NCBI RefSeq assembly: GCF_900143055.1
Contig: NZ_FRCW01000003.1
Span: 62,001-126,000, forward strand
Origin: Fibrobacter sp. UWR3
GTDB taxonomy: Bacteria > Fibrobacterota > Fibrobacteria > Fibrobacterales > Fibrobacteraceae
DNA length: 64,000 bases
Reading direction: 5' to 3'
The translations under genes were made by a program, and so were the position numbers. This document shows, piece by piece, positions 1 to 64,000 of this stretch. How positions within the stretch are numbered: the first letter of the stretch is position 1; every line of letters starts with the position of its first letter. The notes below the pieces were generated by a model, which did not search any database, had not been told where the DNA came from, and was given only the letters and a program-made list of their open reading frames with translations.

Positions 1-622
1 CCACCATCGAATTCAGCAGGCAGAACAGAACAATCAACGCCACAGCCGGGCAAGGCACAATTCCCGTAACGGCGGCAACTCCGATAATTTCACGCCAGCG
101 GGCAACCGGCGGGAGCGCACTTCCCAAGCCAGATTCCGCGCACGCACCATCTTGCGCAGCCCCTTCCGCGGCATCAAGCCGAGCGGCACATCCACAGCCC
201 TTACGCGACTTAATCACATCGCGAATTGCAAGCACCACAAGCAACACACCCGTGAGCATAATGAGCGCATAACTCGCGCGCTCGATTCCGACGCGGCCTG
301 TTTCAAACGCAGCAAATACCGTCGCCTTGAAAATCGCATACAGAATCAGCAACAAGAGAACAGCACTCATCGTGTGCGTTACGGTAATGCCCGCACCAAG
401 CGCCACACCCTGCCGCCAGCGACCACGACGCGCAATAAAATATCCGACCACAATCGACTTTCCATGTCCGGGGCCAAGCGCGTGCAACATACCGTACACA
501 AGGCAAATCGCGAGGAACTTCCAAATGGCATCCCAGTCGCCACTTTTCATCGCCGAAATCGCCGCCGTCAACGCTACTGCTTTCTTACCGCGAAATCGGA
601 AAGACCATGGGCATGACCACAT
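1..622 (-). CDS. NicO/RcnA-type nickel/cobalt transporter, partial at both ends
   Basis: The minus strand is open from the left edge to 622 and encodes an integral membrane protein. Seen: the family signature HALGPGHGKS at about + 435-465, then GITVTHTMSAV, several hydrophobic segments and GIVPCPAVALIVLF near the left edge. These are the PGHGK, THT and PCP motifs of the NicO (RcnA/HoxN-like) Ni/Co transporter family, which moves Ni2+ or Co2+ across the inner membrane. The C-terminus lies outside the window. The N-terminus is odd: the only upstream ATG (622) gives a short start (MWSCPWSFRFRGKK) with no signal peptide or first membrane helix, and it overlaps RND coding sequence on the other strand. 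The true 5' end is probably lost at a junction near 575-600. Confidence 0.75.
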   Translation of the reverse strand, partial: MWSCPWSFRFRGKKAVALTAAISAMKSGDWDAIWKFLAICLVYGMLHALGPGHGKSIVVGYFIARRGRWRQGVALGAGITVTHTMSAVLLLLILYAIFKATVFAAFETGRVGIERASYALIMLTGVLLVVLAIRDVIKSRKGCGCAARLDAAEGAAQDGACAESGLGSALPPVARWREIIGVAAVTGIVPCPAVALIVLFCLLNSMV

Positions 623-783
623 TCATCCTTTGCGCGATGTTCTTCGTGTTCATCTTCAGCCCCATGGGCGCCCTCCACAACGTGGGTCTGCTCTCCATCG
701 TGGGCCTCGGTGCCGCACTCCTTGCCGACTACACGCTCACCACCGCACTTGTTTACCTGTGCAAGCCATATGGGAAAGGTTAA
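574..783 (+). pseudogene. C-terminal fragment of an RND-superfamily exporter
   Basis: Frame 1 on the plus strand reads LLLSYREIGKTMGMTT, a hydrophobic stretch, then GLLSIVGLGAALLADY and a stop at 783. This is the usual end of an RND/MMPL-type exporter, where the last membrane helices follow a conserved REIG-type loop. Only about 70 codons remain. Upstream the same frame has no family resemblance and meets a stop at 436-438, and the opposite strand there codes for the NicO protein. I read it as a gene cut at its 5' side rather than a small complete gene. A bidirectional terminator follows. Confidence 0.6.
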
Positions 784-872
784 CGGCTAATTCAGAGAAC
801 GAAAACAGCGTTCTCGTGACGAGTCCGACTAAATGAAAATATCGGCCTCTAGTGTCGGCCGAAACACCCCAA

Positions 873-904
873 AAAAGGCCTCCGCAAGAATGCGGAGACC
901 TTTT
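873..904. terminator. Bidirectional rho-independent terminator
   Basis: An AAAAGGCC arm and a TCCGCA/TGCGGA stem surround an AGAA loop, with A-tracts on one side and T-tracts on the other. It sits between convergent genes (exporter fragment ending 783, hydrolase ending 946) and can serve both. Confidence 0.75.
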
Positions 905-945
905 GTGTGTAGAGATGAAACTTTACCGTACCGGCTAGCGGTGCG

Positions 946-2919
946 CTATTTGACAGCGCGAATGACGTAGCGGGACTGCAATGCGGAGCCGCGCTGCATC
1001 AGGTTGCGGGCCTTGACATGAGCCTCGGCGAGCGATGTGGCAGAAACCTTCCCGAGCAGGCGGCCATTCAGGGAGAATATGCCGTAAGTCTGCACCATGC
1101 CGAAATTCACGTGGTAGTTTTGCACGAGAGTCGTCGAATCGCCCGTTCCCGAAGGCTCCGTGACGGTCGTATCGCCAGCACTGCACTTTTCGCCGGTGCA
1201 GAACTCGAGGTAGTCCACGTTCACGTAGTTGCCCACGATTTCAAGCTTGAGCACGTGCTTGCCGGCAGAAAGGTTCACCTTGCCCGCATCGAACGCGGTG
1301 TAGGTTTCCCAGTCGGCGCCCTGCGCGAATATTATGTTATCCGTAACAGCAACATCATCGACATAGAGTTTGATGCCCGCATTTTCCGAGGATGTCGCGT
1401 AGCTTGCCGTGAGGGCGTATTCACCTGCCGCCGCTACATCCACAGTGTATTCAAGCCATTCGCCTTCCTGCGTGTACCCGATGGCGTAACCCGTACCACC
1501 CTTCACGATATCGACGGCATCTTCGCGGTATTCACCGCCCTTGTTGTCATCGTCCTTATCCAGGAAGGCCTTTCCGGAGCCACCCACATCGTAGTTTTCA
1601 ACTTCAATCTTGCCCGGGATGGCGGCGGCGGAACCCTTGTACGGTTCCTGCGGGATAATCGGAGTCACGTACACGCGGTAACCGTACTTCACGTTCGTGA
1701 TGTTCACCGGCACCGTAATCTTGCCTCCGTTCACGTCATATTCCTTGCTCGAAACCGGAGTGGTAGAAGGCACGGCCTTGTCCTTGTTTTCCCACACGAC
1801 GTATTCCACGTCGACATTCACCTTCTTGCCGAACGCCTCCGGAATGCCCGAAATGTTCACGCTGATTTCGCCCTTGGTGTTTCCGCCGAGCACGATGCTC
1901 GCAAAACCCTTCTTCTTGTCGAGGGCGGCAAAGCCGTCCACGCCATCACTCTTGTCGTTAGGGGGCGTAACCTTAGCCATGTAGCCGCTCATGTCGCCAT
2001 ACCACTTGTACAGCCACCAGCCGCCACCGCGCTCGTTATTGGAGGTAAGGAGACTGCCGAGACGCCCCGGAAGCGGTACGAACCACCAGGAAATCATCGC
2101 GCTCTCGACGCCATAGCGTTCGAACTTGGCGATAAACGGCACCGATACGCCCGGGCAGCCTTCCTCGGAATGTTCCTCGGAGGAATACTCGTTGATACTG
2201 AAGGGGCGCGGAGACACGCCGTACTTCTTCTCGATACTGCGGTAGCTTTCGACAGTGTTCACGAAGTTCGCGCTACCCCACTGGTGCCAGCTGATTACGT
2301 CGGGCATGCAGTTGTTCTGCGAGCAGTACTTCACGAAGGCGTCCATGCGCGAGGAATTGTAGTACGAATACGAGGGGCCGATAATCTTTGCGGTCGGGTC
2401 CAGTTGGCGGATCAAGTCGTAAGTCTGTTTCCAGAGCACTGAATTGAAGTCGCCGTTCTCGTTTTTCCAGGTACCGTCCGGTTCGTTCCAGATTTCGTAG
2501 CCGTCAAAGTTCTTGTTGTTCGATTTGAGTTTGTCGTTGATGACCGAGGTAACCTCGTTTTTCCAGTGGTTCATGTTCTGGAACCTGTAGGGCCAGCCGG
2601 GCAACACGTCGGCAAGGCGTATCTGGATTTTGGCGCCGATGCTTTCGACACGCGGGGCCACGAGGAAGGCACCGCCTATACCCTGCTGACGGCCGTTACC
2701 GCTACGCGCAGGAGAAAGGAAAACATTCGGCTTGAGCGGGGCGACATCTTTCGTGATATCGCTCGGGAGCGTTTCCGTAAGGCCGTAGAGCGAGCCCGTG
2801 GCCACATGGGTCACCGGCTTGATACTATCGCCAAGACTAACGTTGAGGTTGACAGCAGCCAGAGCGCTTGCAGGCAGGGTGAAAGCCAACAGCGCAACTG
2901 CAGGAATTTTCTTGAACAT
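946..2919 (-). CDS. Secreted clan GH-A glycoside hydrolase (GH39-like) with CBM6
   Basis: The start at 2919 is chosen because it gives a clean signal peptide (MFKKIPAVALLAFTLPASALA) preceded by AAGGGATGG; 657 residues. Domains: a (beta/alpha)8-type catalytic domain to about residue 420, with YEIWNEPD (likely acid/base E146) and SINEYSSEE (likely nucleophile E244), the pattern of clan GH-A retaining enzymes such as GH39. A CBM6-type carbohydrate-binding module follows (about 434-574, with VENYDVGG and GYAIGYTQEGEWLEYTV), then a basic C-terminal domain (about 606-657, SLNGRLLGKV...YVIRAVK). The last resembles the terminal domain shared by many Fibrobacter hydrolases and may be a T9SS export signal. 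The family number is inferred, and substrate specificity cannot be read from the sequence. The neighbours are three more secreted hydrolases on the same strand. Confidence 0.8.
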   Translation of the reverse strand: MFKKIPAVALLAFTLPASALAAVNLNVSLGDSIKPVTHVATGSLYGLTETLPSDITKDVAPLKPNVFLSPARSGNGRQQGIGGAFLVAPRVESIGAKIQIRLADVLPGWPYRFQNMNHWKNEVTSVINDKLKSNNKNFDGYEIWNEPDGTWKNENGDFNSVLWKQTYDLIRQLDPTAKIIGPSYSYYNSSRMDAFVKYCSQNNCMPDVISWHQWGSANFVNTVESYRSIEKKYGVSPRPFSINEYSSEEHSEEGCPGVSVPFIAKFERYGVESAMISWWFVPLPGRLGSLLTSNNERGGGWWLYKWYGDMSGYMAKVTPPNDKSDGVDGFAALDKKKGFASIVLGGNTKGEISVNISGIPEAFGKKVNVDVEYVVWENKDKAVPSTTPVSSKEYDVNGGKITVPVNITNVKYGYRVYVTPIIPQEPYKGSAAAIPGKIEVENYDVGGSGKAFLDKDDDNKGGEYREDAVDIVKGGTGYAIGYTQEGEWLEYTVDVAAAGEYALTASYATSSENAGIKLYVDDVAVTDNIIFAQGADWETYTAFDAGKVNLSAGKHVLKLEIVGNYVNVDYLEFCTGEKCSAGDTTVTEPSGTGDSTTLVQNYHVNFGMVQTYGIFSLNGRLLGKVSATSLAEAHVKARNLMQRGSALQSRYVIRAVK

Positions 2920-2968
2920 ATAACCATCCCTTGTGCGTTTGCACAAATACACACATATAAATGTATGT

Positions 2969-2995
2969 AAAAGGGCGCCTTCCAAGAAGGCGCCC
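2969..2995 (-). terminator. Terminator downstream of the beta-galactosidase gene
   Basis: A GGGCGCCTT / AAGGCGCCC perfect stem with a 5-base loop is followed on the minus strand by a T-run. It separates the GH2 gene from the hydrolase gene downstream, so these two are probably separate transcripts. Confidence 0.65.
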
Positions 2996-3035
2996 AAATC
3001 AAATACTTTTGACAAAATTACAATGGGGTTTTAGG

Positions 3036-6551
<3,516 letters not shown>

Positions 6552-6564
6552 TTACACCATAAAG

Positions 6565-6590
6565 AAAAATACCCCTTTTTGAGGGGTATT
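6565..6590 (-). terminator. Terminator downstream of the GH43 gene
   Basis: An ATACCCC / GGGGTAT stem is followed on the minus strand by TTTTTC. It lies between the GH43 gene (ends 6685) and the GH2 start. Confidence 0.6.
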
Positions 6591-6612
6591 GAAATGGTTC
6601 TAGAAGAGGTTT

Positions 6613-6638
6613 CGTGGATAAGTTGTCAATGGTTCGGC
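6613..6638. repeat. Intergenic repeat copy 1 (pairs with 8862-8887)
   Basis: A 26-base stretch beginning CGTGGATAAGTTGTCAAT is identical to 8862-8887, so copies lie on both sides of the GH43 gene. It is followed here by a CACTGAGCTTGCCGAAGTG motif related to the repeat at 58780-58857. Confidence 0.75.
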
Positions 6639-6684
6639 TTAGGTCACTGAGCTTGCCGAAGTGCACCAACCTGGTTCGGCAGGC

Positions 6685-8766
6685 TTACCTCACCTGCACG
6701 CGCTGGATTTGGGCACGGTTCGTGACGCTGCGGACGATGTACATGCCGCTCGCGTAACCGGCACGCTTGAGCGATGCCGCCATATCTTGCGTGGAGGTCG
6801 CTGCGCCCAGGTCAATGCGCCCGATGTACTTACCCGTCGCACCGAACACGTTGAATTCGCCTTCGGTCATCGGGGCAAAGCGAACCTGCTTGAGAGCCGT
6901 AATTTCCGCATTCGGGTCAACGAAGTTGATCCAGTCCACGTTCAGGTAGGCGCCCGTAATCAGGAGCTTGAGCACGTGTTCGCCCTTCTTGAGCTCCACG
7001 GAACCGATTTCCACTTCCTTGTACGTAGTCCATACGCTGTCAACCTTCGGGAGCACCACAGATTCGGTAATTTCCTTGTCGTCAATGAACAACTGCATTG
7101 CAGAGGTCTCGAACGCGGTAGCCACATTCGCAACGATATTGTACTTGCCGTCGGCAGTCACGTTGATGGTGTATTCCATCCATTCGCCATCGTTCGTGTA
7201 ACCGATGGCGTAGCCCGTGCAGGCGGCTTCCCCGCACTTGGAATCGCTGATATCCACCACGTCGACCTCGTCTTCGCGGTAGGCCTTGCCCTGGTTTTCA
7301 CGGTCGTTGTCGTAGAAGGCCTTGTTGTGGCCGCCTTCGTCGTAGTTTTCAGCCTCGATCTTGCCCGGAACCGCAGCGGCAGTGCCCTTGTAAGGCGTCT
7401 GCGGAACAGCAGTCTTTTCGCTTTCCATGTACCAGTAGTCGAAATCGAACCCGCCCTGCTTTACCACAAAGAACAGGTCGTCGACGCCGGCAGCATCGGT
7501 CACATCGAAGGTATGTTCTTCCCAAGCAGAACTTGAAGGGATATTCATGGATGCAAGGAGAGCGCCATTTTCGGAACCGGCATGAAGTTCCAGCTTACCG
7601 CCGTTACCCCTGGTGCAAACGATAATGCGGTCGGCACCGTCGCCCATGTCAACAGAGCGCACCTTGGTGTAGAACCCGCTGTTCATCTTGGTAAGGAAAA
7701 CATTGCCATATTCGGCACCGACATGCTCGATGATGGTATAGCCACCCGCCGTATTGACTGTCATGCCACCCACCCAAGACTTGGTCTCGGCTTCCACGCG
7801 CACGAACGGGTCAAGGTTCTTGATGGGCTTTACGACGCCATTGTTGGTAGCGCGGATAGTGGGAATGGTACCGTCGGCATTCCAGGTGAATTCTTCGATG
7901 GCGGTAGAACGGCTGTAGCCGCCACCCTTCACGTTCTTCTGGTTGTGATAGAAGAAGAAGCTGCGGCCCTTAAAGTCGACAATGCCGGAGTGAACGGTGA
8001 ACGCGGCACCCGGTTCGCTTTTCGGCATAATGACGCCCTTGTAGGTCCAGGGACCCGTCGGGGAATCACTCCAGGAATAGTCAATGGATTCGGGAATGCC
8101 ACCGGCGGCGTAAATCATGTAATACTTCTTGCCGCGCTTGTGGATCCACGGGCCTTCGGTATACTTGCCGTTAAAGGTGCTCATGTCGGAGACCTTGATT
8201 TCGCTTGCGCATTCAATCATGTTCTCCTTGAGGGGGCAATAATAGAGCTTCGGGTTACCCCAGTAGAGCCATGCCTGGCCATCGTCGTCAATAAACACGG
8301 TGGGGTCGATGTAGTCCCAGTTGGGGCCCGCCAGGTGCTTGCCGTTCAGGGCATCCTTGAAGGGGCCTTCCTTCTTGTCGGACACGGCCACGTTGACGGC
8401 GCGGCCGCCGCGGGTGGATTCCACGGTCACGTAATAATAGTACTTGTCGTTGCGGCGAATGCATTGAGATGCCCAGTCGCCGTTCTTCTTGGCTGAGCCG
8501 TTAAAGTCACCCGCTTCCAGAATGAGGGTGTTCATGTCGGTCCAGTTCACCATATCCGTAGTGCACGATACGCGCCAGCCGTGCATCGTGAAGAAGCTAC
8601 CGCCCTCGTCGTTGCCGGAATAGGTGCAAAGCGTATCGCCGAACACGACAGGCGCCGGGTCGGGAGAATAATAAGTCTGGATAAGCGGGTTTTCGGCCAT
8701 GGCCTGCGTGCAGAGCCCAAACCCAATCACGGCTACGGTTATTTTTGCTGTTTTGGCAAAACTCAT
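6685..8766 (-). CDS. Secreted GH43 family glycoside hydrolase with CBM6 module
   Basis: A 693-residue protein with signal peptide (MSFAKTAKITVAVIGFGLCTQAMA). The five-bladed GH43 fold occupies about 25-310. The acidic triad is visible: D36 in YYSPDPAPV (general base), D154 in DYIDPTVFIDDDGQAW (pKa modulator) and E204 in KYTEGPW (general acid). A beta-sandwich module resembling CBM6 follows (about 325-455, VRVEAETK), then a clear CBM6 (about 465-620, KIEAENYDEGG, GYAIGYTNDGEWMEYTI). A basic terminal domain ends in VRSVTNRAQIQRVQVR. GH43 members are mostly arabinofuranosidases or xylosidases; which applies here is not decided by sequence. It lies between the GH2 and GH95 genes and has its own terminator. 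Confidence 0.9.
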   Translation of the reverse strand: MSFAKTAKITVAVIGFGLCTQAMAENPLIQTYYSPDPAPVVFGDTLCTYSGNDEGGSFFTMHGWRVSCTTDMVNWTDMNTLILEAGDFNGSAKKNGDWASQCIRRNDKYYYYVTVESTRGGRAVNVAVSDKKEGPFKDALNGKHLAGPNWDYIDPTVFIDDDGQAWLYWGNPKLYYCPLKENMIECASEIKVSDMSTFNGKYTEGPWIHKRGKKYYMIYAAGGIPESIDYSWSDSPTGPWTYKGVIMPKSEPGAAFTVHSGIVDFKGRSFFFYHNQKNVKGGGYSRSTAIEEFTWNADGTIPTIRATNNGVVKPIKNLDPFVRVEAETKSWVGGMTVNTAGGYTIIEHVGAEYGNVFLTKMNSGFYTKVRSVDMGDGADRIIVCTRGNGGKLELHAGSENGALLASMNIPSSSAWEEHTFDVTDAAGVDDLFFVVKQGGFDFDYWYMESEKTAVPQTPYKGTAAAVPGKIEAENYDEGGHNKAFYDNDRENQGKAYREDEVDVVDISDSKCGEAACTGYAIGYTNDGEWMEYTINVTADGKYNIVANVATAFETSAMQLFIDDKEITESVVLPKVDSVWTTYKEVEIGSVELKKGEHVLKLLITGAYLNVDWINFVDPNAEITALKQVRFAPMTEGEFNVFGATGKYIGRIDLGAATSTQDMAASLKRAGYASGMYIVRSVTNRAQIQRVQVR

Positions 8767-8861
8767 AGAACATCCCTTTCGCCTAAAAGGCGACTTTTTT
8801 AACTCACCAATCTAAAATTATCCATAAAAAAGGCGAAAAATCCATGTGAAAGCCATGTTCG

Positions 8862-8887
8862 CGTGGATAAGTTGTCAATGGTTCGGC
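8862..8887. repeat. Intergenic repeat copy 2 (pairs with 6613-6638)
   Basis: Identical over 26 bases to 6613-6638. It runs directly into the CCCCGC palindrome array that starts at 8893. Confidence 0.75.
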
Positions 8888-8892
8888 AAGAA

Positions 8893-9067
8893 GATCCCCG
8901 CCTTCGCGGGGATGACGTCGGGCATATGTGTGCGGTAAAGGCTTCTACGCGATGATCCCCGCCTGCGGGGATGACGATGTGCGGGGTTTTGCTCAAAGAT
9001 CCCCGCCTTCGCGGGGAAGACGATGTGCGGGGTTTTGCTCAAAGATCCCCGCCTTCGCGGGGATGAC
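8893..9067. repeat. REP-like CCCCGC palindromes with 46-base tandem repeat
   Basis: Four palindromes of the form GATCCCCGCC-TTC-GCGGGGATGAC lie at 8893-8916, 8954-8975, 8998-9021 and 9044-9067. The 22-base spacers between copies 2-3 (8976-8997) and 3-4 (9022-9043) are identical, so this part is a 46-base tandem repeat. Further single copies occur at 22437-22460, 52620-52643 and 54153-54176. They fill most of the gene-free 8767-9074 interval, downstream of the GH95 gene, and may end or stabilise its transcript. Confidence 0.85.
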
Positions 9068-9074
9068 AATATGG

Positions 9075-12053
9075 TTAAAAAGCGCGGATTTTGAGCGTTT
9101 TTTGCAGGTTTCCGCTGGTAACGACCGCAATGTAGTTCCCGCGGGCAAGGCTACCGTCTTCACCGAATTCCACGAGCGAACTGCCGAAACCTTCATGCGT
9201 GCCAACCAGCATTCCCTGCACCGTATACAGGCTGACCTTGAAGCCGGCATTGGAACGTATCATGAGCGAAACAGAGCCCTTCGAGAGCGATACGGGGCGC
9301 ACATCGAGCATTGTTACCGCCTTGCGCGCCTCGGGTACGGCATCCGTGCCCTTCGCGATGCTGAACCAGTCAAAGTTCATCAGGAAGTTGCTCTCGCCGG
9401 AATACTCGAAGCGGAGTTTTTGCTCGCCCGCGGCAAGCGCGATATCCGCCGTAGTCTCGTACCAGTCGTTCCAGCCGTTCGTCTTTTCGGGGTCGACCGT
9501 GAGGGTGCCCAGCACCTTGCCGGTAGAATCGACCACCGTGATGGTAGATTTCGCTTCGGCGGCAGATGCCACACGGGCCGTAACTGCGTAGGTGCCCGCA
9601 GTCGGGACCTTCACCAGGTATTCGCTGAAATCGCCGTCGTTAATCCACCCCAGGTTCGGCTCTCCCTCAGTATCATCTTCAATCTGCACGCCATCCATCG
9701 CGATGTAGCTTTCGGCCTGAATCTTGCCCGGGACCGTTACCGGCTCAAACGGCTGGTTCGTGAGTTTGAGGTTGCCGTCAAATTCATAAATCTTGCCGGG
9801 GACCGTCGTCGTGGTGAATTTGTTGGTGCCATTCACCAAGTTGAGTGTCTGGCCGACATCGGACTTGATGGCGACATACGTGAGCTTGCCGCCCTTCCAG
9901 GCCATGGAATCAATCTCGAAGCCACCGCGGGCACGGATACCCTTGATAGAGCCGTCCTTCCACTGCGAGGGGAGTGCGGGCAGCAGGTTAATCCTGTTGT
10001 TGTGGCTCTGCATGAGCATCTCGTTCACGCCCGAAACCGCACCGAAGTTGCCATCTATCTGGAACGGCGGGTGCGCATCGAACAGGTTGTTGTACGTCTT
10101 GTTCGGGGTAAGGAGCATGCGGATCATCGTGTAGGCATGGTCGCCATCGTGCATGCGGGCCCAGAAGTTGATTTTCCATGCGAGAGACCAACCGGTCGCA
10201 TCGTCACCGCGCTGTTTCAGCGTAACGCCTGCGCCCTTGATCAGGTCGGGAGTTTCTTCGGGCGTAATTTGCGCGCTCGGGAAAAGGCCGTACAGGTGCG
10301 AAATGTGGCGGTTCTTGTTGTTCGGGTCATCCCAGTCCTGCAACCATTCCGTAATCTGGCCGTACTTGCCCGTCTTTGTGGGCGGGAGCCTCTTGACGGT
10401 CGCCTCCATCTTGGCACGAACATCCTCGTCGACGCCCAGAATCTTGGAAGCCTCGATCGTGTAATTCAACACGTCGCGAATAATCTGATTATCCATCGTG
10501 GGGCCAAAGCAGACGTTGTAACCGCCGTGGTCGTTTTCCGGGGAATCGCTCGGGGCAGTCACCAGGTACTTGTGGCCGGTTTCAGGTTCTTCCACAAGGC
10601 TGTTCACGAAGAAGAGCGCCGCCCCCTTCATGGTGGAGTAAACGTCCTGGAGGTAAGCCTTGTCCGTCGGGTTGAACAGGAAATGTTCCCAGAGGTGCGT
10701 GCTGAGCCAGCCTGCGCCCGAGGGCCACAGGCCCCATGCGCCATCAATCGGGGCGGTACGGTTCCAGAGGTCGGTATTGTGGTGTTCCACCCAGCCCTCG
10801 TCTACGCCCCAATGCACCTTCGCGGTCTTTTCGCCCTGCGGGACCATGCTCTTGATCTTGTCGATGAGCGGCCACACGCATTCGCCGAGGTTCGCCGTCT
10901 CTACCGGCCAGTAGTTCATTTCGAGGTTGATGTTGGTCGTGTACTTGCTGCCCCAAACCGGGTTCGTGTCCTTGTTCCAGATGCCCTGCAGGTTTGCAGG
11001 CTGGCCACCCTTGCGCGAGCTCGCAATCAGCAGGTAACGACCATACTGGTAATGCAGTTCTACGAGCGAGGGGTCGTTCGTGGAATTAAAATTCTTCACG
11101 CGGGTGCTGGTAATGTCGCCCGCACTCTTGTCGGCAGCGCCCAGGTCGATACTCACGCGGTTGAAAATCGTCTGGTAGTCCTTCAGGTGCGCCGCAAGCA
11201 GGTCGTCGTAAGACTTGCCCTTCACCTTGCTCATGATATCGGCCGCAATGGCGCCCGGGTCGCCGCTCACGTCATTATACGATTTGAAGTTTGTCGCAAT
11301 CGTGAGCACGAGCATTGCGGAATTCGCGCCCTGCACATTGATGTTCCCGTTCGAGACAGAGACCGTACCGCCATCGGCCACCACGTTCAGGCGGTTCTGG
11401 AACTTGATGGAATTGACGGTCACGTCGTAGATAAGCGTGTTCCCGCTATTCGACATCTTGTTGTTGCGATGTGGGGTTGTCATGGTGGCCCCGAAACTCA
11501 CCGAGCCGCTTTTATCGGCGGAGAGGCGCACCACAATCACGTGGTCCGGGTAGCTCGCAAAATATTCGCGGGTGTACTTGACTCCCCCGCTCGTATAGGT
11601 CGTTTTCGCGATGGCCGTCTTGAGGTCCAGTTCGCGGCGGTAATTGGAGGAACCGTTGTGCGACGTGGTAATCACGAGGTCGCCCACCGGCTGGAAACTC
11701 GCGGGGCCAGGGCCAATCATGTAGTTGGAGACGATGGATTCCGCCGTGCGGTAGTCCCCGCGGAACATGGCGTCGCGAGCATCCTTCAGGTGGCTCGCCG
11801 CGCCCTGCTTGTTGTTGTCGCCCGGGCCGCCCGACCAGACAGTGCTCTCGTTCAGGCCGATAATATCCTTCGTGACGCCACCGTAAATGATGCCGCCCAT
11901 GTAGCCGTTGCCGATGGGGAGGGCGTTCGTGAATTCGCCCGCCGCATCGCTGTTGTACCAGAGGGTAAGCGGGTTGTCCGTCGACGCGAAAGACAAGGTC
12001 GCCGCGCAAAAGGCTGCCGCGATTTTTACGCCAAACATCAGACCAAGTTTCAT
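9075..12053 (-). CDS. Secreted GH95 alpha-L-fucosidase (or alpha-L-galactosidase)
   Basis: The start at 12053 gives a signal peptide ([23 protein letters not shown]) behind a good AGGAG site; 992 residues. From residue 27 the sequence follows GH95: [34 protein letters not shown], then an (alpha/alpha)6 barrel with [36 protein letters not shown] and [11 protein letters not shown], ending with the [14 protein letters not shown] region. A CBM6/35-like module follows (about 780-910, [26 protein letters not shown]), then a terminal domain with [16 protein letters not shown]95 enzymes invert alpha-1,2-L-fucosyl or alpha-L-galactosyl linkages. With the GH2 and GH43 neighbours this fits trimming of fucogalacto-xyloglucan or rhamnogalacturonan side chains, which is an inference. 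Confidence 0.9.
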
Positions 12054-12168
12054 ACGTTCTCCTGGTTTTACATACACTCAAATCCAAAGATATATGCCGA
12101 AAACGCCAAAATTACGAACCGCAACCCAGTTTGCATTGATTTTTTATCAAGAAACGCCCATTTTGCAT

Positions 12169-12202
12169 AAAAAAACCGGCCCGCCTATCCAGCGGAACCG
12201 GT
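12169..12202 (-). terminator. Terminator, minus strand, after the 20-codon ORF
   Basis: On the minus strand an ACCGG(TT)CCGC / GCGGG-CCGGT imperfect stem ends in TTTTTTT. It lies upstream of the GH95 gene, so it ends a transcript coming from the right, and the only thing there is the 20-codon frame at 12245-12307. Confidence 0.65.
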
Positions 12203-12244
12203 AATCACTAGAGAGAGATGTCTAAAAAAATAACCGAGCGGCAA

Positions 12245-12307
12245 TTAGGCACGCTTGGCATACTTCTTGTAGCTCTTGACCAGGAGGGCGGCGAGAATGC
12301 AGTACAT
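12245..12307 (-). CDS. Putative 20-residue hydrophobic/basic small protein
   Basis: The frame reads MYCILAALLVKSYKKYAKRA: a hydrophobic N-half and a strongly basic C-half. A purine-rich AAAGGAT lies about 9 bases upstream of the start and a T-tailed hairpin lies 43 bases beyond the stop. It therefore has the parts of a short independent transcript in an otherwise gene-free gap between GH95 and batD. I do not recognise the peptide. It could be a small membrane-associated protein, a leader peptide, or chance coding inside a small RNA. Confidence 0.35.
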   Translation of the reverse strand: MYCILAALLVKSYKKYAKRA

Positions 12308-12532
12308 ATTGACTTTTTATCCTTTATTTTTGCGTTTTATCGTCGTTTTTATGTGATTTTCGTAACGACGGGCCAAAATTAACAAAAATTTACTAACGCG
12401 TCAAGGGAAAAAATTATATAAGAAAAACTTTTTTCTCCGATTTCCGGCAAAAAACGGCTCGCCTGCCCCTATACCCCGCATCCGGCACCCTCATTTTGGT
12501 TTTCTACCCGAAAAATTGGTATTTTTGGCGGT

Positions 12533-14344
12533 ATGAAACGAATTATACTCATATGCCTTGCCCTCGCCCTCGGAGCGACCGCGCGGCCTTCCCTGCAACT
12601 CGACAGGGAGCGCGTAGAAGCGGGCAAGACCTTTGGACTGCAGCTTGTATACCCGTTAAGCGATTTGCCCGAAAACAGGAGCGGTTTTTCCATCGACACG
12701 CAGAACGGATTCACGTTCCTGGGCATGGACAGTACAGACCAGGTAATTCGCCCCAGCATGGAAGAAATGTTCAATTCCTTTTTCGGGGGCGGTAGCCGCG
12801 GCGGCTACAAGGCACGCGTCTATACCTTCAAGCTAAGGGCTCCCAAGAAGACTGGGCGCCTGAACATCGGCAAGGTCCTAATCGAATTTGAAGGGCAAAA
12901 ACAACCCATCTCGGGCGAAATCCCCGTCAACATCCAGCGCGCCTATACCGACGATGCACTCGGCGTATCGCTTACCGCAAGCAAGAAGACCATCTATGAA
13001 GGCGAACAGTTCTACGTAACGCTCGGGCTCCACACCTACGAGCATTTCGAGGGCAACCTGCAGGCGACAGACATGAATACGGGCAACGACTTCATCGTGC
13101 ACCGCAGCGACCTCTCGAACCTAAAATTTGAACCCGTGGAAGGCAGCCGCCGCGAAATGCAGGCAAGCGCCAAGTTTGCATGGCTTAGCCCCACCAAGAG
13201 TGGCAACCTGCAGATTCCGCCGTTCAAGTTCAAGTACACCAAACGCGGCGAGCCGAAGATTGTCGAAGAGAACAAGCAGATGGGCGGCATGTCGTTCCAT
13301 TCGCAGAGCATCAGGCAGGAATCCGTCGAGGCCGAGGCCCAGTCCCCCACGATTAACATCATGGTGAAACCTCTCCCCACCGAAGGCAAGCCCGCGGACT
13401 TCAGCGGCATGGTGGGCAACTACAGCTTCAGCGCCAACTTCGACCGCACCGACGTAAAGGTGGGCGAAGCGCTCACGCTCTCCGTAGACATCAAGGGCGA
13501 CGGAACTCCCGGCACCATTACCGACCCGAAATTCCCCGACTTCAGCGATTTCCGCTCCGTACCTCCCGAAAACAACATCAACAAGAAGGTCGTAGGCAGC
13601 AAGGTCATTACCAGCAAGAGCATCAAGGTGTTCCTCTACCCCAAAAAGAAGGGCGACTTTACCATACCCGAGATTACCTACAGCTGGTTCAACCCCGCAA
13701 AGAAAAAGTACGAGACGGCAAAGGCCGGCCCGTGGAATATCCACGTGGAGAAGGGTGAAAACGCTCCCGAGGCTGTTTTCCAGAACCCCGTCACCGCAAG
13801 CGGCCCCGCAGCCGTGCAGAAGCAGGAGATCGAATCGCTCGGAAACGACATACGGTTCATCCATGCTATCGGCAAGAGCGCAGGTTCATCGCACCCGCAC
13901 AGGAACGCCATTTTCTGGACCATATTCTTCGCGGCAATCCCGTTCTACGTACTCGTGACATTTGCAATCCGCAGGCGCCGCAAGCACAACAGCGATGCAG
14001 CCCTCGTGCGCAAGGGCAAGGCAAACAAGATGCTCAAGGCCCGGTTCGCAAATGCACGCGCAGCCCTCCAGAAGGGAGACGCGAAGGCTCTCTATGCGGC
14101 GCTCGAAAACGGGCTTATCGACTACCTGAGCGACAAGACGAACCTGGAATTCAAGGGCATGACCCGCCCGCAGATGAAGGAAGAACTCGCAAAGCTCGGC
14201 TTGAACGCAGAGACGATTGCGGCAATTGACAGCTGGCTCGAAAAATGCGCGTTTGCACGGTTCGCCCCGGTGAACCCCTCCGCCGAAGAGCAGAAGCAGA
14301 TGCTCGACGACGTCGAAAAACTTTGCGAAGAACTGAAAGTTTAA
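12533..14344 (+). CDS. batD: BatD-like membrane protein
   Basis: A 603-residue protein with signal peptide (MKRIILICLALALGATA), a long periplasmic part of tandem immunoglobulin-like repeats (PKKTGRLNIGKVLIEFEGQ is typical of BatD), one membrane helix near residue 465-485 (NAIFWTIFFAAIPFYVLVTF) followed by RRRRKH, and a cytoplasmic tail of about 110 residues. BatD belongs to the Bat (Bacteroides aerotolerance) set, which normally includes MoxR and the von Willebrand-domain proteins BatA and BatB; its biochemical role is not settled. Here batA/batB are not upstream, so the gene heads its own transcript with batE, 28 bases downstream. Confidence 0.85.
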   Translation: MKRIILICLALALGATARPSLQLDRERVEAGKTFGLQLVYPLSDLPENRSGFSIDTQNGFTFLGMDSTDQVIRPSMEEMFNSFFGGGSRGGYKARVYTFKLRAPKKTGRLNIGKVLIEFEGQKQPISGEIPVNIQRAYTDDALGVSLTASKKTIYEGEQFYVTLGLHTYEHFEGNLQATDMNTGNDFIVHRSDLSNLKFEPVEGSRREMQASAKFAWLSPTKSGNLQIPPFKFKYTKRGEPKIVEENKQMGGMSFHSQSIRQESVEAEAQSPTINIMVKPLPTEGKPADFSGMVGNYSFSANFDRTDVKVGEALTLSVDIKGDGTPGTITDPKFPDFSDFRSVPPENNINKKVVGSKVITSKSIKVFLYPKKKGDFTIPEITYSWFNPAKKKYETAKAGPWNIHVEKGENAPEAVFQNPVTASGPAAVQKQEIESLGNDIRFIHAIGKSAGSSHPHRNAIFWTIFFAAIPFYVLVTFAIRRRRKHNSDAALVRKGKANKMLKARFANARAALQKGDAKALYAALENGLIDYLSDKTNLEFKGMTRPQMKEELAKLGLNAETIAAIDSWLEKCAFARFAPVNPSAEEQKQMLDDVEKLCEELKV

Positions 14345-14372
14345 CTGATGATTGATAATGGATGATGGATTT

Positions 14373-15137
14373 ATGAAAAAAGTTTTGTTTATCTTATTTG
14401 CAATCGCAGTGGCTTTCGGCCCGGCTCTTGCCGCCGAAAAATGCGCGGGCATCGAAGCCGGCGCCAAGGCGTACAACGAGAGCGATTTCGAACGTGCCAT
14501 CGACGAATGGCGCACCTGCGTCGATAACGGCATGGAAGACGCCGACCTCTTCTACAACCTGGGCAACGCCTACTTCCGGAGCGGTAAACTCGGGTTCTCG
14601 ATTTACTACTACAAGATGGCGCTCCGGCTCCGCGCCACCGATGACGACATAATGCACAACCTCAAGTTCGCGCAGGCCATGACCCGCGACAAGGTGGAAG
14701 AAGACGAGGAAGAAAATCCCATCCTCACCGGGCTATTCAAGGCGCACCACGCTCTTTCCCTCAAGGCGCAACTTTTCACGCTGCTCGCCCTCTTCTGGAT
14801 TATCACGCTTGTGCTTATCGCCCGCAAGCTCGTTATCGGAGAGACCCGCAAGAACATCTGCACGGGAATCGTATTCGCGCTCACGACAGTCTTCTGCGTC
14901 ATCGGGGCGAGTGCCGCCTACAAGGTAATTGTCCTCGAGACAGAAATTACCGGCGTGGTGACTGCCGCCGATGCCGACGTGACAAGCGCCCCGAGCGACA
15001 AGTCGCAGACGCTCAACACGCTCTCCGAAGGGACATCTTTCGAGGTTATTTCTGTGCAGGGCAACTTTGCCGAAATTCGCCTCGGCGAAAAGATCAAGGG
15101 CTTCGTAAAGCTCAGCGAAGTGGGGATTATAAAGTAA
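14373..15137 (+). CDS. batE: BatE-like TPR/SH3 membrane protein
   Basis: The start at 14373 is preferred because it opens a signal peptide (MKKVLFILFAIAVAFGPALA). The 254-residue product has two tetratricopeptide repeats (about 25-105, DLFYNLGNAYFRSGKLG), two membrane helices (about 135-155 and 165-190) and a C-terminal bacterial SH3-like domain (about 200-254). This order is that of BatE. It follows batD by 28 bases and is surely co-transcribed. After the stop there is a short palindromic repeat and then the convergent end of the SprA gene. Confidence 0.82.
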   Translation: MKKVLFILFAIAVAFGPALAAEKCAGIEAGAKAYNESDFERAIDEWRTCVDNGMEDADLFYNLGNAYFRSGKLGFSIYYYKMALRLRATDDDIMHNLKFAQAMTRDKVEEDEEENPILTGLFKAHHALSLKAQLFTLLALFWIITLVLIARKLVIGETRKNICTGIVFALTTVFCVIGASAAYKVIVLETEITGVVTAADADVTSAPSDKSQTLNTLSEGTSFEVISVQGNFAEIRLGEKIKGFVKLSEVGIIK

Positions 15138-15138
15138 G

Positions 15139-15188
15139 TCCTTCAGCTAACTGCGTTAGCCTCGCGCATACGCTCAGCGTATGCAATT
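15139..15188. repeat. Intergenic palindromic repeat, GCATACG/CGTATGC type, copy 1
   Basis: TAGCCTCGCGCATACG is followed by CTCAG and CGTATGC, giving a perfect 7-bp stem at 15166-15184. A related copy with loop TAAA is at 26839-26884, also just after a stop codon. A second CTTCGGCTAACTG-like motif lies at about 15213-15226. Confidence 0.65.
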
Positions 15189-15233
15189 TAGATGCAGGGA
15201 GTTAAAAGCAAATCCTTCGGCTAACTGTTCAAG

Positions 15234-18200
15234 TTAATTGAATCTCAGGAGGAGTGCGATTTCGAACTGCAGGATCTGGCGCAGGTGCGGGGTCTCGTCG
15301 TCGAGTTTCTCGTGAATCTGCCTGTACTCGATGTAGCTGCTCATCGACGCCATCTTGTTGAACTGGTAGCTTGCACTCGGGCGAATGAACCACTCGTGCG
15401 TACGTGAAGGCACCGTGCGGTCAGTCAGTTTCAGTTCGGGGTTATATGCGGTCGGGTTGTCCGTCATGTTGTACGCCGAGAGGTCTTCAGAATCAAACTT
15501 CCATTCCCTAAACACGCCGTCCGTACCGCTCTCCTTGTTCCACATGTTGTAATCCTTGTTTGCAGGCGTGTATTCCTTACGGATGGTCTTGTTGTAGTCG
15601 TAGCCCGCAGTGAGTTTCAGGTCCACGTTGTTGTCGAGCTTGAAGTACCATTTCCACAGCTGGAACCCGCGCTTTAGCTTGAGCGGGTACGAAATCGTGA
15701 AGTCATCGCCGATATTGAACGCAAAGTCGTTGTAAAGCGCCGTGTATATCCAGGGCGTATTCCAGAAGTAGTCCGTAGTGTCGGCGATGTTGCCAAGCGA
15801 GTCGGGCCAGCACGGGAGCCCGATAACCTCTTCCTTCGGGCGCCTATCCGTAGTCTCTATCTTCATGCGCACGCTGTTCTCAATCTTCAGGTTGTTCTGC
15901 AACAGGAACGTAGCACGCACCAACGGGTTGAAGTTAATCTGGTACGACCAGGAATCTTCCGCGCTCTGGAAGGGCTTCACGCTCGTTGTCTTCGTGAAAT
16001 CGAACCTGTGGATTGTGCTCACGCTCTTGAAAGTATTCAGGAACGATACGCGCTGGGCAAAGTTCGGGATTGTCACACCCACGCCAATCTTGGGCCACAC
16101 CGTTGTGGTGTCGATATACAGCGGGTATTCACGGGACTGCGCGAAATCTTCCTTCCACTGCAGGTCACCCGTAAGGCCAATATCCCAGATGGGGAGCGTG
16201 ATGCCCGTACCTATCTGGAAACTGCGCGATACCGCATGGCGGAAGTTGCCCTGGTAAACAAGCGTATCGACATCCCTGTTGCGGTACTGCCCGAACTTCT
16301 CGAAATCTCCGCGGGATGTTAGCCCCATATCGCCCGAGACGATGTTCCAGAGCCCGCGATTGCGGTAGCCGTTGCCGATACCGAGACCGTAGAGGTAGTA
16401 CTGGAAGGGAGTCACGCCCTGCTGCTCGTACAGTTGCGCCAGCGTGAAGTTTTCGCCCAGCGTGTTGGTACTCGCAGTCCAGTTGAACCGTATTTCACGC
16501 CACTTGATTTTTTCCACCGCGCTCACGGCCTTCGATTCCTTGCCGAAGAGTTTCAGGAAGTCGACAATCTTGAAGGTCGGGCTGAACTCGAAGCGGTTCG
16601 TCTGCGATATGGTCCAGTAGTTCTTCTCGAGATTGTTCTGGTCCATAAAGTCAAAGTTGTCGGGAATGGTCTTCTGCTGGTTAAAGTCAGAGGTGTACCC
16701 CATGTTGAACGGCAAGAATGAAATCAGTCGCGGGTTAAAGTTTATCTTGAACTGCTGCGTGCGGGAACGTTCGTTCCTCAATATGCCATAGGACTTGCCG
16801 TACTCGCGGGTACCCACGCTATCCACCTTGTAGAACGTGGTGGAGTCGTAGCGGATTTCGTAGGAATCCGGGTTAGACATGTCGATTGCCATCGGCTTGC
16901 CGTTCGCATCCATCTTCGCGATAGTATCGGTCGGGATAATCACGAGACTGTCGCGGGAAACATACACCTTCCTGTCGGTATGGTCGTAGTCAAACACGTA
17001 GCCGCTCGCAAAGAGCCCGCCCTCGTCGGGGCTGAAGAAGTTTTCCTTCACGAACCCTTCGCGGTCACCGCCACCGTACATGTCGCGCTTGATGTTCAGG
17101 GAGTAGCTCGTAGACAGGAACGAAAGGATGTTCCAGCGCATGTTCAGCTTGTGGTTCAAGTCCGCCGTGTAGGTCACCACCTTGTCCACCTGCGGTTCCA
17201 CGTAGTCGGGGTCGCGCACCTGGTTCACATAGCGCACGTAGTTGAAGTCGAACAATGTCACATCGAACGTCTGCGGCCACGGTTCGAATTCCGTCTTCGC
17301 GAGAGCCTTCAGGAAGCTGTTTTCGGACTTGGCGAGGGATTCGAACGGCTTGAACTTGAAGAGGCTGAACGTACCCAGCTTGTACTCGAGCACCGTGTGG
17401 TAAGAATACGTGGAATCCGATGCGGTCGTCGCGCGGCCCTCGGACTGCCGGTAAGAATAGCTCGCCGCCGGGCGTTCCAGGAATATCTGCGAAAGCGCCT
17501 CGCCCACCTTGGAATCGGCCGCCTTGTAACTCTTGCTATAGCTGATGCTGAAGTTCTTTTCGCGGGTGTAGGACTGGTAGCCCTTCGACTGAGCGTCGTC
17601 ACGGAGTTCCTGTTCCTTCTTGTCCTTCGTCACGGCGAGCTCGTTCTGGAACATGTCCTTCGTGAGTTCGCCAAAGCTGCTACGGTCCAGCGTCAAATCA
17701 TCGGAAGGTTTCATGTAGGGGCGCTTGGTCGTGCTCCTGTAACCGAAGCTCATCGGGATATGGAACCCGAGACTATCGGCAAGGAACTTGTTCAGGCTAA
17801 GCGTAATATCGCCCGAAACATCGAGCTGCGATGCGGCCTGAGAAAGCTTGGGCTTCGGAGAACCGCCCGAAGTAGAAAGTGTCGCGAAGGCTCCGTCCTG
17901 GTAGCGCACCGCACCCGAAACAGAAAGGAAGTCAGCGAAGTTCACCTGCGCAGATGTACGGGCCGCATAGCCCCATTCGGTATCCATGTCCGAAAGGCGC
18001 AGGTCGTCAATCCAGAAGGTTCCCTCGAGATCTTCCGCCGAAGCGTTCGAATCCGCGATAATCACGAAGCGCATCCAGTCGACGCTCGTCACGGCAGGGT
18101 TACCCACCAGCCTGAGCCGTTCTTCGCGGTCGCCACCAAGTTCCTTCACGACGGGTTCCACGAACGGCGGGCGGCGTCCCTGCTTCAAATCCGAGAAGTC

Positions 18201-21200
18201 GGAAACATTCATCGCGAAGGCGTTCGCAAGCCAGTTCTGCTCGTGGCAATCCTGCTCGCGTTCGCACGAAGTGCTATCGTACATTACCGGACGGAAGCTC
18301 CATTCATAGTAATCGCTCGAGCCCTCAAGCGAGCCGGAACCGAACTGCAGCGCGAAACGCACCGGAGCCTTCGACGTCTTCGCCTTCGTCACGTAATGGA
18401 TTTCCATCTTGAGCGACTTGTACGACGACAGGTCCTTCTTGTCGGTCTCGAATATGCGCGTCACGCCCACTTCCTGGCCGGGGTTCATGTTCTGGTAGTC
18501 AAGTACCAGCGCAGTTTCCTTCAGGGGGGCATTCGTCTCGGAATCGCGTTCCGTCTTGGTGTTCGGGCTCTTGAAATACGTATTCGCGTTTTCGCGGCTA
18601 TTGATGGTAGAAACCTTCACGTAGGTGGTATCGGTCGTACCCACCGATTCCGAAACGGAAGTTTCAATTCCGTTCACGCTAACAATCTGCGAGTTCTCGT
18701 TAGAAGACGTCTTGTAGAAGTCGGCAACCGTCGTTTCTTCCCAGGCATTCCCCACCACGGCAAGGCTCACCACCTGCACCTTCGCTTCGGCAACACCCGG
18801 ATTCAGCCGGCCCATCCAGAGCCTCGTATACAGCGACTGCGCAAGGATAGACTTGTAGTCGCTCCCTGTCGACGAGACAAGCGTGTCGTACTGGTTCAGC
18901 GGAATGCGCCACTTGCGCCAGCCGTTGCGGAGCACCTCGAAGTTCGCCGCGTTCGTATCGGAAAGGTCGATGCGGTAACGCACGAAGTTGATGTCGGTAT
19001 CGAGCGAGCCGTTCTTGTTGATGTCCTCGGTATCGTAGGTGCGTTCACCGGCATTGTTCTCGGTACCGTTGATAATCCTCGGCGGGTCGCTGTCGTCGTC
19101 CAGGTCGTCGTCAAAGTTATCGAGCGCAATATCGGTCGTCGGGCCGGAGTTCGTCGAATTCCTCACCGAGGAGATACACCCGGCAATGCGACAATCCCAG
19201 ACCTGGCGTTCTTCCTCGTCGCCCGTCTTGCCGTCCAGGCCCCTGTCATGGAGCGCAGTCGTCGAGCCCAGGTCATTTTCACCATCGTACTCGCCGTTCG
19301 GGGCAAAGCCGTTTATGGAAATATCTTCGCTTACCTGGCCCAAATCGAGGAACAGCGAACCCACGTTACCGCGCGCCACCACCTCGATATACTTCATCTC
19401 GCTCAGGTCCTGGTAGTAGGCGCTGTTCGGGCGCATGATGCCGCCCCAGGAGTTGCCCACCAGGTTATCGTTTGCACGGAGAGTCATCTTGAGGACGGTC
19501 AGGTGCTGGTTATCTACATCGGAGTTGCCGACATTCGGGTAGATGTACTTGTACAGTTCCGTATTGTTGCTATGCCAAATGAATTCACCCTGATGCTTGT
19601 AATCCAGGTTCTCAATGTAAGTCGAAAGGCTCGAATCCGTTCCGCCCGGAGGCGAAGCCTGGTACCACGAAAGCCTCGACAGCGGGTAAGTGAGGCCGTT
19701 TGTCGTCGTCTCGAAATCTTCCACGAGAGCCTCGACATCGTCACTCGTGTTCGCATTGTGCCTGCTCGCCGCAAATTCGGCCTCAAACCGCCAGCTGGAC
19801 TTTGCGTCCGTGTTTATTCCCGGAATTTTGTTCACGAGGTCGGTCAGGGCCTGCACCGTATCTTGCAAGCGGAGGTTCATGCCCCACAGCACGCTGGAGA
19901 ACGGTTCGTTACCGAGCGTCGGGGTCTTCGCCGTAGTGCTCTGGCTCTTGTAGAGCGCGGTAACGCCAAAGAGCGAACCCGTTCCGAACCCGTAGCGTTC
20001 CAGCGGGAGTTCCGCGCGGGCGCCAAGCAACAGCTTGTTGTCTATCTCGAACAGCGGTTCACATTCGAAGGTGACCTTGATTTCCTTGTTCGGGTCGAGG
20101 GCGCGCTCGCTCAAAAGCTCAATCTGGCCGAGCTCGTAGTTCACCTCGTAGTCCGTCCCGCGGGTAAGCACGGTAGAACCCGCAGTAAGCTTTTCCGTGC
20201 CCGGTGAAATGTCCATACAGCTGGAGCCGCTCACGGAGTAGCTCGAGTTCGGGTCGCGCACGCTAATCGTGGAACTGCGGCGTTTGCCCACCGATTCAAA
20301 GTAGAACTGGCTCGTGTAGCGGCTCAGGTTGTAGACCGGGAGCGAGTAAAGCTGCGCCACCACGTTCGTAGAATCCAGGTTGCGCAAGGGTTCCAAGCAG
20401 TTCGCACGCGCGCGCTCCGTAGCGTTCGGGCCGGAATATTCCGAGAGCGGCTTACACGGGAGCCACATCTCGCCGGTGTAGTTGCCGCTCGCATCCTTCT
20501 TGAAAATCGTAGCATCGCTCACGAGGGGCGTACCCGTCGTCGTATCCGCGACGCCGAGCGTCTTGAGGAACGTTCCCGCCACGCCCGACTTGTTCTTCAT
20601 GCGGAGCACAAAATTCGAAGCGCTCGCATCCGTAATGCCAATAGCGTACACGTTTCGGAGCATGAGTTTCCCGATGTCCGTAAGTTCGGCAAGTTCCGCA
20701 TCCCACTGGATAAGCACGATTTTAGCCCCATGGCTCATGGTCGTACCCGTACGCCCGGTGCCGTCGTTACTCCACAGGGCGGCAAGAAGCGTAGAGCGGG
20801 TCACGCCGTTCACCTTCACGATACCCGTCTTGGGGTCGTAGGAGTACTCGCTCGCCGGGATTTCCACCATGCGTTCGACAGTCTTCTCGATAGGCTTGCC
20901 ACTAGGCGTCGTGTACAATACCTTGACATCGCGCCACACGTCGTTCTTGTTATTGAGGGCACTCCTCTTGAACAGCTTGAGGCCCGTTGCCGGGTAACTC
21001 GACGTGGTGCGGCCCGCAATGGCTGCGTTCACGTACTTGTCACGGGCATCGTGGTTCAAGAAGTAGTAGCGGTAAGACACGAACTGCTTGTCGAGCACCT
21101 GGAATTCGGTCGTCGTCTCCGAGGCATTGATGGTGTATTCCTCCTGGCTGCCGCCATCCTGCGACGCGATGGTCGTAAGCCGCCAGTCACCCAGTTTCCA

Positions 21201-22130
21201 GTCCGCCTTGATACCGAACAGGCCCTGGTGGTTCTCGGAATAACCCGTAAGTTCCGTACCCGAAAGCGACAAGGACGTAGTACCCGCTTCCACGCGCTGC
21301 AGTATGTAGTCCTCGAACTCGTCCTTGAACGATTCCTCGTACACCACGCGCACCTGGTTCTGTACGCCGAGCCCGCTTTCCACGTTGTTGATTTCGACCG
21401 TCACGTAAGGGCCAATCTTGCCCTTCACCATGAAGCTCGGTTCGTAATCGAGCGAAGGCGAAGGCCAGAGGCTCGTCTTGGTACTGCCTTCAGCATCGTC
21501 AATCTCGCCATAGCCCTTCAGGCGCACGTTCATGGTACCCTGGAGCATCAGCTTGGGCTTGTCGAACCCGAAGGTCTTCATCCACGCGGGCATGTTCACC
21601 GGAATCGTGATGTCAAACATCGAGCCCGTCTCGGGCGCCTCGTACCCGCCATCGCGCTGGCCGATAAGGCTATTGAGCCACAGGTTCTTGCGGCCCACGT
21701 CGTACATGTCTGCCACGTAGTCGGTAAGTTCGGGGTAGTGCGCCGTCCAGAGCGTAGTCGTATCTCGCGACACGCTGTTCACTCGCTTCTCGCTCACGTC
21801 GAGCTCGCGGGTCGCCATATTGATTTCGTGGTCGAACACCTGGCCCTTCGTTTCCTTCATCAGGCGGGGCGATGCGCCCACGCCCCCGAACGGAAGCAGG
21901 CTATTCAGCGGGTTCGAAGATGCCGGCAGCGGGAAGTACTGGAGGGTCGGCTGCCACTCGGTCTCTGCCGGGTCAGGGGCCTCTTCCGCCTCTGCATTTT
22001 CGGGTTCGCCCGCAGACGCGGAAACGCTCACGGAAGAATCTTCCTGAGACCAAGCGATGCCGAATGCCGTAAGGCACAGGGCCAGAAAACCCGAGCGGGT
22101 TCTATGTAAGAACCTTTTCAAAAGCAACAA
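15234..22130 (-). CDS. sprA: SprA-type T9SS outer-membrane translocon
   Basis: This very large protein (2,298 residues) has a signal peptide-like N-terminus (GFLALCLTAFGIAWSQ) and a beta-rich body. Regions typical of SprA/Sov include GSMFDITIPVNMPAWMK, VEINNVESGLGVQNQVR, GLFGIKADWKLGDWRLTT and a C-terminus ending in an aromatic-poor strand (FEIALLLRFN). SprA forms the giant outer-membrane barrel through which type IX secretion substrates leave the cell. The hydrolases at 946-12053 carry terminal domains that could be its cargo signals (inference). The start is unusual: no ATG is near and the frame begins with TTG codons (22130, 22127, 22121) without a good Shine-Dalgarno site, so the exact N-terminus is uncertain. 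A divergent AT-rich promoter region lies upstream. Confidence 0.88.
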   Translation of the reverse strand: MLLLKRFLHRTRSGFLALCLTAFGIAWSQEDSSVSVSASAGEPENAEAEEAPDPAETEWQPTLQYFPLPASSNPLNSLLPFGGVGASPRLMKETKGQVFDHEINMATRELDVSEKRVNSVSRDTTTLWTAHYPELTDYVADMYDVGRKNLWLNSLIGQRDGGYEAPETGSMFDITIPVNMPAWMKTFGFDKPKLMLQGTMNVRLKGYGEIDDAEGSTKTSLWPSPSLDYEPSFMVKGKIGPYVTVEINNVESGLGVQNQVRVVYEESFKDEFEDYILQRVEAGTTSLSLSGTELTGYSENHQGLFGIKADWKLGDWRLTTIASQDGGSQEEYTINASETTTEFQVLDKQFVSYRYYFLNHDARDKYVNAAIAGRTTSSYPATGLKLFKRSALNNKNDVWRDVKVLYTTPSGKPIEKTVERMVEIPASEYSYDPKTGIVKVNGVTRSTLLAALWSNDGTGRTGTTMSHGAKIVLIQWDAELAELTDIGKLMLRNVYAIGITDASASNFVLRMKNKSGVAGTFLKTLGVADTTTGTPLVSDATIFKKDASGNYTGEMWLPCKPLSEYSGPNATERARANCLEPLRNLDSTNVVAQLYSLPVYNLSRYTSQFYFESVGKRRSSTISVRDPNSSYSVSGSSCMDISPGTEKLTAGSTVLTRGTDYEVNYELGQIELLSERALDPNKEIKVTFECEPLFEIDNKLLLGARAELPLERYGFGTGSLFGVTALYKSQSTTAKTPTLGNEPFSSVLWGMNLRLQDTVQALTDLVNKIPGINTDAKSSWRFEAEFAASRHNANTSDDVEALVEDFETTTNGLTYPLSRLSWYQASPPGGTDSSLSTYIENLDYKHQGEFIWHSNNTELYKYIYPNVGNSDVDNQHLTVLKMTLRANDNLVGNSWGGIMRPNSAYYQDLSEMKYIEVVARGNVGSLFLDLGQVSEDISINGFAPNGEYDGENDLGSTTALHDRGLDGKTGDEEERQVWDCRIAGCISSVRNSTNSGPTTDIALDNFDDDLDDDSDPPRIINGTENNAGERTYDTEDINKNGSLDTDINFVRYRIDLSDTNAANFEVLRNGWRKWRIPLNQYDTLVSSTGSDYKSILAQSLYTRLWMGRLNPGVAEAKVQVVSLAVVGNAWEETTVADFYKTSSNENSQIVSVNGIETSVSESVGTTDTTYVKVSTINSRENANTYFKSPNTKTERDSETNAPLKETALVLDYQNMNPGQEVGVTRIFETDKKDLSSYKSLKMEIHYVTKAKTSKAPVRFALQFGSGSLEGSSDYYEWSFRPVMYDSTSCEREQDCHEQNWLANAFAMNVSDFSDLKQGRRPPFVEPVVKELGGDREERLRLVGNPAVTSVDWMRFVIIADSNASAEDLEGTFWIDDLRLSDMDTEWGYAARTSAQVNFADFLSVSGAVRYQDGAFATLSTSGGSPKPKLSQAASQLDVSGDITLSLNKFLADSLGFHIPMSFGYRSTTKRPYMKPSDDLTLDRSSFGELTKDMFQNELAVTKDKKEQELRDDAQSKGYQSYTREKNFSISYSKSYKAADSKVGEALSQIFLERPAASYSYRQSEGRATTASDSTYSYHTVLEYKLGTFSLFKFKPFESLAKSENSFLKALAKTEFEPWPQTFDVTLFDFNYVRYVNQVRDPDYVEPQVDKVVTYTADLNHKLNMRWNILSFLSTSYSLNIKRDMYGGGDREGFVKENFFSPDEGGLFASGYVFDYDHTDRKVYVSRDSLVIIPTDTIAKMDANGKPMAIDMSNPDSYEIRYDSTTFYKVDSVGTREYGKSYGILRNERSRTQQFKINFNPRLISFLPFNMGYTSDFNQQKTIPDNFDFMDQNNLEKNYWTISQTNRFEFSPTFKIVDFLKLFGKESKAVSAVEKIKWREIRFNWTASTNTLGENFTLAQLYEQQGVTPFQYYLYGLGIGNGYRNRGLWNIVSGDMGLTSRGDFEKFGQYRNRDVDTLVYQGNFRHAVSRSFQIGTGITLPIWDIGLTGDLQWKEDFAQSREYPLYIDTTTVWPKIGVGVTIPNFAQRVSFLNTFKSVSTIHRFDFTKTTSVKPFQSAEDSWSYQINFNPLVRATFLLQNNLKIENSVRMKIETTDRRPKEEVIGLPCWPDSLGNIADTTDYFWNTPWIYTALYNDFAFNIGDDFTISYPLKLKRGFQLWKWYFKLDNNVDLKLTAGYDYNKTIRKEYTPANKDYNMWNKESGTDGVFREWKFDSEDLSAYNMTDNPTAYNPELKLTDRTVPSRTHEWFIRPSASYQFNKMASMSSYIEYRQIHEKLDDETPHLRQILQFEIALLLRFN

Positions 22131-22436
22131 TCACAAAATACAGAATTCAGCCGAGCCAAATTCAGTTAAAAAGTGAATTTTCTGCCAAATTAGCAATTTT
22201 TCACTTTGCAATTTCAAAGTTGCAAAAAATTAAGGATTAAAAGTCATGCGGGAGGGGCCCCAGCTCAGAGTGGACGTCTACTCCCCAAAGAGGATAACTC
22301 AACTAAGCCACTAAAGTGGCAAGTTTCGTATAGGCGTCCGTGGCTGCACTCGGTCATGTCGGCCTGCAAGCAGTCCGCCGCGACACTCGCTTGCTCACTA
22401 CTGCGAAGGCCTTGGGGGCATAAGAAGCAAAAGGGA

Positions 22437-22460
22437 GATCCCCGCCTTCGCGGGGATGAC
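22437..22460. repeat. REP-like CCCCGC palindrome, single copy
   Basis: Same 24-base palindrome as in the 8893-9067 array, here alone between sprA and the AIPR gene terminator. Confidence 0.8.
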
Positions 22461-22482
22461 AGCTGAGAACGCAAAAAAAAGA

Positions 22483-22506
22483 AAATCCTCGGAGGGCCGA
22501 GGATTT
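22483..22506 (-). terminator. Terminator of the AIPR gene
   Basis: A perfect 10-bp stem AAATCCTCGG / CCGAGGATTT with an AGGG loop is followed on the minus strand by TTTTCTTTTTTTT. It lies 22 bases after the AIPR stop codon. Confidence 0.85.
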
Positions 22507-22528
22507 CCTAAGAGTTGTTGTCTAGCGA

Positions 22529-24421
22529 CTAGATGAACATCTCGATGCCGCCGCGGCACTTTTCCCAAGAGCGGTTCTTCTTGCACAGGAGATCCATCAT
22601 CTTGTCGTAAGTGGCGGTGTTCGCGAAGCCCTTCCACAGGCGGCGTTCCACGGATTCGCCGCTATCCTTGTCGATAGTGGTGATCGTGTCGTAGTAGGCC
22701 GGATTGTCCTTGAACTCGTTGATGAGAATGCCCTTCAGGTCTTCGGTGTAGATCTTCGAAGCGTACCTGAGGATAGACTCGTTGAAGTTGAGTTCGTTGT
22801 CGACAAGCCATTCGAAATCCTGAATCGGGTCGCCGTACACAAGCCAGTGCTTGAGCGCGAGAGCCACCACCAGGTCCTTCACGGCGCTACGGAAGATGAA
22901 CTTGTCTTCCAGGCGGCCATTCCAGGTAATCTTGGTCAGCGGGTTATCGTCGTTGGCCTCGATAGACACGCCCTTGCCCGGGGTAACCTTGCGGATCTTA
23001 ATCGGGAGGCGGCTAAGGATCTGCCATGCCTTCGTGAAGGCGATAGTCTTGCGGACGAAATCCTTTTCCTTGTCCGGGGCGACACGCACGAACGCACCGA
23101 AGCAGCGCTGGTAAAGCGTTTCCTTGTCGAAGATGCAGTCGCTACTGCGGCATTCGCTGAGCTTGCCATCCATCATGAACAGGGTCTTTGCAAGTTCGGG
23201 GCGCATGCGGACTTCGAGCTTACGGGTACGTGCCTTGAGGCGCACGCCATCCTTGTAAACGTAGGTGAAGCCTTCTTCCTGGTAGCGCTGCCATATGAAG
23301 AACTGCAGGTCGTCTGCGGCGCGCAGGTGGTAGCTGAACACCGGGTTCTGGCGGTTGTTGGCCATGGTCACCTGGTTCAGGAAGTTGTCGGCACCGGGGT
23401 ACGGCACCACGACCTTCACGAGCACCTGCGGGTTCACGGGCTTCTTGCTCTTCTTCGCGTAGGTTTCGTAGGTGAACAGGGACTGGGCACCGTTAATGAT
23501 TTTCGGGCGCTCAATGACGAGCACCTTCTTGCCGTCGCGTTCCTTGGCGCGCAGGTCATCACCCGTGAGGGTCATACCGTTGTGCAGGAACGGGAAGTCG
23601 TCGATATTCACGTTCTCGTCGTCGTTACGTTCCATAGTCTGGAAGGCGTCGATGAGGGCCGCGTTCGTGTGCGTGAGGTTACCGAGGTAGGTACGGATAT
23701 TGCTCGAGACGATGGCCATGTTGTGCTTTGTCTTGAGGCGCTTGCCGAGGGCTACGTGGTAATCGAAAATCGTGCGGATGGGGCAGAAACCGAGGAAAAG
23801 TTCGCCATGGTCGCTCGTGAGGTGGAGCGGTTCGGATTCCATCACAATTTCAAGTTTGTCGTCGGCGCTGCGGAGGTCGCGGGTAAGGTCGTCGTGCTCG
23901 GCGATAATCTCGAGCTTGGCCTTCACCTCGTTCTTCCAGATACCGAGCTTGCGGCGCATATCCTTGAGGGTGCGTTCCAGTTCAGAGTCGGTGAGGTCGC
24001 GGCTCGCCTTGGTGCGGAGCACCGTAATCTGGAGCGTTTCCATGTACGGGCGGCTTGCCGGAGTATCTTCGTCTTCCTCCTCGTCGCCGTCAGAAATCTT
24101 CTTCACGTCCCACGGGTCTGCCTCTTCACGCAGGGAGAGGAAGAACGGGTTTGTGGGGTCGCTTGTGCGGAAAACGGCAATCTGGAGCAGTTTGAGGTCG
24201 GAATTCAGGTGCGCGACAACCTTCTCGAGCGGGGTATCCTCGTCCAGGAATATGAAGAACTCCATGAAGCCCTGAGAATACTGGAAGCCGTGGAAACAGC
24301 CGTTTTCGTCCAGGTTCAGGTGCCGGAGAGCCTTTATTCGGTCGTTGGGATCGTTAGGGTTCAAGCTTAGGAGGCTAGCGACAAATGCCAGACGGCGTTC
24401 CTGCGATTTTGTTAGTTCCAT
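22529..24421 (-). CDS. AIPR family protein (abortive infection / phage resistance type)
   Basis: A 630-residue cytoplasmic protein with a TTGAGGA Shine-Dalgarno site. Seen: SSNIRTYLGNLTHTNAALID, FLHNGMTL and IERPKIINGAQSLFTYE. These match the core of the AIPR family (N-R-yLG, NNGI-like and IVNGaQT motifs), named for a lactococcal abortive-infection protein. The N-terminal 200 residues contain acidic stretches and do not match a family I can name. AIPR proteins often sit beside restriction-modification genes, but here the gene is alone with its own promoter region and terminator. Phage defence is therefore a family-based guess; no nuclease or other activity is shown. Confidence 0.75.
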   Translation of the reverse strand: MELTKSQERRLAFVASLLSLNPNDPNDRIKALRHLNLDENGCFHGFQYSQGFMEFFIFLDEDTPLEKVVAHLNSDLKLLQIAVFRTSDPTNPFFLSLREEADPWDVKKISDGDEEEDEDTPASRPYMETLQITVLRTKASRDLTDSELERTLKDMRRKLGIWKNEVKAKLEIIAEHDDLTRDLRSADDKLEIVMESEPLHLTSDHGELFLGFCPIRTIFDYHVALGKRLKTKHNMAIVSSNIRTYLGNLTHTNAALIDAFQTMERNDDENVNIDDFPFLHNGMTLTGDDLRAKERDGKKVLVIERPKIINGAQSLFTYETYAKKSKKPVNPQVLVKVVVPYPGADNFLNQVTMANNRQNPVFSYHLRAADDLQFFIWQRYQEEGFTYVYKDGVRLKARTRKLEVRMRPELAKTLFMMDGKLSECRSSDCIFDKETLYQRCFGAFVRVAPDKEKDFVRKTIAFTKAWQILSRLPIKIRKVTPGKGVSIEANDDNPLTKITWNGRLEDKFIFRSAVKDLVVALALKHWLVYGDPIQDFEWLVDNELNFNESILRYASKIYTEDLKGILINEFKDNPAYYDTITTIDKDSGESVERRLWKGFANTATYDKMMDLLCKKNRSWEKCRGGIEMFI

Positions 24422-24691
24422 TTTTTCCTCAACTATTATACCGGCGGCATACCATATAAAAACATTACATAATATGCCAGTATCGTAATTCGCACACTAA
24501 AAATAGTTTCAAAACTACAATTTGAGTAAAAAAATAACAAATCTTTTGTAAAAACACCACTACAAACGTCAAAAAATAGTGAACAAATGTACAGAAAATC
24601 GTTTTTTTTCTTTTTTTTCGGTGCCGCTTCCGCAAAATCGGGTAAAAATACTATGATTTAGGGGAGAGAAACTATCGACAAGGAGTGACGT

Positions 24692-25444
24692 ATGAATCTG
24701 CTTGATATTATTGCCAAGGCAAAGGCCGAGAAGGCCAAATCGCTCGACCTGTCCCAGAAGGAGCTCAGGCTCCTCCCGCCCGAGCTTTTCGAAATCGACT
24801 CCCTCGAAGAACTGAACCTCGACCGCAACAAGCTGGTCGAAATACCCGACGAAATCGGGAAACTCAAGAACCTGAAGAGCCTCTCGGTGAGCGAGAACGA
24901 CCTGATGGAACTCCCCGAGACCATCGGCGAGCTCAAGAACCTGAACCACCTCTACCTGGGCTACAACAGCCTGTCCGAACTGCCGGCTAGCGTCGGGAAC
25001 CTCGTGAACCTGAATACGGTGAACATCGCGAAGAACCAGCTCCTGGACCTCCCGAAAGAGATTGGCAAGTGGACAAAGGTCACCAAGCTCAGCCTCCACG
25101 ACAACATGCTTTCCGATATTCCCGCGACCATCGGCGACATGAAGAGCCTCGTGAAGCTCTACCTCGACAACAACGAACTCGCCTCCATCCCGGCATCCCT
25201 CGAGAAGCTTGCGAACCTCGAGATTCTCATGGTTTCGGGCAACAGCCTGAGCAGCGTGCCCTCCGAACTCGGAAACCTCAAGAAGCTCCGCGAACTCGTG
25301 CTCGACGCGAACCAGCTGTCGACGCTCCCCGAATCGCTCAGCCAGTGCGACAAGCTCGAGACCATCTCCGTCGTGGAAAACCCGATGGAAGAAGGCGTAC
25401 CGCACGCACTCCTGAACAAGAAGGGCCTGAAGGTAGATCAGTAG
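24692..25444 (+). CDS. Leucine-rich repeat protein
   Basis: A 250-residue protein without signal peptide, preceded by AAGGAG. Almost all of it is made of about nine 23-residue leucine-rich repeats of the LPxxIGxLxxLxxLxLxxN type (for example LKNLKSLSVSENDLMELPET), after a short helical N-cap (MNLLDIIAKAKAEKAKSLDL). Such repeats bind other proteins; no catalytic domain is present. The gene is divergent from the AIPR gene and is followed by a protease lipoprotein gene 34 bases later. No specific partner is evident. Confidence 0.85.
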   Translation: MNLLDIIAKAKAEKAKSLDLSQKELRLLPPELFEIDSLEELNLDRNKLVEIPDEIGKLKNLKSLSVSENDLMELPETIGELKNLNHLYLGYNSLSELPASVGNLVNLNTVNIAKNQLLDLPKEIGKWTKVTKLSLHDNMLSDIPATIGDMKSLVKLYLDNNELASIPASLEKLANLEILMVSGNSLSSVPSELGNLKKLRELVLDANQLSTLPESLSQCDKLETISVVENPMEEGVPHALLNKKGLKVDQ

Positions 25445-25478
25445 CGCCCGGGGCGCAATGTGGAGTGAGGAGTGTGAA

Positions 25479-26831
25479 ATGAGAAATTACACGTCCTGCA
25501 TTACACATAAAAAGAGTATCCACAGATGTATTGTCCTTGCATGTGTACTGTCTGCACTAGCGTTCCTTGCTGCGTGCAGCGACTTTTTGTCGCCTGTAGA
25601 GAGCATTCCTGCGCCAAGCGAGTACGAATACAACTACTGGCTGTTGCAAAAGACCTACCTCTACGGGGAAGAACTGGCGGCGATACCCGAAGAGGGCGAT
25701 TCCGTGCAGGCGCTCTTCAGTGTGCTTACCGACAGGTACACCCGCTATACGGAACCTTCGCACAGCGAGGCAGTCATTGAGTCGCGCAACACGAGCATCA
25801 TCACCGGCGACATCGGTGTGGAGTTCTTGCGCGACGTGAGCCTCGAGCATCCGCTGTTCATCAACCGCGTGTATCCCGAAAGCCCCGCCGACCGTGCGGG
25901 CGTCCCCAGGTACGGCAACGTATTCTCGATAAACGGGGTCGAACTTACCGGCGACGACGCCTACTCCACCTACAGGAACGTTTTCAACGATACCGCGGAC
26001 ATCTCGCTTGTCATTGAACACGACGGCAGCGTCAAGACCTACGACATGAAGCGCGAGACCATCTACGCCCCGACGGTATTCGTGGACACGGTCGGCGGAC
26101 ATGCGGTCATCAACATCCGCGAGTTCAAGCCCGACACGTACGACCGCGAAAACGGCACCTACGGGGAACTCAAGAAATACCTGGAATCCTCTACGGGCGA
26201 CAAGTCACCGCGCATTCTCGACCTCCGGAACAACCCCGGCGGGCACGTGGACCAGTGCATCCGCATGGCAGACCTGTTCGTAAGGCAGGGGACGCTTTCT
26301 TCCCGGAAATGGTACGCGTTCTCGCCCGACGGGAAGCGCACCGAGTACAACACGAAAAACGACGCCACCGCGGGCGACCCCGGAGAAGGCGGGAAGTTCG
26401 TGTTGCTCGCCAATAACGGGAGCGCATCGTGCGCGGAGATTTTTGCAGCCGCGGTCACCGAACTCGAAGATATCCCGCTCGTGGGCATTACCACCTACGG
26501 CAAGGGAATCGGGCAATCGTCCTGGAGCACGCCCGCAGGGGGGCTTGCCACCATAACGACGCTCGAGTTCTTGACCCCGAAGGGGAATTCGTACCACAAG
26601 AAGGGGCTCGTGCCCCAGTACCGCTGTGAAGGCGGCGCGAGCATCGCGTGTGCCATCGAGGCGGCGGAGGTTCACTTCGGCGGGGTCCCGAAAAAGACCG
26701 GCTATGCGCCCGCAAAGGCGGCAGGCTCCATGTCTAGAAATGTTGTCAACGAACCGGAAATCATCGTGCCCGAAAGGCCCCGATACGAGATTCCCGGCGG
26801 CGCACTTGTCGAAAATTTTGTAGTTTGGTAA
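25479..26831 (+). CDS. S41 (C-terminal processing) peptidase lipoprotein
   Basis: The ATG at 25479 is chosen since GAGGAG stands about 10 bases upstream; 450 residues. A lipobox (ALAFLAAC-S) makes it an envelope lipoprotein. A PDZ-like domain (INRVYPESPADRAGV, INGVEL) precedes the S41 domain with LDLRNNPGGHVDQC, the serine motif NNGSASCAE (second Ser catalytic by analogy with Tsp) and the lysine motif TYGKGIGQ. The Ser/Lys dyad is intact, so an active serine protease is expected. The C-terminal tail is proline-rich. A paralogous gene follows 69 bases downstream. Confidence 0.88.
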   Translation: MRNYTSCITHKKSIHRCIVLACVLSALAFLAACSDFLSPVESIPAPSEYEYNYWLLQKTYLYGEELAAIPEEGDSVQALFSVLTDRYTRYTEPSHSEAVIESRNTSIITGDIGVEFLRDVSLEHPLFINRVYPESPADRAGVPRYGNVFSINGVELTGDDAYSTYRNVFNDTADISLVIEHDGSVKTYDMKRETIYAPTVFVDTVGGHAVINIREFKPDTYDRENGTYGELKKYLESSTGDKSPRILDLRNNPGGHVDQCIRMADLFVRQGTLSSRKWYAFSPDGKRTEYNTKNDATAGDPGEGGKFVLLANNGSASCAEIFAAAVTELEDIPLVGITTYGKGIGQSSWSTPAGGLATITTLEFLTPKGNSYHKKGLVPQYRCEGGASIACAIEAAEVHFGGVPKKTGYAPAKAAGSMSRNVVNEPEIIVPERPRYEIPGGALVENFVVW

Positions 26832-26838
26832 AGAAAAA

Positions 26839-26884
26839 ACTTCAGCAAGCAAAGCTAGCCTCGCGCATACGTAAACGTATGCGA
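26839..26884. repeat. Intergenic palindromic repeat, GCATACG/CGTATGC type, copy 2
   Basis: CTAGCCTCGCGCATACG, loop TAAA, CGTATGC; perfect 7-bp stem at 26865-26882. It shares its left part with the repeat at 15139-15188 and lies between the two S41 genes. Confidence 0.65.
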
Positions 26885-26900
26885 TAAAAAGGGAGAAGGT

Positions 26901-28295
26901 ATGAAATTCACGCATCTGTTTATAGCTGGACTTAGTGCAGCGGCATTGCTGTTCCAGGCCTGCACGACATCCGCTTCTGACGAAGAAATTCTATCGCCTT
27001 ACATGGACGAGGAATCCTTTAGCCGTCTACCCAAGGCCCAGCAGGAATTACTCTTCACGAATTTCTTTCTCCAGGCGATGTACGTCAATGCCGAAACGGA
27101 AGTCAAGGACGTCAACAAGTACCTCGATGAAGGCGCAAAGAATGGATTTACCGAGGACGACTACGAATTCCCTGACGTATCGTACATGTACTCGACCCTG
27201 AGCGACAACTTCACGAACTACTTCAGCCCGTATATCGCAGAAAGGATTCTCAAGCAGTTGGTCTATTCCGAAGCGACGGCGGGCATCGGCGCGGACTTCC
27301 AGGAAATTATCGAGACCAACTGCACAACGGACGGCTTATGCACCAATTCTGGCACGCTCGTATTCAAGCACGTGTATAAGAACGGCCCTGCAGACAAGGC
27401 GGGCGTGCTGAAGGGAGACACTCTGCTTACGATTGACGGAACGGGACCCCGCAACGAGCAACACTTCAGGAGGCTCGAAGCCGTATTCGATGCCGGAGAA
27501 ACCGTCCCCTTCGCCATCAAGCGTGGCGAGGACACCCTCAATATTTCAATCACGTTCGACCAATACTTTTCCCCCACAGTCTTTGTCGACATGGTCGACT
27601 CCATCCCGGTAATTACCGTCACCGAATTTACGGACACGACCGTACTTGTCACCGGCACGTACGGAGAATTCCTCGACGCCCTGGAAGAAACTGCCGGCGC
27701 GAAATCCACCATCATCGACCTTCGCGGAAACCCGGGCGGCACCGTGGAGCACTGCGTCAACATGGCGGCAGAAATGCTCCCCAAGAACGACACCATCATC
27801 ACGATTATCAGCCACACCATTGACTCCCTCACCGAGGAGCCCTATATCGACACGACAACCTATATTACCGAAGAGGACGGTATCGGAGCCGAGCGCTACT
27901 ACGTGATTCTCGCAGACAGCAATAGCGCCAGCTGTGCGGAACTCATGACCGCAGGCGTCGTGAGCAACACGAAATCACCCGTAGTGGGGCAAACCACCTA
28001 CGGCAAGGCCATCGGGCAGTCGTACCTGGAAACCATCGCGGGCGGCCTCACCGGCATTACCAGCATGAGGCTCCTGGACAAGAACTGGGGAACCTACCAG
28101 AAGTACGGAATTGTCCCGGATTTCGAAGAAGGTGATGCCGACAAGGCGATGCAGAAGGCGGTTGAGCTCGCGAAGGAGGGCACGGCACAGCGTACGCAGG
28201 GCTACGGCACCGTCGACAAGGGACACTTCACGCTCGCGAAGAAGCACAGCAACAAGGAACTCGACCGCGGGTTGTTCAGGATAATCCGCAGGTAG
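26901..28295 (+). CDS. S41 peptidase lipoprotein, paralogue
   Basis: A 464-residue lipoprotein (lipobox SAAALLFQAC-T) preceded by GGGAGAAGG. A PDZ-like domain (VYKNGPADKAGVLKGDTLLTIDG) is followed by the S41 core: IDLRGNPGGTVEHC, SNSASCAELMTAG and TYGKAIGQSYLE. The catalytic Ser and Lys are present. It resembles the preceding gene in length and domain order and probably arose by tandem duplication, but it has diverged widely, so the two may cleave different envelope proteins. Confidence 0.88.
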   Translation: MKFTHLFIAGLSAAALLFQACTTSASDEEILSPYMDEESFSRLPKAQQELLFTNFFLQAMYVNAETEVKDVNKYLDEGAKNGFTEDDYEFPDVSYMYSTLSDNFTNYFSPYIAERILKQLVYSEATAGIGADFQEIIETNCTTDGLCTNSGTLVFKHVYKNGPADKAGVLKGDTLLTIDGTGPRNEQHFRRLEAVFDAGETVPFAIKRGEDTLNISITFDQYFSPTVFVDMVDSIPVITVTEFTDTTVLVTGTYGEFLDALEETAGAKSTIIDLRGNPGGTVEHCVNMAAEMLPKNDTIITIISHTIDSLTEEPYIDTTTYITEEDGIGAERYYVILADSNSASCAELMTAGVVSNTKSPVVGQTTYGKAIGQSYLETIAGGLTGITSMRLLDKNWGTYQKYGIVPDFEEGDADKAMQKAVELAKEGTAQRTQGYGTVDKGHFTLAKKHSNKELDRGLFRIIRR

Positions 28296-28299
28296 TTTT

Positions 28300-28413
28300 T
28301 TTAGACTAGGGAGGGCGAGCCCTCCCTAAGACCCTCCCGACACTTAATAATTCGTTTCGTTCTAGTCACAAGATTATGGTAAGCACGAATTATTTACGTG
28401 CGCACCTGCGGTG
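28300..28413. repeat. Intergenic repeat with GACTAGGGAGGG and GTGC-hairpin parts
   Basis: GACTAGGGAGGG with a GGGAGGGC-GAGCCCTCCC hairpin starts right after the S41 stop, and GCACCTGCGGTGC follows at about 28402-28414. The same two motifs recur, closer together, at 36661-36702. No gene fits this interval. Confidence 0.5.
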
Positions 28414-28418
28414 CAAAT

Positions 28419-28451
28419 AAAAACACCTCCGCATTGAGCGGAGGTGTTTTT
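28419..28451. terminator. Bidirectional terminator between S41 and FKBP genes
   Basis: A perfect 13-bp stem AAAACACCTCCGC / GCGGAGGTGTTTT with an ATTGA loop. A- and T-runs on both sides let it serve both convergent genes. Confidence 0.88.
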
Positions 28452-28470
28452 ACTGATTTTCTAAACCGCC

Positions 28471-29349
28471 TTATTCAGCCTTCGGGGCTTCGGCGGGCTT
28501 GGCCTCTGCCTTCGGGGCTTCAGCAGGCTTGGCTTCGGCCTTCGGGGCAACGGGCTTTGCAGCCTTCACAGCCTTGGCGGGCTTGGCAGCAGGTTCAGCC
28601 TTCGGGGCTTCCGGAGCCTTGGTGTCGATGAGTTCCATTTCGAACACGAGCAGGCTGTAGCCCGGAATCTGAGGAGGACGGCCGTACGGGCCATAAGCGA
28701 GGTCGAACGGAATCCATGCGGTAACCTTCTCGCCCACCTTCATGAGCTTGAGCATTTCGGTCCAGCCCGGAATCACGGCGTTAATCGGGAATTCGAGCGG
28801 CTGGCCACGGTCGATGGAGCTATCGAACTTGGTTCCGTCGAGGAGCGTTCCGGTGTAGTGCACCTTGACCACGTCGGAATCACCCGGAGTAGCGCCCGTA
28901 CCTTCGGTAAGCACCTTGTACTGGAGGCCCGAAGCAGTCGTCACAACGCCTTCGGCAGTCTTGTTCGTCTCAAGGAAGGCGGCGCCTTCGCTCTTGCGCT
29001 TTTCAGAAGCGATGCTGTCCTTCTTCTGAGCTTCAAGCTGCTTCTGCTGCTGGATGTTCATGAGGGTAGCAAACACGGTGGAATCGTTCATCAGGTACTT
29101 GCTGGAATCCTGGTTGAAACGGTCCTTGAAAGCCTGGATAAAGAGGTCAAGATCCAGTTCGATGGAATCGCGGGCCACGAGCTGGGCGTACACCTGGTTG
29201 GCAAAGTGCGCACCGAAGGCGTAGCTGGTCGTATCCTTCTGGGTAACCAGGGAGGTCTTGGCCGGAGCACTCTTGCTCGGGCACAGCTGGTCACAGCCGG
29301 TCATGAGCATGGCGAGAGCGCCAGCGGCAATAATCAATTTTGTTTTCAT
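28471..29349 (-). CDS. FKBP-type peptidyl-prolyl isomerase lipoprotein
   Basis: A 292-residue lipoprotein (lipobox LAMLMTGC-D). A helical dimerisation domain like that of FkpA/Mip occupies about 40-130. The FKBP domain is about 140-242 (VVKVHYTGTLLDGTKFDSS, VIPGWTEMLKLMKVGEKV, YGPYGRPPQIPGYSLLVFE), with active-site Tyr, Asp and aromatic residues. It catalyses cis-trans isomerisation at proline and acts as a chaperone of the periplasm or outer membrane. Unusual is the C-terminal tail (about 246-292) of repeated APKAEAKPAE units, a low-complexity Ala/Lys/Pro stretch that could reach through the cell wall or bind DNA or peptidoglycan nonspecifically. Confidence 0.9.
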   Translation of the reverse strand: MKTKLIIAAGALAMLMTGCDQLCPSKSAPAKTSLVTQKDTTSYAFGAHFANQVYAQLVARDSIELDLDLFIQAFKDRFNQDSSKYLMNDSTVFATLMNIQQQKQLEAQKKDSIASEKRKSEGAAFLETNKTAEGVVTTASGLQYKVLTEGTGATPGDSDVVKVHYTGTLLDGTKFDSSIDRGQPLEFPINAVIPGWTEMLKLMKVGEKVTAWIPFDLAYGPYGRPPQIPGYSLLVFEMELIDTKAPEAPKAEPAAKPAKAVKAAKPVAPKAEAKPAEAPKAEAKPAEAPKAE

Positions 29350-29490
29350 AGTGTCCTCTTTTGAGTTTATTTTAGACGCTATTTAAAATAGCAAATCAAA
29401 CGTGATTTTTCTCACATAAAAGTATTTTTTACACTTTCTTTTCGTATATTTTGCCGTATAGTTCTTTTTTACCCCATTCAAGGAATTTTT

Positions 29491-31320
29491 ATGTGCGGAA
29501 TTGTCGGATACATCGGTCAAAGCGAAGCGTTACCCATCCTGGTCGGCGGGCTCAAGAAGCTCGAGTACCGCGGCTACGATAGCTCGGGCATCGCTGTCAT
29601 CGAGAACGGCAGCATCCACGTGGTGAAGGCTTCGGGCAAGATTAGCGCACTCGAAGACAAGCTGAAAACGCAGAAAGTTACCGGAAAGACCGGCATCGCG
29701 CACACCCGCTGGGCCACCCACGGCGCCCCCACCGTCGAAAACGCCCACCCGCACACAAGCTACGACGGGAAAATTTCGATTGTCCACAACGGCATCATCG
29801 AGAACTACGCAAGCCTCAAGGCAAAACTCATTTCGGAAGGCATCAAGTTCCAGTCCGAAACCGATACCGAAGTCCTAGCACACCTCATCGCCCGCTTCTA
29901 CAAGGGCGACCTGAAGGCGGCCGTGCTCAAGGCGCTCGACAAGGTGGAAGGCACGTTCGGCCTTGCCGTCATCTGCAGCGAGGAACCGGGCACGCTCATC
30001 GGGGCACGCCGCGGCAGCCCGCTCATCCTCGGCATCGGGAGCAATTCCGACTTTTTCCTCGCGAGTGACGTCTCTGCAATCATCAACCACACGCAGAAGG
30101 TTGTCTACCTCGACGATAACGACATCGTGCAGATTACGGGCAACAACTACTCCATCGTGAACATGAACAGCCACGAGGTGCAGCGCGAAGTCAAGGACGT
30201 GGAATTCGACGCGGACGCCGTCGCGAAGGGCGGGTTCGCGCACTTCATGCTCAAGGAAATCTTCGAGCAGCCCGAAGTGTTGCGCAACACCATGCGCGGG
30301 CGCCTGCTCAGCGCAGAAGGCAACGCGAAACTCGCGGGCCTCGACACGAACATCAAGGAACTGAGAAACATCAACCGCATTATCATTACCGCATGCGGCA
30401 CAAGCTACTACGCGGGCATGGTCGGCGAATACATGATCGAAGACCTGGCGGGCGTCCCGGTGGAAGTCGAGTACGCCTCCGAGTTCCGGTACCGCAACCC
30501 CATCATCAAGCCGGGCACGCTCGTGCTCGCCATCAGCCAGTCCGGCGAAACGGCCGACACGCTTGCGGCCCTCAAGGAGGCTCAGCAGAAGGGTGCGACC
30601 GCGCTCGCGATATGCAACGGCGTGGGCTCCACCATCGCCCGCACGAGCGACGGCGGCGTATACCTGCACGCGGGTCCCGAAATTGGCGTGGCTAGCACCA
30701 AGGCGTTCACAAGCCAGGTGACCGTGCTCGCCATGATCGCCCTCTTGCTCGGGCGCCAGCGCAGGCTCAGTTTCGAAAGCGGCGCGGACATCGTGAAGGC
30801 CATGCAGGAACTCCCCACTCTCGTGGAACAGACCTTGCAACTTTCGGACCAGATTGCAGGCATTGCGCAGAAGTACGCGAAGGCGAACAACTTCCTGTAC
30901 CTGGGCCGCCACTTCAACTACCCCGTGGCCATGGAAGGCGCGCTGAAACTCAAGGAAATCAGCTACATTCATGCCGAAGGCTACCCCGCCGCCGAAATGA
31001 AGCACGGCCCCATCGCCCTTATCGACGAGAACATGCCGGTGGTCGTGATTGCCCCGAAGGATGCATTGTTCGACAAGGTCATCAGCAACGTGCGCGAAAT
31101 CAAGGCACGTGGCGGCCGCGTCATTGCAGTCACCACCGAAGACTGCAAGCCGCTCGACGAGTTTGCGGACCACCTCATCAAGGTGCCGAAGACTATCCCG
31201 ATGCTCATGCCTATCGTGACATGCGTCCCGCTGCAGCTCCTCGCCTACCACATCGCCGTACTCCGCGGAAACGACGTGGACCAGCCGCGCAACCTCGCGA
31301 AGAGCGTGACGGTGGAATAA
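29491..31320 (+). CDS. glmS: Glutamine-fructose-6-phosphate aminotransferase
   Basis: A 609-residue enzyme, the normal family length, which makes glucosamine-6-phosphate from fructose-6-phosphate and glutamine at the start of UDP-GlcNAc synthesis. Seen: catalytic Cys2 of the glutamine amidotransferase domain (MCGIVGYIG), KLEYRGYDSSGIAV, HTRWATHG, then two SIS sugar-isomerase domains (ACGTSYYAG, SQSGETADTLAAL, EGYPAAEMKHGPIAL) and the C-terminal DQPRNLAKSVTVE. It stands alone between a divergent isomerase gene and its own terminator. I saw no glmS ribozyme upstream; the leader is short and AT-rich. Confidence 0.97.
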   Translation: MCGIVGYIGQSEALPILVGGLKKLEYRGYDSSGIAVIENGSIHVVKASGKISALEDKLKTQKVTGKTGIAHTRWATHGAPTVENAHPHTSYDGKISIVHNGIIENYASLKAKLISEGIKFQSETDTEVLAHLIARFYKGDLKAAVLKALDKVEGTFGLAVICSEEPGTLIGARRGSPLILGIGSNSDFFLASDVSAIINHTQKVVYLDDNDIVQITGNNYSIVNMNSHEVQREVKDVEFDADAVAKGGFAHFMLKEIFEQPEVLRNTMRGRLLSAEGNAKLAGLDTNIKELRNINRIIITACGTSYYAGMVGEYMIEDLAGVPVEVEYASEFRYRNPIIKPGTLVLAISQSGETADTLAALKEAQQKGATALAICNGVGSTIARTSDGGVYLHAGPEIGVASTKAFTSQVTVLAMIALLLGRQRRLSFESGADIVKAMQELPTLVEQTLQLSDQIAGIAQKYAKANNFLYLGRHFNYPVAMEGALKLKEISYIHAEGYPAAEMKHGPIALIDENMPVVVIAPKDALFDKVISNVREIKARGGRVIAVTTEDCKPLDEFADHLIKVPKTIPMLMPIVTCVPLQLLAYHIAVLRGNDVDQPRNLAKSVTVE

Positions 31321-31352
31321 AGTCCATCGGACAGTTTAATAAAAAAAATTAG

Positions 31353-31385
31353 CGGCTCCCGGAAGGGAGCCGTTTGCGTTTTTTT
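31353..31385 (+). terminator. glmS terminator
   Basis: CGGCTCCC-GGAA-GGGAGCCG stem-loop followed by a T-rich run, 32 bases after the glmS stop. Confidence 0.82.
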
Positions 31386-31404
31386 GAGACTACTGCTAGG
31401 CTCG

Positions 31405-33510
31405 TCAATTCTTGAGACAACGAACAGAAAAACTGTTATACCTGTAATTGTTGTAATACCTAGCGCTTTCAACTTTTTCAAATAAAATATGGTCTGCATT
31501 ATAGCGGCCACGCGGGTGAGACGTCCAAAGATAACCGATAGCATCCTTATTGACATAATTTCCACTATTATTTCGCATTCCAGCCATCATAAAATTAAAA
31601 CCATAGCCGTCCGTACCTCCTTGCGATACAGACCTTAACGTACCCCCCGCAACAGAATAATTTCCAACCGCCTTTATCAATTTTACCATATCTGTTGAAT
31701 CAGGCAAAATCCAGCCTTCCGGACACACCCCTCGAACAGGGTAAGACAAAGAGCAATCAACCAGATACCCGCATCCAGCGGCACTGTTCGAAAACGCAGC
31801 AGAACTATCCATTGCGGCAGCCCATGTATAAAGCCTTCCATATTTGTCACAATTCAATTCCGACTGATCATAGCAGTAACTCTTCGCCGAGCCAACATTA
31901 TAATCAAAGTTCAAATTCTCCGCCATCCACTCCTGGTCGCCAATCTTAACTGTCTTATAGGTATGACCATCACGTTCATCAGTAAAGGTGCCATATTCAC
32001 AATCATCGCTATCAGCAGTCTTGCACGGAGACAAAACAGATATCGCAGAAGAAGAACTCGAAGGCTGTTCAGTATCCATTAGGCAACGGACAGAATACCC
32101 GTAACGTTTTTCAGCGTAACTCAAATACGGTGCACCGCCATCGTAGAACAAGGACACAATATATGCGTCTTTGTCCTCGAACTCAGTAGAACTCCAAAAG
32201 ATTGCGGATTTGCCCTCGTTGGAGTAATTGCCACTGCCGTACCTGCCGCCGGCAGGGAGCACCGTAAATTCGAAAGCATCCGTACCATTGCCACTATTAT
32301 TCCAACCAGAGGCAGACTTAAGAACCTTGCCAGCCGTCGAATTTCCGCCAACAGTCGTGAACAAGGTTTCCCATTCAGTCTTACTAGGCAGGTGCCAGCC
32401 ACTGGGACATGCTCCCTGAATGTCACCCGATGGCAAGGAGCATTCATTACCATAGCCACATTCACTCTCCGACTTGCCAACCGCCGCGGCCCACTTATAA
32501 TGCCTTCCGTACTTGGTGCAGTTGGCTTCCTCGTCGTTGTAGCAGAAACTAGAGTCCGTTTTGAAGTTCAGGTTTTGCGCCATCCATACCTGGTCACCAA
32601 TCTTTACCGTCTTGTAGGTTTGTTCATCACGTTCATCGGTAAACGTACCTAGTTCAACACTGACTTTCCCACTTGAACTGCTATTCACACCAGACTGCGA
32701 CGAAGAACTCAAAGACTGCCCAGCATCCTTCAGGCAACGCACAGACAAGCCCCTCCCTCGGTTATTAGGGGCGATATAAAGAGGCAAATTATTTACTACG
32801 AATCGGAAAGCCTCCTCAGAGGCAAGCCAGAAGGAGCCCTGTTCACCCAAAAGCACATATTCCCCATCCTCATTCCTTGCTCCGCCAGGAAGCGCCGCAA
32901 AGGAATACGTATCATATCCTCCGCCATTGCTGTTCCAACCATCCTTTGCCATTAGCGGCTTGCCGGCCTTGCTACTTCCACCAGCAATATTAGCCAATAT
33001 CACAAATTCATCCTTCGAAGGCAAATGCCACCCCGTAGGGCAACTTTCCATCGCGTCGGCCCAAGTATAAAGGCGACCATATTCAGAACAGTATTTGGCA
33101 GAATCGTTATAGCAATAACTATTATCGCTCTTGTAGTTCAGGTTTTGCGCCATCCAGACCTGGTCGCCAATCTTTACCGTCTTGTAGGTTTGGCCGTCGC
33201 GGGAGTCGGTCATGGTTCCGGTGGACACACTTGTCTCGCTATCGCTCGACTTCGGTGTGACGCTGGATGACGAACCCTTCGAAGAAGAACTATTCGACGA
33301 AATACCGTTCGATGAAGAAGAGCCCTTTCCATCGTCACCTTCACCACCATCGCCCGGTTCATCACCGCCACCGTTTCCATCGCCAGAAACGAGACTTGCA
33401 TCAAAGTTATCGGCACCCGGATCTGTCGGGTTATCGCGGTCACCCATATCGGAACAACCCCACAAGGAGGCAATCAAGGCAAGCATCACGTAAGCAAGAT
33501 ACTTTTTCAT
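31405..33510 (-). CDS. FISUMP-domain lipoprotein with three repeats
   Basis: The ATG at 33510 is used (GGAGG 10 bases upstream); 701 residues. A lipobox (ALIASLWGC-S) is followed by an acidic Gly/Asp linker and serine runs typical of Fibrobacter surface proteins. Three copies of the Fibrobacter paralogous domain (TIGR02145, FISUMP) follow, each with DGxTYKTVKIGDQVWMAQNL, CPxGWHLPSKxE and a closing SVRCL. The function of the domain is not established; it is related to C-type-lectin-like surface domains by fold prediction only. Base composition is somewhat more AT-rich than the neighbouring genes. The PEGA-protein gene lies 14 bases upstream, so the two may be co-transcribed. Confidence 0.88.
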   Translation of the reverse strand: MKKYLAYVMLALIASLWGCSDMGDRDNPTDPGADNFDASLVSGDGNGGGDEPGDGGEGDDGKGSSSSNGISSNSSSSKGSSSSVTPKSSDSETSVSTGTMTDSRDGQTYKTVKIGDQVWMAQNLNYKSDNSYCYNDSAKYCSEYGRLYTWADAMESCPTGWHLPSKDEFVILANIAGGSSKAGKPLMAKDGWNSNGGGYDTYSFAALPGGARNEDGEYVLLGEQGSFWLASEEAFRFVVNNLPLYIAPNNRGRGLSVRCLKDAGQSLSSSSQSGVNSSSSGKVSVELGTFTDERDEQTYKTVKIGDQVWMAQNLNFKTDSSFCYNDEEANCTKYGRHYKWAAAVGKSESECGYGNECSLPSGDIQGACPSGWHLPSKTEWETLFTTVGGNSTAGKVLKSASGWNNSGNGTDAFEFTVLPAGGRYGSGNYSNEGKSAIFWSSTEFEDKDAYIVSLFYDGGAPYLSYAEKRYGYSVRCLMDTEQPSSSSSAISVLSPCKTADSDDCEYGTFTDERDGHTYKTVKIGDQEWMAENLNFDYNVGSAKSYCYDQSELNCDKYGRLYTWAAAMDSSAAFSNSAAGCGYLVDCSLSYPVRGVCPEGWILPDSTDMVKLIKAVGNYSVAGGTLRSVSQGGTDGYGFNFMMAGMRNNSGNYVNKDAIGYLWTSHPRGRYNADHILFEKVESARYYNNYRYNSFSVRCLKN

Positions 33511-33524
33511 ATTCGTCAAGCCTC

Positions 33525-35093
33525 CTAGAACACAAAGAACACGGTAACGCCTGCGGCAAGGAGACCCGCACCGACACCATAAAATACGTTGCGCAATGTA
33601 CTAGCCTTTTTCACCTTGTCCCACTGGTCGTCAGCTTCGCTTTCGGATGTAAACGTAGCGTCATCGTACTTTCCGCGTTCGTCTTTCATCACGGAATTCT
33701 CGTAGATGCCTATTCCAAAAGCGGCAGCGCCGAGAACGGCAAGTCCTATACCAATAGGCTTCGCGATGCTCATTCCCTTTTCCTTGTTCGCTACATCTGC
33801 AGCGGCCTCACTTGCCTGGGCCTGCTTTTCGTCAACATTCGCCTGTGCTGGCTGCTGTTCCTTTTCAGGTTCGGCTTTTTCCTCGGCCACCACGGGCTGG
33901 CCAGACTTTACAAGTTCGTGAGTTACCTCTACGTTCGCATTCACCTTCAATTCCGCAGCAACTACGCCACGAAATTCTCCGTCACCGGCCTCGATCTTCG
34001 AGCAGAGCGGAACCTCGCCCACAAAGGGAGTCTCGCCAACCTTTGCACCATCGACCCACACAGGGACTTTCTGTTCTGAGCCGTCCTTCACCGCCTTGAG
34101 CGTAAGCCATCCCTTGCCACGCTTGAGTTCCTGGTCAAACTTTTCTGTCTTAGCCACAGTTATGCCCACATTGAAAGAAGCAGTCTCGTAACAGGGGTGC
34201 GAAATCTGCACGGAATGCGGGCCTGCTGGCAGGTTGTTAATCCCCTTTTTGAAAGCGACATCGTTACGGCTAGTCTTGCCATCAATTGTCACGACAATCG
34301 GGCTTCCGTCACCCAGATACTCATCGTACTTCGGGTCTACATTCAGTTGCCCAAAGTTCGGTTCGAGGTTCATCATCAACGCCATCTCGGCACCCTCGAC
34401 CATCAGCAGGGAATCCTTGTCCTGGTAGTCATCGCGGGCGGCTAGAACACGGTGTTCTCCCTCGGGGATATTCACAGTACAGGGGGTACTCATGCACTTT
34501 GTGGGCCTGCCGTCAATTGCGATGGACGCACCCATCGGAACACTCTGTATCTTGAGGGCGACCATCTGCGGGCCGGCAGAGATTCCCGAAGCAAATGCAG
34601 GCTGCGCATAGGCGTTGCCACGCGCCTTCATAAACAGGGGCTTGGCCTGCTTGCGGATTTCAACCTCAAGTTTCTCGATGTCAGAACTCTTCGCCGTAAA
34701 GGACCCCATGAGCTTATTGCCCGCAGTTTCGTACATCTCGACCGTGATGGTGAGGTTCGAACCAAAGCGCCCCACACGGCCCTGCGCAATGTAGTCGGCA
34801 GCAATGTTCTTCCCCGTCTCTACAAGGCAACTGCCCTCGCATTCCTCGATTCCCTTGCCCGGCGGGAGCATCATCTGGATGTTGTCTCGCGTCATGATGG
34901 TAAAGTTCATCTCGGCAGGGAGAGCCTTCACCGCCTCGGAACGGAGTACGTCGGTCAAGTACTGCTTTTCTTCGAGCGAAAGCACGTCTTTCGGTGCCAT
35001 CGTCTCGAGAACGGCAACGTATGTTGCCGATGCCGGAATCGCAAGCAGCGCAAACACCGCTATACATTTCTTCAGAGTTTCAAAAACCTTCAT
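33525..35093 (-). CDS. PEGA-domain membrane protein
   Basis: The start at 35093 gives a signal peptide (CIAVFALLAIPASATY) behind AAGGGACGGAT; 522 residues. Residues about 25-165 resemble periplasmic CsgG/FlgO-like or TPR-free sensor domains (VLRSEAVKALPAEMNFTIMT, ADYIAQGRVGRFGSNLTITV). Two PEGA-like beta domains follow (IQSVPMGASIAIDGRPTKC; VWVDGAKVGETPFVGEVPLC). An Ala/Glu/Lys-rich coiled region leads to two hydrophobic segments at the C-terminus (GIGLAVLGAAAFGIGIYE, GVGAGLLAAGVTVFFVF). PEGA domains are usually surface or cell-wall associated. It appears to form a unit with the FISUMP lipoprotein gene downstream. Confidence 0.7.
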   Translation of the reverse strand: MKVFETLKKCIAVFALLAIPASATYVAVLETMAPKDVLSLEEKQYLTDVLRSEAVKALPAEMNFTIMTRDNIQMMLPPGKGIEECEGSCLVETGKNIAADYIAQGRVGRFGSNLTITVEMYETAGNKLMGSFTAKSSDIEKLEVEIRKQAKPLFMKARGNAYAQPAFASGISAGPQMVALKIQSVPMGASIAIDGRPTKCMSTPCTVNIPEGEHRVLAARDDYQDKDSLLMVEGAEMALMMNLEPNFGQLNVDPKYDEYLGDGSPIVVTIDGKTSRNDVAFKKGINNLPAGPHSVQISHPCYETASFNVGITVAKTEKFDQELKRGKGWLTLKAVKDGSEQKVPVWVDGAKVGETPFVGEVPLCSKIEAGDGEFRGVVAAELKVNANVEVTHELVKSGQPVVAEEKAEPEKEQQPAQANVDEKQAQASEAAADVANKEKGMSIAKPIGIGLAVLGAAAFGIGIYENSVMKDERGKYDDATFTSESEADDQWDKVKKASTLRNVFYGVGAGLLAAGVTVFFVF

Positions 35094-35242
35094 GGATCCG
35101 TCCCTTTGCACCCTATGGCAAAAAAAGGCCACAGGTACCTGTTTGAAAATATACGTTTTCATTATTCTACGGTCAATAGGGAATGCGCCACACAAAGAAA
35201 AAAGCCCTTCCACGTCTAAATTATTACTACATTTCGTGAATA

Positions 35243-36658
35243 ATGACCGAAATCGAGGAACAGGAAGACTACGAAGTCCGCATAGGTTCGTTCAACGGGC
35301 CCATGGACCTGCTCGTATACCTTGTCCAGAAGAAGGAAATGTCGCTGGACCAGATCCCGATTGCAGAAATCGCGGACGACTTCCTCGCATGGGTCAACAA
35401 GATTGGGGTGACCGACCTCTCGAAGGCGGGCGACTTCTTGTACATGGCGAGCCGTCTGATGGCCCTCAAGGTGCAGGAACTGCTCCCGGCAGAAGAACGC
35501 GACCCGGAACTTGTCGAGGAATACAACGCCGACCGCGAAAAGCTCATGCAGGAGATGCTCGAGTACCAGCGCTACAAGCAGGTCGCGGGCGGGCTCCAGG
35601 ACATGGAAGGCAAGAACTTCGGCACGTACAGCCGTGGCCGCCTCGAAAAGACGCAGAGCGACGAGGACACGCTCGCCGACGCGAACATCTGGCAGCTTTT
35701 CCGCGCGTACCAAAAGAGCCTCAAGACAAAGATTTCGGATACGGTCCACCACATCGAACTCGACTACGTGACCATCCAGGACCGGCAACAGGCGATAAAC
35801 AACTACCTCTCGGTAAACGGGCGCGCACTCTTCGAGGAACTGCTCGACAACGACAGCCACCCGATTGTAGCCGCAGTGACCTTCATGGCACTCCTCGAGA
35901 TGATAAAGACCGACGAGGTGGTGTTCCGCCAGAGCGAACTCTTTGGTCCCATCTGGATTTACCGCAAGAAGAACAACCCGGACTATGCCGACGAGATGGC
36001 GCGCGAGACCGTGTTCTACTCGAAGGACCCGGACGTGAAACCCGGCCTGGTGGAAGAAATCCGCAACATGGCGCTGGCCCGCTCGCAGGCAGGCAGCGTG
36101 GGCGATATCGCCGCCGTAATGAAGGAGGCCGTACTCTGGACGACCCGCGGGCGCGAGGTAACCGAGGAAAACCTGCAGGCCATGCTCGAAGGGCGCGAAG
36201 ACCTGAGCGAAGTGCAGGAAAACCCGTTCGCCGAAATGATGAAAGAAGATGATGCGGCGGAAAATGCCATGGCTCCGGCAGAAGGCGTTCCGACAGGTAA
36301 CGAAACTGCGCAGGCCCCTGTTGAAAATACTCCTGCAGATGGTTCGACGGGCTCACCAACCGACGCTCCGGTTGAAAACGTGCCGCCGACAACTGAAACG
36401 GTATCGCCGGTTGAAGAAACCGCAAGCGCAGACAAAGTAATTTCTTCACAGTCCGAACCTCCCGCAGAAACGGAAAAGCCGGCGGCTCCTGCAACATCGC
36501 AGATGAGCGACGAGGAATTCGAGGCATTCATGAAAAAGGCCCAGGCATTCTACGACACCCAGGCCGAGGAAACCACCTCAAGCGAAAACATCGCCGAAGA
36601 ATCCGACGATGATGATGACGATTTTCCGTCGCTAGAAGTACATTCCGGCGACGACTAA
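35243..36658 (+). CDS. scpA: Segregation and condensation protein A
   Basis: ScpA is the kleisin that bridges SMC heads with ScpB in chromosome condensation. Seen in the first 260 residues: FNGPMDLLVYLVQKKEMSLDQIPIAEI, DFLYMASRLMALKVQELLP and, in the C-terminal winged-helix part, VAAVTFMALLEMIKTDEVVFRQSELFGPI. The protein is 471 residues, about 200 longer than most ScpA. The extra C-terminal part is acidic and low-complexity (Pro/Glu/Thr/Asp-rich), ends in an Asp run, and looks unstructured. No scpB gene is adjacent. The gene is divergent from the PEGA-protein gene. Confidence 0.92.
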   Translation: MTEIEEQEDYEVRIGSFNGPMDLLVYLVQKKEMSLDQIPIAEIADDFLAWVNKIGVTDLSKAGDFLYMASRLMALKVQELLPAEERDPELVEEYNADREKLMQEMLEYQRYKQVAGGLQDMEGKNFGTYSRGRLEKTQSDEDTLADANIWQLFRAYQKSLKTKISDTVHHIELDYVTIQDRQQAINNYLSVNGRALFEELLDNDSHPIVAAVTFMALLEMIKTDEVVFRQSELFGPIWIYRKKNNPDYADEMARETVFYSKDPDVKPGLVEEIRNMALARSQAGSVGDIAAVMKEAVLWTTRGREVTEENLQAMLEGREDLSEVQENPFAEMMKEDDAAENAMAPAEGVPTGNETAQAPVENTPADGSTGSPTDAPVENVPPTTETVSPVEETASADKVISSQSEPPAETEKPAAPATSQMSDEEFEAFMKKAQAFYDTQAEETTSSENIAEESDDDDDDFPSLEVHSGDD

Positions 36659-36660
36659 TG

Positions 36661-36702
36661 CGACTAGGGAGGGTTTCGCACGGGCACCTTCGGTGCAAAA
36701 AT
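36661..36702. repeat. Intergenic repeat, short form of 28300-28413
   Basis: GACTAGGGAGGG immediately after the scpA stop, then GGCACCTTCGGTGC hairpin. Both motifs recur at 28300-28413 with extra sequence between them. Confidence 0.5.
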
Positions 36703-36987
36703 TTAATCCCAGTTGATGCTCGGGGGCGGGTCCTTCAGGTCCTTGTTCTGCTTGGCCGCCTCGAACTTCTTTTCCAGGAGTTCGGCGCGGTTCTTCTGCG
36801 CCTCCTTCGCGGCGGCAAATTTCGCTTCCAAATCAGAACTGCGCGACTTCTGCTCCTTCAAGAAGTCATCGAAGGACTTGACCTCCTTCTTGAACTCCTT
36901 GTGGCTCAGCACCTCGCCCGTATCGGCATCCACTACGATTTCGCCCTTGCACATGGGGCATTCGATGGTAAGCGTCCTTACGGCCAT
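36703..36987 (-). CDS. Small CXXC protein with coiled coil, unknown function
   Basis: A 94-residue soluble protein. One CPMCKG zinc-knuckle-like motif lies in the N-terminal beta region (residues 10-30). Residues about 35-80 form a highly charged coiled coil (FLKEQKSRSSDLEAKFAAAK), ending PPPSINWD. I recognise no family beyond a zinc-ribbon-like start. The gene begins 8 bases after the upstream protease stop, so it is co-transcribed with it. It may bind a metal with a partner or dimerise, which is an inference. Confidence 0.7.
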   Translation of the reverse strand: MAVRTLTIECPMCKGEIVVDADTGEVLSHKEFKKEVKSFDDFLKEQKSRSSDLEAKFAAAKEAQKNRAELLEKKFEAAKQNKDLKDPPPSINWD

Positions 36988-36995
36988 AACGCCCC

Positions 36996-37709
36996 CTAGT
37001 CCCTGCGCCCGCCGATGAGACCTGCGCGGTACGCCCAGTAGAGCAGTTGGAGAATCGAACTGACTGCTGCAGCCACGTAGGTCAGGCCTGCGGCAAACAG
37101 CACGCCCGAAACCGTATTGTACTCACGACCCGGCGCCACCACGTCCATGCGGGCGAGCGCCTTTTTAGCGCGGCTAGAGGCATCGAATTCCACCGGAACG
37201 GTCACCAGCGTAAAGAGCGTCGTTGCGGCAAACAGGAGCACTCCCACGATAGATATCGGCTGGCCTATCGCCTTCCCGAATCCCATGAGCATGATGCCGA
37301 TAATCACGAGCCACGGCCCGAGATTGTTCCCGATGTTAGCGACCGGCACGATGGCAGAGCGCAACCACATAGGGAAATACCCCTGCGCATGCTGGATGGC
37401 GTGCCCCACCTCGTGGGCGGCGACACCCGCGGCACTTGCATTGCGGCCGTTGTATACCTCCGGAGAAAGGTTAAGCGTCTTGTTAAGCGGGTTGTAGTGG
37501 TCCGAAAGGAACCCGTGATGCTGCAGCACCTTCACGTCGGTAATGCCTGCATCCATGAGGATTGCCTTCGCCACGTCGGCGCCGGTAAGCCCGCTAGAAA
37601 TATTCACCTTCTGCCCCGCATTGAAGCGCGACTTGACCATCAGCGAAACACCGCCCGAAAGAGCGAGCGTCACCACGAGAATCATCATGTAAAGCGGATC
37701 AAAATACAT
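36996..37709 (-). CDS. YugP-type zinc metallopeptidase
   Basis: The start at 37709 (MYFDPLYMMILVVTLALSGG) is preferred because GAGGAAACACAG precedes it and it opens with a membrane helix; 237 residues. It contains the family signature AAHEVGHAIQHA (HEXXH zinc site), HYNPLNKTLNLSPEVYNGRN just before it, and two to three further helices (LVIIGIMLMGFG, LLFAATTLFTLV, TYVAAAVSSILQLLYW). This is the DUF/Zn_peptidase_2 (YugP) family of membrane proteases of unknown substrate. The small CXXC gene is directly downstream. Confidence 0.87.
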   Translation of the reverse strand: MYFDPLYMMILVVTLALSGGVSLMVKSRFNAGQKVNISSGLTGADVAKAILMDAGITDVKVLQHHGFLSDHYNPLNKTLNLSPEVYNGRNASAAGVAAHEVGHAIQHAQGYFPMWLRSAIVPVANIGNNLGPWLVIIGIMLMGFGKAIGQPISIVGVLLFAATTLFTLVTVPVEFDASSRAKKALARMDVVAPGREYNTVSGVLFAAGLTYVAAAVSSILQLLYWAYRAGLIGGRRD

Positions 37710-37813
37710 CTGTGTTTCCTCAATGAAATATTTACACTCTAAATGTATAAAAACAAAGCCGGAAAAGGTAACACCCTGTCCGGCGTATTCGCATTTCATC
37801 AAAAAAAAGCAGG

Positions 37814-38995
37814 CTACATGTCGCCGATGTCAATCTTCGCCTTGTCGCGGGCGCGGGTCAGGACAAGCCCCAAAACCAGGTACACGACCGCCTGGATTGC
37901 AAGCTGGTACAACTTGGGCGCAACCTCGTATATATCGGCCCCCATCTGCTCGATGGAGAGCCACGCCGGTATGGCAAAAGTGCTCGGCAGTATGTACGAT
38001 ATCGAGACCATCCACTGGGGCATCAGGTAACTGGGCCAACTGAAATTCGCAAGGAAGAGAATCGGGATGGAAAGGTACAGGAACAGCTGCATGCTGGATT
38101 CGCGGCGCAAGAATACCTGCGAGACGACCATGCCCAAATTGATGACCGAAGCAAGGAACACGAGGGAGAACACCATCATGGGCAAAAGTTCACCACGTCG
38201 CGGGAAATCGAACAGGTTGTAGATGATGCAGTGATAGAAGAGGATAAACGAGCAGTAGTGCAAAAAATAAGCAAGCGCACGGCCAAAGTAGCGGTATTCG
38301 GCAGTCTCGTTCTCGACGGGACTGTCACGGAATTTTTTGCGGAACCGCCTGTGGGCGCGCGAACCGCCCAAGACGCAGATACCGATAATGAGCGACTGTT
38401 GCAGAATCACCACGAGCACGCTCGGCACCACGTAGTTGGAATAGCTGCCCGAACTGTTGAACATTGTCTGGATGCTGATGGGAATCGGGTCGCGCATGGC
38501 AATCGCCTTCGCGGAAGGCACTTTTTTGCCCAGGGCAATTTGTTTTACTTTGTTTGTAGCACCGACGGTAAGCGCGCATGTCGAGAACGCCGTACCTATG
38601 GCACCATGCAGCATCACGTAGGCACCGTGCGTAAAGATGTTCACCGAAACGGGGCGCTTGGCGCGGATGTCCTTCTCCATGTTCTCGGGGATAACCATAA
38701 ACCCGAATATCTCCTCGCGGGCCATGGCCGCCTCGGCCTCGTTCATTTCGGCATAGATAGACTTGACCTCTATCTGCTGGGCAGCAGATGCCATGCGGAT
38801 AAGGTCGCGCGACATCGCAGTATTGTCGAGGTCGACAACTGCAACCGGCACCTTCGATACCGTCTGGTATATGTAGGGGGTCGGGTAATAGAACGCATAC
38901 AGGACCCCTGCCACCACAAGGAGGAGAATTGCGGCAGGGTCCGTGTAGAAGAGCTTCCACTCCGCAAAGGCAACTTTCCAAAGGCGACGAATCAC
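37814..38995 (-). CDS. ABC-2 type transporter permease
   Basis: A 393-residue inner-membrane protein: one N-terminal helix (ILLLVVAGVLYAFYYP), a periplasmic domain of about 150 residues (VPVAVVDLDNTAMSRDLIRM), then five to six helices. This layout is that of YhhJ/YbhR-like ABC-2 permeases (ABC2_membrane_3). Its start overlaps the end of the preceding permease gene by 4 bases, so the two are translationally coupled and probably form a heterodimer. It is last in an operon TolC-HlyD-permease-permease. No ATP-binding protein is encoded in this operon. Confidence 0.85.
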   Translation of the reverse strand: MIRRLWKVAFAEWKLFYTDPAAILLLVVAGVLYAFYYPTPYIYQTVSKVPVAVVDLDNTAMSRDLIRMASAAQQIEVKSIYAEMNEAEAAMAREEIFGFMVIPENMEKDIRAKRPVSVNIFTHGAYVMLHGAIGTAFSTCALTVGATNKVKQIALGKKVPSAKAIAMRDPIPISIQTMFNSSGSYSNYVVPSVLVVILQQSLIIGICVLGGSRAHRRFRKKFRDSPVENETAEYRYFGRALAYFLHYCSFILFYHCIIYNLFDFPRRGELLPMMVFSLVFLASVINLGMVVSQVFLRRESSMQLFLYLSIPILFLANFSWPSYLMPQWMVSISYILPSTFAIPAWLSIEQMGADIYEVAPKLYQLAIQAVVYLVLGLVLTRARDKAKIDIGDM

Positions 38996-40182
38996 GATAC
39001 CGCCTCCGTCTTTACATCCATACCAGTGACATCCATGCCGGAGGACTGCCCGCAGGCCGCTTCACGGCGCAGGTGCTGTTTCCAGCGCATCGACATGAGG
39101 AGCGCTCCGAGTATATTCCAGAATATCGCCATCCCGATAAGAATTTTTATGGAATCCCAGGCGGGGGCCGTACTCACGTCACCCAAGAGCATCATGGACT
39201 GCACCTTGAGTGCGTGTGTGAGCGGGAGAACAAACGCAAAGCAGCGCACGGCAAAGGGCATCGCCATCACCGGGAAGGTCTGGCCCGCAAAGGCGAACGC
39301 GGGGCTCCCGATAACGCCCGCCGCACCTGTCGCTATGCGCATCACGCCCACCACGCCTATAAAAACGATCCCTGCACCCGAGCAGGCGCATATCATGAAC
39401 AACTGCGCGGCAGCAGTCATGACAAATTCATCGAACGTGAGCGGGGCGAGCATCCTGTGGCAATAGGCGTAGCAGCCCATCAGTTCGAGCCAGAGAGCGA
39501 TGTTCATCGGGAATACACTCGCCACCCACAGGGTAAGGCGCGAACCGCCCGCATAGCGGATCATCTCGGTAACGCGATGGTCACGAAGCGGGAACGAGAG
39601 TACATACACGCCCACAATCATCGCCGCGAGGTGGAAAATCGCCGTCACGAGCCCGAGCGCTAAAAACCCCTGGTAGTTGCCCTCCACGTTCCCCACGGAA
39701 TGGATTTCGGTCTTTACCGGGTCGGCGATTTCGGGCACGAACATCTCGCTACCCACAGAAGAAATTACAGAGCGAATTTCCTTGGTCGCGAACATGTTCG
39801 TGAGGTAATTTTGCCCGCTGGAATACACGGGGATCACGGGAGTCTCGAGCCGGAGCGCACGGCGTTCCAGTTCGTTCGGGAGCACCAGGAACCCCTGCAA
39901 ATCCCCGCGGACTACCGCACGTTCGCATTCATTCATGCTGCCGCATTCAAGCTTCACATCCAGAACGGGGCTCGAACGCAACCGGGCGTTTATCTTGTCC
40001 GCAAGCCTGCTGTCGTCTTGCATCACGATGCCTATAGGCACGTGCTGCACAATCTGCGACGTGAACATGCCCATGGTAAACAGCGATACGCCCACGGGCA
40101 ACACCAGGAGAATCATCCACAACACGATATTGTGGCTGAAATAGATTTTCCTGATGGTATTCAGCAGGCCACTCAAAATCAT
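38992..40182 (-). CDS. ABC-2 type transporter permease
   Basis: A 396-residue membrane protein of the same architecture as the next gene: N-terminal helix (IVLWMILLVLPVGVSLFTMG), periplasmic domain (HVPIGIVMQDDSRLADKINA), then a cluster of helices. It begins 12 bases after the HlyD gene and overlaps the next permease gene by 4 bases. The pair would make the membrane channel of a tripartite exporter with the HlyD and TolC proteins. The driving ATPase must come from elsewhere, or was lost. Confidence 0.85.
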   Translation of the reverse strand: MILSGLLNTIRKIYFSHNIVLWMILLVLPVGVSLFTMGMFTSQIVQHVPIGIVMQDDSRLADKINARLRSSPVLDVKLECGSMNECERAVVRGDLQGFLVLPNELERRALRLETPVIPVYSSGQNYLTNMFATKEIRSVISSVGSEMFVPEIADPVKTEIHSVGNVEGNYQGFLALGLVTAIFHLAAMIVGVYVLSFPLRDHRVTEMIRYAGGSRLTLWVASVFPMNIALWLELMGCYAYCHRMLAPLTFDEFVMTAAAQLFMICACSGAGIVFIGVVGVMRIATGAAGVIGSPAFAFAGQTFPVMAMPFAVRCFAFVLPLTHALKVQSMMLLGDVSTAPAWDSIKILIGMAIFWNILGALLMSMRWKQHLRREAACGQSSGMDVTGMDVKTEAVS

Positions 40183-40194
40183 GGCAAATCCCTG

Positions 40195-41193
40195 CTACTG
40201 GATTGCATCTACAGAAAGGAGCACGCTCATGCCGGGGCGCAAGTTTTCGACCTTCTGCGTGGGGCGCAGGCGCACCTCGAACGTCTTGAGGTCGAACCCG
40301 CCACTTTCCTTGCTGCTGCGCCAGGTGGCATAGTCACCCACGGAAGCGATGTAGCTCACTTCCATTTCGACCTGCCTGTCGAGCGCCGGAATGCTGAGGG
40401 TAAACTTCCTGCCCTTGTACACGTTCTTGAGCATGTCCTCGCGCAGGTGGAATACCGCCCAGGCATCGTCCAAGTCGGTCACCGCGATTACGGGCATGCC
40501 CGAGCCCACGACCTCGCCCTCTTCGACAAGCTTGAGCGAGACTTCGCCACTGATGGGGCTACGAATCTTGGTTTCTTCGAGGTAGGCGTCCACCTCGGCG
40601 GTGGCGCCGCGGGCCTGCATCACGAGGGCGTTCGCGGCAGCCTTGTCTTCGCTGCGGGCGCCGGCCACTGCCTGGTTGTACTGCGCCTTCGCGGCGTCGG
40701 CAGCGGACTGGCTCGCCTTCATCTGCGTTTCGGCTTCGTCGCGCTTCTGCAGCGGGAGCACGCCCTCGTTGTAGAGTTTCTGCACGCGGTCGTAGGTGTT
40801 CTTCGCGAGCGTCGCCGCATCCTGGGCGCGGTCGGCCATCGCCTTGAGGGCGGTGATATCTTCACTGCGGGCACCATTGCGGGCCTTGCTCGCCTGGGCG
40901 CGTGCGGCACCGAGGGCGCCCTGCGCCTGCATCTTCTTCGCCTCGATTTCGGGGCTGCTGATTAACGCCACAAGGGAATCCTTGATGACGATGTCGCCCT
41001 CGTGCACGAACAAGCGTTCGATGCGGCCGGGGACCTTCCCGGCCACAAGCACGCGCCTAGCCTCCATTTGCCCCTGCAGGAACTGCTCGCGGGGAGCGGT
41101 CGCAAACTTCTGCAACTGCATGATTCCAAGCACCACGAGGACAATCAACGCGGCGACAACTATAACCTTTCCGAGAGTTTTCAGCACGTTCAT
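40195..41193 (-). CDS. HlyD-family membrane fusion protein
   Basis: A 332-residue periplasmic adaptor: N-terminal membrane helix (VIVVAALIVLVVLGIMQL), biotinyl-lipoyl half motifs (GKVPGRIERLFVHEGDIVIKD), an alpha-helical hairpin rich in Ala/Gln (about 75-190), then SGEVSLKLVEEGEVVGSGMPV and a beta-barrel. It links inner-membrane permeases to the TolC channel. Its ATG overlaps the last base of the TolC stop codon (TAATG), so translation is coupled. Confidence 0.9.
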   Translation of the reverse strand: MNVLKTLGKVIVVAALIVLVVLGIMQLQKFATAPREQFLQGQMEARRVLVAGKVPGRIERLFVHEGDIVIKDSLVALISSPEIEAKKMQAQGALGAARAQASKARNGARSEDITALKAMADRAQDAATLAKNTYDRVQKLYNEGVLPLQKRDEAETQMKASQSAADAAKAQYNQAVAGARSEDKAAANALVMQARGATAEVDAYLEETKIRSPISGEVSLKLVEEGEVVGSGMPVIAVTDLDDAWAVFHLREDMLKNVYKGRKFTLSIPALDRQVEMEVSYIASVGDYATWRSSKESGGFDLKTFEVRLRPTQKVENLRPGMSVLLSVDAIQ

Positions 41194-42980
41194 TATTTCT
41201 TCTCCGTATTTTCATTTGCAGGCAAGGGTTCGGCGGGATTTGCGGCAGTTCCGACCGCGGCAGGCGGTTCACCCGCAGTGTTTTCTGCGGGCTGCACGGC
41301 GGCAGGTTCAGCGGGGGCCGGCGCGGCAGCCGCATCGGCGGCAGGCTGCGTTTCGGGTGCAGCCGGTTCGACAGGCGTTTCTGCCGGCGCGGATTCCTCC
41401 GGCTTTTCCACCGGGCGTGTCGCATTCAGCATCGTGCCCGCATCGGCAACCTCGCCAGATGCTTCCAGCAGGCCGAGCCATGCAATCACAGCATCGAAAT
41501 GCGCCTTCAGGTCGGCCACCTGCAAGCGCGAAAGCGCAAGCTCCGCATCCACCACGTCAAGCCCGGTTGCAAGACCCGCCTCGTAGGCACGCGTCTGGCT
41601 GCGGAGCGCCTCGTCGGCAAGCTCGCGCGTCTTGACGAGGCTCTGCAGGCGGCCCCGCGCATGTTCCAGTTCACGCCAGCGTTTTTCTACCAGCAGGCTT
41701 ATATTGTCGAGAGTCTGTTCCTCCATGTTCGAGAGCGAGCGTTCCATCGACTTCGCGGAACTGACCTTCGCGCGGGATTCCTTCCCGCCCAGAATCGGCA
41801 AGTCCCACTGGGCCTTCGCGCCCACAGCCCACTCGGGCTCCAGAATCGTCAAATCCTTCGTGTAGAGTTCCCTGTAACCGAACAGGGCAATTGTCGGGAA
41901 CCAGTCGGCGCGTGCGGCCCGCACGGCATCCTGGCTGCGCTTGCGTTCCGTACGGAGCTGCCTGAGCCCCGGGTGCTTTTCGCGCGCAAGCTGCTTGAAT
42001 TCCTCCATGCCGTGCACCACGTCCGGCGCTTCCACCGGGGTCGTCGCCGTAATGCTCGTGTCCGTGTGCAGCAAGCTCGCAAGCGCCATTCGGGCAAGCG
42101 ACTGGTCACGCAGAGCATCCTCGTATGCATTCTGCGCCTCTGCAAGCGCGACTTCTGCACGCAGGCGTTCCGCCTTGCTTATCTGGCCGCCTTCCTCGAG
42201 CTTCTTGGAGCGTTCCAGGTGGCCTTCGAGGTTCTTCATCGTGGATTCGCGCATCACGGAAAGTTCCTCGGTGAGGCGGAGCGTAAAGTACTTGGTCGCC
42301 ACATCCATCAGGATGGTGTTCTGCGCCATGTCGAATTCCGCCTTGCGGGCAGCCACGTTCTCTTTCGCGGCATCGTATGCCGAATAAATCTTGAGGCCGG
42401 TAAAGATGGGCCACACCACGGTCACGCGGGCGTTGAAGAACACGTCGTCCTGTACCTTCATGCCAAAGTCGGTATCGTTTATCTTATTCGACGCATCGGC
42501 GCCGTAATTTTCTGCAGCCTGCTGGGCAAGCGTATTTACCTTGTTGCTCCCCATGACACCGCTGCGGATTTCGTCCACCCTCTGGTCCACCATGCTCTTG
42601 GCAGTCGCCTCGTCCAGCCCGGCGGCCATCGCCTGCTTCACGGCATCGTTGTAGGCCTGCGTGTACGCCATGTTGTATGCCGAAAGGTACGCCTTCGAAT
42701 ACGCGGCGGCACCGGCCACCTCGCTCAGGGGCCCCTGGAGGCGGCTCAAGTCAATCGTAATCGGGTCGTTAATCTTCGTGACACCCGCCGAAAGGGAAAC
42801 CTTCGGCAAGAACCGGGAGAAGGCTTCGCTCTGCCCGCTTTCGGCCATTTCGACCTTTGCCTTTTCGGCCTTAATCTGCGAGTTGTTAGACTTCGCCATT
42901 TCCAAGGCTTCCTGCAGCGTAAGCGGGGCTGCCATGGCGGCAACGCTCAGGGAAGCGATATAGACCAAACTCTTTCTCAT
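41193..42980 (-). CDS. TolC-family outer-membrane efflux protein
   Basis: A 595-residue protein with signal peptide (MRKSLVYIASLSVAAMA) and the repeated OEP helical domain (TLQEALEMAKSNNSQIKAEK; LREARARLQ-like helices to about residue 500). It is longer than usual because of an Ala/Pro/Glu-rich tail of about 80 residues (PVEKPEESAPAETPVEPAAP...). The tail is low-complexity and similar in style to that of the FKBP lipoprotein. It heads the exporter operon. Confidence 0.88.
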   Translation of the reverse strand: MRKSLVYIASLSVAAMAAPLTLQEALEMAKSNNSQIKAEKAKVEMAESGQSEAFSRFLPKVSLSAGVTKINDPITIDLSRLQGPLSEVAGAAAYSKAYLSAYNMAYTQAYNDAVKQAMAAGLDEATAKSMVDQRVDEIRSGVMGSNKVNTLAQQAAENYGADASNKINDTDFGMKVQDDVFFNARVTVVWPIFTGLKIYSAYDAAKENVAARKAEFDMAQNTILMDVATKYFTLRLTEELSVMRESTMKNLEGHLERSKKLEEGGQISKAERLRAEVALAEAQNAYEDALRDQSLARMALASLLHTDTSITATTPVEAPDVVHGMEEFKQLAREKHPGLRQLRTERKRSQDAVRAARADWFPTIALFGYRELYTKDLTILEPEWAVGAKAQWDLPILGGKESRAKVSSAKSMERSLSNMEEQTLDNISLLVEKRWRELEHARGRLQSLVKTRELADEALRSQTRAYEAGLATGLDVVDAELALSRLQVADLKAHFDAVIAWLGLLEASGEVADAGTMLNATRPVEKPEESAPAETPVEPAAPETQPAADAAAAPAPAEPAAVQPAENTAGEPPAAVGTAANPAEPLPANENTEKK

Positions 42981-43061
42981 ATAATGAAAAATACATATTT
43001 AAATAAGCAGGGGCAACTCCGCCCATCCTACTAATTGTGTAAAACATCCGGCCTTATGAAA

Positions 43062-43092
43062 ACAAAAAGAATCCCGTTTTTCGCGGGATTCC
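43062..43092 (-). terminator. Terminator of the DUF4956-VTC operon
   Basis: GAATCCCG / CGGGATTC 8-bp stem followed on the minus strand by TTTTTGTTTT, 35 bases after the lamin-tail gene. Confidence 0.8.
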
Positions 43093-43126
43093 TTCAAAGT
43101 TTACCTTATTGTTCTATTGAACTGAT

Positions 43127-44770
43127 TTAAATCTTACCGGGGGTCGGAACGTCCACCTTCCACGCCTTCGCCTCGTAACCCATGGTAGTCACATCGACGC
43201 GGTGCAAGCTGTAACCGTAACCATCCGCTTCGGCAAGGCCATCCCACCCATCAGAGTAAAGGGTCGCATCGTGCCAGATGTAGAAGTACTTCGTTACGCC
43301 ATCAACTGTTTCCTTGGAATACGGCTCCTTCACGGCAATGGTTTCACCGCGGTTGGAAAGTTTGCCCTTGTAGGCAACAATCTGCACGTCCGCAGGAATC
43401 TGGTAGGTCTCACGGACAAAATCCGCATTCCATGCAGTAATGCCGAACGAAGCCATGTCGACATCCTCAAGCGTTTCCGGAATCAGGAGTATCAAGCCCT
43501 TCGCCGGGACAACCATGCTCGGGAACTCGAGATTGATACCTTCGACCTTCCAACCCTTCGAGACGGAAGAACTGTAAAGAGTGACAGGGGTTTCCGAGCC
43601 ATTCACGACTTCCATGAATTCGAACGGAACCGTGGTGTTGGCAGAAGCCGGATGGTAATGGATTTCGTTTATATAGAGAGAACCGACAGCGAGGGTGGAA
43701 TTCTTTTCGCCGGGGGTTGCCGCGGCAAGCGGGCCCTGCGCCGTAGAACCATCGGAAAGGTCAACAACGCCACTCGTTGCAGTAGTCGCCGGCACCCAGA
43801 TGCTCGATTCGTCGCCTTCCTGCGGGCCACGCAGGTAGAACTCGCCACCATCGGGAGCGACAACCAGTTCCTTGTCAAAGGCGGTTTCTGCATCAAGAAC
43901 GAGGTAACCCTTCGCAGGGACCACGCCCGCACTGATTGTGAGAGTTTCTCCGCGGCGTTTCGCCTCGAGAGTCCAGCCCGTGATATCTACCGGCTGGTCG
44001 CCCGCATTGTACACTTCAATCCAGGACTTTTCGCCAAGCTTGAACGGCATGATTTCGTTGATGCGCACCTGCGTCGGGGCAACCCATTCATCGCCACCTA
44101 CACCCGGATTGCCCTTATCCACCTTGCTTGCCGCCCAGGAATTGGGCTGGGCAGCGTTGCCGCCCACGTACACGAGGGTACGGCCCTTGCCATCGGCAAT
44201 GCTCGGCCAGGGAGGTTCGTTACTGAAGGCGCAGCTCACGTCACCTTCACCCTGAACCTTCACGTTCACCACGTCACCTTCATTGGTTAGCTTCACCGTA
44301 GTTCCGCCAACCCACGGGCCAAAGAGCCTTCCCGCAAAGGTCGGGTACATCTTCCTGAATTCGGCAGTGTCGTTCGCGACCACCACGTACTCGCCCTTCT
44401 TGAGGGGTTCTTCCGGGAAGGTGTAGTCCACAGCACCGCTCAGGTGAAGGAAGAAATTCTGCATGTTGTCCATGTCCATGCCGCCAGCGATGTAGACTTC
44501 CACCCACTCAAGAGGAGATTCACCGGGCGCATTGTACATGATTTCGGAACAGGCCATCTGCGGTTCGGCATTGTCCGCAATAGAGGAACTGGACTTCGCC
44601 GTAGGCTGACCGTCACTACTGCCGGGAACATCCCCGCTGCTATCGGGAACGAGACTGCCGCTAGAATCTACCGGCCCCACCGGGTCGCTGCTCGGGTCTT
44701 CGGAGCATGCCGAAAAAGCACCGAGGGTAGAAATCAGGGTTCCTGTCAAAAGCCACTTTTTCATATCCAT
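43127..44770 (-). CDS. Lamin-tail-domain surface lipoprotein
   Basis: The ATG at 44770 is chosen since AAGG stands 9 bases upstream; about 547 residues. A lipobox (LGAFSAC-S) is followed by a serine/aspartate-rich linker. Three lamin-tail (LTD)-like immunoglobulin folds are seen: SEIMYNAPGESPLEWVEVY, RINEIMPFKLGEKSWIEVYN and INEIHYHPASANTTVPFEF, each with a later WTLEAKRRGETLTI- or VVPAKGYLVL-like strand. LTDs of bacteria occur on surface proteins, often with CotH or nucleases; no such partner domain is present here. The gene is last in an operon with a VTC-domain protein, so it may be its surface partner (inference). Confidence 0.82.
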   Translation of the reverse strand: MDMKKWLLTGTLISTLGAFSACSEDPSSDPVGPVDSSGSLVPDSSGDVPGSSDGQPTAKSSSSIADNAEPQMACSEIMYNAPGESPLEWVEVYIAGGMDMDNMQNFFLHLSGAVDYTFPEEPLKKGEYVVVANDTAEFRKMYPTFAGRLFGPWVGGTTVKLTNEGDVVNVKVQGEGDVSCAFSNEPPWPSIADGKGRTLVYVGGNAAQPNSWAASKVDKGNPGVGGDEWVAPTQVRINEIMPFKLGEKSWIEVYNAGDQPVDITGWTLEAKRRGETLTISAGVVPAKGYLVLDAETAFDKELVVAPDGGEFYLRGPQEGDESSIWVPATTATSGVVDLSDGSTAQGPLAAATPGEKNSTLAVGSLYINEIHYHPASANTTVPFEFMEVVNGSETPVTLYSSSVSKGWKVEGINLEFPSMVVPAKGLILLIPETLEDVDMASFGITAWNADFVRETYQIPADVQIVAYKGKLSNRGETIAVKEPYSKETVDGVTKYFYIWHDATLYSDGWDGLAEADGYGYSLHRVDVTTMGYEAKAWKVDVPTPGKI

Positions 44771-44811
44771 AAGGGCCATCCTTTTTGAGGTTTTCGCTCT
44801 TTAAAAAAATC

Positions 44812-45630
44812 CTAGAAATTGCCCGCCAGCTTTGTCCAGTACGGGGACTTGAACCGGCGAGGGTTCTCGTAGACACGTTTCCATTCGGCTGCCGCATTAC
44901 CGAATTTAGAAAATGCGGCGTGCTTGAGGTTCAAAAATCTTATCAGGTCGAACATCCAGTAAGGAACCTGTGAGCAAGGACACTTCAATTCGAGCACTGC
45001 ATCGGCACCGGGCTGGAAAAACCTCGGGAGCCCCGTCGAATGCATGTAGTGCGGGTCCACCGTATAGTCAAATCCGTTCTCTTCGCGGAAGCGCATGCCC
45101 GTGTCGATGGTGACGCGGGAATATTCCTCGCGGAGCCCGAACCAGGCGCGGCGCTTGTACTGCGTCAAAAGGCGCGGGTGTGCCCCGTGAAGTTCCGTCT
45201 TGTACAGGAAATCCTTGAGGTACATGCGGTCCTTCTCGCCCTTGCAGGGCCATTCATCGGGTTTCATGTGCCAGACTTCGCCCGGGTTGATTCCCTTGAT
45301 GGTCGCGCGGCTCTTGTAGCAGATACTCCTGATCTTGCGCTTGACCTCGAAATGGAACGTGCCGTCCTGTGCGGGGTGTTCGCCGTAGGTACGGATACGC
45401 ATGTTGAAACGGTCCAGCAACTGCTTCTTTTTCCAGCCAAGGAACGTCCACTTCGGGGTATCCAGGTAAAGGTTCGTAATCCAGTAGAAGCCACCCGGCG
45501 TAATCTTCGAGTAGTAATCCTCCTCGCAGTACGGCGCAAGGAAGGCGCCAATCCGGTCCGCCCATTCGACGGGGATGTGGTACTTGAGCTCGAAACGCTC
45601 GAGGAGGCTAAAACCGCGGGCTTCTGCCAT
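44812..45630 (-). CDS. VTC-domain protein (polyphosphate-polymerase-like)
   Basis: A 272-residue soluble protein. The VTC tunnel fold is indicated by RFELKYHIP at the start, YWITNLYLDT, RIRTYG, FHFEVKRKI, YKRRAWFG and DAVLELKC, which supply the basic and acidic residues lining the tunnel. In yeast the VTC core makes polyphosphate from ATP; the bacterial cluster with DUF4956 proteins is not biochemically defined to my knowledge. The stop of the upstream TolC gene is 1 base away, so it is in an operon with DUF4956, HlyD and TolC genes. Confidence 0.88.
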   Translation of the reverse strand: MAEARGFSLLERFELKYHIPVEWADRIGAFLAPYCEEDYYSKITPGGFYWITNLYLDTPKWTFLGWKKKQLLDRFNMRIRTYGEHPAQDGTFHFEVKRKIRSICYKSRATIKGINPGEVWHMKPDEWPCKGEKDRMYLKDFLYKTELHGAHPRLLTQYKRRAWFGLREEYSRVTIDTGMRFREENGFDYTVDPHYMHSTGLPRFFQPGADAVLELKCPCSQVPYWMFDLIRFLNLKHAAFSKFGNAAAEWKRVYENPRRFKSPYWTKLAGNF

Positions 45631-45631
45631 A

Positions 45632-47011
45632 CTACTTCAGAGCCTCGCGCAGGTGGTTTGCGCTGTTTTCGCGGGCAAGGATGCCTGCGTAGTTGAGCAG
45701 TTCAAGATAACGGGCAAAGATATCGTATTCGAGCTTGACCGCCTTCATGTCGCTTTCGAGCGCGCTTTCCTTTGCACGCAGGAGCAATAGCGGGTCAGAA
45801 CCGGCATTGCGGGCGAACTGTTCCATAAACCCGCTCGCGCCCACCTGTTCCACAAATTCCTTCTGCACCTTCCACTGGCCAATCAGCGCGAGCACTTCTT
45901 CGGTGAGGCGAGCCACCTTCTGATTGATATCGCGCACGTCGGCGAGGTAGTCGCTCTCGGCATCGAGCTTTGCCACCTGGAGCTTGAGGTCAGAATCCTT
46001 ACCGCTGTCAAAGAACGGCAGGCGGAATGCCAGATTCACGAAGAACTTGTCGGCAGTCTTCCTGTTATCCTTATCCGGGACGAGGATGCTGGCCGTGGCG
46101 CTGCAGTTGAGCGCGCTCGTGCAACCCGTCTTGGACTGGAACTCGTCCTTGTAGTCGGCATACGCGCCTGTACCGTAAATGTCGGAGGCGTCCAGGTCCT
46201 TGTACTTTTCCAGCAGGGATTCAATCTGCAGGGAGTACCCGATACCGATATGCGAGATGTAGTCGCGGCCCTTGCTCACGTCCTGCTTGGCCTGCGCCAC
46301 TTCGCTATCGCGCTTGCCGCGGGCCATCGCCACCAGCGGGAAGTTCTCGTTCACTTCCACGCCGTTCGAGAGATTCTGCGCAAGTTCGTCCATCGTGGGG
46401 AGGAACGACGAATCCAGATCGACGCCTTCGAAATCGGGCACCCAGATTTTCATCTTGAGTTCCGCATCGCGGAGCGCCGTGCTGTCCGAAAGCAAATCCG
46501 CCTTGATGGTAGCACCCTTCTCGAGCGTGGACATCAGATCTTCGGCACTGAACGAGGCAGAACCCGACTTCATGTGCAGCACTTCCACGCGGTCTGCGTT
46601 TACCTGCAGCAACTGCTTGTTGATTTCGTTAATCTTCTTGCGCATCACGTAACGCACGCCACGTTCATAACGGTCAAAGAGCAACAGCGAACGCTCGACG
46701 CCGAACCTCGCCTTCTCGTAATTCCTTACGGCATCGGCCCTTTCCTTGTCGGCACTGCTTTCGCCGAAACTCTTCGGGGTCATGCGCAGTTCAAAATCGT
46801 GCTTTGCAAAGCTGAAACCGTCAAGCTGGTAACGGAGTTCCAACTTGTCCCAGAGTTTCGTATTCCGTTCGCCCGAGGTGGCCTCGGAACGCTTCTGCGC
46901 CGCCTCGTAGCGGGGGTCGTTCTTGGCCGATTCTACAAGCTTATCCCATGTGAGCGGTTCCGCGAATACGGCTGCCGCAAGCATGGCGGGGAGGACTGCA
47001 ATGCGTTTCAT
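45632..47011 (-). CDS. TolC-like outer-membrane protein
   Basis: A 459-residue protein with signal peptide (MKRIAVLPAMLAAAVFA) and long amphipathic helices in the TolC manner (about 50-170 and 330-459), though the conserved OEP motifs are weak. Its ATG overlaps the stop of the HlyD gene by one base. The pairing with an HlyD adaptor and the lack of a transporter ATPase or permease in the operon suggest that the DUF4956 membrane protein may take the inner-membrane place (inference). Confidence 0.72.
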   Translation of the reverse strand: MKRIAVLPAMLAAAVFAEPLTWDKLVESAKNDPRYEAAQKRSEATSGERNTKLWDKLELRYQLDGFSFAKHDFELRMTPKSFGESSADKERADAVRNYEKARFGVERSLLLFDRYERGVRYVMRKKINEINKQLLQVNADRVEVLHMKSGSASFSAEDLMSTLEKGATIKADLLSDSTALRDAELKMKIWVPDFEGVDLDSSFLPTMDELAQNLSNGVEVNENFPLVAMARGKRDSEVAQAKQDVSKGRDYISHIGIGYSLQIESLLEKYKDLDASDIYGTGAYADYKDEFQSKTGCTSALNCSATASILVPDKDNRKTADKFFVNLAFRLPFFDSGKDSDLKLQVAKLDAESDYLADVRDINQKVARLTEEVLALIGQWKVQKEFVEQVGASGFMEQFARNAGSDPLLLLRAKESALESDMKAVKLEYDIFARYLELLNYAGILARENSANHLREALK

Positions 47012-48111
47012 TACTTGTTCTCGTTCTTCTTGAGTTTCTTTCCGCTAGTTTCAGAAATGGTCACCATCTCGCCCAGCAGGAACGGATTGTTTTCGGGAAT
47101 CTTGATGGTCACTTCACGGCCGTAGACCGGCATCTCGGGCATCTTCCACATGCGTTCCGGGAATGCGACAATACGGCTCGAAAGGCCAACGACCTCGCCC
47201 ACCACGGCCTTGCCCGAACCGGCAAGCGTAGTGACCTTCACGGCCTCGCCCAGGTCCATGTTCTGGTAAATCTGTTCGTTGATGTAGCCGCGCACGAGCG
47301 TCGGGGACTTGTGGGCCAATGTCACGATAGGAGCAAAGCTGGATACCTTCTCGCCGTCGCGCACGTTCACGTCGCCCACGACCCAGTCTTCCTTCGCAAT
47401 CTGGATAAGTTCTTCCTGCTGCTTCTGCATTTCCTCAAGTTCCTTCTTGAGGTTCTCGGCTTCGCTCTTGCCGCTCGCCTTCTGGAGCTTGCTGCTACCG
47501 CGGAGGAGGGCAATCTGCTCGTTCGCGCTCTTGGTAGCAAGGGCGAGCTCGTTCTTGAGGCTCTTGATGCGCATCGCCATCGCGTCGTTGCCGTCGCTCT
47601 GGGATTTGGAGTTCGAGAGGCTCTTGAGCTTTGCAGAAATAGCCTTGTTGCTGTTGTATTCGGCTTCAAGGTTGCGGATTTCTGCGGTGAGGGTCAGGCG
47701 GCGGGTCTCTAGGTTCGCCTTCACGTCGGCCACCTTCTGGTCGATTTCGGCAGAACTCAGGTTGCTGCGGCCTTCGAGCGCATCAATCTCGCGGGTAAGT
47801 TCGGCAATGCGGAGAGTCAGGTCGGGGCGGTTGATTTCGACAATCGTATCGCCCGCATGGATTTCCTGGCCGGGAACCACGTGCACCTTCACAATCTCGG
47901 TAGCACTGGGCACGCTGATGATTGTTTCACTCGCCTCGGCAATACCCCTGAACATGGCGACCTTGCCCTGGTAGACAAACCCGACCACGATTGCCAAAAT
48001 AACGCAGATAACCCATGCTATGGAGAGCTTGTGGCCGTAGACGTAGGCCACGCCCGCATTGTTCTTGTGGGTATTCCAGAATGTATCGAGCCAATCTTCA
48101 AGCTTGTTCAT
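47011..48111 (-). CDS. HlyD-family membrane fusion protein
   Basis: A 366-residue adaptor: membrane helix at about 28-48 (IAWVICVILAIVVGFVYQ), a lipoyl half motif (VVPGQEIHAGDTIVEINRP), a long coiled coil (about 85-230, LTREIDALEGRSNLSSAEID), the second half motif (KVSSFAPIVTLAHKSPT) and a beta domain ending in PENNPFLLGEMVTISE. It starts 10 bases after DUF4956 and is coupled to the TolC-like gene. Confidence 0.88.
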   Translation of the reverse strand: MNKLEDWLDTFWNTHKNNAGVAYVYGHKLSIAWVICVILAIVVGFVYQGKVAMFRGIAEASETIISVPSATEIVKVHVVPGQEIHAGDTIVEINRPDLTLRIAELTREIDALEGRSNLSSAEIDQKVADVKANLETRRLTLTAEIRNLEAEYNSNKAISAKLKSLSNSKSQSDGNDAMAMRIKSLKNELALATKSANEQIALLRGSSKLQKASGKSEAENLKKELEEMQKQQEELIQIAKEDWVVGDVNVRDGEKVSSFAPIVTLAHKSPTLVRGYINEQIYQNMDLGEAVKVTTLAGSGKAVVGEVVGLSSRIVAFPERMWKMPEMPVYGREVTIKIPENNPFLLGEMVTISETSGKKLKKNENK

Positions 48112-48121
48112 CGTTGCCTCC

Positions 48122-48805
48122 CTACATTTCCGTCGTTGCGTCTTGCATCATGAACTGCACGTCCGAGATGCCTTCCAGCTTGGAAAGTTCATTCAGGATT
48201 TCCGCCGCAGGCTTCGTCGCCCTCAGGCGCACTTGGTAGGCGACATCAAGGCGGGCACCGCCATCGACTTCGCGCATGGTGATAAGGATGAACGTCTTGA
48301 GGCTCGTCTTCATGATATGTTCGACCTGCTCGCGGACCGGGCCTTCGTTCGGGAGGGCGAAGCGGAGCATGCCGTCAAAGAAGTGCTTGGTGCCGAGGCC
48401 CGTACGCGAAAGCAGGAAGGCGACACAGCAGAAGGCAATCGTACCGCCGGCAGCGGCACCCCAGGCATACACGCCACATCCGATACCCGCACCCAGCGAG
48501 GCGAATATGAACATGATATCGCGAGGGTCCTTGAAACTCGTACGGAAGCGGACCACCGAGAGAGCGCCCATCATACCGAGGCCACGCCCGACGTTATCGC
48601 CGATGGCCTGCATAATCATCGCAGCCGCAACCGAACTCAGGACAATGCCCTGGACGAAGTTGCGGGAATAGGAAAGGCCGAGGAACGTCTTTTCGTACGT
48701 CCAGCCGATGATGGAAGAAAGGATAAAAGCCAGCGTAAGGGTATAAACCAGCGTGATGAGAGTCGCGTTGGTCGTGCTGGACTGGACCGCAAGAAGGTCG
48801 AGCAT
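48122..48805 (-). CDS. DUF4956 membrane protein
   Basis: A 227-residue protein with four helices (LITLVYTLTLAFILSSIIG; FVQGIVLSSVAAAMIMQA; IMFIFASLGAGIGCGVYAWG; GGTIAFCCVAFLLSR) and a cytoplasmic C-terminal alpha/beta domain (about 135-227). The signature GMMGALSVVRFRTSFKDPRDIMF is that of DUF4956, a family repeatedly found next to VTC-domain proteins. It is the first gene of a five-gene operon (DUF4956, HlyD, TolC-like, VTC, lamin-tail). Its role is unknown; the context suggests export or assembly of a polyanion at the cell surface. Confidence 0.88.
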   Translation of the reverse strand: MLDLLAVQSSTTNATLITLVYTLTLAFILSSIIGWTYEKTFLGLSYSRNFVQGIVLSSVAAAMIMQAIGDNVGRGLGMMGALSVVRFRTSFKDPRDIMFIFASLGAGIGCGVYAWGAAAGGTIAFCCVAFLLSRTGLGTKHFFDGMLRFALPNEGPVREQVEHIMKTSLKTFILITMREVDGGARLDVAYQVRLRATKPAAEILNELSKLEGISDVQFMMQDATTEM

Positions 48806-49051
48806 GTTTTACTCCATATAGGTTTGCTTTTTGTTTCCATAATCTACTTAAATAACGCCGTTTTTAGGGCATTTTCTTGTAAAAATGGGTCAACAAAGAG
48901 CCATTATAATAACGTTTCATCCGAAAAATAGATAAAAACTCCCGAAATTCCTTGTAAAGATGCGTTAATAAAGCATTCTCCGTTGTAAAAGAGAACATCA
49001 AAAAGCGGTATTTTTTCGGAACAGTTCGTTCCAAGAAAAGAAAGCACGCAC
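48806..49051. other. AT-rich gene-free interval upstream of DUF4956
   Basis: No credible reading frame is seen on either strand. It probably holds the promoter of the DUF4956 operon. A GGAAC-AGTTC-GTTCC hairpin lies at about 49018-49032. Confidence 0.4.
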
Positions 49052-49078
49052 AAAAAAAAGATGGCGCAAAGCCATCCT
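49052..49078 (-). terminator. Terminator of the nfnAB-like operon
   Basis: GATGGC-TTTGC-GCCATC stem followed on the minus strand by TTTTTTTT, downstream of the flavoprotein genes. Confidence 0.8.
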
Positions 49079-49095
49079 CTTATAATGCTTTAGGT

Positions 49096-49196
49096 CTTGA
49101 AAAAGAAGCGAGCAGGACCAGGAGCCGAGCCCCCGTAGCGTATTGTAATACGTGAGGGGGCGAGCGACGCCGTAATGCGAAGCTTATTTTTTCAAG
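49096..49196. repeat. 101-base nested palindrome overlapping a gene 3' end
   Basis: Outer arms CTTGAAAAAGAAGC (49096-49109) and GCTTATTTTTTCAAG (49182-49196) are near-perfect inverted repeats. The right arm includes the last codons and stop of the flavoprotein gene (ends 49184). Inside lies a second palindrome, CCCCC (49130-49134) ... CGTATT-GT-AATACG (49139-49152) ... GGGGG (49156-49160). Confidence 0.75.
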
Positions 49197-50683
49197 AACT
49201 CGTTGATGCCTGCGGCAGCGCGACGTCCCTCACCCATGGCGAGAATCACGGTTGCGGCACCCAGCACGATGTCACCACCGGCATAAACCTTCTCCATGAA
49301 GGTCTTGTTGGCGGCAGCATCTTCGAGAAGGATGTGCCCCTTCTTGTCGACAGAGAGTTCCGGCGTGGTGTTGCTGATAAGCGGGTTAGAACCGTTACCG
49401 ATAGCAACGAGCACGGTGTCGCATTCGATTTCGAAGCTTGCGCCTTCGACCTTGACCGGACGCGGACGGCCCTTTTCGTCGGGCTCGCCGAGTTCGTACT
49501 TGTCGACGAGCATGCCGCGCACGTGACCGGCTTCGTCGCCAAGGATCTTGGCCGGGTTCTGCAAGACGCAGAATTCGACACCCTCTTCCTGGGCATGGAG
49601 AACTTCTTCCTTACGGGCCGGAAGTTCGTTCATGCTGCGGCGGTAAACGATGCGGACCTTTTCGGCACCGAGACGGAGAGCCATACGGGCAGCGTCCATA
49701 GCGACGTTACCACCACCGAGAACGACCACGTTCTTGCCGGGCCACATCGGGGTATCGGCATGTTCCTTGTCGTAGGCGCGCATGAGGTTAGCGCGGGTCA
49801 GGTATTCGTTAGCGGCGAACACACCGACGAGGTTTTCGCCTTCGATGTTCATGAAGAGCGGGAGGCCAGCACCGGTACCGACGAACACGGCATCGAAGCC
49901 ATCCTTTTCAATCAAGTCCTTGAGCTTGCGGGTACGACCGATGACAAAATTTGTCTCAAACTTCACGCCCATGGCTGCGAGAGATTCGATTTCGTTGTCA
50001 ACAATCTTCTTGGGCAGACGGAATTCAGGAATGCCGTAGCGGACCACACCACCGAGCTTGTGGAAAGCTTCGAAGATGGTCACGTCGTGGCCTTCGCGAC
50101 GCACGTCGGCAGCGACAACCAGACCGGCAGGACCGGAACCGATCACAGCCACCTTCTTGCCGGTAGCAGGCTTCACGGCCGGCACGGAAGCACCACCGTT
50201 GTTGCGTTCGTAGTCGGCAGCAAAGCGTTCCAGGCGACCGATAGCCACAGCCTGGTTCACGTCCTTGTGCATCTTGCCCATGGTGCAGTTCATCTGGCAC
50301 TGGCGTTCCTGCGGGCAAACACGGCCGCAGATTGCCGGGAGCAAGCTGGTTTCCTTAATCTTCGCGATAGCGGCCTTGAAGTCACCTTCGGCAATCTTCG
50401 CGATGAAGGCCGGAATGTCGATGTGCACCGGGCAGCTTTCGACGCAAGGCTGGTTCTTACAAGCGAGGCAGCGGTTAGCTTCCACGATAGCCTGAGCTTC
50501 GGTGTAACCCTGAGCCACTTCTTCCATCACGCGGGCACGATAGCTCGGTTCGAGCTGCGGCATCGGCTGGGCCGGAATGGCAGTCTTGTCCTTCGGCTTG
50601 AGCGGCTTCGGGAGGGCGTTAATCTTTTCAAGTTCCACCTTGGCGGCGGCGTCCAACTGTTCACGAGTCAAATGTTCAGACAT
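49184..50683 (-). CDS. NfnB/GltD-like NAD(P)H-binding iron-sulfur flavoprotein
   Basis: A 499-residue soluble enzyme. The N-terminal ferredoxin-like part has Cys motifs CLACKNQPCVESCP and CGRVCPQERQCQMNC for two [4Fe-4S] clusters. An FAD-binding Rossmann motif (VAVIGSGPAGLVVAADV) and an NADPH-binding motif (VVVLGGGNVAMDAARMAL) follow, ending in YAGGDIVLGAATVILAMGEGR. Alone it could be the small subunit of glutamate synthase. Together with the upstream gene, with which it overlaps by one base, it matches NfnAB-type NADH-dependent ferredoxin:NADP oxidoreductase, which balances ferredoxin and NAD(P)H in anaerobes by electron bifurcation. No glutamate synthase large subunit is near. Confidence 0.88.
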   Translation of the reverse strand: MSEHLTREQLDAAAKVELEKINALPKPLKPKDKTAIPAQPMPQLEPSYRARVMEEVAQGYTEAQAIVEANRCLACKNQPCVESCPVHIDIPAFIAKIAEGDFKAAIAKIKETSLLPAICGRVCPQERQCQMNCTMGKMHKDVNQAVAIGRLERFAADYERNNGGASVPAVKPATGKKVAVIGSGPAGLVVAADVRREGHDVTIFEAFHKLGGVVRYGIPEFRLPKKIVDNEIESLAAMGVKFETNFVIGRTRKLKDLIEKDGFDAVFVGTGAGLPLFMNIEGENLVGVFAANEYLTRANLMRAYDKEHADTPMWPGKNVVVLGGGNVAMDAARMALRLGAEKVRIVYRRSMNELPARKEEVLHAQEEGVEFCVLQNPAKILGDEAGHVRGMLVDKYELGEPDEKGRPRPVKVEGASFEIECDTVLVAIGNGSNPLISNTTPELSVDKKGHILLEDAAANKTFMEKVYAGGDIVLGAATVILAMGEGRRAAAGINEFLKK

Positions 50684-51570
50684 TACTTGCTCTCCTTGGC
50701 CTTTGCGTCAGCCATCTTATCAATGTTGCACTTGTGGCCGTCATTGGCACCGAAGCGGTGCAAGGCTTCCTGTTCCTGGGGCTTGAAGGCGCCCATACGC
50801 TGGAGCATGTTGTTCCAGTCGACTTCGTGGCCGTCGAATTCCGGGCCATCGACGCAGACGAACTTCGTCTTGCCGCCGATAGTCACGCGGCAGCCACCGC
50901 ACATGCCGGTCCCGTCCACCATGATGCTGTTGAGGCTCACGACGGTCTTCACGCCGTAGGGCTTGGTGGTGAGGGCGCAGAACTTCATCATAACCGGAGG
51001 ACCGATGGCGAGCACCATATCCGGCTTGCCCTTCGTGTCTTCGCAGAGTTCCTTCAGCGGTTCGGTCACGAGACCCTTGCGGCCGTAGGAGCCGTCGTCG
51101 GTCATGAAAATGATTTCGTCGGCGAGAGCGGTCATTTCTTCCTTCATGAGGAAGAGGCTCTCGTTACGGGCACCCATGATGATGGTGACCTTGTTGCCGG
51201 CCTTCTTCATGGCCTGGACGATCGGATGCATCGGGGCAATGCCCACGCCACCGCACACGCAAACCACGTGGCCAAAATTCTCGATGTGGGTCGGGGAACC
51301 CAGCGGGCCCACGAGCACCGGGATATCGTCACCGACTTCGAACTTGGAGAGTTCGGTGGTGGTCTTACCGACGGTCTGGAAAATCAGGGTGATGGAGCCT
51401 TCAGTCGTGTCGGCATCGGCGATGGTGAGGGGCACGCGTTCGCCGTTGTCCTTGTTCGTCTGGAGGATGATGAACTGGCCGGCCTTACGCTCTTGGGCGA
51501 TCAGCGGGGCCTCGACGCGGAATTGGAATACCGCAGGAGATAACTGTTTTTTAAAGAGAATTTTTGCCAT
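50683..51570 (-). CDS. NfnA-like FAD/[2Fe-2S] ferredoxin-NADP reductase subunit
   Basis: The start at 51570 (MAKILFKKQLSPAVFQF) is the first that fits the family; the longer open frame upstream crosses a GC-rich palindrome and reads as non-protein. The 295-residue product has an FAD domain (ERVPLTIADADTTEG), an NAD-binding part (VVCVCGGVGIAPMHPIVQAM) and a Cys cluster motif (GMCGGCRV... FVCVDGPEFDG) for [2Fe-2S], like PyrK and NfnA. No Shine-Dalgarno site is visible before the ATG, so the leader may be very short. It is coupled to the NfnB-like gene by a TAATG overlap. Confidence 0.85.
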   Translation of the reverse strand: MAKILFKKQLSPAVFQFRVEAPLIAQERKAGQFIILQTNKDNGERVPLTIADADTTEGSITLIFQTVGKTTTELSKFEVGDDIPVLVGPLGSPTHIENFGHVVCVCGGVGIAPMHPIVQAMKKAGNKVTIIMGARNESLFLMKEEMTALADEIIFMTDDGSYGRKGLVTEPLKELCEDTKGKPDMVLAIGPPVMMKFCALTTKPYGVKTVVSLNSIMVDGTGMCGGCRVTIGGKTKFVCVDGPEFDGHEVDWNNMLQRMGAFKPQEQEALHRFGANDGHKCNIDKMADAKAKESK

Positions 51571-51727
51571 AGTGGGAACAAATTTAGATAAAAGGGTTGC
51601 CGCCCGAAAGCGAAATTTTTGTAAAAACACGCTCCAAAAAGGCACTGAAGGCCCCAGATCGGGGGTGCGAAGGCCGCACGGGCCCCGTTGTACATTTTTT
51701 GAAATATTTTTGGAAGATTGAGGCGGG
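51571..51727. other. Intergenic interval with GC-rich palindrome
   Basis: A GGGGCC-rich imperfect palindrome including GTGCG-AAGGC-CGCAC (51665-51679) lies between the hydrolase gene stop and the NfnA-like start. It may end the hydrolase transcript or be a dispersed repeat. No gene is seen. Confidence 0.4.
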
Positions 51728-52540
51728 TCAGGCCTTCTGCAGGAATTCGTAGATGCGGTCTTTGTATTCCTTGATTTCGTCGAAGGCGGCGTGGCCGTAG
51801 CCCTCGAAAATCTCGTACTCGCAGGGGACATTCGCGGTCCTTAACTTTTCCACGATCTTGTCGGATGCGATGGGCAAAACAACGCGGTCTTCGCTTGCGG
51901 CAAGCACTAGCACAGGACACTTGATGCTTGCGAGCATGTCGCCGGTATCCACGTTATCGCACTCGCGGGCGAATATGGCGAAACGGTCCATTTCAGCTTC
52001 GGAAACGTCCTTGTACATGGCACGGAGTGCGCGGCTGTAGCGTTCGGCAAACTTCGACGAGAAGCAGTCGCGGATGAAGGCTTCCACTAGGCCTTCACGG
52101 TCGTGCGCGCGGGCAAGGCGGGCCCAGTTCCCGATGACTTCAAGCTGTTGCGGCTCCGGCTTGGAAGTCGAACAGCCGAGCACGAGCTTCCACACGAGTT
52201 CCGGGTGCGTCGCCGCGATATGCTGGGCCACCATGCCACCCTGCGAAACGCCATAGAGCGCCACGTCCTTGAGGCCGAGCGCCTGCATGGCAAGCACCTG
52301 GTCGCGAGCCATCTCCTCGAGGGAGTAACCCGGGTCCACGTCCTTGCGACGGTCAAAAAAGTAGAGCGTATAGCCCTCGGTGAACATCTTGTAGGGCACC
52401 TGCAGGGAGGCTGCGGATTTCATCACGCTCTTGATGGCAAGCCCGGGAATAATCACGAGGGCGCGCGAGCCGTTCCCGAACTTCGCGTATTCCATTTCGA
52501 ATCCGGCGGTGCGGACATTGTGAACAAGTTTATCACTCAT
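51728..52540 (-). CDS. Alpha/beta hydrolase
   Basis: A 270-residue cytoplasmic protein with the alpha/beta-hydrolase fold: oxyanion region VIIPGLAIKS, nucleophile elbow YGVSQGGM (Ser), acid in VLAASEDRVV (Asp) and catalytic His in EGYGHAAFDE. The lid region lies between the elbow and the acid. The family covers esterases, lipases and many others, so substrate cannot be named. It is divergent from the metallo-hydrolase lipoprotein gene and is not obviously in an operon. Confidence 0.85.
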   Translation of the reverse strand: MSDKLVHNVRTAGFEMEYAKFGNGSRALVIIPGLAIKSVMKSAASLQVPYKMFTEGYTLYFFDRRKDVDPGYSLEEMARDQVLAMQALGLKDVALYGVSQGGMVAQHIAATHPELVWKLVLGCSTSKPEPQQLEVIGNWARLARAHDREGLVEAFIRDCFSSKFAERYSRALRAMYKDVSEAEMDRFAIFARECDNVDTGDMLASIKCPVLVLAASEDRVVLPIASDKIVEKLRTANVPCEYEIFEGYGHAAFDEIKEYKDRIYEFLQKA

Positions 52541-52619
52541 ACCCTAAAAGATAGATACATCTTTCACAAAAGGGGATGCTATTTCTTATTTTTTTGTCAT
52601 CCCCGTGAACACTTTCGTC

Positions 52620-52643
52620 GTCATCCTCGCGAAGGCGAGGATC
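52620..52643. repeat. REP-like palindrome, variant with CCTCGC/GCGAGG stem
   Basis: Same palindrome as at 8893-9067 but on the opposite strand and with a C-to-T change in one arm matched by a G-to-A change in the other, so pairing is kept. It lies just before the lipoprotein start; an incomplete copy lies at 52596-52606. Confidence 0.7.
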
Positions 52644-52662
52644 TTGTAAATAAGGAGTCTAT

Positions 52663-53589
52663 ATGAACAAGTTCTTTGCCATCCTCGGAACCATCTCGCT
52701 TTCGATGCTTGCCGCCTGCAGCGATACCAAGATCGCCAAGGAAACGGCTGAAACTGCCGCACCGGCAAATACTGCTGTCGCGGGTTCCGAGACGCCCGCT
52801 GCCGATGCTTCGGCTGGCTCAGCAACCGCCCCACAGGTCGAGGGCACCAAGACGATTACGCTTTCAAACGGGGCGAGCGTCACCTGGATTCAGGATAACA
52901 CGGGCAACAAGCTGAACCCGCGCTCGCTCTTCAGCGACGCCAGCGACTCGCTCTACAACAGTCTGAACATGCCCGACGGCATCCCGGCCAGCGTGAGCAC
53001 GTTCCTCGTAAAGGTCGACGGCAAGTACATCTTGTTCGACGCAGGCCTCGGGGCATTCGGCGGACAGCTCCAGAAGCGCCTCGCCGCTCTCGGCGTGAAT
53101 CCCGACAGCATCAGGCTTATCTACCTTACGCATTTCCATGTGGACCACATCGCGGGCCTTGTCGCAAAGGACGAAGCAGGCAACGATGCAAAGGCATTCA
53201 AGAACGCCGCCGTCTATGCGGGTAAGGTGGAATACGACGCCTGGATGAACGACATCCCGAAAAACGACTTGCAGAAGAACATCATGGCGCTCTACAAGGA
53301 TAGCCTGCATTTGTTCGCCTTCGGTGACACGCTCCCCCACGGAGTGCTCGCGATGGACGCCGTCGGACATACGCCTGGCCACACCGCTTTCCAGCTGGCG
53401 AACCTGCTTATCGTCGGCGACCTGATGCATGGTTATGCCCTGCAGAAGGACCACCCCGAAATCAATTCCAACTACGACATGGACAAGCCGAAATCCGCCG
53501 AAAGCCGCAAGCGCATCATGCAATACGCCCGCGACAACAAACTCCTGATGGCCGGCATGCACCTGCCCCCTCCGGGATTTGTGGAATAG
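52663..53589 (+). CDS. Metallo-beta-lactamase-fold lipoprotein hydrolase
   Basis: A 308-residue lipoprotein (lipobox SLSMLAAC-S) with an Ala/Thr-rich linker to about residue 60. The MBL fold follows: FLVKVDGKYILFDAG, the zinc motif THFHVDHIAGL, then GHTPGHTAFQL and IVGDLMHG, with a late His in AGMHLPPPG. All metal ligands are present. It resembles AHL-lactonase-like and other MBL hydrolases; the substrate is unknown. SD AAGGAG lies upstream. It converges with the small envelope-protein gene. Confidence 0.88.
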   Translation: MNKFFAILGTISLSMLAACSDTKIAKETAETAAPANTAVAGSETPAADASAGSATAPQVEGTKTITLSNGASVTWIQDNTGNKLNPRSLFSDASDSLYNSLNMPDGIPASVSTFLVKVDGKYILFDAGLGAFGGQLQKRLAALGVNPDSIRLIYLTHFHVDHIAGLVAKDEAGNDAKAFKNAAVYAGKVEYDAWMNDIPKNDLQKNIMALYKDSLHLFAFGDTLPHGVLAMDAVGHTPGHTAFQLANLLIVGDLMHGYALQKDHPEINSNYDMDKPKSAESRKRIMQYARDNKLLMAGMHLPPPGFVE

Positions 53590-53599
53590 GAAAATCAGT

Positions 53600-54133
53600 T
53601 TAGGGATCGAAAGGTCCAAATCTCAGAATGGAAAACGAGAACAGGAAACTCACGTAAGGGGCCTTTTTTTCAAAAAAATAGCCAATTTCGACATTGAATA
53701 TGCATATCAAGTCCAAACGGGCGGATACTCCATAGTCAAATCCTGTTGAAGAAAACCAACCCACCTGGGGGCCGACAGCAACGCCGAAAAGGGGGCCGAG
53801 CAAGAACTGAATATTCGGATAGAGCAAAACGCCATGTTCATGATCGGTGAAATCATAGACATACCTGGTACGAATGGACCATACAAATGCATAATCCGGA
53901 ACCCATAATCCTTCTGTTCCCTCGGGGGGCTCTTGTGGATAGATTAAACTTAAGAGAGATCCCCATTCCAGCCCCGCCATGAACATACTTCCGCCACCCG
54001 CCTCTAACCCAAGAGGTGTTGGTATATAATCTGAGGATTTTTTCTTAGGTGTGTAAACAGAATCAGCCTGCGCCAAGGAATAACCCGGCAAGAGCAAAGC
54101 CAAAGCGAGAATTATGTTCCTGACAAATTTCAT
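53600..54133 (-). CDS. Small secreted beta-rich protein, probably outer membrane
   Basis: The start at 54133 gives a signal peptide (MKFVRNIILALALLLPGYSLAQA); 177 residues. The rest alternates hydrophobic and polar residues with many aromatics and glycines (YNIQFLLGPLFGVAVGPQVG-like strands, FEKKAPYVSFLFSFSILRFG), which suggests an eight-stranded outer-membrane barrel. I recognise no family. The frame continues upstream of this ATG only through ileS debris and a palindrome. Confidence 0.6.
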   Translation of the reverse strand: MKFVRNIILALALLLPGYSLAQADSVYTPKKKSSDYIPTPLGLEAGGGSMFMAGLEWGSLLSLIYPQEPPEGTEGLWVPDYAFVWSIRTRYVYDFTDHEHGVLLYPNIQFLLGPLFGVAVGPQVGWFSSTGFDYGVSARLDLICIFNVEIGYFFEKKAPYVSFLFSFSILRFGPFDP

Positions 54134-54152
54134 GATTATGAATATAAAAAAA

Positions 54153-54176
54153 GATCCCCGCCTGCGCGGGGATGAC
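54153..54176. repeat. REP-like CCCCGC palindrome, single copy
   Basis: Same palindrome family as 8893-9067, with loop base change (CTGCG). It lies upstream of the small envelope-protein gene, at the left border of the ileS-derived island. Confidence 0.78.
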
Positions 54177-54207
54177 ATTAGGGCGTCGAGAATGACATTC
54201 CTGTCAA

Positions 54208-54306
54208 TTAAGCGCGGACCGTCGTGAAGCTGAATGCTTCGCCGTCGGCGTCGTTGGCTTCGAGGCCATCGGCGGCAGCAGCCCACTTGATAGCGACTGC
54301 TTGCGT
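54208..54306 (-). pseudogene. ileS 3'-end fragment C (last ~33 codons)
   Basis: Nearly identical to the last ~99 bases of the intact ileS (58858-58956), including the end ADGEAFSFTTVRA and stop. It is cut off by the palindromic element at 54307-54386; beyond that, 54387-54397 still encodes YIAG, the residues that precede this point in the intact gene. It is not expressed as ileS. Confidence 0.85.
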
Positions 54307-54386
54307 TTGGCACTTCGTGCCCAACCTCTTCGGCTCGGCAATGTCCACGCAAGCGTGGCCGCTGCTCTCGCCTTGCGAGGTTGTCA
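54307..54386. mobile_element. Palindromic element E1 inside ileS fragment
   Basis: About 80 bases with a 5' hairpin GGCAC-TTC-GTGCC, the conserved block CCAACCTCTTCGGCTCGG, a central perfect palindrome CCACGC-AA-GCGTGG and the conserved block CTCTCGCCTTGCGAGGTTGTC-type end. The same layout recurs at 54788-54863 with different but still self-paired hairpin and core. It encodes no protein and lies between YIAG and TQAV codons of ileS, shifting the frame by one base. Confidence 0.75.
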
Positions 54387-54787
54387 CCTGCGATGTACTT
54401 ATTTCACAGCTTCGACGAAGACCTTTTCGCCATCTGCATCAGATTCCTGCAAACCAGCAGTAGAATCCTTCCATACAATAGCATTAGCTTGAGTCTCGCC
54501 CTTGATGTAAAATTCGTTTTCCTTCACGGCCTGCTTCAGCACTTCGCTTTCAGAATAAAGTTCAATGCTGATACGGTCAGAGATTGCAAAGTTCTGATCC
54601 TTACGGCGGTTCTGGATGCGGTTCACGAGTTCGCGGGCCACGCAGGCGCGGCGGAGTTCGTCCGTAATCTTCAAGTCCAGAGCCACGGTGAAGTGCTGGT
54701 TGGCTTCCACGGCCATGCCGTCGGCCACGATGCGGTTGAGCATCAGGCAGTCGGCACCGACTTCACCGAAGTCGAACTTGATGGTTT

Positions 54788-54863
54788 GCGCTTCGCGCCC
54801 AACCTCTTCGGCTCGGTCATGAGAAGACAAGTCTTCTCGCGACTCTCGCCTTGCGTGGTTGTC
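54788..54863. mobile_element. Palindromic element E2 inside ileS fragment, in frame
   Basis: About 76 bases: hairpin GCGC-TTC-GCGC, block CCAACCTCTTCGGCTCGG, central palindrome GAGAAGAC-AA-GTCTTCTC and the block CTCTCGCCTTGCGTGGTTGTC-type end. It replaces codons AGE of ileS by 28 codons without disturbing the frame. Its flanks match E1 while the hairpin and core differ in sequence with pairing kept. Confidence 0.78.
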
Positions 54864-55003
54864 GCCATTCTGCAGAGCCTTGATTTCATCAACCGTGAGG
54901 CTGTTCAGCTTGGCGGAAATCACCTTCATGTTCTTCACATAATCCGGGCCCTTCGCCTTGATGGCGAGGAAGTTCGGCTTGGCGGAGAGCTGCACGAGCT
55001 TGG

Positions 55004-55020
55004 TTTGCACTTCGTGCCAA
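55004..55020. repeat. Partial palindromic element E3
   Basis: TTTGCACTTCGTGCCAA equals the first hairpin of E1/E2 and replaces ileS codons just after VREMK in fragment B. Only this end of the element is present. Confidence 0.6.
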
Positions 55021-55052
55021 CTTCATTTCGCGAACGTTGAGTTCTTCTTTTT

Positions 55053-55176
55053 TGGGGCGTTCCCCACTTCGTGGGTCGGGCTATATTTTAGGGACCGCTG
55101 TCATCGCTTCGCTCGCCACCCGTCTCCTAAAACGGCACCACAGTGCCGCCCCAAGGGGTCACTATCCCTAACGCGT
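55053..55176. repeat. Intergenic palindrome-rich repeat at fragment B edge
   Basis: Starts TTGGGGCGTTCCCCAC, TTCGTGGGTCGGGC, then runs to CCCCAAGGGGTCACTATCCC. It contains several short inverted repeats (CCCAC-TTC-GTGGG; CGGCAC-CACA-GTGCCG). The layout resembles dispersed repeats I know from Bacteroidota genomes, from memory. It begins where ileS similarity ends. Confidence 0.55.
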
Positions 55177-55192
55177 ATTTTGGTAGGAAATG

Positions 55193-55774
55193 CTATTTTG
55201 CCAAAATAACCGCGTTAACATTTCCATTCAACCACCATAGGATTGGAAATTCTATGATGTATGAGTCTCCTTTGATTTTCAAGTCCACTTCATGAATTTT
55301 GCCGTTGTGCCGGAGCGTATAGGCGGCGGAGGCTTTTGGAAAAAGAGATTTAACAACAAAGACGGAGTATGTTGAGCTAGCGAACAGGTAGGAATTATCA
55401 TCATTCCATTCGGAGTTGTCAAATGGCGTTGGAATGATAATTTTATCCTTTTCAAATAGCGGAGCATATGCGGAAAAATCATTATTCTTTGAATTCGTTG
55501 AGAAAGTTCCTGAAATGACATCATATATTTCACCGGCTTTTTCCCGAGAACTTTCCTTAACGATTATACCTTTTCCTGCTTCACGAAACTGGTCTGCAGC
55601 ATCGCCCATGACATCACCGCCCGTTTGGCTATCCGACATTTGAACCATAGAATGATTGGCTAGAATTTCAAAGCGAATTTTGATATCGTTTTTATTTCCA
55701 TATACATGATGCTCCACCTCCATGCAGGAGGTGAGAACAATCATGAATATAAATAGTAATGAAAAACGAAACAT
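55193..55774 (-). CDS. Lipoprotein of unknown function
   Basis: A 193-residue protein with lipobox (FIFMIVLTSC-M), then a charged domain with no family I recognise; the C-terminal part is beta-rich (VDLKIKGDSYIIEFPILWWL). AT-rich codon use sets it apart from the genes left of 54 kb. It is the last gene of an apparent four-gene unit (FISUMP, 77-residue protein, GIY-YIG-like gene, this one), starting 7 bases after the end of the frameshifted gene. Confidence 0.65.
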   Translation of the reverse strand: MFRFSLLFIFMIVLTSCMEVEHHVYGNKNDIKIRFEILANHSMVQMSDSQTGGDVMGDAADQFREAGKGIIVKESSREKAGEIYDVISGTFSTNSKNNDFSAYAPLFEKDKIIIPTPFDNSEWNDDNSYLFASSTYSVFVVKSLFPKASAAYTLRHNGKIHEVDLKIKGDSYIIEFPILWWLNGNVNAVILAK

Positions 55775-55781
55775 GGCCTGT

Positions 55782-56297
55782 TTATTTAATATTGAGACAT
55801 TTCTTGAATTCGATTACGTCGTTTTTAGCTCTACTTGTATCGCCGTAGAAACTTTTGATGGTAAATTTCTCGGCGAGTTTTTTGATGTTCAATAAGTTTT
55901 CATTCGCTTTTTGCATTTTTGGATAAGCAAGGTCTTACAAAGGTCAATTTCTTCATAGCAATCTTTTCGATGTTCTAAGACGACAAAATATATTTTTAAG
56001 CCAGTCTTGGAAGCCTCCGCTAAGAAATCATTGAGCATAGCTTTCTTTGCTGTTGCAAAGCATTCGTTCTTGAAGGATTTATTTGTTCTACCGACATAGA
56101 TGGGATTTGAGCCACGAGTTACCGCATTAGCGAAAACATAACACCCTTTTTTATCAGCGTATTTTGAAAAATCTTTATCCTTCCAAAGTGATGCCCCAAC
56201 ATCACCAAGCTGTTGGATGGAATATTTTCCACCCTTGATTTTTTTTAAGCTTTGTCGGAACATCAAATGGACCATGGATTGTGAAATTAACGGGCAT
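55782..56297 (-). pseudogene. GIY-YIG-like nuclease gene with two homopolymer frameshifts
   Basis: The true start is the ATG at 56297, with a strong AAAGGAGTG site. It reads MPVNFTIHGPFDVPTKLKK and then meets an A8 run (56245-56252); dropping one A joins it to IKGGKYSIQQLGDVG in the next frame. Residues GCYVFANAV...PIYVGRTNKSF form a GIY-YIG-like core. A second shift is needed at an A5 run near 55914-55918; adding one A continues as QKMQKANENLLNIKKLAEKF to a stop at 55782-55784. The restored product would be about 171 residues. The two shifts have opposite sign and both lie in A-runs, so sequencing error, decay or slippage are all possible. The 77-residue gene lies 13 bases upstream. Confidence 0.75.
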
Positions 56298-56310
56298 GAA
56301 AATCACTCCT

Positions 56311-56544
56311 TTAACCTTTTCTAATAACAATATCTTGAATGACAGAAAAGATTTTTTCTCCTAATTCTTGCATATTGCCAGTCTGTTTTTTGACCATAGG
56401 CTCTGTCCAATCAAATGCCCTAGCACTTTTAGTAATTTTTCCATCTTTCCATGCTTTGAAAGAATAGGAATGCAATTCCTTTCCATCATTGGTCTCTTTT
56501 GTATCAACCTTGATATTCAACAGGAGAGAATATGTTTTGGACAT
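56311..56544 (-). CDS. 77-residue protein of unknown function
   Basis: Preceded by an AAAGGAGGAATAG site. The short protein (MSKTYSLLLNIKVDTKETND...) looks beta-rich at the start and helical at the end (NMQELGEKIFSVIQDIVIRK). I recognise no family. It starts 2 bases after the FISUMP gene stop and ends 13 bases before the GIY-YIG-like gene start, so it could be a partner or immunity-like protein for either. Confidence 0.65.
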   Translation of the reverse strand: MSKTYSLLLNIKVDTKETNDGKELHSYSFKAWKDGKITKSARAFDWTEPMVKKQTGNMQELGEKIFSVIQDIVIRKG

Positions 56545-56546
56545 GA

Positions 56547-57449
56547 CTATTCCTCCTTTTTTTCTTCAGTATCAGCGATGCAGCGAACGTTAAATTTTCC
56601 CTTAAAATCCCATCTATCAATTTTTTCAACCCTAAGATCGACGTGATTTTCAATAGTATTTCCGTCGGAAAGGAGCCAATAACCTATTATCATAGATCCT
56701 GTTCCATATTTAAATTGACCATCTTCTTTATAGTAGCCCATTTTTTGACCCCAAAATTCACGAACAACAGAGCAATCTTCAAGAGCATGTTTATATGGTT
56801 CTCTTTCCTTGCAGTACTTTGATAGTTTGTTAATAAGTGTAGAAGCGTCTTTTTTATTTGGCAAACGCCATCCTTCGGGACATATATTTTTAGCCTCTAA
56901 AATGGTATAGAATCGACCTTTAGAACATTCGCTTTCGTCTTCAAGATAGCATATGCTAGTAGGCGTCTCTATGTTTAGATTGTTCGCCATCCAAATACTG
57001 TTTCCGATGCGAATAACTTTATGACCGTTGACTTCTTGAAGTCGTTGTAGCTCGCCTTTCCCCTGAACACAACGAACCGACCATAATTCTGACTTGAAAG
57101 CATACGCAAACTTATCTCCGTCTTTTACATAAGCACCTAAAGACAAGTCTTCTTTTTCTGTCGAAGACCAAGTATAATCAATGCTGGTATCAGAAACAAC
57201 GCCTTCCAATTCCTCTTTACTTGGTAGGCGCCAACCTTCAGGACAAGCAACGAGGGCTTCATCCCAAGAGTAGGAATCATTCCCTTTGTATTTCAGTTTC
57301 TCCGCCATCCACACTTGGTCTCCAATTTTGACGGTCTTATATTTTTGACCGTCACGCGGGTCGGTGAAAGATTCTCCACCGCAGGCGGAGAAAAGGAATG
57401 TCGTTGCAATAAAGGCTACGGCAGCGGCGATTCTATTGAGATGTTTCAT
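56547..57449 (-). CDS. FISUMP-domain lipoprotein with two repeats
   Basis: The start at 57449 follows GAGGACTG; 300 residues. A lipobox (IATTFLFSAC-G) precedes two Fibrobacter paralogous repeats: DGQKYKTVKIGDQVWMAEKL ... CPEGWRLPSKEE ... SVRC, then VIRIGNSIWMANNLN ... CPEGWRLPNKKD ... NVRCIADT. It is much shorter than the paralogue at 31405-33510 and lacks the long serine linker. Codon use is AT-rich like the rest of the island. It heads a four-gene unit; the long folded interval upstream may carry its leader. Confidence 0.85.
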   Translation of the reverse strand: MKHLNRIAAAVAFIATTFLFSACGGESFTDPRDGQKYKTVKIGDQVWMAEKLKYKGNDSYSWDEALVACPEGWRLPSKEELEGVVSDTSIDYTWSSTEKEDLSLGAYVKDGDKFAYAFKSELWSVRCVQGKGELQRLQEVNGHKVIRIGNSIWMANNLNIETPTSICYLEDESECSKGRFYTILEAKNICPEGWRLPNKKDASTLINKLSKYCKEREPYKHALEDCSVVREFWGQKMGYYKEDGQFKYGTGSMIIGYWLLSDGNTIENHVDLRVEKIDRWDFKGKFNVRCIADTEEKKEE

Positions 57450-57481
57450 ACAGTCCTCACTGGTTGGGTTAAAACCTAATG

Positions 57482-57774
57482 AGTTCCGCCCCTGCTCAAC
57501 AAGGAACTTCGCCAAATTTTGTATGAATACAAAAAAGGCGCAGATCGTTGCATTTATCCAAACGGGGCTCTAGACTGCCTCTACACGATAAACACAAACG
57601 ACCCACGCCCCAAAAGGGCTGTTGCCATTGGTCGATACGACCGTAAATCAGCCGAATAGCTGACACGACAAACCGAGATATGCCGAAAACGGCATACCTG
57701 CGTGAGCGTTCGCCTTGTCCTCGTGTATTTGGAAGTGTCTAGATTCCGTTTGGAGAACAAGAGCAAAAACTCTT
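57482..57774. ncRNA. Candidate structured non-coding element, strand uncertain
   Basis: Almost every part of this 290-base gene-free stretch folds. AGTTCC/GGAACT (57482-57508) and CGCC-TTTTGTAT/ATACAAAA-GGCG (57510-57540) are followed by a long closing stem: TCCAAACGG (57557-57565) pairs CCGTTTGGA (57746-57754) and TCTAGAC (57569-57575) pairs GTCTAGA (57737-57743). Inside it ACACGA/TCGTGT (57583-57588 with 57721-57726) encloses perfect hairpins GGTCG-ATA-CGACC (57630-57642), TCAGC-CGAATA-GCTGA (57648-57663) and TATGCCG-AAAA-CGGCATA (57679-57696). AAGAG/CTCTT (57759-57774) closes the right side. No known RNA family was recognised (not tmRNA, RNase P or SRP motifs). Confidence 0.5.
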
Positions 57775-57969
57775 TTACTCTTTAAAAATAACATAAAAAC
57801 GAGAAAAAAGTCCTAAAAGTTTACAAAAAAGTTCTTTTTTGCAATGAAAACGTTGAATTTTCGCTATTTTGTAAAGAAAAAGGGTATTCCAGGTTGTAAT
57901 GCATAAGGTTAAGCCGATTAAATCGATTGCTAAATCACAATGAAAAATCTATATTGTACAAGAGGTGAT

Positions 57970-58524
57970 ATGGCTGGATTTATTTCTGTACATATTGATG
58001 ATTTTACCCCTTGTCTCAAGGACAATTCCACAGGTGAGCTTGTGGATACCGAGGTCGTGCGCATTCGTCGGTCATCCTTTCTTTCAAAATACAACAAGCA
58101 AAATGGTTGGTATGTAAATTGGGGCTCTTTGGCAAAAAACTCTGAAATCTATGCTCTTGTTGTTAAGGGAACCGTAGATATTCAAGGGTTAGTTTCTCTT
58201 CAAAACAATTCTGACGCTAAGGCAATCTACATCCAGTGGATGTGCTCCGCCCCACAAAACAACAAACTGCTAACCGAAAACATTAAATATTCTGGTGTAG
58301 GCGGCCATTTATTTGCCATAGCCGGGAAAAAATCGGAAGATTATGGATACAACGGCGATGTATTTGGGTTTGCTGCAAGCGAAAAGTTACTTGGTCATTA
58401 TGTTGAAAAATTGGGAGCGGTTCCAATTTGCATGTTGCACCAATTCCATTTTGGGATTTTCAGTGAACAGATGAAAAATATTATGGAGGTATATACTTAT
58501 GACTGGACTGACGAAGAAATATAA
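57970..58524 (+). CDS. GNAT-like protein of a two-gene module, copy A
   Basis: The ATG at 57970 is preferred over 57940, with AGAGGTG just upstream; 184 residues. Its sequence is homologous along its whole length to the 62345-62902 product: PCLKD.TGE, NW, IQGLV, W.C.AP.NNK.LTE, then KYSGVGGHLFAIA, GFA, KLLGHYVEKLGA and EVYTYDW. The GVGGHLFA segment after a beta strand resembles the acyl-CoA-binding loop of GNAT acetyltransferases (G-x-G-x-x-L). This family assignment is my inference. Its last 26 bases overlap a 65-codon gene, as in the paralogous pair. A toxin-like acetyltransferase with its partner, or a housekeeping pair, are both possible. Confidence 0.7.
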   Translation: MAGFISVHIDDFTPCLKDNSTGELVDTEVVRIRRSSFLSKYNKQNGWYVNWGSLAKNSEIYALVVKGTVDIQGLVSLQNNSDAKAIYIQWMCSAPQNNKLLTENIKYSGVGGHLFAIAGKKSEDYGYNGDVFGFAASEKLLGHYVEKLGAVPICMLHQFHFGIFSEQMKNIMEVYTYDWTDEEI

Positions 58525-58696
58525 AGAATACCTCAACGACAGTTATTCGCCCATTGACGTCAATACATTACCCGCGTTCGTTGATATGCGGGCGATGTTT
58601 GAGTATGCGAAAAAGAAATGCGTCCAGATTTCGCAATTGACCAAAGAAGAGAAATCAAAATTTTTAATTCCAAACACAAGGGTTTCTGTCCCCTAG
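58499..58696 (+). CDS. Small partner protein of the module, copy A
   Basis: A 65-residue protein that starts inside the end of the GNAT-like gene (26-base overlap) with GGAGG 9 bases upstream. The C-terminal half (AMFEYAKKKCVQISQLTKEEKSKFLI) matches that of the 62167-62358 product in pattern (YA+K...I..LT.EE...F.I), while the N-terminal half differs. Short, charged and translationally coupled, it is a plausible antitoxin or adaptor. No DNA-binding motif is clear. Confidence 0.65.
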   Translation: MTGLTKKYKEYLNDSYSPIDVNTLPAFVDMRAMFEYAKKKCVQISQLTKEEKSKFLIPNTRVSVP

Positions 58697-58744
58697 CATA
58701 AAGAACTTAACAATCTCTGATTTAGAGTGATTTTTGTACAGAAA

Positions 58745-58777
58745 AGACCGCAGCGGTGAGCTACGGTCTAAATTTTT
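58745..58777 (+). terminator. Terminator of the GNAT-like module, copy A
   Basis: AGACCG-C-AGC / GCT-A-CGGTCT stem followed by AAATTTTTG. It lies 49 bases after the small gene stop. Confidence 0.65.
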
Positions 58778-58779
58778 GT

Positions 58780-58857
58780 CTTGCGAACCTTCGGTTTCAA
58801 GGTCGGTGAGCTTGCCGAACCGACTTTGCGGTGTTCACTTCGGCAAGCTCAGCGAAC
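58780..58857. repeat. GAGCTTGCCGAA / TTCGGCAAGCTC inverted repeat
   Basis: GGTGAGCTTGCCGAACC (about 58804-58820) and CACTTCGGCAAGCTCAGCG (about 58835-58853) are inverted copies of one motif that also occurs at 6641-6660. It lies against the ileS stop codon. Confidence 0.65.
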
Positions 58858-61800
58858 TTATGCGCGGACCGTCGTGAAGCTGAACGCTTCACCGTCGGCG
58901 TCGTTGGCTTCGAGGCCATCGGCAGCGGCAGCCCACTTGATTGCGACTGCTTGCGTCTCGCCGGCAATATAAGCCTCGTTCTCCGCGACAGCCTGCTTGA
59001 AGACTTCGCTTGCAGAGAACAGCGTCACTTCGATCTTGTCGGTGATGGCATAGTTCTGGTCCTTACGGCGGTTCTGGATGCGGTTCACGAGTTCGCGGGC
59101 CACGCAGGCGCGGCGGAGTTCATCCGTGATCTTCAAGTCCAGAGCCACGGTGAAGTGCTGGTTGGCTTCCACGGCCATGCCGTCGGCCACGATGCGGTTG
59201 AGCATCAGGCAGTCGGCACCGACTTCACCGAAGTCGAACTTGATGGTTTCGCCAGCCTGGAGAGCCTTGATTTCATCAACCGTGAGGCTGTTGAGCTTGG
59301 CGGAAATCACCTTCATATTCTTCGCGTAATCCGGGCCCTTCGCCTTGATAGCAAGGAAGTTCGGCTTAGCGGAGAGCTTCACGAGCTTGGTTTCGTCTTC
59401 GAGGAACTTCATTTCGCGAACGTTGAGTTCTTCGAGGATCAAGTCCTTCATAGTCTCGGCGACGTTCTTTTCTTCGGTGCCGTGAGCAACCACCGTCATG
59501 CTGGCAATCGGCATACGGTTCTTTACGTTGTTCGTTGCACGGATCACACGGCCCATTTCGACCATACCACGCACCATGGCGATGCGTTCCACGAGCTTTT
59601 CGTCCATCAGGGACTTGTCAGCACTCGGGAATTCGCAGAGGTGCACGCTCACCGGAGCGTTAGCATCGACTTCGCGAACGAGAATCTGGTAGATTTCTTC
59701 GGCGAGGAGCGGGAGGAACGGAGCGAGAATCTTGGAGAAGTCAACCAAGACCTTGTACATGGTGGCGTAGGCGGCGTTCTTGTCGCCATCGTTTTCGGAC
59801 TTCCAGAAACGACGACGGCTGCGGCGCACGTACCAGTTCGTGAGGTCATCAACCGCGGCAATCACAGCAGGCACAACGTTGTACAGGCGGTAAGCCTTCA
59901 TTTCCACTTCAACCTTGGCGGCCAAATCCTGCAGCGTTGCAAGCATCCAGCGGTCAAGTTCATTCTCGCTCTTGACTTCTTGCCCCGGCTTCCAGTTGAG
60001 CTGGCCCTTGGCGGCATCGGCATTGTGGTTAGACACAAAGAATGCCACAGCGTTCCAAAGCGGGAGCATCACCTGTTTGACGATGCCCTTCACGCCTTCT
60101 TCACTGAAGCGCAGGTCTTCAGCCTTCAAGGCAGCGGAGTTGATCATGAACAAGCGAATGGCGTCGGCACCCGTGCGTTCGATGAGGTCGTTCGGGTCCG
60201 GATAGTTGCGCTTGGACTTACTCATCTTGGAACCGTCTTCGGCCAAGATAATACCGTTCACAATCACGTTCTTGAATGCGGGCTTCTGGAACAAGGCGTT
60301 AGAAAGCACCGTCAGCGTGTAGAACCAACCGCGGGTCTGGTCGAGGCCTTCGGCGATGAAGTCCGCCGGGAAGCTGCGTTCCACCAGTTCCTTGTTTTCG
60401 AACGGGTAATGGCGGCTGGCATACGGCATGGAGCCGGATTCAAACCAGCAGTCGAAAACTTCCGGCGTACGGCGGTAAACCTTGCCGTTCTTTTCGATGG
60501 TGAGCTTGTCCACAAAGTGCTTGTGCAAGTCGTCGAGCTTCACGCCGGTGAGTTGCTGGAGTTCTTCAATGGAGCCAACAGCAATCATGTCGCCGTCATC
60601 AGAGAGCCACACTGGAATCGGCGTACCCCAGAAACGGTTACGGGAAAGGTTCCAGTCGCGGGCACCTTCGAGCCACTTGCCGAAGCGTCCGTTCTTGATG
60701 TGGTCCGGCACCCAGTTCACGGTCTGGTTGTTTTCGACCATCCATTCCTTCAGGGTCTTGGTCACGCCGTCCTTGCTCGTGACAGGCGCGTCAATCTTGA
60801 GGAACCACGTCTTGAGGGCGCGGTAAATCAGAGGAACGCCGGTACGCCAGCAGTGCGGGTAGCTATGGACAATCACGTCCTGCTTGAACACGCGGCCCTG
60901 TTCCTTGAAGTAGCGGATAATTTCCTTGTCGGCTTCCTTCGCACCGAGGCCCTTCCACATCGGGACCTTGTCGGTGAACTTGCCTTCGGTATCGAGCGGG
61001 TCGAAAAGGCCGAGGTCGAGTTCAGCACCCTTCTGGAAGTCTTCTTCACCGAAGGAGGGAGCGGTATGCACGGCGCCAGTACCATCTTCGGTACTCACGT
61101 AGTCGGCGGGGTAAATCTTGTAGTGGCGGGACAGCTGGTCCGGCGTCACGAATGCATCGGAAATGCGGGAGAGCGGCTCGTAGTCCTTGCCCACGAGTTC
61201 AGACCCCTTGCAGGTATCGACGATGTTCGGGTTCTTGAAGTAAGCGGCGGTACGGCTTGCGGCAATCCAGTACTTCTTGCCATCCTGTTCCACAAGGTTG
61301 TAGTCCATGTCCGGGCCCACAACGATGCAGAAGTTGGAGTACAGCGTCCACGGGGTCGTCGTCCACACGAGGATGCTCGTGTCCTTGAACTTGGGCTCGT
61401 TCGAGTTAATCGGGAAAATCAGCGTGAGGGACGGGTCCTGACGGTCCTTATAGCCCTGGTTCGTTTCGAAGTTCGAAAGCGGAGTCGCGAGAGCCGGGCT
61501 GTACGGCTGGATGCGGTAGCCCTGGTAGATGAGGCCCTTGTCGAAGCACTGCTTGAACACCCACCACACAGATTCCATGAAGTTCTTGTCCATGGTCTTG
61601 TAGCCCTTGTCGAAGTCCACCCAGCGGCCCATGCGGCGCACGGTCTTCTTCCATTCGCTGGTGTACTTGAGCACCTTGCCGCGGCAAGTTTCGTTGAACT
61701 TGTCCACACCGAGCTTCTGAATTTCGGCAACGCCAGCGAGACCGAGTTCGTTCTGCACGAGAGATTCAATCGGAAGGCCGTGGCAGTCCCAACCGAAACC

Positions 61801-62043
61801 GCGGGGAACCTTTTTGCCCTTCATGGTCCAGTAACGCGGAACGATATCCTTGATGGTACCGGCAAGCAAGTGACCGTAGTGCGGAAGGCCCGTTGCAAAC
61901 GGAGGGCCATCGTAGAAAGTGTACGGTTCAGTTTCCGGACGGGAGTCCAGCGACTTCTTGAACGATTCATCCTTATCCCACAGGGCGAGCACGCGCTCTT
62001 CTATTTGTGGAAAGGTCTCTTCTTTCTTTACTTCACGAAACAT
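58858..62043 (-). CDS. ileS: Isoleucine-tRNA ligase
   Basis: A 1,061-residue enzyme that charges tRNA-Ile with isoleucine. Its length and sequence fit the eukaryote-like type 2 IleRS, often less sensitive to mupirocin (family knowledge). Seen: HIGH-type motif PHYGHLLAG (residues 54-62), GWDCHGLPIE, the editing domain (SEWKKTVRRMGRWVDFDKGY and the TEDGTGAVHTAPSFGEEDF threonine-rich region), KMSKS motif DGSKMSKSKRN near residue 604, an anticodon-binding domain and a C-terminal beta domain ending FSFTTVRA. The gene is intact. Its last ~185 codons are represented again, in altered form, about 4 kb downstream, which marks ileS as an insertion site. Confidence 0.97.
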   Translation of the reverse strand: MFREVKKEETFPQIEERVLALWDKDESFKKSLDSRPETEPYTFYDGPPFATGLPHYGHLLAGTIKDIVPRYWTMKGKKVPRGFGWDCHGLPIESLVQNELGLAGVAEIQKLGVDKFNETCRGKVLKYTSEWKKTVRRMGRWVDFDKGYKTMDKNFMESVWWVFKQCFDKGLIYQGYRIQPYSPALATPLSNFETNQGYKDRQDPSLTLIFPINSNEPKFKDTSILVWTTTPWTLYSNFCIVVGPDMDYNLVEQDGKKYWIAASRTAAYFKNPNIVDTCKGSELVGKDYEPLSRISDAFVTPDQLSRHYKIYPADYVSTEDGTGAVHTAPSFGEEDFQKGAELDLGLFDPLDTEGKFTDKVPMWKGLGAKEADKEIIRYFKEQGRVFKQDVIVHSYPHCWRTGVPLIYRALKTWFLKIDAPVTSKDGVTKTLKEWMVENNQTVNWVPDHIKNGRFGKWLEGARDWNLSRNRFWGTPIPVWLSDDGDMIAVGSIEELQQLTGVKLDDLHKHFVDKLTIEKNGKVYRRTPEVFDCWFESGSMPYASRHYPFENKELVERSFPADFIAEGLDQTRGWFYTLTVLSNALFQKPAFKNVIVNGIILAEDGSKMSKSKRNYPDPNDLIERTGADAIRLFMINSAALKAEDLRFSEEGVKGIVKQVMLPLWNAVAFFVSNHNADAAKGQLNWKPGQEVKSENELDRWMLATLQDLAAKVEVEMKAYRLYNVVPAVIAAVDDLTNWYVRRSRRRFWKSENDGDKNAAYATMYKVLVDFSKILAPFLPLLAEEIYQILVREVDANAPVSVHLCEFPSADKSLMDEKLVERIAMVRGMVEMGRVIRATNNVKNRMPIASMTVVAHGTEEKNVAETMKDLILEELNVREMKFLEDETKLVKLSAKPNFLAIKAKGPDYAKNMKVISAKLNSLTVDEIKALQAGETIKFDFGEVGADCLMLNRIVADGMAVEANQHFTVALDLKITDELRRACVARELVNRIQNRRKDQNYAITDKIEVTLFSASEVFKQAVAENEAYIAGETQAVAIKWAAAADGLEANDADGEAFSFTTVRA

Positions 62044-62166
62044 GGGTTACCTCAAACCCCGCAGCACAGCGCTGCGGGCACTAAATTTTCGGCGGTAAAT
62101 TTAGAAAAATGATGATTGTTGCGGCAATACAGACCGTCAACGAAGCACCCCAAACCGCCCTAACGA

Positions 62167-62358
62167 CTAGCCTATCTTAAACTGCAGAATCTCTTCGGCG
62201 GTCAGTTCTTCAATTTTTTTCCCGACACGCCTTGCATATCGTCCAAGCTCCAAGAGATTCAATTTGCTCTTTGGAGGATTTTTATACGGATTCGGAGGAG
62301 CCATATACTCTTCCATAGAATCCGCCAAAATAACAGCGGGTTTCCTAATTCCACTCAT
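62167..62358 (-). CDS. Small partner protein of the module, copy B
   Basis: A 63-residue protein whose ATG lies 14 bases inside the GNAT-like gene, with GGAGG and the same spacing as in copy A. The C-terminal half (LELGRYARRVGKKIEELTAEEILQFKIG) shares the YA+K...I..LT.EE...F.I pattern with copy A. The N-terminal half is different (PPNPYKNPPKSK). Confidence 0.65.
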   Translation of the reverse strand: MSGIRKPAVILADSMEEYMAPPNPYKNPPKSKLNLLELGRYARRVGKKIEELTAEEILQFKIG

Positions 62359-62902
62359 AAGTATAGACCTCCAAAAGTTTTAATGATGCCTCGCCATCAA
62401 TGTAGAATTGATAGGGATGCAAGGCGCCCAAATAAGACGCTCCCAAAACTTCAATATAGTGATTTAAAAGCTTTTTGTTAAGGGCAAATCCATGAACAGT
62501 TCCTTCATACCCCCACGCAAGAGAACGATCCACAGCAACAGCAAAAAGATGCCCTCCAACACCGCTATATTTGGGACTTTCCGTAAGTGTTTTGTTGTTA
62601 TGCGGAGCAGCACAAGCCCAATGCAAATAGGCAGCGTGAGCATCCACATCATTCCGCACTCCAACAAGCCCCTGAATTTCGTTATTCTCTTTCAAGGCGA
62701 GAGCATACACATCTACTTCTTTGGGGACATTGATCCAATTGATTCCCCACCCATCCTTTTCCTTGAATTTTCTTAGAAACGAGCGACTTTCAATTTTGAA
62801 TACCACAGTTTCTTTGATTTCGCCTGTTTGAATATCCTTGAGACAAGGAACAATTTCATCCAGCCAAATGTCAACACATCCGCTATTCAGCGTATCATTC
62901 AT
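62345..62902 (-). CDS. GNAT-like protein of a two-gene module, copy B
   Basis: A 185-residue soluble protein with a strong GGGAGGAGTG site, homologous end to end to 57970-58524. Shared blocks: PCLKD.QTGE, SFLRKF, GW.INW, YALAL, EIQGLVGVRND, W.CAAPHNNKTLTE, KYSGVGGHLFAVA, VHGFALNKKLLNHYIEVLGA and EVYTYEW. The two proteins are clearly paralogous but well diverged, so they were acquired separately or separated long ago. One copy lies on each side of ileS, in opposite orientation, each with an overlapping small gene. Confidence 0.7.
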   Translation of the reverse strand: MNDTLNSGCVDIWLDEIVPCLKDIQTGEIKETVVFKIESRSFLRKFKEKDGWGINWINVPKEVDVYALALKENNEIQGLVGVRNDVDAHAAYLHWACAAPHNNKTLTESPKYSGVGGHLFAVAVDRSLAWGYEGTVHGFALNKKLLNHYIEVLGASYLGALHPYQFYIDGEASLKLLEVYTYEWN

Positions 62903-63095
62903 CTTTCACTCCTCCCCGCCTACAAGCTTAAAAAGGCAGGGCTTTAGATTGTTTTATGTCGTGCGTCGAAAACTATTTTCTACACACTTGTGCACTAATA
63001 TAAATTTCTAGAATCGGATTGTCAAGAGCGCTGCAACATTTTTCTAAAAAAAATATTGAACGAAAATTATCTGCACAGAAGGGAAATGGAAATGT
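62903..63095. other. AT-rich interval between module B and the methyltransferase
   Basis: No gene is seen. It should contain the promoter of module B; the methyltransferase gene ends here without a clear terminator hairpin. Confidence 0.35.
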
Positions 63096-64000
63096 CTACC
63101 GAGACAGATCAAAATAGTCATAAGTATCTTCGCTTGCAAAGATACCATTATCAGATAAATTCTTTCTTACGGTTTCAATGGCCATTTCCGATTGATCAAT
63201 TCCAATCCACTTTCGACCCAATTGACTAGCAGCAACAAGAGTTCCTCCAGAACCTGCGAAACAATCCATAACAATAGAGTCTGCATTAGAAGACGCCTTA
63301 ATTATCGTTTGAAGCATTTCATGATTCTTTTCTGTCGGATAAAGCGGATTTATCGGATCCTTAAATGTCCAAATATCCTGCATTTTCTTTGTAGAATGTT
63401 CATCCGCATAATTAATTTTTCGAGGATTGCCTTTTGCAGACCATTCTATTAGGCCCTGTCGATCTAGTTCTTCTAATTCCTCTACACTACAACGCCAATG
63501 TCTACCTGGAGGAGGCAACAAGCCCTTAAATTTTTGGGATGATTTTCCATCCTTCGTTTCTCCCGGTGCATGTATAGGAACAGTTGTGTAATGACGTCCC
63601 TCTTTATCGACTTTTGCATAGAGCTTAGCAATATCTTCTTCCGACATGGGTTCTCTTGGTTCGTGCCAAATCGGCTTCTTGCCCTTTGTGTAGAAGAGAA
63701 TCATGTCCTTAATATTGCCATAGCCGATTCTTGAAAAATTTTTCGGATTACATTTAATTCTCGTAATATCATTTCTGAAATTCTCTATTCCGAAAACTTC
63801 ATCAAGCATACATTTCACATAATGACCAATTTTGTAGTCAATATGCAGATAAAACGAACCACGATCAGAAAGTAAATCGTAAATTATTTCTACGCGTTCT
63901 TGAAGAAACTGTATAAAATCTTTACCCTTTAATTTATCAGAGTAGGCGATTTTCCCAGAAGACGAATTACTTATTGTGGATACGCGACCCGTCAAGTCTT
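63096..64000 (-). CDS. DNA adenine/cytosine-N4 methyltransferase, partial at 5' end
   Basis: The frame is open to the right edge, so the N-terminus lies outside the window. Seen: GSFYLHIDYKIGHYVKCMLDEVFG, then KNHEMLQTIIKASSNADSIV and the S-adenosylmethionine-binding motif MDCFAGSGGTLVAA near the C-terminus. Having the FxGxG motif late implies that the catalytic DPPY-like motif comes earlier, the order of beta-class N4/N6 methyltransferases such as type III Mod subunits. It would methylate adenine or cytosine within a specific DNA site. Strongly AT-rich, like the island. Whether a restriction gene lies beyond the edge cannot be seen. Confidence 0.85.
   Translation of the reverse strand, partial: DLTGRVSTISNSSSGKIAYSDKLKGKDFIQFLQERVEIIYDLLSDRGSFYLHIDYKIGHYVKCMLDEVFGIENFRNDITRIKCNPKNFSRIGYGNIKDMILFYTKGKKPIWHEPREPMSEEDIAKLYAKVDKEGRHYTTVPIHAPGETKDGKSSQKFKGLLPPPGRHWRCSVEELEELDRQGLIEWSAKGNPRKINYADEHSTKKMQDIWTFKDPINPLYPTEKNHEMLQTIIKASSNADSIVMDCFAGSGGTLVAASQLGRKWIGIDQSEMAIETVRKNLSDNGIFASEDTYDYFDLSR

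What the first reader, a model, noticed from the sequence alone, without database searches (positions are those of the whole stretch)
55782..56297. GIY-YIG-like gene broken by two compensating homopolymer shifts
The best start (56297, strong Shine-Dalgarno) is in a different frame from the conserved core, and the natural C-terminus is in a third segment. Changing A8 to A7 near 56245-56252 and A5 to A6 near 55914-55918 restores one smooth 171-residue protein. Two shifts of opposite sign in A-runs may be read errors, but other genes in the window need none, so phase variation or slippage is possible.
Basis: seen in the sequence. Interest (0 to 1): 0.5.

Follow-up and report, generated by a model that had tools for sequence, protein, structure and literature searches.

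The report
Freshly broken GIY-YIG-like nuclease gene
A small gene resembling a DNA-cutting enzyme has recently been knocked out in this gut bacterium by two one-base slips and a change at a key residue, while close copies in related bacteria are intact and more distant relatives often sit beside anti-virus defence genes.

Summary
The window gene (55782-56297, - strand) starts in one frame, has its core in a second, and ends in the first again. Twenty copies of the family were found; 17 are open over their full length. The closest, L014, is intact and identical in DNA from codon 31 to codon 120. Read error is unlikely: the window copy also has Lys where all 15 aligned homologues have Glu (the presumptive catalytic Glu of GIY-YIG enzymes), and 28 other genes of the same contig (31 kb) compared with a relative show no broken frame, while the same test flags this gene. 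Substitution patterns point to recent loss. The shift sites are not conserved tracts, so an evolved phase switch is not supported. Best reading: a recently inactivated pseudogene. At the first site the surplus base may be a T or an A. Of wider interest: the family had no match in Pfam, NCBIfam or PADLOC; in 6 of 11 Fibrobacterota loci outside the window clade, and on one Polymorphobacter plasmid, it adjoins restriction-modification or candidate defence genes; two more copies (G028, G089) are also broken by one-base homopolymer indels. GIY-YIG membership rests on motif order and weak profile hits.

The parts
55782..56297 (-). broken GIY-YIG-like gene, start codon to stop codon
56202..56297 (-). 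N-terminal segment in the start frame, 31 codons then stop
55889..56275 (-). core open frame (128 aa)
55782..55916 (-). C-terminal segment, back in the start frame
56239..56248 (-). first shift site (TT + A8; one base longer than in relatives)
55908..55912 (-). second shift site (A5; A6 in three relatives)
55934..55936 (-). codon AAG (Lys) at the position of the invariant Glu
56311..56544 (-). 77 aa gene upstream, intact, kept in five of the relatives' loci
56547..57515 (-). Fib_succ_major-domain protein, intact
55193..55774 (-). 193 aa predicted lipoprotein downstream, intact

Best explanation
A recently inactivated copy of a small (about 171 aa) GIY-YIG-like nuclease gene, carried in a block that recurs in related genomes (Fib_succ_major protein, 77 aa gene, GIY-YIG-like gene, 193 aa lipoprotein). 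Shown: two one-base indels of opposite sign put the core out of frame, so translation from 56297 ends after 31 residues; the copy also has Lys in place of a Glu invariant in the aligned family; intact copies exist elsewhere. Inferred: the intact protein is a metal-dependent nuclease that works with anti-phage defence systems, because distant members adjoin restriction-modification and candidate defence genes; its loss was tolerated or favoured because such an enzyme is costly or redundant.
For: 17 of 20 copies found are open over the full length. L014 is intact and identical in DNA from codon 31 to 120. The Glu is invariant in 12 of 12 and 15 of 15 homologues. Against L014, codons 1-30 show 8 synonymous and no nonsynonymous differences apart from the altered codon 17 at the first shift; codons 31-171 show 0 synonymous, 2 nonsynonymous and the second shift. 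Control: 28 genes (31,222 bp) of this contig compared with G020, 0 with a cut open frame; this gene is flagged by the same test. The flanking 77 aa, 193 aa and Fib_succ_major genes are open. Defence neighbours: 6 of 11 Fibrobacterota loci outside the window clade against at most 2 of 38 random ORFs.
Against: No reads were available, so the indels are not confirmed directly. Only three coding changes fall in the part nearly identical to L014, so the inference of relaxed selection rests on few events. A looser control flagged 7 of 65 ORFs, which I attribute to false upstream starts, one non-homopolymer indel or diverged paralogues without resolving each. No neighbour of the window copy that I scanned matches a defence family, so the defence role is carried over from distant members.
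Confidence: 0.82

Rival explanations
1. Both shifts are sequencing or assembly errors in A-runs and the gene is intact.
For: Both sites lie in or beside A-runs and have opposite sign; no reads were available.
Against: The Glu-to-Lys change at an invariant position is not a homopolymer error; 0 of 28 genes (31 kb) of the same contig are broken in a test that flags this one. With that sample an error rate up to about 3 per 31 kb cannot be excluded, which would still make two in one 516-base gene unlikely.
Confidence: 0.08
2. Phase variation: slipped-strand mispairing switches the gene on and off.
For: Two other copies of the family (G028, G089) also carry one-base homopolymer indels within a nearly identical 2.6-kb stretch; defence genes are sometimes phase variable (general knowledge).
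Against: The tracts are short (A5/A6, A6/A7, T7/T8, A8) and differ in place between copies; the window sites are not conserved homopolymers in relatives; two shifts plus a missense change would have to revert.
Confidence: 0.07
3. Recoding: transcriptional slippage or programmed frameshifting makes a full-length protein.
For: An A8 run can be slippery (general knowledge; poly-A/T as a slippery sequence is stated in PMC3711429, passages).
Against: Two opposite events would be needed, one of them at only A5; relatives encode the protein in one frame; the product would still carry Lys at the invariant Glu.
Confidence: 0.03

Closest known systems
GIY-YIG nuclease superfamily (UvrC N-terminal domain, I-TevI, R.Eco29kI, R.Hpy188I)
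   Same: Motif order G-x-Y ... P-x-Y-x-G ... E ... I ... N, invariant in 15 of 15. The best-ranking PDB profile hits are UvrC domains (E 0.49-0.62 with A1; 0.047-0.083 for the top three with A3), and six of the ten A3 hits are GIY-YIG proteins (five UvrC, plus 9u7u at E 1.6).
   Different: None of these hits is significant on its own. No GIY-YIG match among Pfam hits of 12 members; PF01541 searched at E<=1 did not report the copies of G000 or G088. The residue after Y-x-G is Arg in only 3 of 12 (Lys in 6, Met in 2, Gln in 1).
Known and candidate defence systems beside which distant members lie (type I and III restriction-modification, TmtA, PADLOC PDC-M62, PDC-S06, PDC-S14, PDC-S56, PDC-M65, PDC-S39)
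   Same: Direct neighbours of the distant members.
   Different: The family itself matches no PADLOC model (0 of 15 members) and goes with several unrelated systems; the window clade has lipoprotein-type neighbours instead.
Singleton frameshifted genes (GeneTack study PMC3711429, passages read)
   Same: A frame-broken gene with intact homologues elsewhere. That study expects validated singletons mostly to be sequencing errors.
   Different: Here a missense change at an invariant residue and a clean genome sample speak against error.

Membership tests
GIY-YIG superfamily | GIY and YIG half-motifs | tested here: met
   G50, Y52, P64, Y66, G68 invariant in 15 of 15
GIY-YIG superfamily | conserved Glu after the third strand | tested here: met
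   invariant in 15 of 15 homologues; Lys in the window copy. Equating it with the catalytic Glu is by motif order
GIY-YIG superfamily | conserved Arg after YIG | tested here: inconclusive
   Arg in 3 of 12, Lys in 6, Met in 2, Gln in 1; displaced Arg is described for R.Hpy188I relatives (PMC2630997, passages)
GIY-YIG superfamily | C-terminal Asn (motif E) | tested here: met
   N136 invariant in 15 of 15; PMC1564403 section 6 says this motif can vary or be absent
GIY-YIG superfamily | significant profile match | tested here: inconclusive
   hhalign P 0.00056, 0.0042 and 0.00092 against three GIY-YIG profiles, over the half-motifs only; 0 of 60 column shuffles scored as high, but the reversed profile came close (P 0.002, 0.076, 0.0015); PDB best E 0.047
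GIY-YIG superfamily | GIY-YIG fold | tested here: inconclusive
   AlphaFold2 with 4 sequences, mean pLDDT 44
phase-variable gene (slipped-strand) | repeat tract conserved among homologues | tested here: not met
phase-variable gene (slipped-strand) | mixed tract lengths in one population | not testable with these tools
   no reads held
anti-phage defence component (family level) | recurrent place beside defence genes | tested here: met
   6 of 11 Fibrobacterota loci outside the window clade with an adjoining PADLOC match at E<=1e-20, and a Polymorphobacter locus; at most 2 of 38 random ORFs. Not met for the five window neighbours scanned
anti-phage defence component (family level) | protection against phage | not testable with these tools
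   needs a plaque assay

The most novel reading that the evidence does not exclude
An uncatalogued GIY-YIG-like family is a mobile, add-on DNA-cutting arm shared by several unrelated anti-phage systems in Fibrobacterota and at least one alphaproteobacterium, and its genes are repeatedly silenced, perhaps reversibly, by one-base slips in A/T runs soon after transfer: an off switch for a costly defence nuclease.
Probability: 0.12. Interest if true: 0.6.

Novelty: new member of a known kind. Interest (0 to 1): 0.3.

Why it matters
The broken gene itself is an ordinary recent pseudogene. It leads to a small protein family that the libraries searched do not name, that recurs across Fibrobacter genomes, and whose distant members often lie with restriction-modification and candidate defence genes. 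If the family is a shared nuclease arm of defence systems, repeated inactivation of its copies would point to a fitness cost that can be measured.

Tried and rejected
Relatives of the window protein in phages, plasmids and viral contigs: none; viral contigs with A1 or two distant members: none; phages with one distant member: none; plasmids with three distant members: the same single Polymorphobacter gene for two of them, none for the third. Pfam, NCBIfam, PHROGs and PADLOC for the protein gave nothing convincing (best PHROG E 0.013, unknown function). The structure model was poor, so no fold search was run. Profile comparison with GIY-YIG proteins of these genomes was motif-only.

Frameshift controls: the first (few homologues) and second flagged 3 of 25 and 4 of 76 G020 ORFs. 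I inspected the four; by eye they are an ORF over a tRNA and intergenic DNA, an ORF running across intergenic DNA, a net 19-base difference, and an ORF at a gene boundary. The reverse comparison flagged 1 of 74 G000 ORFs, not inspected. That method would probably have missed the window gene, so it was replaced. (with positive control): 7 of 65 G020 ORFs flagged (36 set aside as short or low identity, 21 as not coding-like) and 0 of 10 G061 ORFs (6 and 2 set aside)., stricter: 0 of 28 G020 genes (13 set aside as not coding-like); no G061 gene qualified.

I suspected from memory that the repeat at 55056-55174 is an IscB-type (HEARO) RNA. Rfam gave no match over it. A search for PF14239 found none in 61 genomes, but none of its 14 control genomes responded either, so this stays open.

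Full report
What is there. On the minus strand an ATG at 56297, behind AAAGGAG, opens a frame that ends after 31 codons. A 128-codon frame (55889-56275) carries the core, and a 44-codon frame (55782-55916) the C-terminus. Alignment with relatives shows that these are three pieces of one protein.

Relatives. A protein search of 111 family genomes found relatives in 12, the own genome included. A scan of GTDB contigs gave four loci; L015, L016 and L017 lie on contigs of the same length and place as three already found, L014 is new. A profile search of 167 genomes of the phylum found 18 copies in 16 genomes (two genomes show their copy as two rows because it is broken). With L014 and one gene on a Polymorphobacter plasmid that makes 20 copies. 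Seventeen are open over the full length. The broken ones are the window copy, the G089 copy (stop codons inside) and the G028 copy, whose ATG is out of frame with an otherwise open gene. All 12 members aligned extend N-terminally past the downstream ATG, so that ATG is not the true start.

The two shifts. Against L014 the window is one base longer at codon 17 (TT + A8 where L014 has C + AAAGAAAA) and one base shorter at codon 129 (A5 for A6). At the first site the purine run is equally long in both, so it is not certain that the A-run is what changed. Neither site is a conserved homopolymer across the seven relatives.

Why decay is the best reading. From codon 31 on, the window and L014 differ by no synonymous change, two amino-acid changes and one shift. 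In codons 1-30 they differ by eight synonymous changes and no amino-acid change outside codon 17, where the first shift lies. One amino-acid change puts Lys at a Glu that is invariant in 15 of 15 homologues, at the place of the catalytic Glu of GIY-YIG enzymes (by motif order; the roles of UvrC residues are recalled). The other, His to Tyr, is not clearly harmful, since two distant members have Tyr there. The downstream lipoprotein has 13 synonymous and 6 nonsynonymous differences and no shift. Among 28 genes (31,222 bp) of the same contig compared with G020, none had its open frame cut below 85% of its length, whereas this gene was flagged at 0.78 by the same test. A looser version (77,283 bp) flagged 7 of 65; most carry the shift near an upstream start or are 70-83% paralogues, but I did not resolve each, so a few real frame breaks elsewhere are not excluded.

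What the intact protein may do. The invariant residues (G-x-Y, P-x-Y-x-G, E, N) fit the GIY-YIG superfamily of PMC1564403 (passages; section 6 part 1). With the wider alignment the three best PDB hits are UvrC domains at E 0.047-0.083, and six of ten listed hits are GIY-YIG proteins; none is significant alone. Profile-profile matches cover only the half-motifs; 0 of 60 shuffled profiles score as high, but the reversed profile comes close. The structure model is poor. Membership is likely, not proven.

Neighbourhood. Fourteen wider loci were fetched: three of the window clade (L111, L117, L118) and eleven outside it (L106, L107, L108, L109, L110, L112, L113, L114, L115, L116, L119). In six of the eleven an adjoining gene matches PADLOC at E 1e-20 or better: L106 PDC-M62A (with M62B next; HsdM/HsdS-like genes upstream recognised by eye), L108 TmtA, L109 type III restriction enzyme, L110 PDC-S14 (then a type I restriction enzyme), L113 PDC-S56, L119 PDC-S06 (then Shedu SduA). 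L107 was not scanned but shares that cassette with L119 in nearly identical DNA. The neighbours scanned in L112, L114, L115 and L116 had no match at that level (best 6.5e-8, in L116). The Polymorphobacter member has a PDC-S39 gene on one side and PDC-M65A/B genes, beyond one unmatched gene, on the other. Of 38 random ORFs of the own contig at most 2 match at that level. I chose large neighbours and the control is not matched for mobile regions, so the contrast is indicative only. In the window none of five neighbours scanned matches PADLOC at E 0.01. The 77 aa gene and Fib_succ_major-like genes accompany several close relatives.

Repeated breakage. The G028 and G089 cassettes share about 2.6 kb (L107 5860-8500) with 5 substitutions but 3 one-base homopolymer indels, each in a coding sequence: two in the GIY-YIG-like gene, one in the PDC-S06 gene of G028. 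Both genomes are drafts of many contigs, so error is not excluded there. Selection for loss, and slippage switching, are not separated by these data.

Literature. Searches of the open-access library (listings of the best 10-20 of 10 to 1,742 papers each) showed no title or abstract opening that describes this family or its breakage; the lists are capped, so this is not proof of absence. PMC2630997 and PMC3711429 were read in passages.

Verdict. An ordinary event (a recent pseudogene), mildly interesting as a pointer to an unnamed GIY-YIG-like family with defence neighbours.

Noticed in passing
window 55056-55174 (- strand); L014:3526-3644; L015:6051-6200: A structured repeat (119-158 nt in 11 of the 12 aligned copies; GCGTTAGGGATAGTGACCCC...TATAGCCCGACC...AACGCC). 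Its exact core occurs 11 times in the own genome and in 31 of 61 family genomes; 12 of 32 predicted pairs show two-sided changes among 12 copies; no Rfam match over it. In the window and L014 it abuts an ileS fragment. Possibly an undescribed structured RNA or mobile-element end.
   Followed up: partly
window 54208-55047 against 58858-59433: A second, degenerate copy of the ileS 3' end, so the block with the broken gene lies between intact ileS and an ileS fragment. Extra ileS 3' matches also occur in G102 and G097. In L015 the related block abuts a fragment that looks like the 3' end of pgi (recognised from memory, no call).
   Followed up: partly
window 54307-54388 and 54785-54866: Two copies (77% identical) of an 82-nt repeat inside the ileS fragment.
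   Followed up: no
window 57516-57900: Leader-like repeat upstream of the Fib_succ_major gene: 11 matches in the own genome, itself included, four of them longer than 250 bases.
   Followed up: partly
window 57940-58524 (+) and 62345-62902 (-): Two paralogous proteins of 194 and 185 aa (48% identity) lie on either side of ileS; no Pfam match at E 1 and no PADLOC match at E 0.01.
   Followed up: partly
L107:5860-8500 and the matching part of L119: A nearly identical cassette in two genomes with three one-base homopolymer indels that break genes.
   Followed up: partly

Follow-up and report, generated by a model that had tools for sequence, protein, structure and literature searches.

A family of structured RNA leaders with predicted riboswitch-like features precedes exchangeable genes in the Fibrobacter family

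What is the densely folded, non-coding segment that lies in front of a FISUMP lipoprotein gene in Fibrobacter sp. UWR3? The segment (positions 57482-57774) is part of a 64,000-nucleotide stretch of contig NZ_FRCW01000003.1, the whole of which we analyzed and refer to as the window. The original prediction held that so many nested stems could hardly arise by chance, and it proposed a small RNA, a regulatory leader, or a single-stranded DNA substrate for a mobile element. We compared the folding energies of both strands of the 293-base segment with those of 200 dinucleotide shuffles. The minus strand folds at -127.5 kcal/mol (z -8.8) and the plus strand at -96.8 kcal/mol (z -5.5), and both are more stable than 200/200 shuffles. 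Because the minus-strand fold is far better, and because this is the strand of the adjacent FISUMP gene, we read the RNA from the minus strand. A plus-strand reading was rejected for its weaker fold, with conservation and gene context also favoring the minus strand. The predicted long-range closing stem (57557-57575 with 57737-57754) is real and consists of two stacked helices, P1 (8 bp) and P2 (7 bp), with a small internal loop between them. The inner stems and hairpins described as nested within it are also present.

The fold of the segment held up, but its borders did not. The conserved RNA spans 57775 to 57451, takes in the ribosome-binding region, and stops a single base short of the ATG (57449) that starts the FISUMP lipoprotein gene. 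From this arrangement, we infer that minus-strand transcription would make the element the 5' untranslated region of that gene. The features of this copy, which belongs to the class we call class I (see below), are collected in Table 1. In the predicted fold, P1-P4 form a long rod-like domain from which P5-P7 and P9 branch off, and P0 closes the base of this domain. The 5' hairpin listed as an alternative to P0 forms in folding once the 3' strand of P0 is kept unpaired. Two sequence blocks upstream of the RNA recur ahead of most class I copies, and this recurrence makes the stretch that contains them a candidate promoter.

Table 1. Features of the class I leader in the window and of the gene behind it. 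Percentages are paired alignment cells among 61 class I copies.
Feature	Position	Strand	Evidence or detail
Whole conserved class I leader	57451..57775	-	cmsearch with R1: 320.2 bits, E 2.8e-95, positions 1-317/317
Promoter-like stretch upstream of RNA	57776..57835	-	TTTTTGTAAACTTTT (about 57816-57830) and TTATTTTTA (57783-57791)
5' hairpin GAG (57770-57772)/CUC (57761-57763), alternative to P0	57761..57772	-	sequence
P0 5' strand GCUCUUGUUC, partner 57488-57497 GAGCAGGGGC	57755..57764	-	88.9% paired
P1 5' strand, partner 57557-57564 (outer part of closing stem)	57747..57754	-	99.2% paired
P2 5' strand, partner 57569-57575 (inner part of closing stem)	57737..57743	-	96.0% paired
P3 5' strand, partner 57582-57588	57721..57727	-	98.4% paired; both-sided changes in 5/7 pairs
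P4 5' strand GGCGAACGCUCACGC, partner 57591-57608 GCGUGGGUCGUUUG	57700..57716	-	conserved core; 99.6% paired, mostly invariant
P5 hairpin AGGUAUGCCG-UUUU-CGGCAUAUCU	57676..57699	-	94.9% paired; both-sided changes in 6/10 pairs
P6 (57667-57671/57622-57626), closes variable branch	57622..57671	-	94.4% paired, double changes
P7 hairpin inside P6 branch	57659-57664/57647-57652	-	91.0% paired, double changes
P9 mini-hairpin CCC/GGG, invariant core	57609..57618	-	100% paired, zero variation
P10 hairpin GCGCC...GGC, upper stem U-rich	57511..57539	-	helices 10-11, 91-95% paired
Anti-Shine-Dalgarno ACUCA	57480..57484	-	can pair with 5' GAGU or SD UGAGGA; sequence
Shine-Dalgarno (SD) GAGGA of FISUMP gene	57454..57458	-	sequence; 4 nt ahead of ATG at 57449
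Cargo gene, FISUMP lipoprotein, 300 aa	56547..57449	-	Pfam Fib_succ_major E 7.8e-20

We compared the element with known RNA families. None of the 4227 models in Rfam 15 matched the 64-kb window at gathering thresholds, and relaxed E-values near the element gave nothing convincing (best E 5.2, a miRNA). Rfam also had no match at 12 further loci carrying copies of classes I-III, or at three more (E 0.1). The window contains no tRNA or tmRNA. Our literature search, outside which most subscription journals fell, found no description of such an RNA and nothing on regulatory RNA in Fibrobacter.

Related copies are abundant within the Fibrobacter family. Searching the UWR3 genome at the DNA level gave four copies close to full length plus several shorter ones. 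We aligned and folded 27 copies to build a covariance model, R1 (317 positions, 66 pairs), which gave 13 matches in the same genome, two of them weak. R1 detected copies in 37/37 sampled congeners, as did the DNA search. In a phylum-wide sample, it found the RNA in 66/67 Fibrobacter genomes and in 10 genomes from three other genera of the same family, with zero matches outside that family. We therefore dropped the view that the RNA is restricted to the genus. Fibrobacter genomes usually have several copies each. In the large scans, scoring was confined to the best candidates, so the copy counts obtained there are minimum values. Scanning GTDB genomes by pattern gave, among the matches listed, Fibrobacter-type records and a few small contigs from 'Bacteroidales' bins. 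The contigs in question (L101, L148, L154, and L168) look mis-binned, since L154 matches the Fibrobacter island and ileS fragments and L168 has the same score as a Fibrobacter copy, and we rejected a spread beyond the family. IMG/VR and the phage and plasmid collections contained no matches, and a phage, plasmid, or viral origin was rejected for that reason. Judged from their sequences, the copies make up a new family of structured RNA leaders that are large, at about 230-320 nt, and have so far been found only in the Fibrobacter family.

We scored an 81-pair structure against 61 class I copies, which had been aligned with plain MAFFT and not fitted to the structure. Across these pairs, 93.7% of cells were paired, and 39/81 pairs had changed on both sides. 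Compensatory cells numbered 450, compared with 139 in shuffled alignments and 37-79 for slid structures; none of 500 shuffles reached the observed values. Alignment cells are phylogenetically non-independent, yet the slid controls retain this relatedness and fall far short. Both-sided changes affect five of eight pairs in P1, where all four Watson-Crick types occur at several positions, and five of seven in P2. The conserved secondary structure is backed by compensatory changes. As these changes conserve the variable helices, chance is excluded as the source of the fold. Homologues and covariation, whose joint absence was to count against the original prediction, are both clearly present.

Not all helices vary in this way. 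Hardly any change is seen in the central P4 helix or in the CCC/GGG mini-hairpin, which would be expected of a functional core. Changes in P0 are mostly one-sided owing to its nearly invariant 5' strand, so P0 rests more on retained pairing and cross-class comparison than on covariation. The anti-SD arm pairs with the SD region (helix 12) in 67% of cells, a value partly due to alignment offset (the window's own row is shifted by one), and double changes occur in 6/6 of its pairs.

The position of the RNA relative to genes was examined in 126 non-redundant copies, which fall into three classes by simple sequence rules. The associated ORFs were chosen heuristically by length and SD. The 84 class I copies, at about 315 nt, have an upstream AT-rich block that is conserved and a terminal hairpin, CUCCAU...AUGGAGG. 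Their start codons lie between -20 and +40 nt from the model end in 69/84 copies, most often at 1-6 nt. The same range, measured from the RNA end, holds for 16/17 copies of class III (about 230 nt), giving 85/101 for the two classes together. A conserved hairpin, TTGACATAGC(T/C)CCGTACCGAATGGTTCGGAGCGACCGGAA, sits about 45 nt upstream of the RNA and precedes nearly all class III copies (L083, L085, L087, and L098, among others). Class II comprises 25 copies of about 300 nt. Of the 22 with an ORF, 19 have their gene start 180-400 nt downstream, and the RNA is followed by a second conserved domain whose opening partially repeats the 5' end of the RNA itself. At L035, L036, L073, L124, and other class II loci, this domain lies 0-330 nt after the RNA and stops at the methyltransferase start codon. 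Its sequence suggests a tandem leader.

We read the RNA as a probable cis leader, located on the sense strand immediately upstream of coding genes. Among the roles first proposed, a regulatory leader fits the sense-strand location, the start codon near the RNA end, and the hairpin over the Shine-Dalgarno region. The compact fold, a size typical of stable RNAs, and the several copies in one genome would also suit a small RNA that is processed or independently transcribed, acts in trans, and lies upstream of accessory genes by chance. We consider this improbable: a sense-strand gene follows nearly every copy examined, the conserved region reaches the ribosome-binding site and start codon at a fixed distance, and there is no terminator-like site in 57300-58000. 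Practically no credence is given to a transposon end or MITE-like repeat, to which the multicopy state alone would point. Such elements take positions and orientations independent of genes, but both are fixed here relative to start codons; the helices show compensatory changes, and phages, plasmids, and IMG/VR are devoid of matches.

We surveyed the cargo genes behind the leader, which span 42 protein families. FISUMP proteins account for 22/64 class I cargos, and others include collagen-like lipoproteins, zinc-ribbon/TM2 proteins, a UvrD/GajB-like helicase, and an OLD/GajA-like ATPase. Nearly all class II cargos are DNA methyltransferases or restriction-modification (R-M) enzymes; Pfam assigned them (n=19) to 11 C5-methylases, 4 EcoRI-type, 2 N6/N4, 1 MmeI-type, and 1 Tsp45I endonuclease, while class III cargo consists mainly of type IIG/ISP R-M proteins. 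That the RNA is multicopy and also stands ahead of R-M genes goes beyond the original prediction. The UWR3 genome itself carries the leader on at least two operons with C5-methylases (two further genes at contig ends could not be judged). The idea of a general FISUMP leader was rejected on numbers: 137 FISUMP domain matches in this genome stand against 13 RNA matches, and the majority of the latter lie ahead of other genes; only a few FISUMP genes are possibly behind a leader. A class II copy lies just outside the window at the equivalent of 65120-65419 (G000:C3:127120-127419, minus; L084:8121-8420). It heads a Tsp45I-type endonuclease gene (L084:7131-7931), after which comes an N6/N4 DNA methylase gene (63096-63998 and beyond). 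The next operon is therefore an R-M system that has this RNA family in front of it.

Leaders and cargo genes do not form fixed pairs. Among 39 leader pairs that are >=90% identical, 26 precede non-homologous proteins (BLASTP E 1e-4), and the identity of leaders with unrelated cargo reaches 99.6%. Some loci differ in the cargo alone, between flanks that are collinear on either side, and the break falls at or near the leader end. L103 and L108 share 93.5% identity upstream and 95% downstream and diverge about 70 nt ahead of the start codon; between L138 and L170, homology persists until 4 nt beyond the start codon. Beside ileS, where the window's own copy lies, the picture is similar: L088 and L113 have the leader at roughly 96% identity but other genes after it. 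These results show that leader and gene are decoupled, the leader staying in place as the cargo is swapped. Ordinary homologous recombination explains this exchange.

Integron attC sites act as folded single-stranded DNA. The leader could likewise be a DNA-level site for recombination or integration of cassettes, with RNA structure as a by-product; exchange at or near the leader end and the different genes behind copies in different strains would fit such a site. We find this highly improbable. The strand that is conserved coincides with the sense strand of the cargo; the fold is much better on it, and the ribosome-binding site and start codon are built in. G-U pairs are frequent and retained, which fits RNA rather than DNA, and homologous recombination already accounts for the exchange. 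No linked recombinase was noticed incidentally. An integron cassette with attC was rejected specifically because the element sits at the 5' end of a gene, with its ribosome-binding site and start codon, and not at a cassette 3' end. The single-stranded substrate for a mobile element in the original prediction is likewise not supported, as copies are placed non-randomly relative to genes and the phage, plasmid, and viral collections lack them.

Further features were noticed around ileS (58858-62043). The 3' end of this gene is duplicated as fragments (54208-55047 and 58858-59433, 88-94% identical) across an island at 55.0-58.8 kb, as if a foreign ileS 3' end had been brought in with an integrated accessory segment. 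Homologous two-gene units flank ileS in opposite orientation, at 57940-58696 (+) and 62167-62902 (-). Their 194- and 185-aa proteins are 48% identical, and each is overlapped by a partner of 63-65 aa. These proteins look acetyltransferase-like by eye, Pfam found no match in either unit, and the units could be toxin-antitoxin-type pairs.

A leader function is well supported, and we considered how it might operate. The 5' strand, GAG-UUUUU-GCUCUUGUUC, hardly varies and has two possible partners, namely itself (GAG/CUC) or GAGCAGGGGC followed by ACUC (P0). The ACUC(C) stretch can in turn pair with the 5' GAG(U) or with the Shine-Dalgarno sequence. The 5' GAG is present in 61/61 class I rows, and an anti-SD of the (A)ACUC type follows P0 in 50/61. 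Class III preserves the same relation in other letters, for example 5' GAGAU, 3' AUCUC, and SD GAUAAGGA. In our model, a putative ligand or partner would stabilize the domain, allowing the 5' strand GAGUUUUUGCUCUUGUUC to pair with GAGCAGGGGC and ACUC to form P0. P0 would then occupy the anti-Shine-Dalgarno bases and leave the ribosome-binding site free. If the domain were not stabilized, the 5' strand would close its own hairpin, and the freed anti-SD would pair with the SD and turn the gene off. Recombination would exchange the gene behind this constant socket, such that lipoproteins, R-M systems, and other accessory genes come to share one regulatory RNA.

We evaluated this model with ViennaRNA. 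The median gain from forming P0 is about 5 kcal/mol. Copies with a mostly paired SD number 49/53 without P0 versus 36/53 with P0 enforced. As the SD remains paired in 36/53 copies even with P0, the energetic evidence for a switch is modest to moderate. A constitutive structured 5' UTR would protect or position the mRNA and supply newly acquired genes with a promoter and ribosome-binding site, with no switching and no signal. The diversity of the 42 cargo families, which share no ligand theme, is compatible with that reading, as is the promoter-like block that travels with the leader together with the ribosome-binding site. We nevertheless regard it as unlikely, because a ribosome-binding-site enhancer needs neither some 80 covarying or invariant pairs nor an invariant core, and because an anti-SD that matches both the SD and the 5' strand recurs with different letters in class III. 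Our favored reading, at a probability of roughly 75%, is a riboswitch-like leader in which P0 competes with the 5' hairpin and an SD-sequestering hairpin, and which serves as a constant socket for exchangeable genes. Translational switching is likely, and the leader probably controls whether downstream messages are translated.

No single metabolic theme among the downstream genes names a ligand. Many class II and III cargos use S-adenosylmethionine, which makes SAM or SAH natural first candidates; the class I cargos do not point to either. More tentatively, and with doubts that outweigh our confidence, one fold might serve the arms-race gene pool across the lineage, sensing a common signal, possibly phage attack or cell stress, and gating translation of any defense or surface gene placed behind it.

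We compared the leader with known regulatory systems. Riboswitches with translational expression platforms are a general class (a review is PMC10043782). Like them, the Fibrobacter RNA is a 5' leader with a highly conserved fold, an invariant core, and alternative pairings that may free or hide the Shine-Dalgarno sequence, and one RNA class serves several genes per genome. On these sequence features we class it as riboswitch-like rather than as a riboswitch. It differs in that its ligand is putative, that its cargo is accessory, exchangeable, and drawn from many unrelated families rather than one pathway, and that it is limited to one bacterial family. GOLLD, ROOL, HEARO, and OLE are similarly large, elaborately folded, and patchy across lineages, but the Fibrobacter RNA has no Rfam match and leads straight into a coding gene's start. 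The processive antitermination leaders put RNA and EAR are also structured and precede horizontally acquired or long accessory operons. They act on RNA polymerase, whereas the Fibrobacter RNA ends in an SD hairpin that would point to translation. C proteins, the controllers of R-M operons, provide a precedent for a common regulator ahead of many different R-M systems; the Fibrobacter regulator would instead be a cis RNA leader, and it also heads non-R-M genes.

The leader represents a large and strongly supported RNA family, new to Rfam, in important fiber-degrading gut bacteria. It raises the testable question of which signal is common to dozens of accessory and defense genes through one RNA fold. 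If our reading is correct, a single leader before many unrelated R-M systems, retained as the gene after it changes, would be an uncommon form of host control over foreign, potentially self-harming genes. On the more tentative reading of a common signal, R-M systems and surface lipoproteins would be co-regulated by a riboswitch-like RNA that stays put while the genes behind it are traded.
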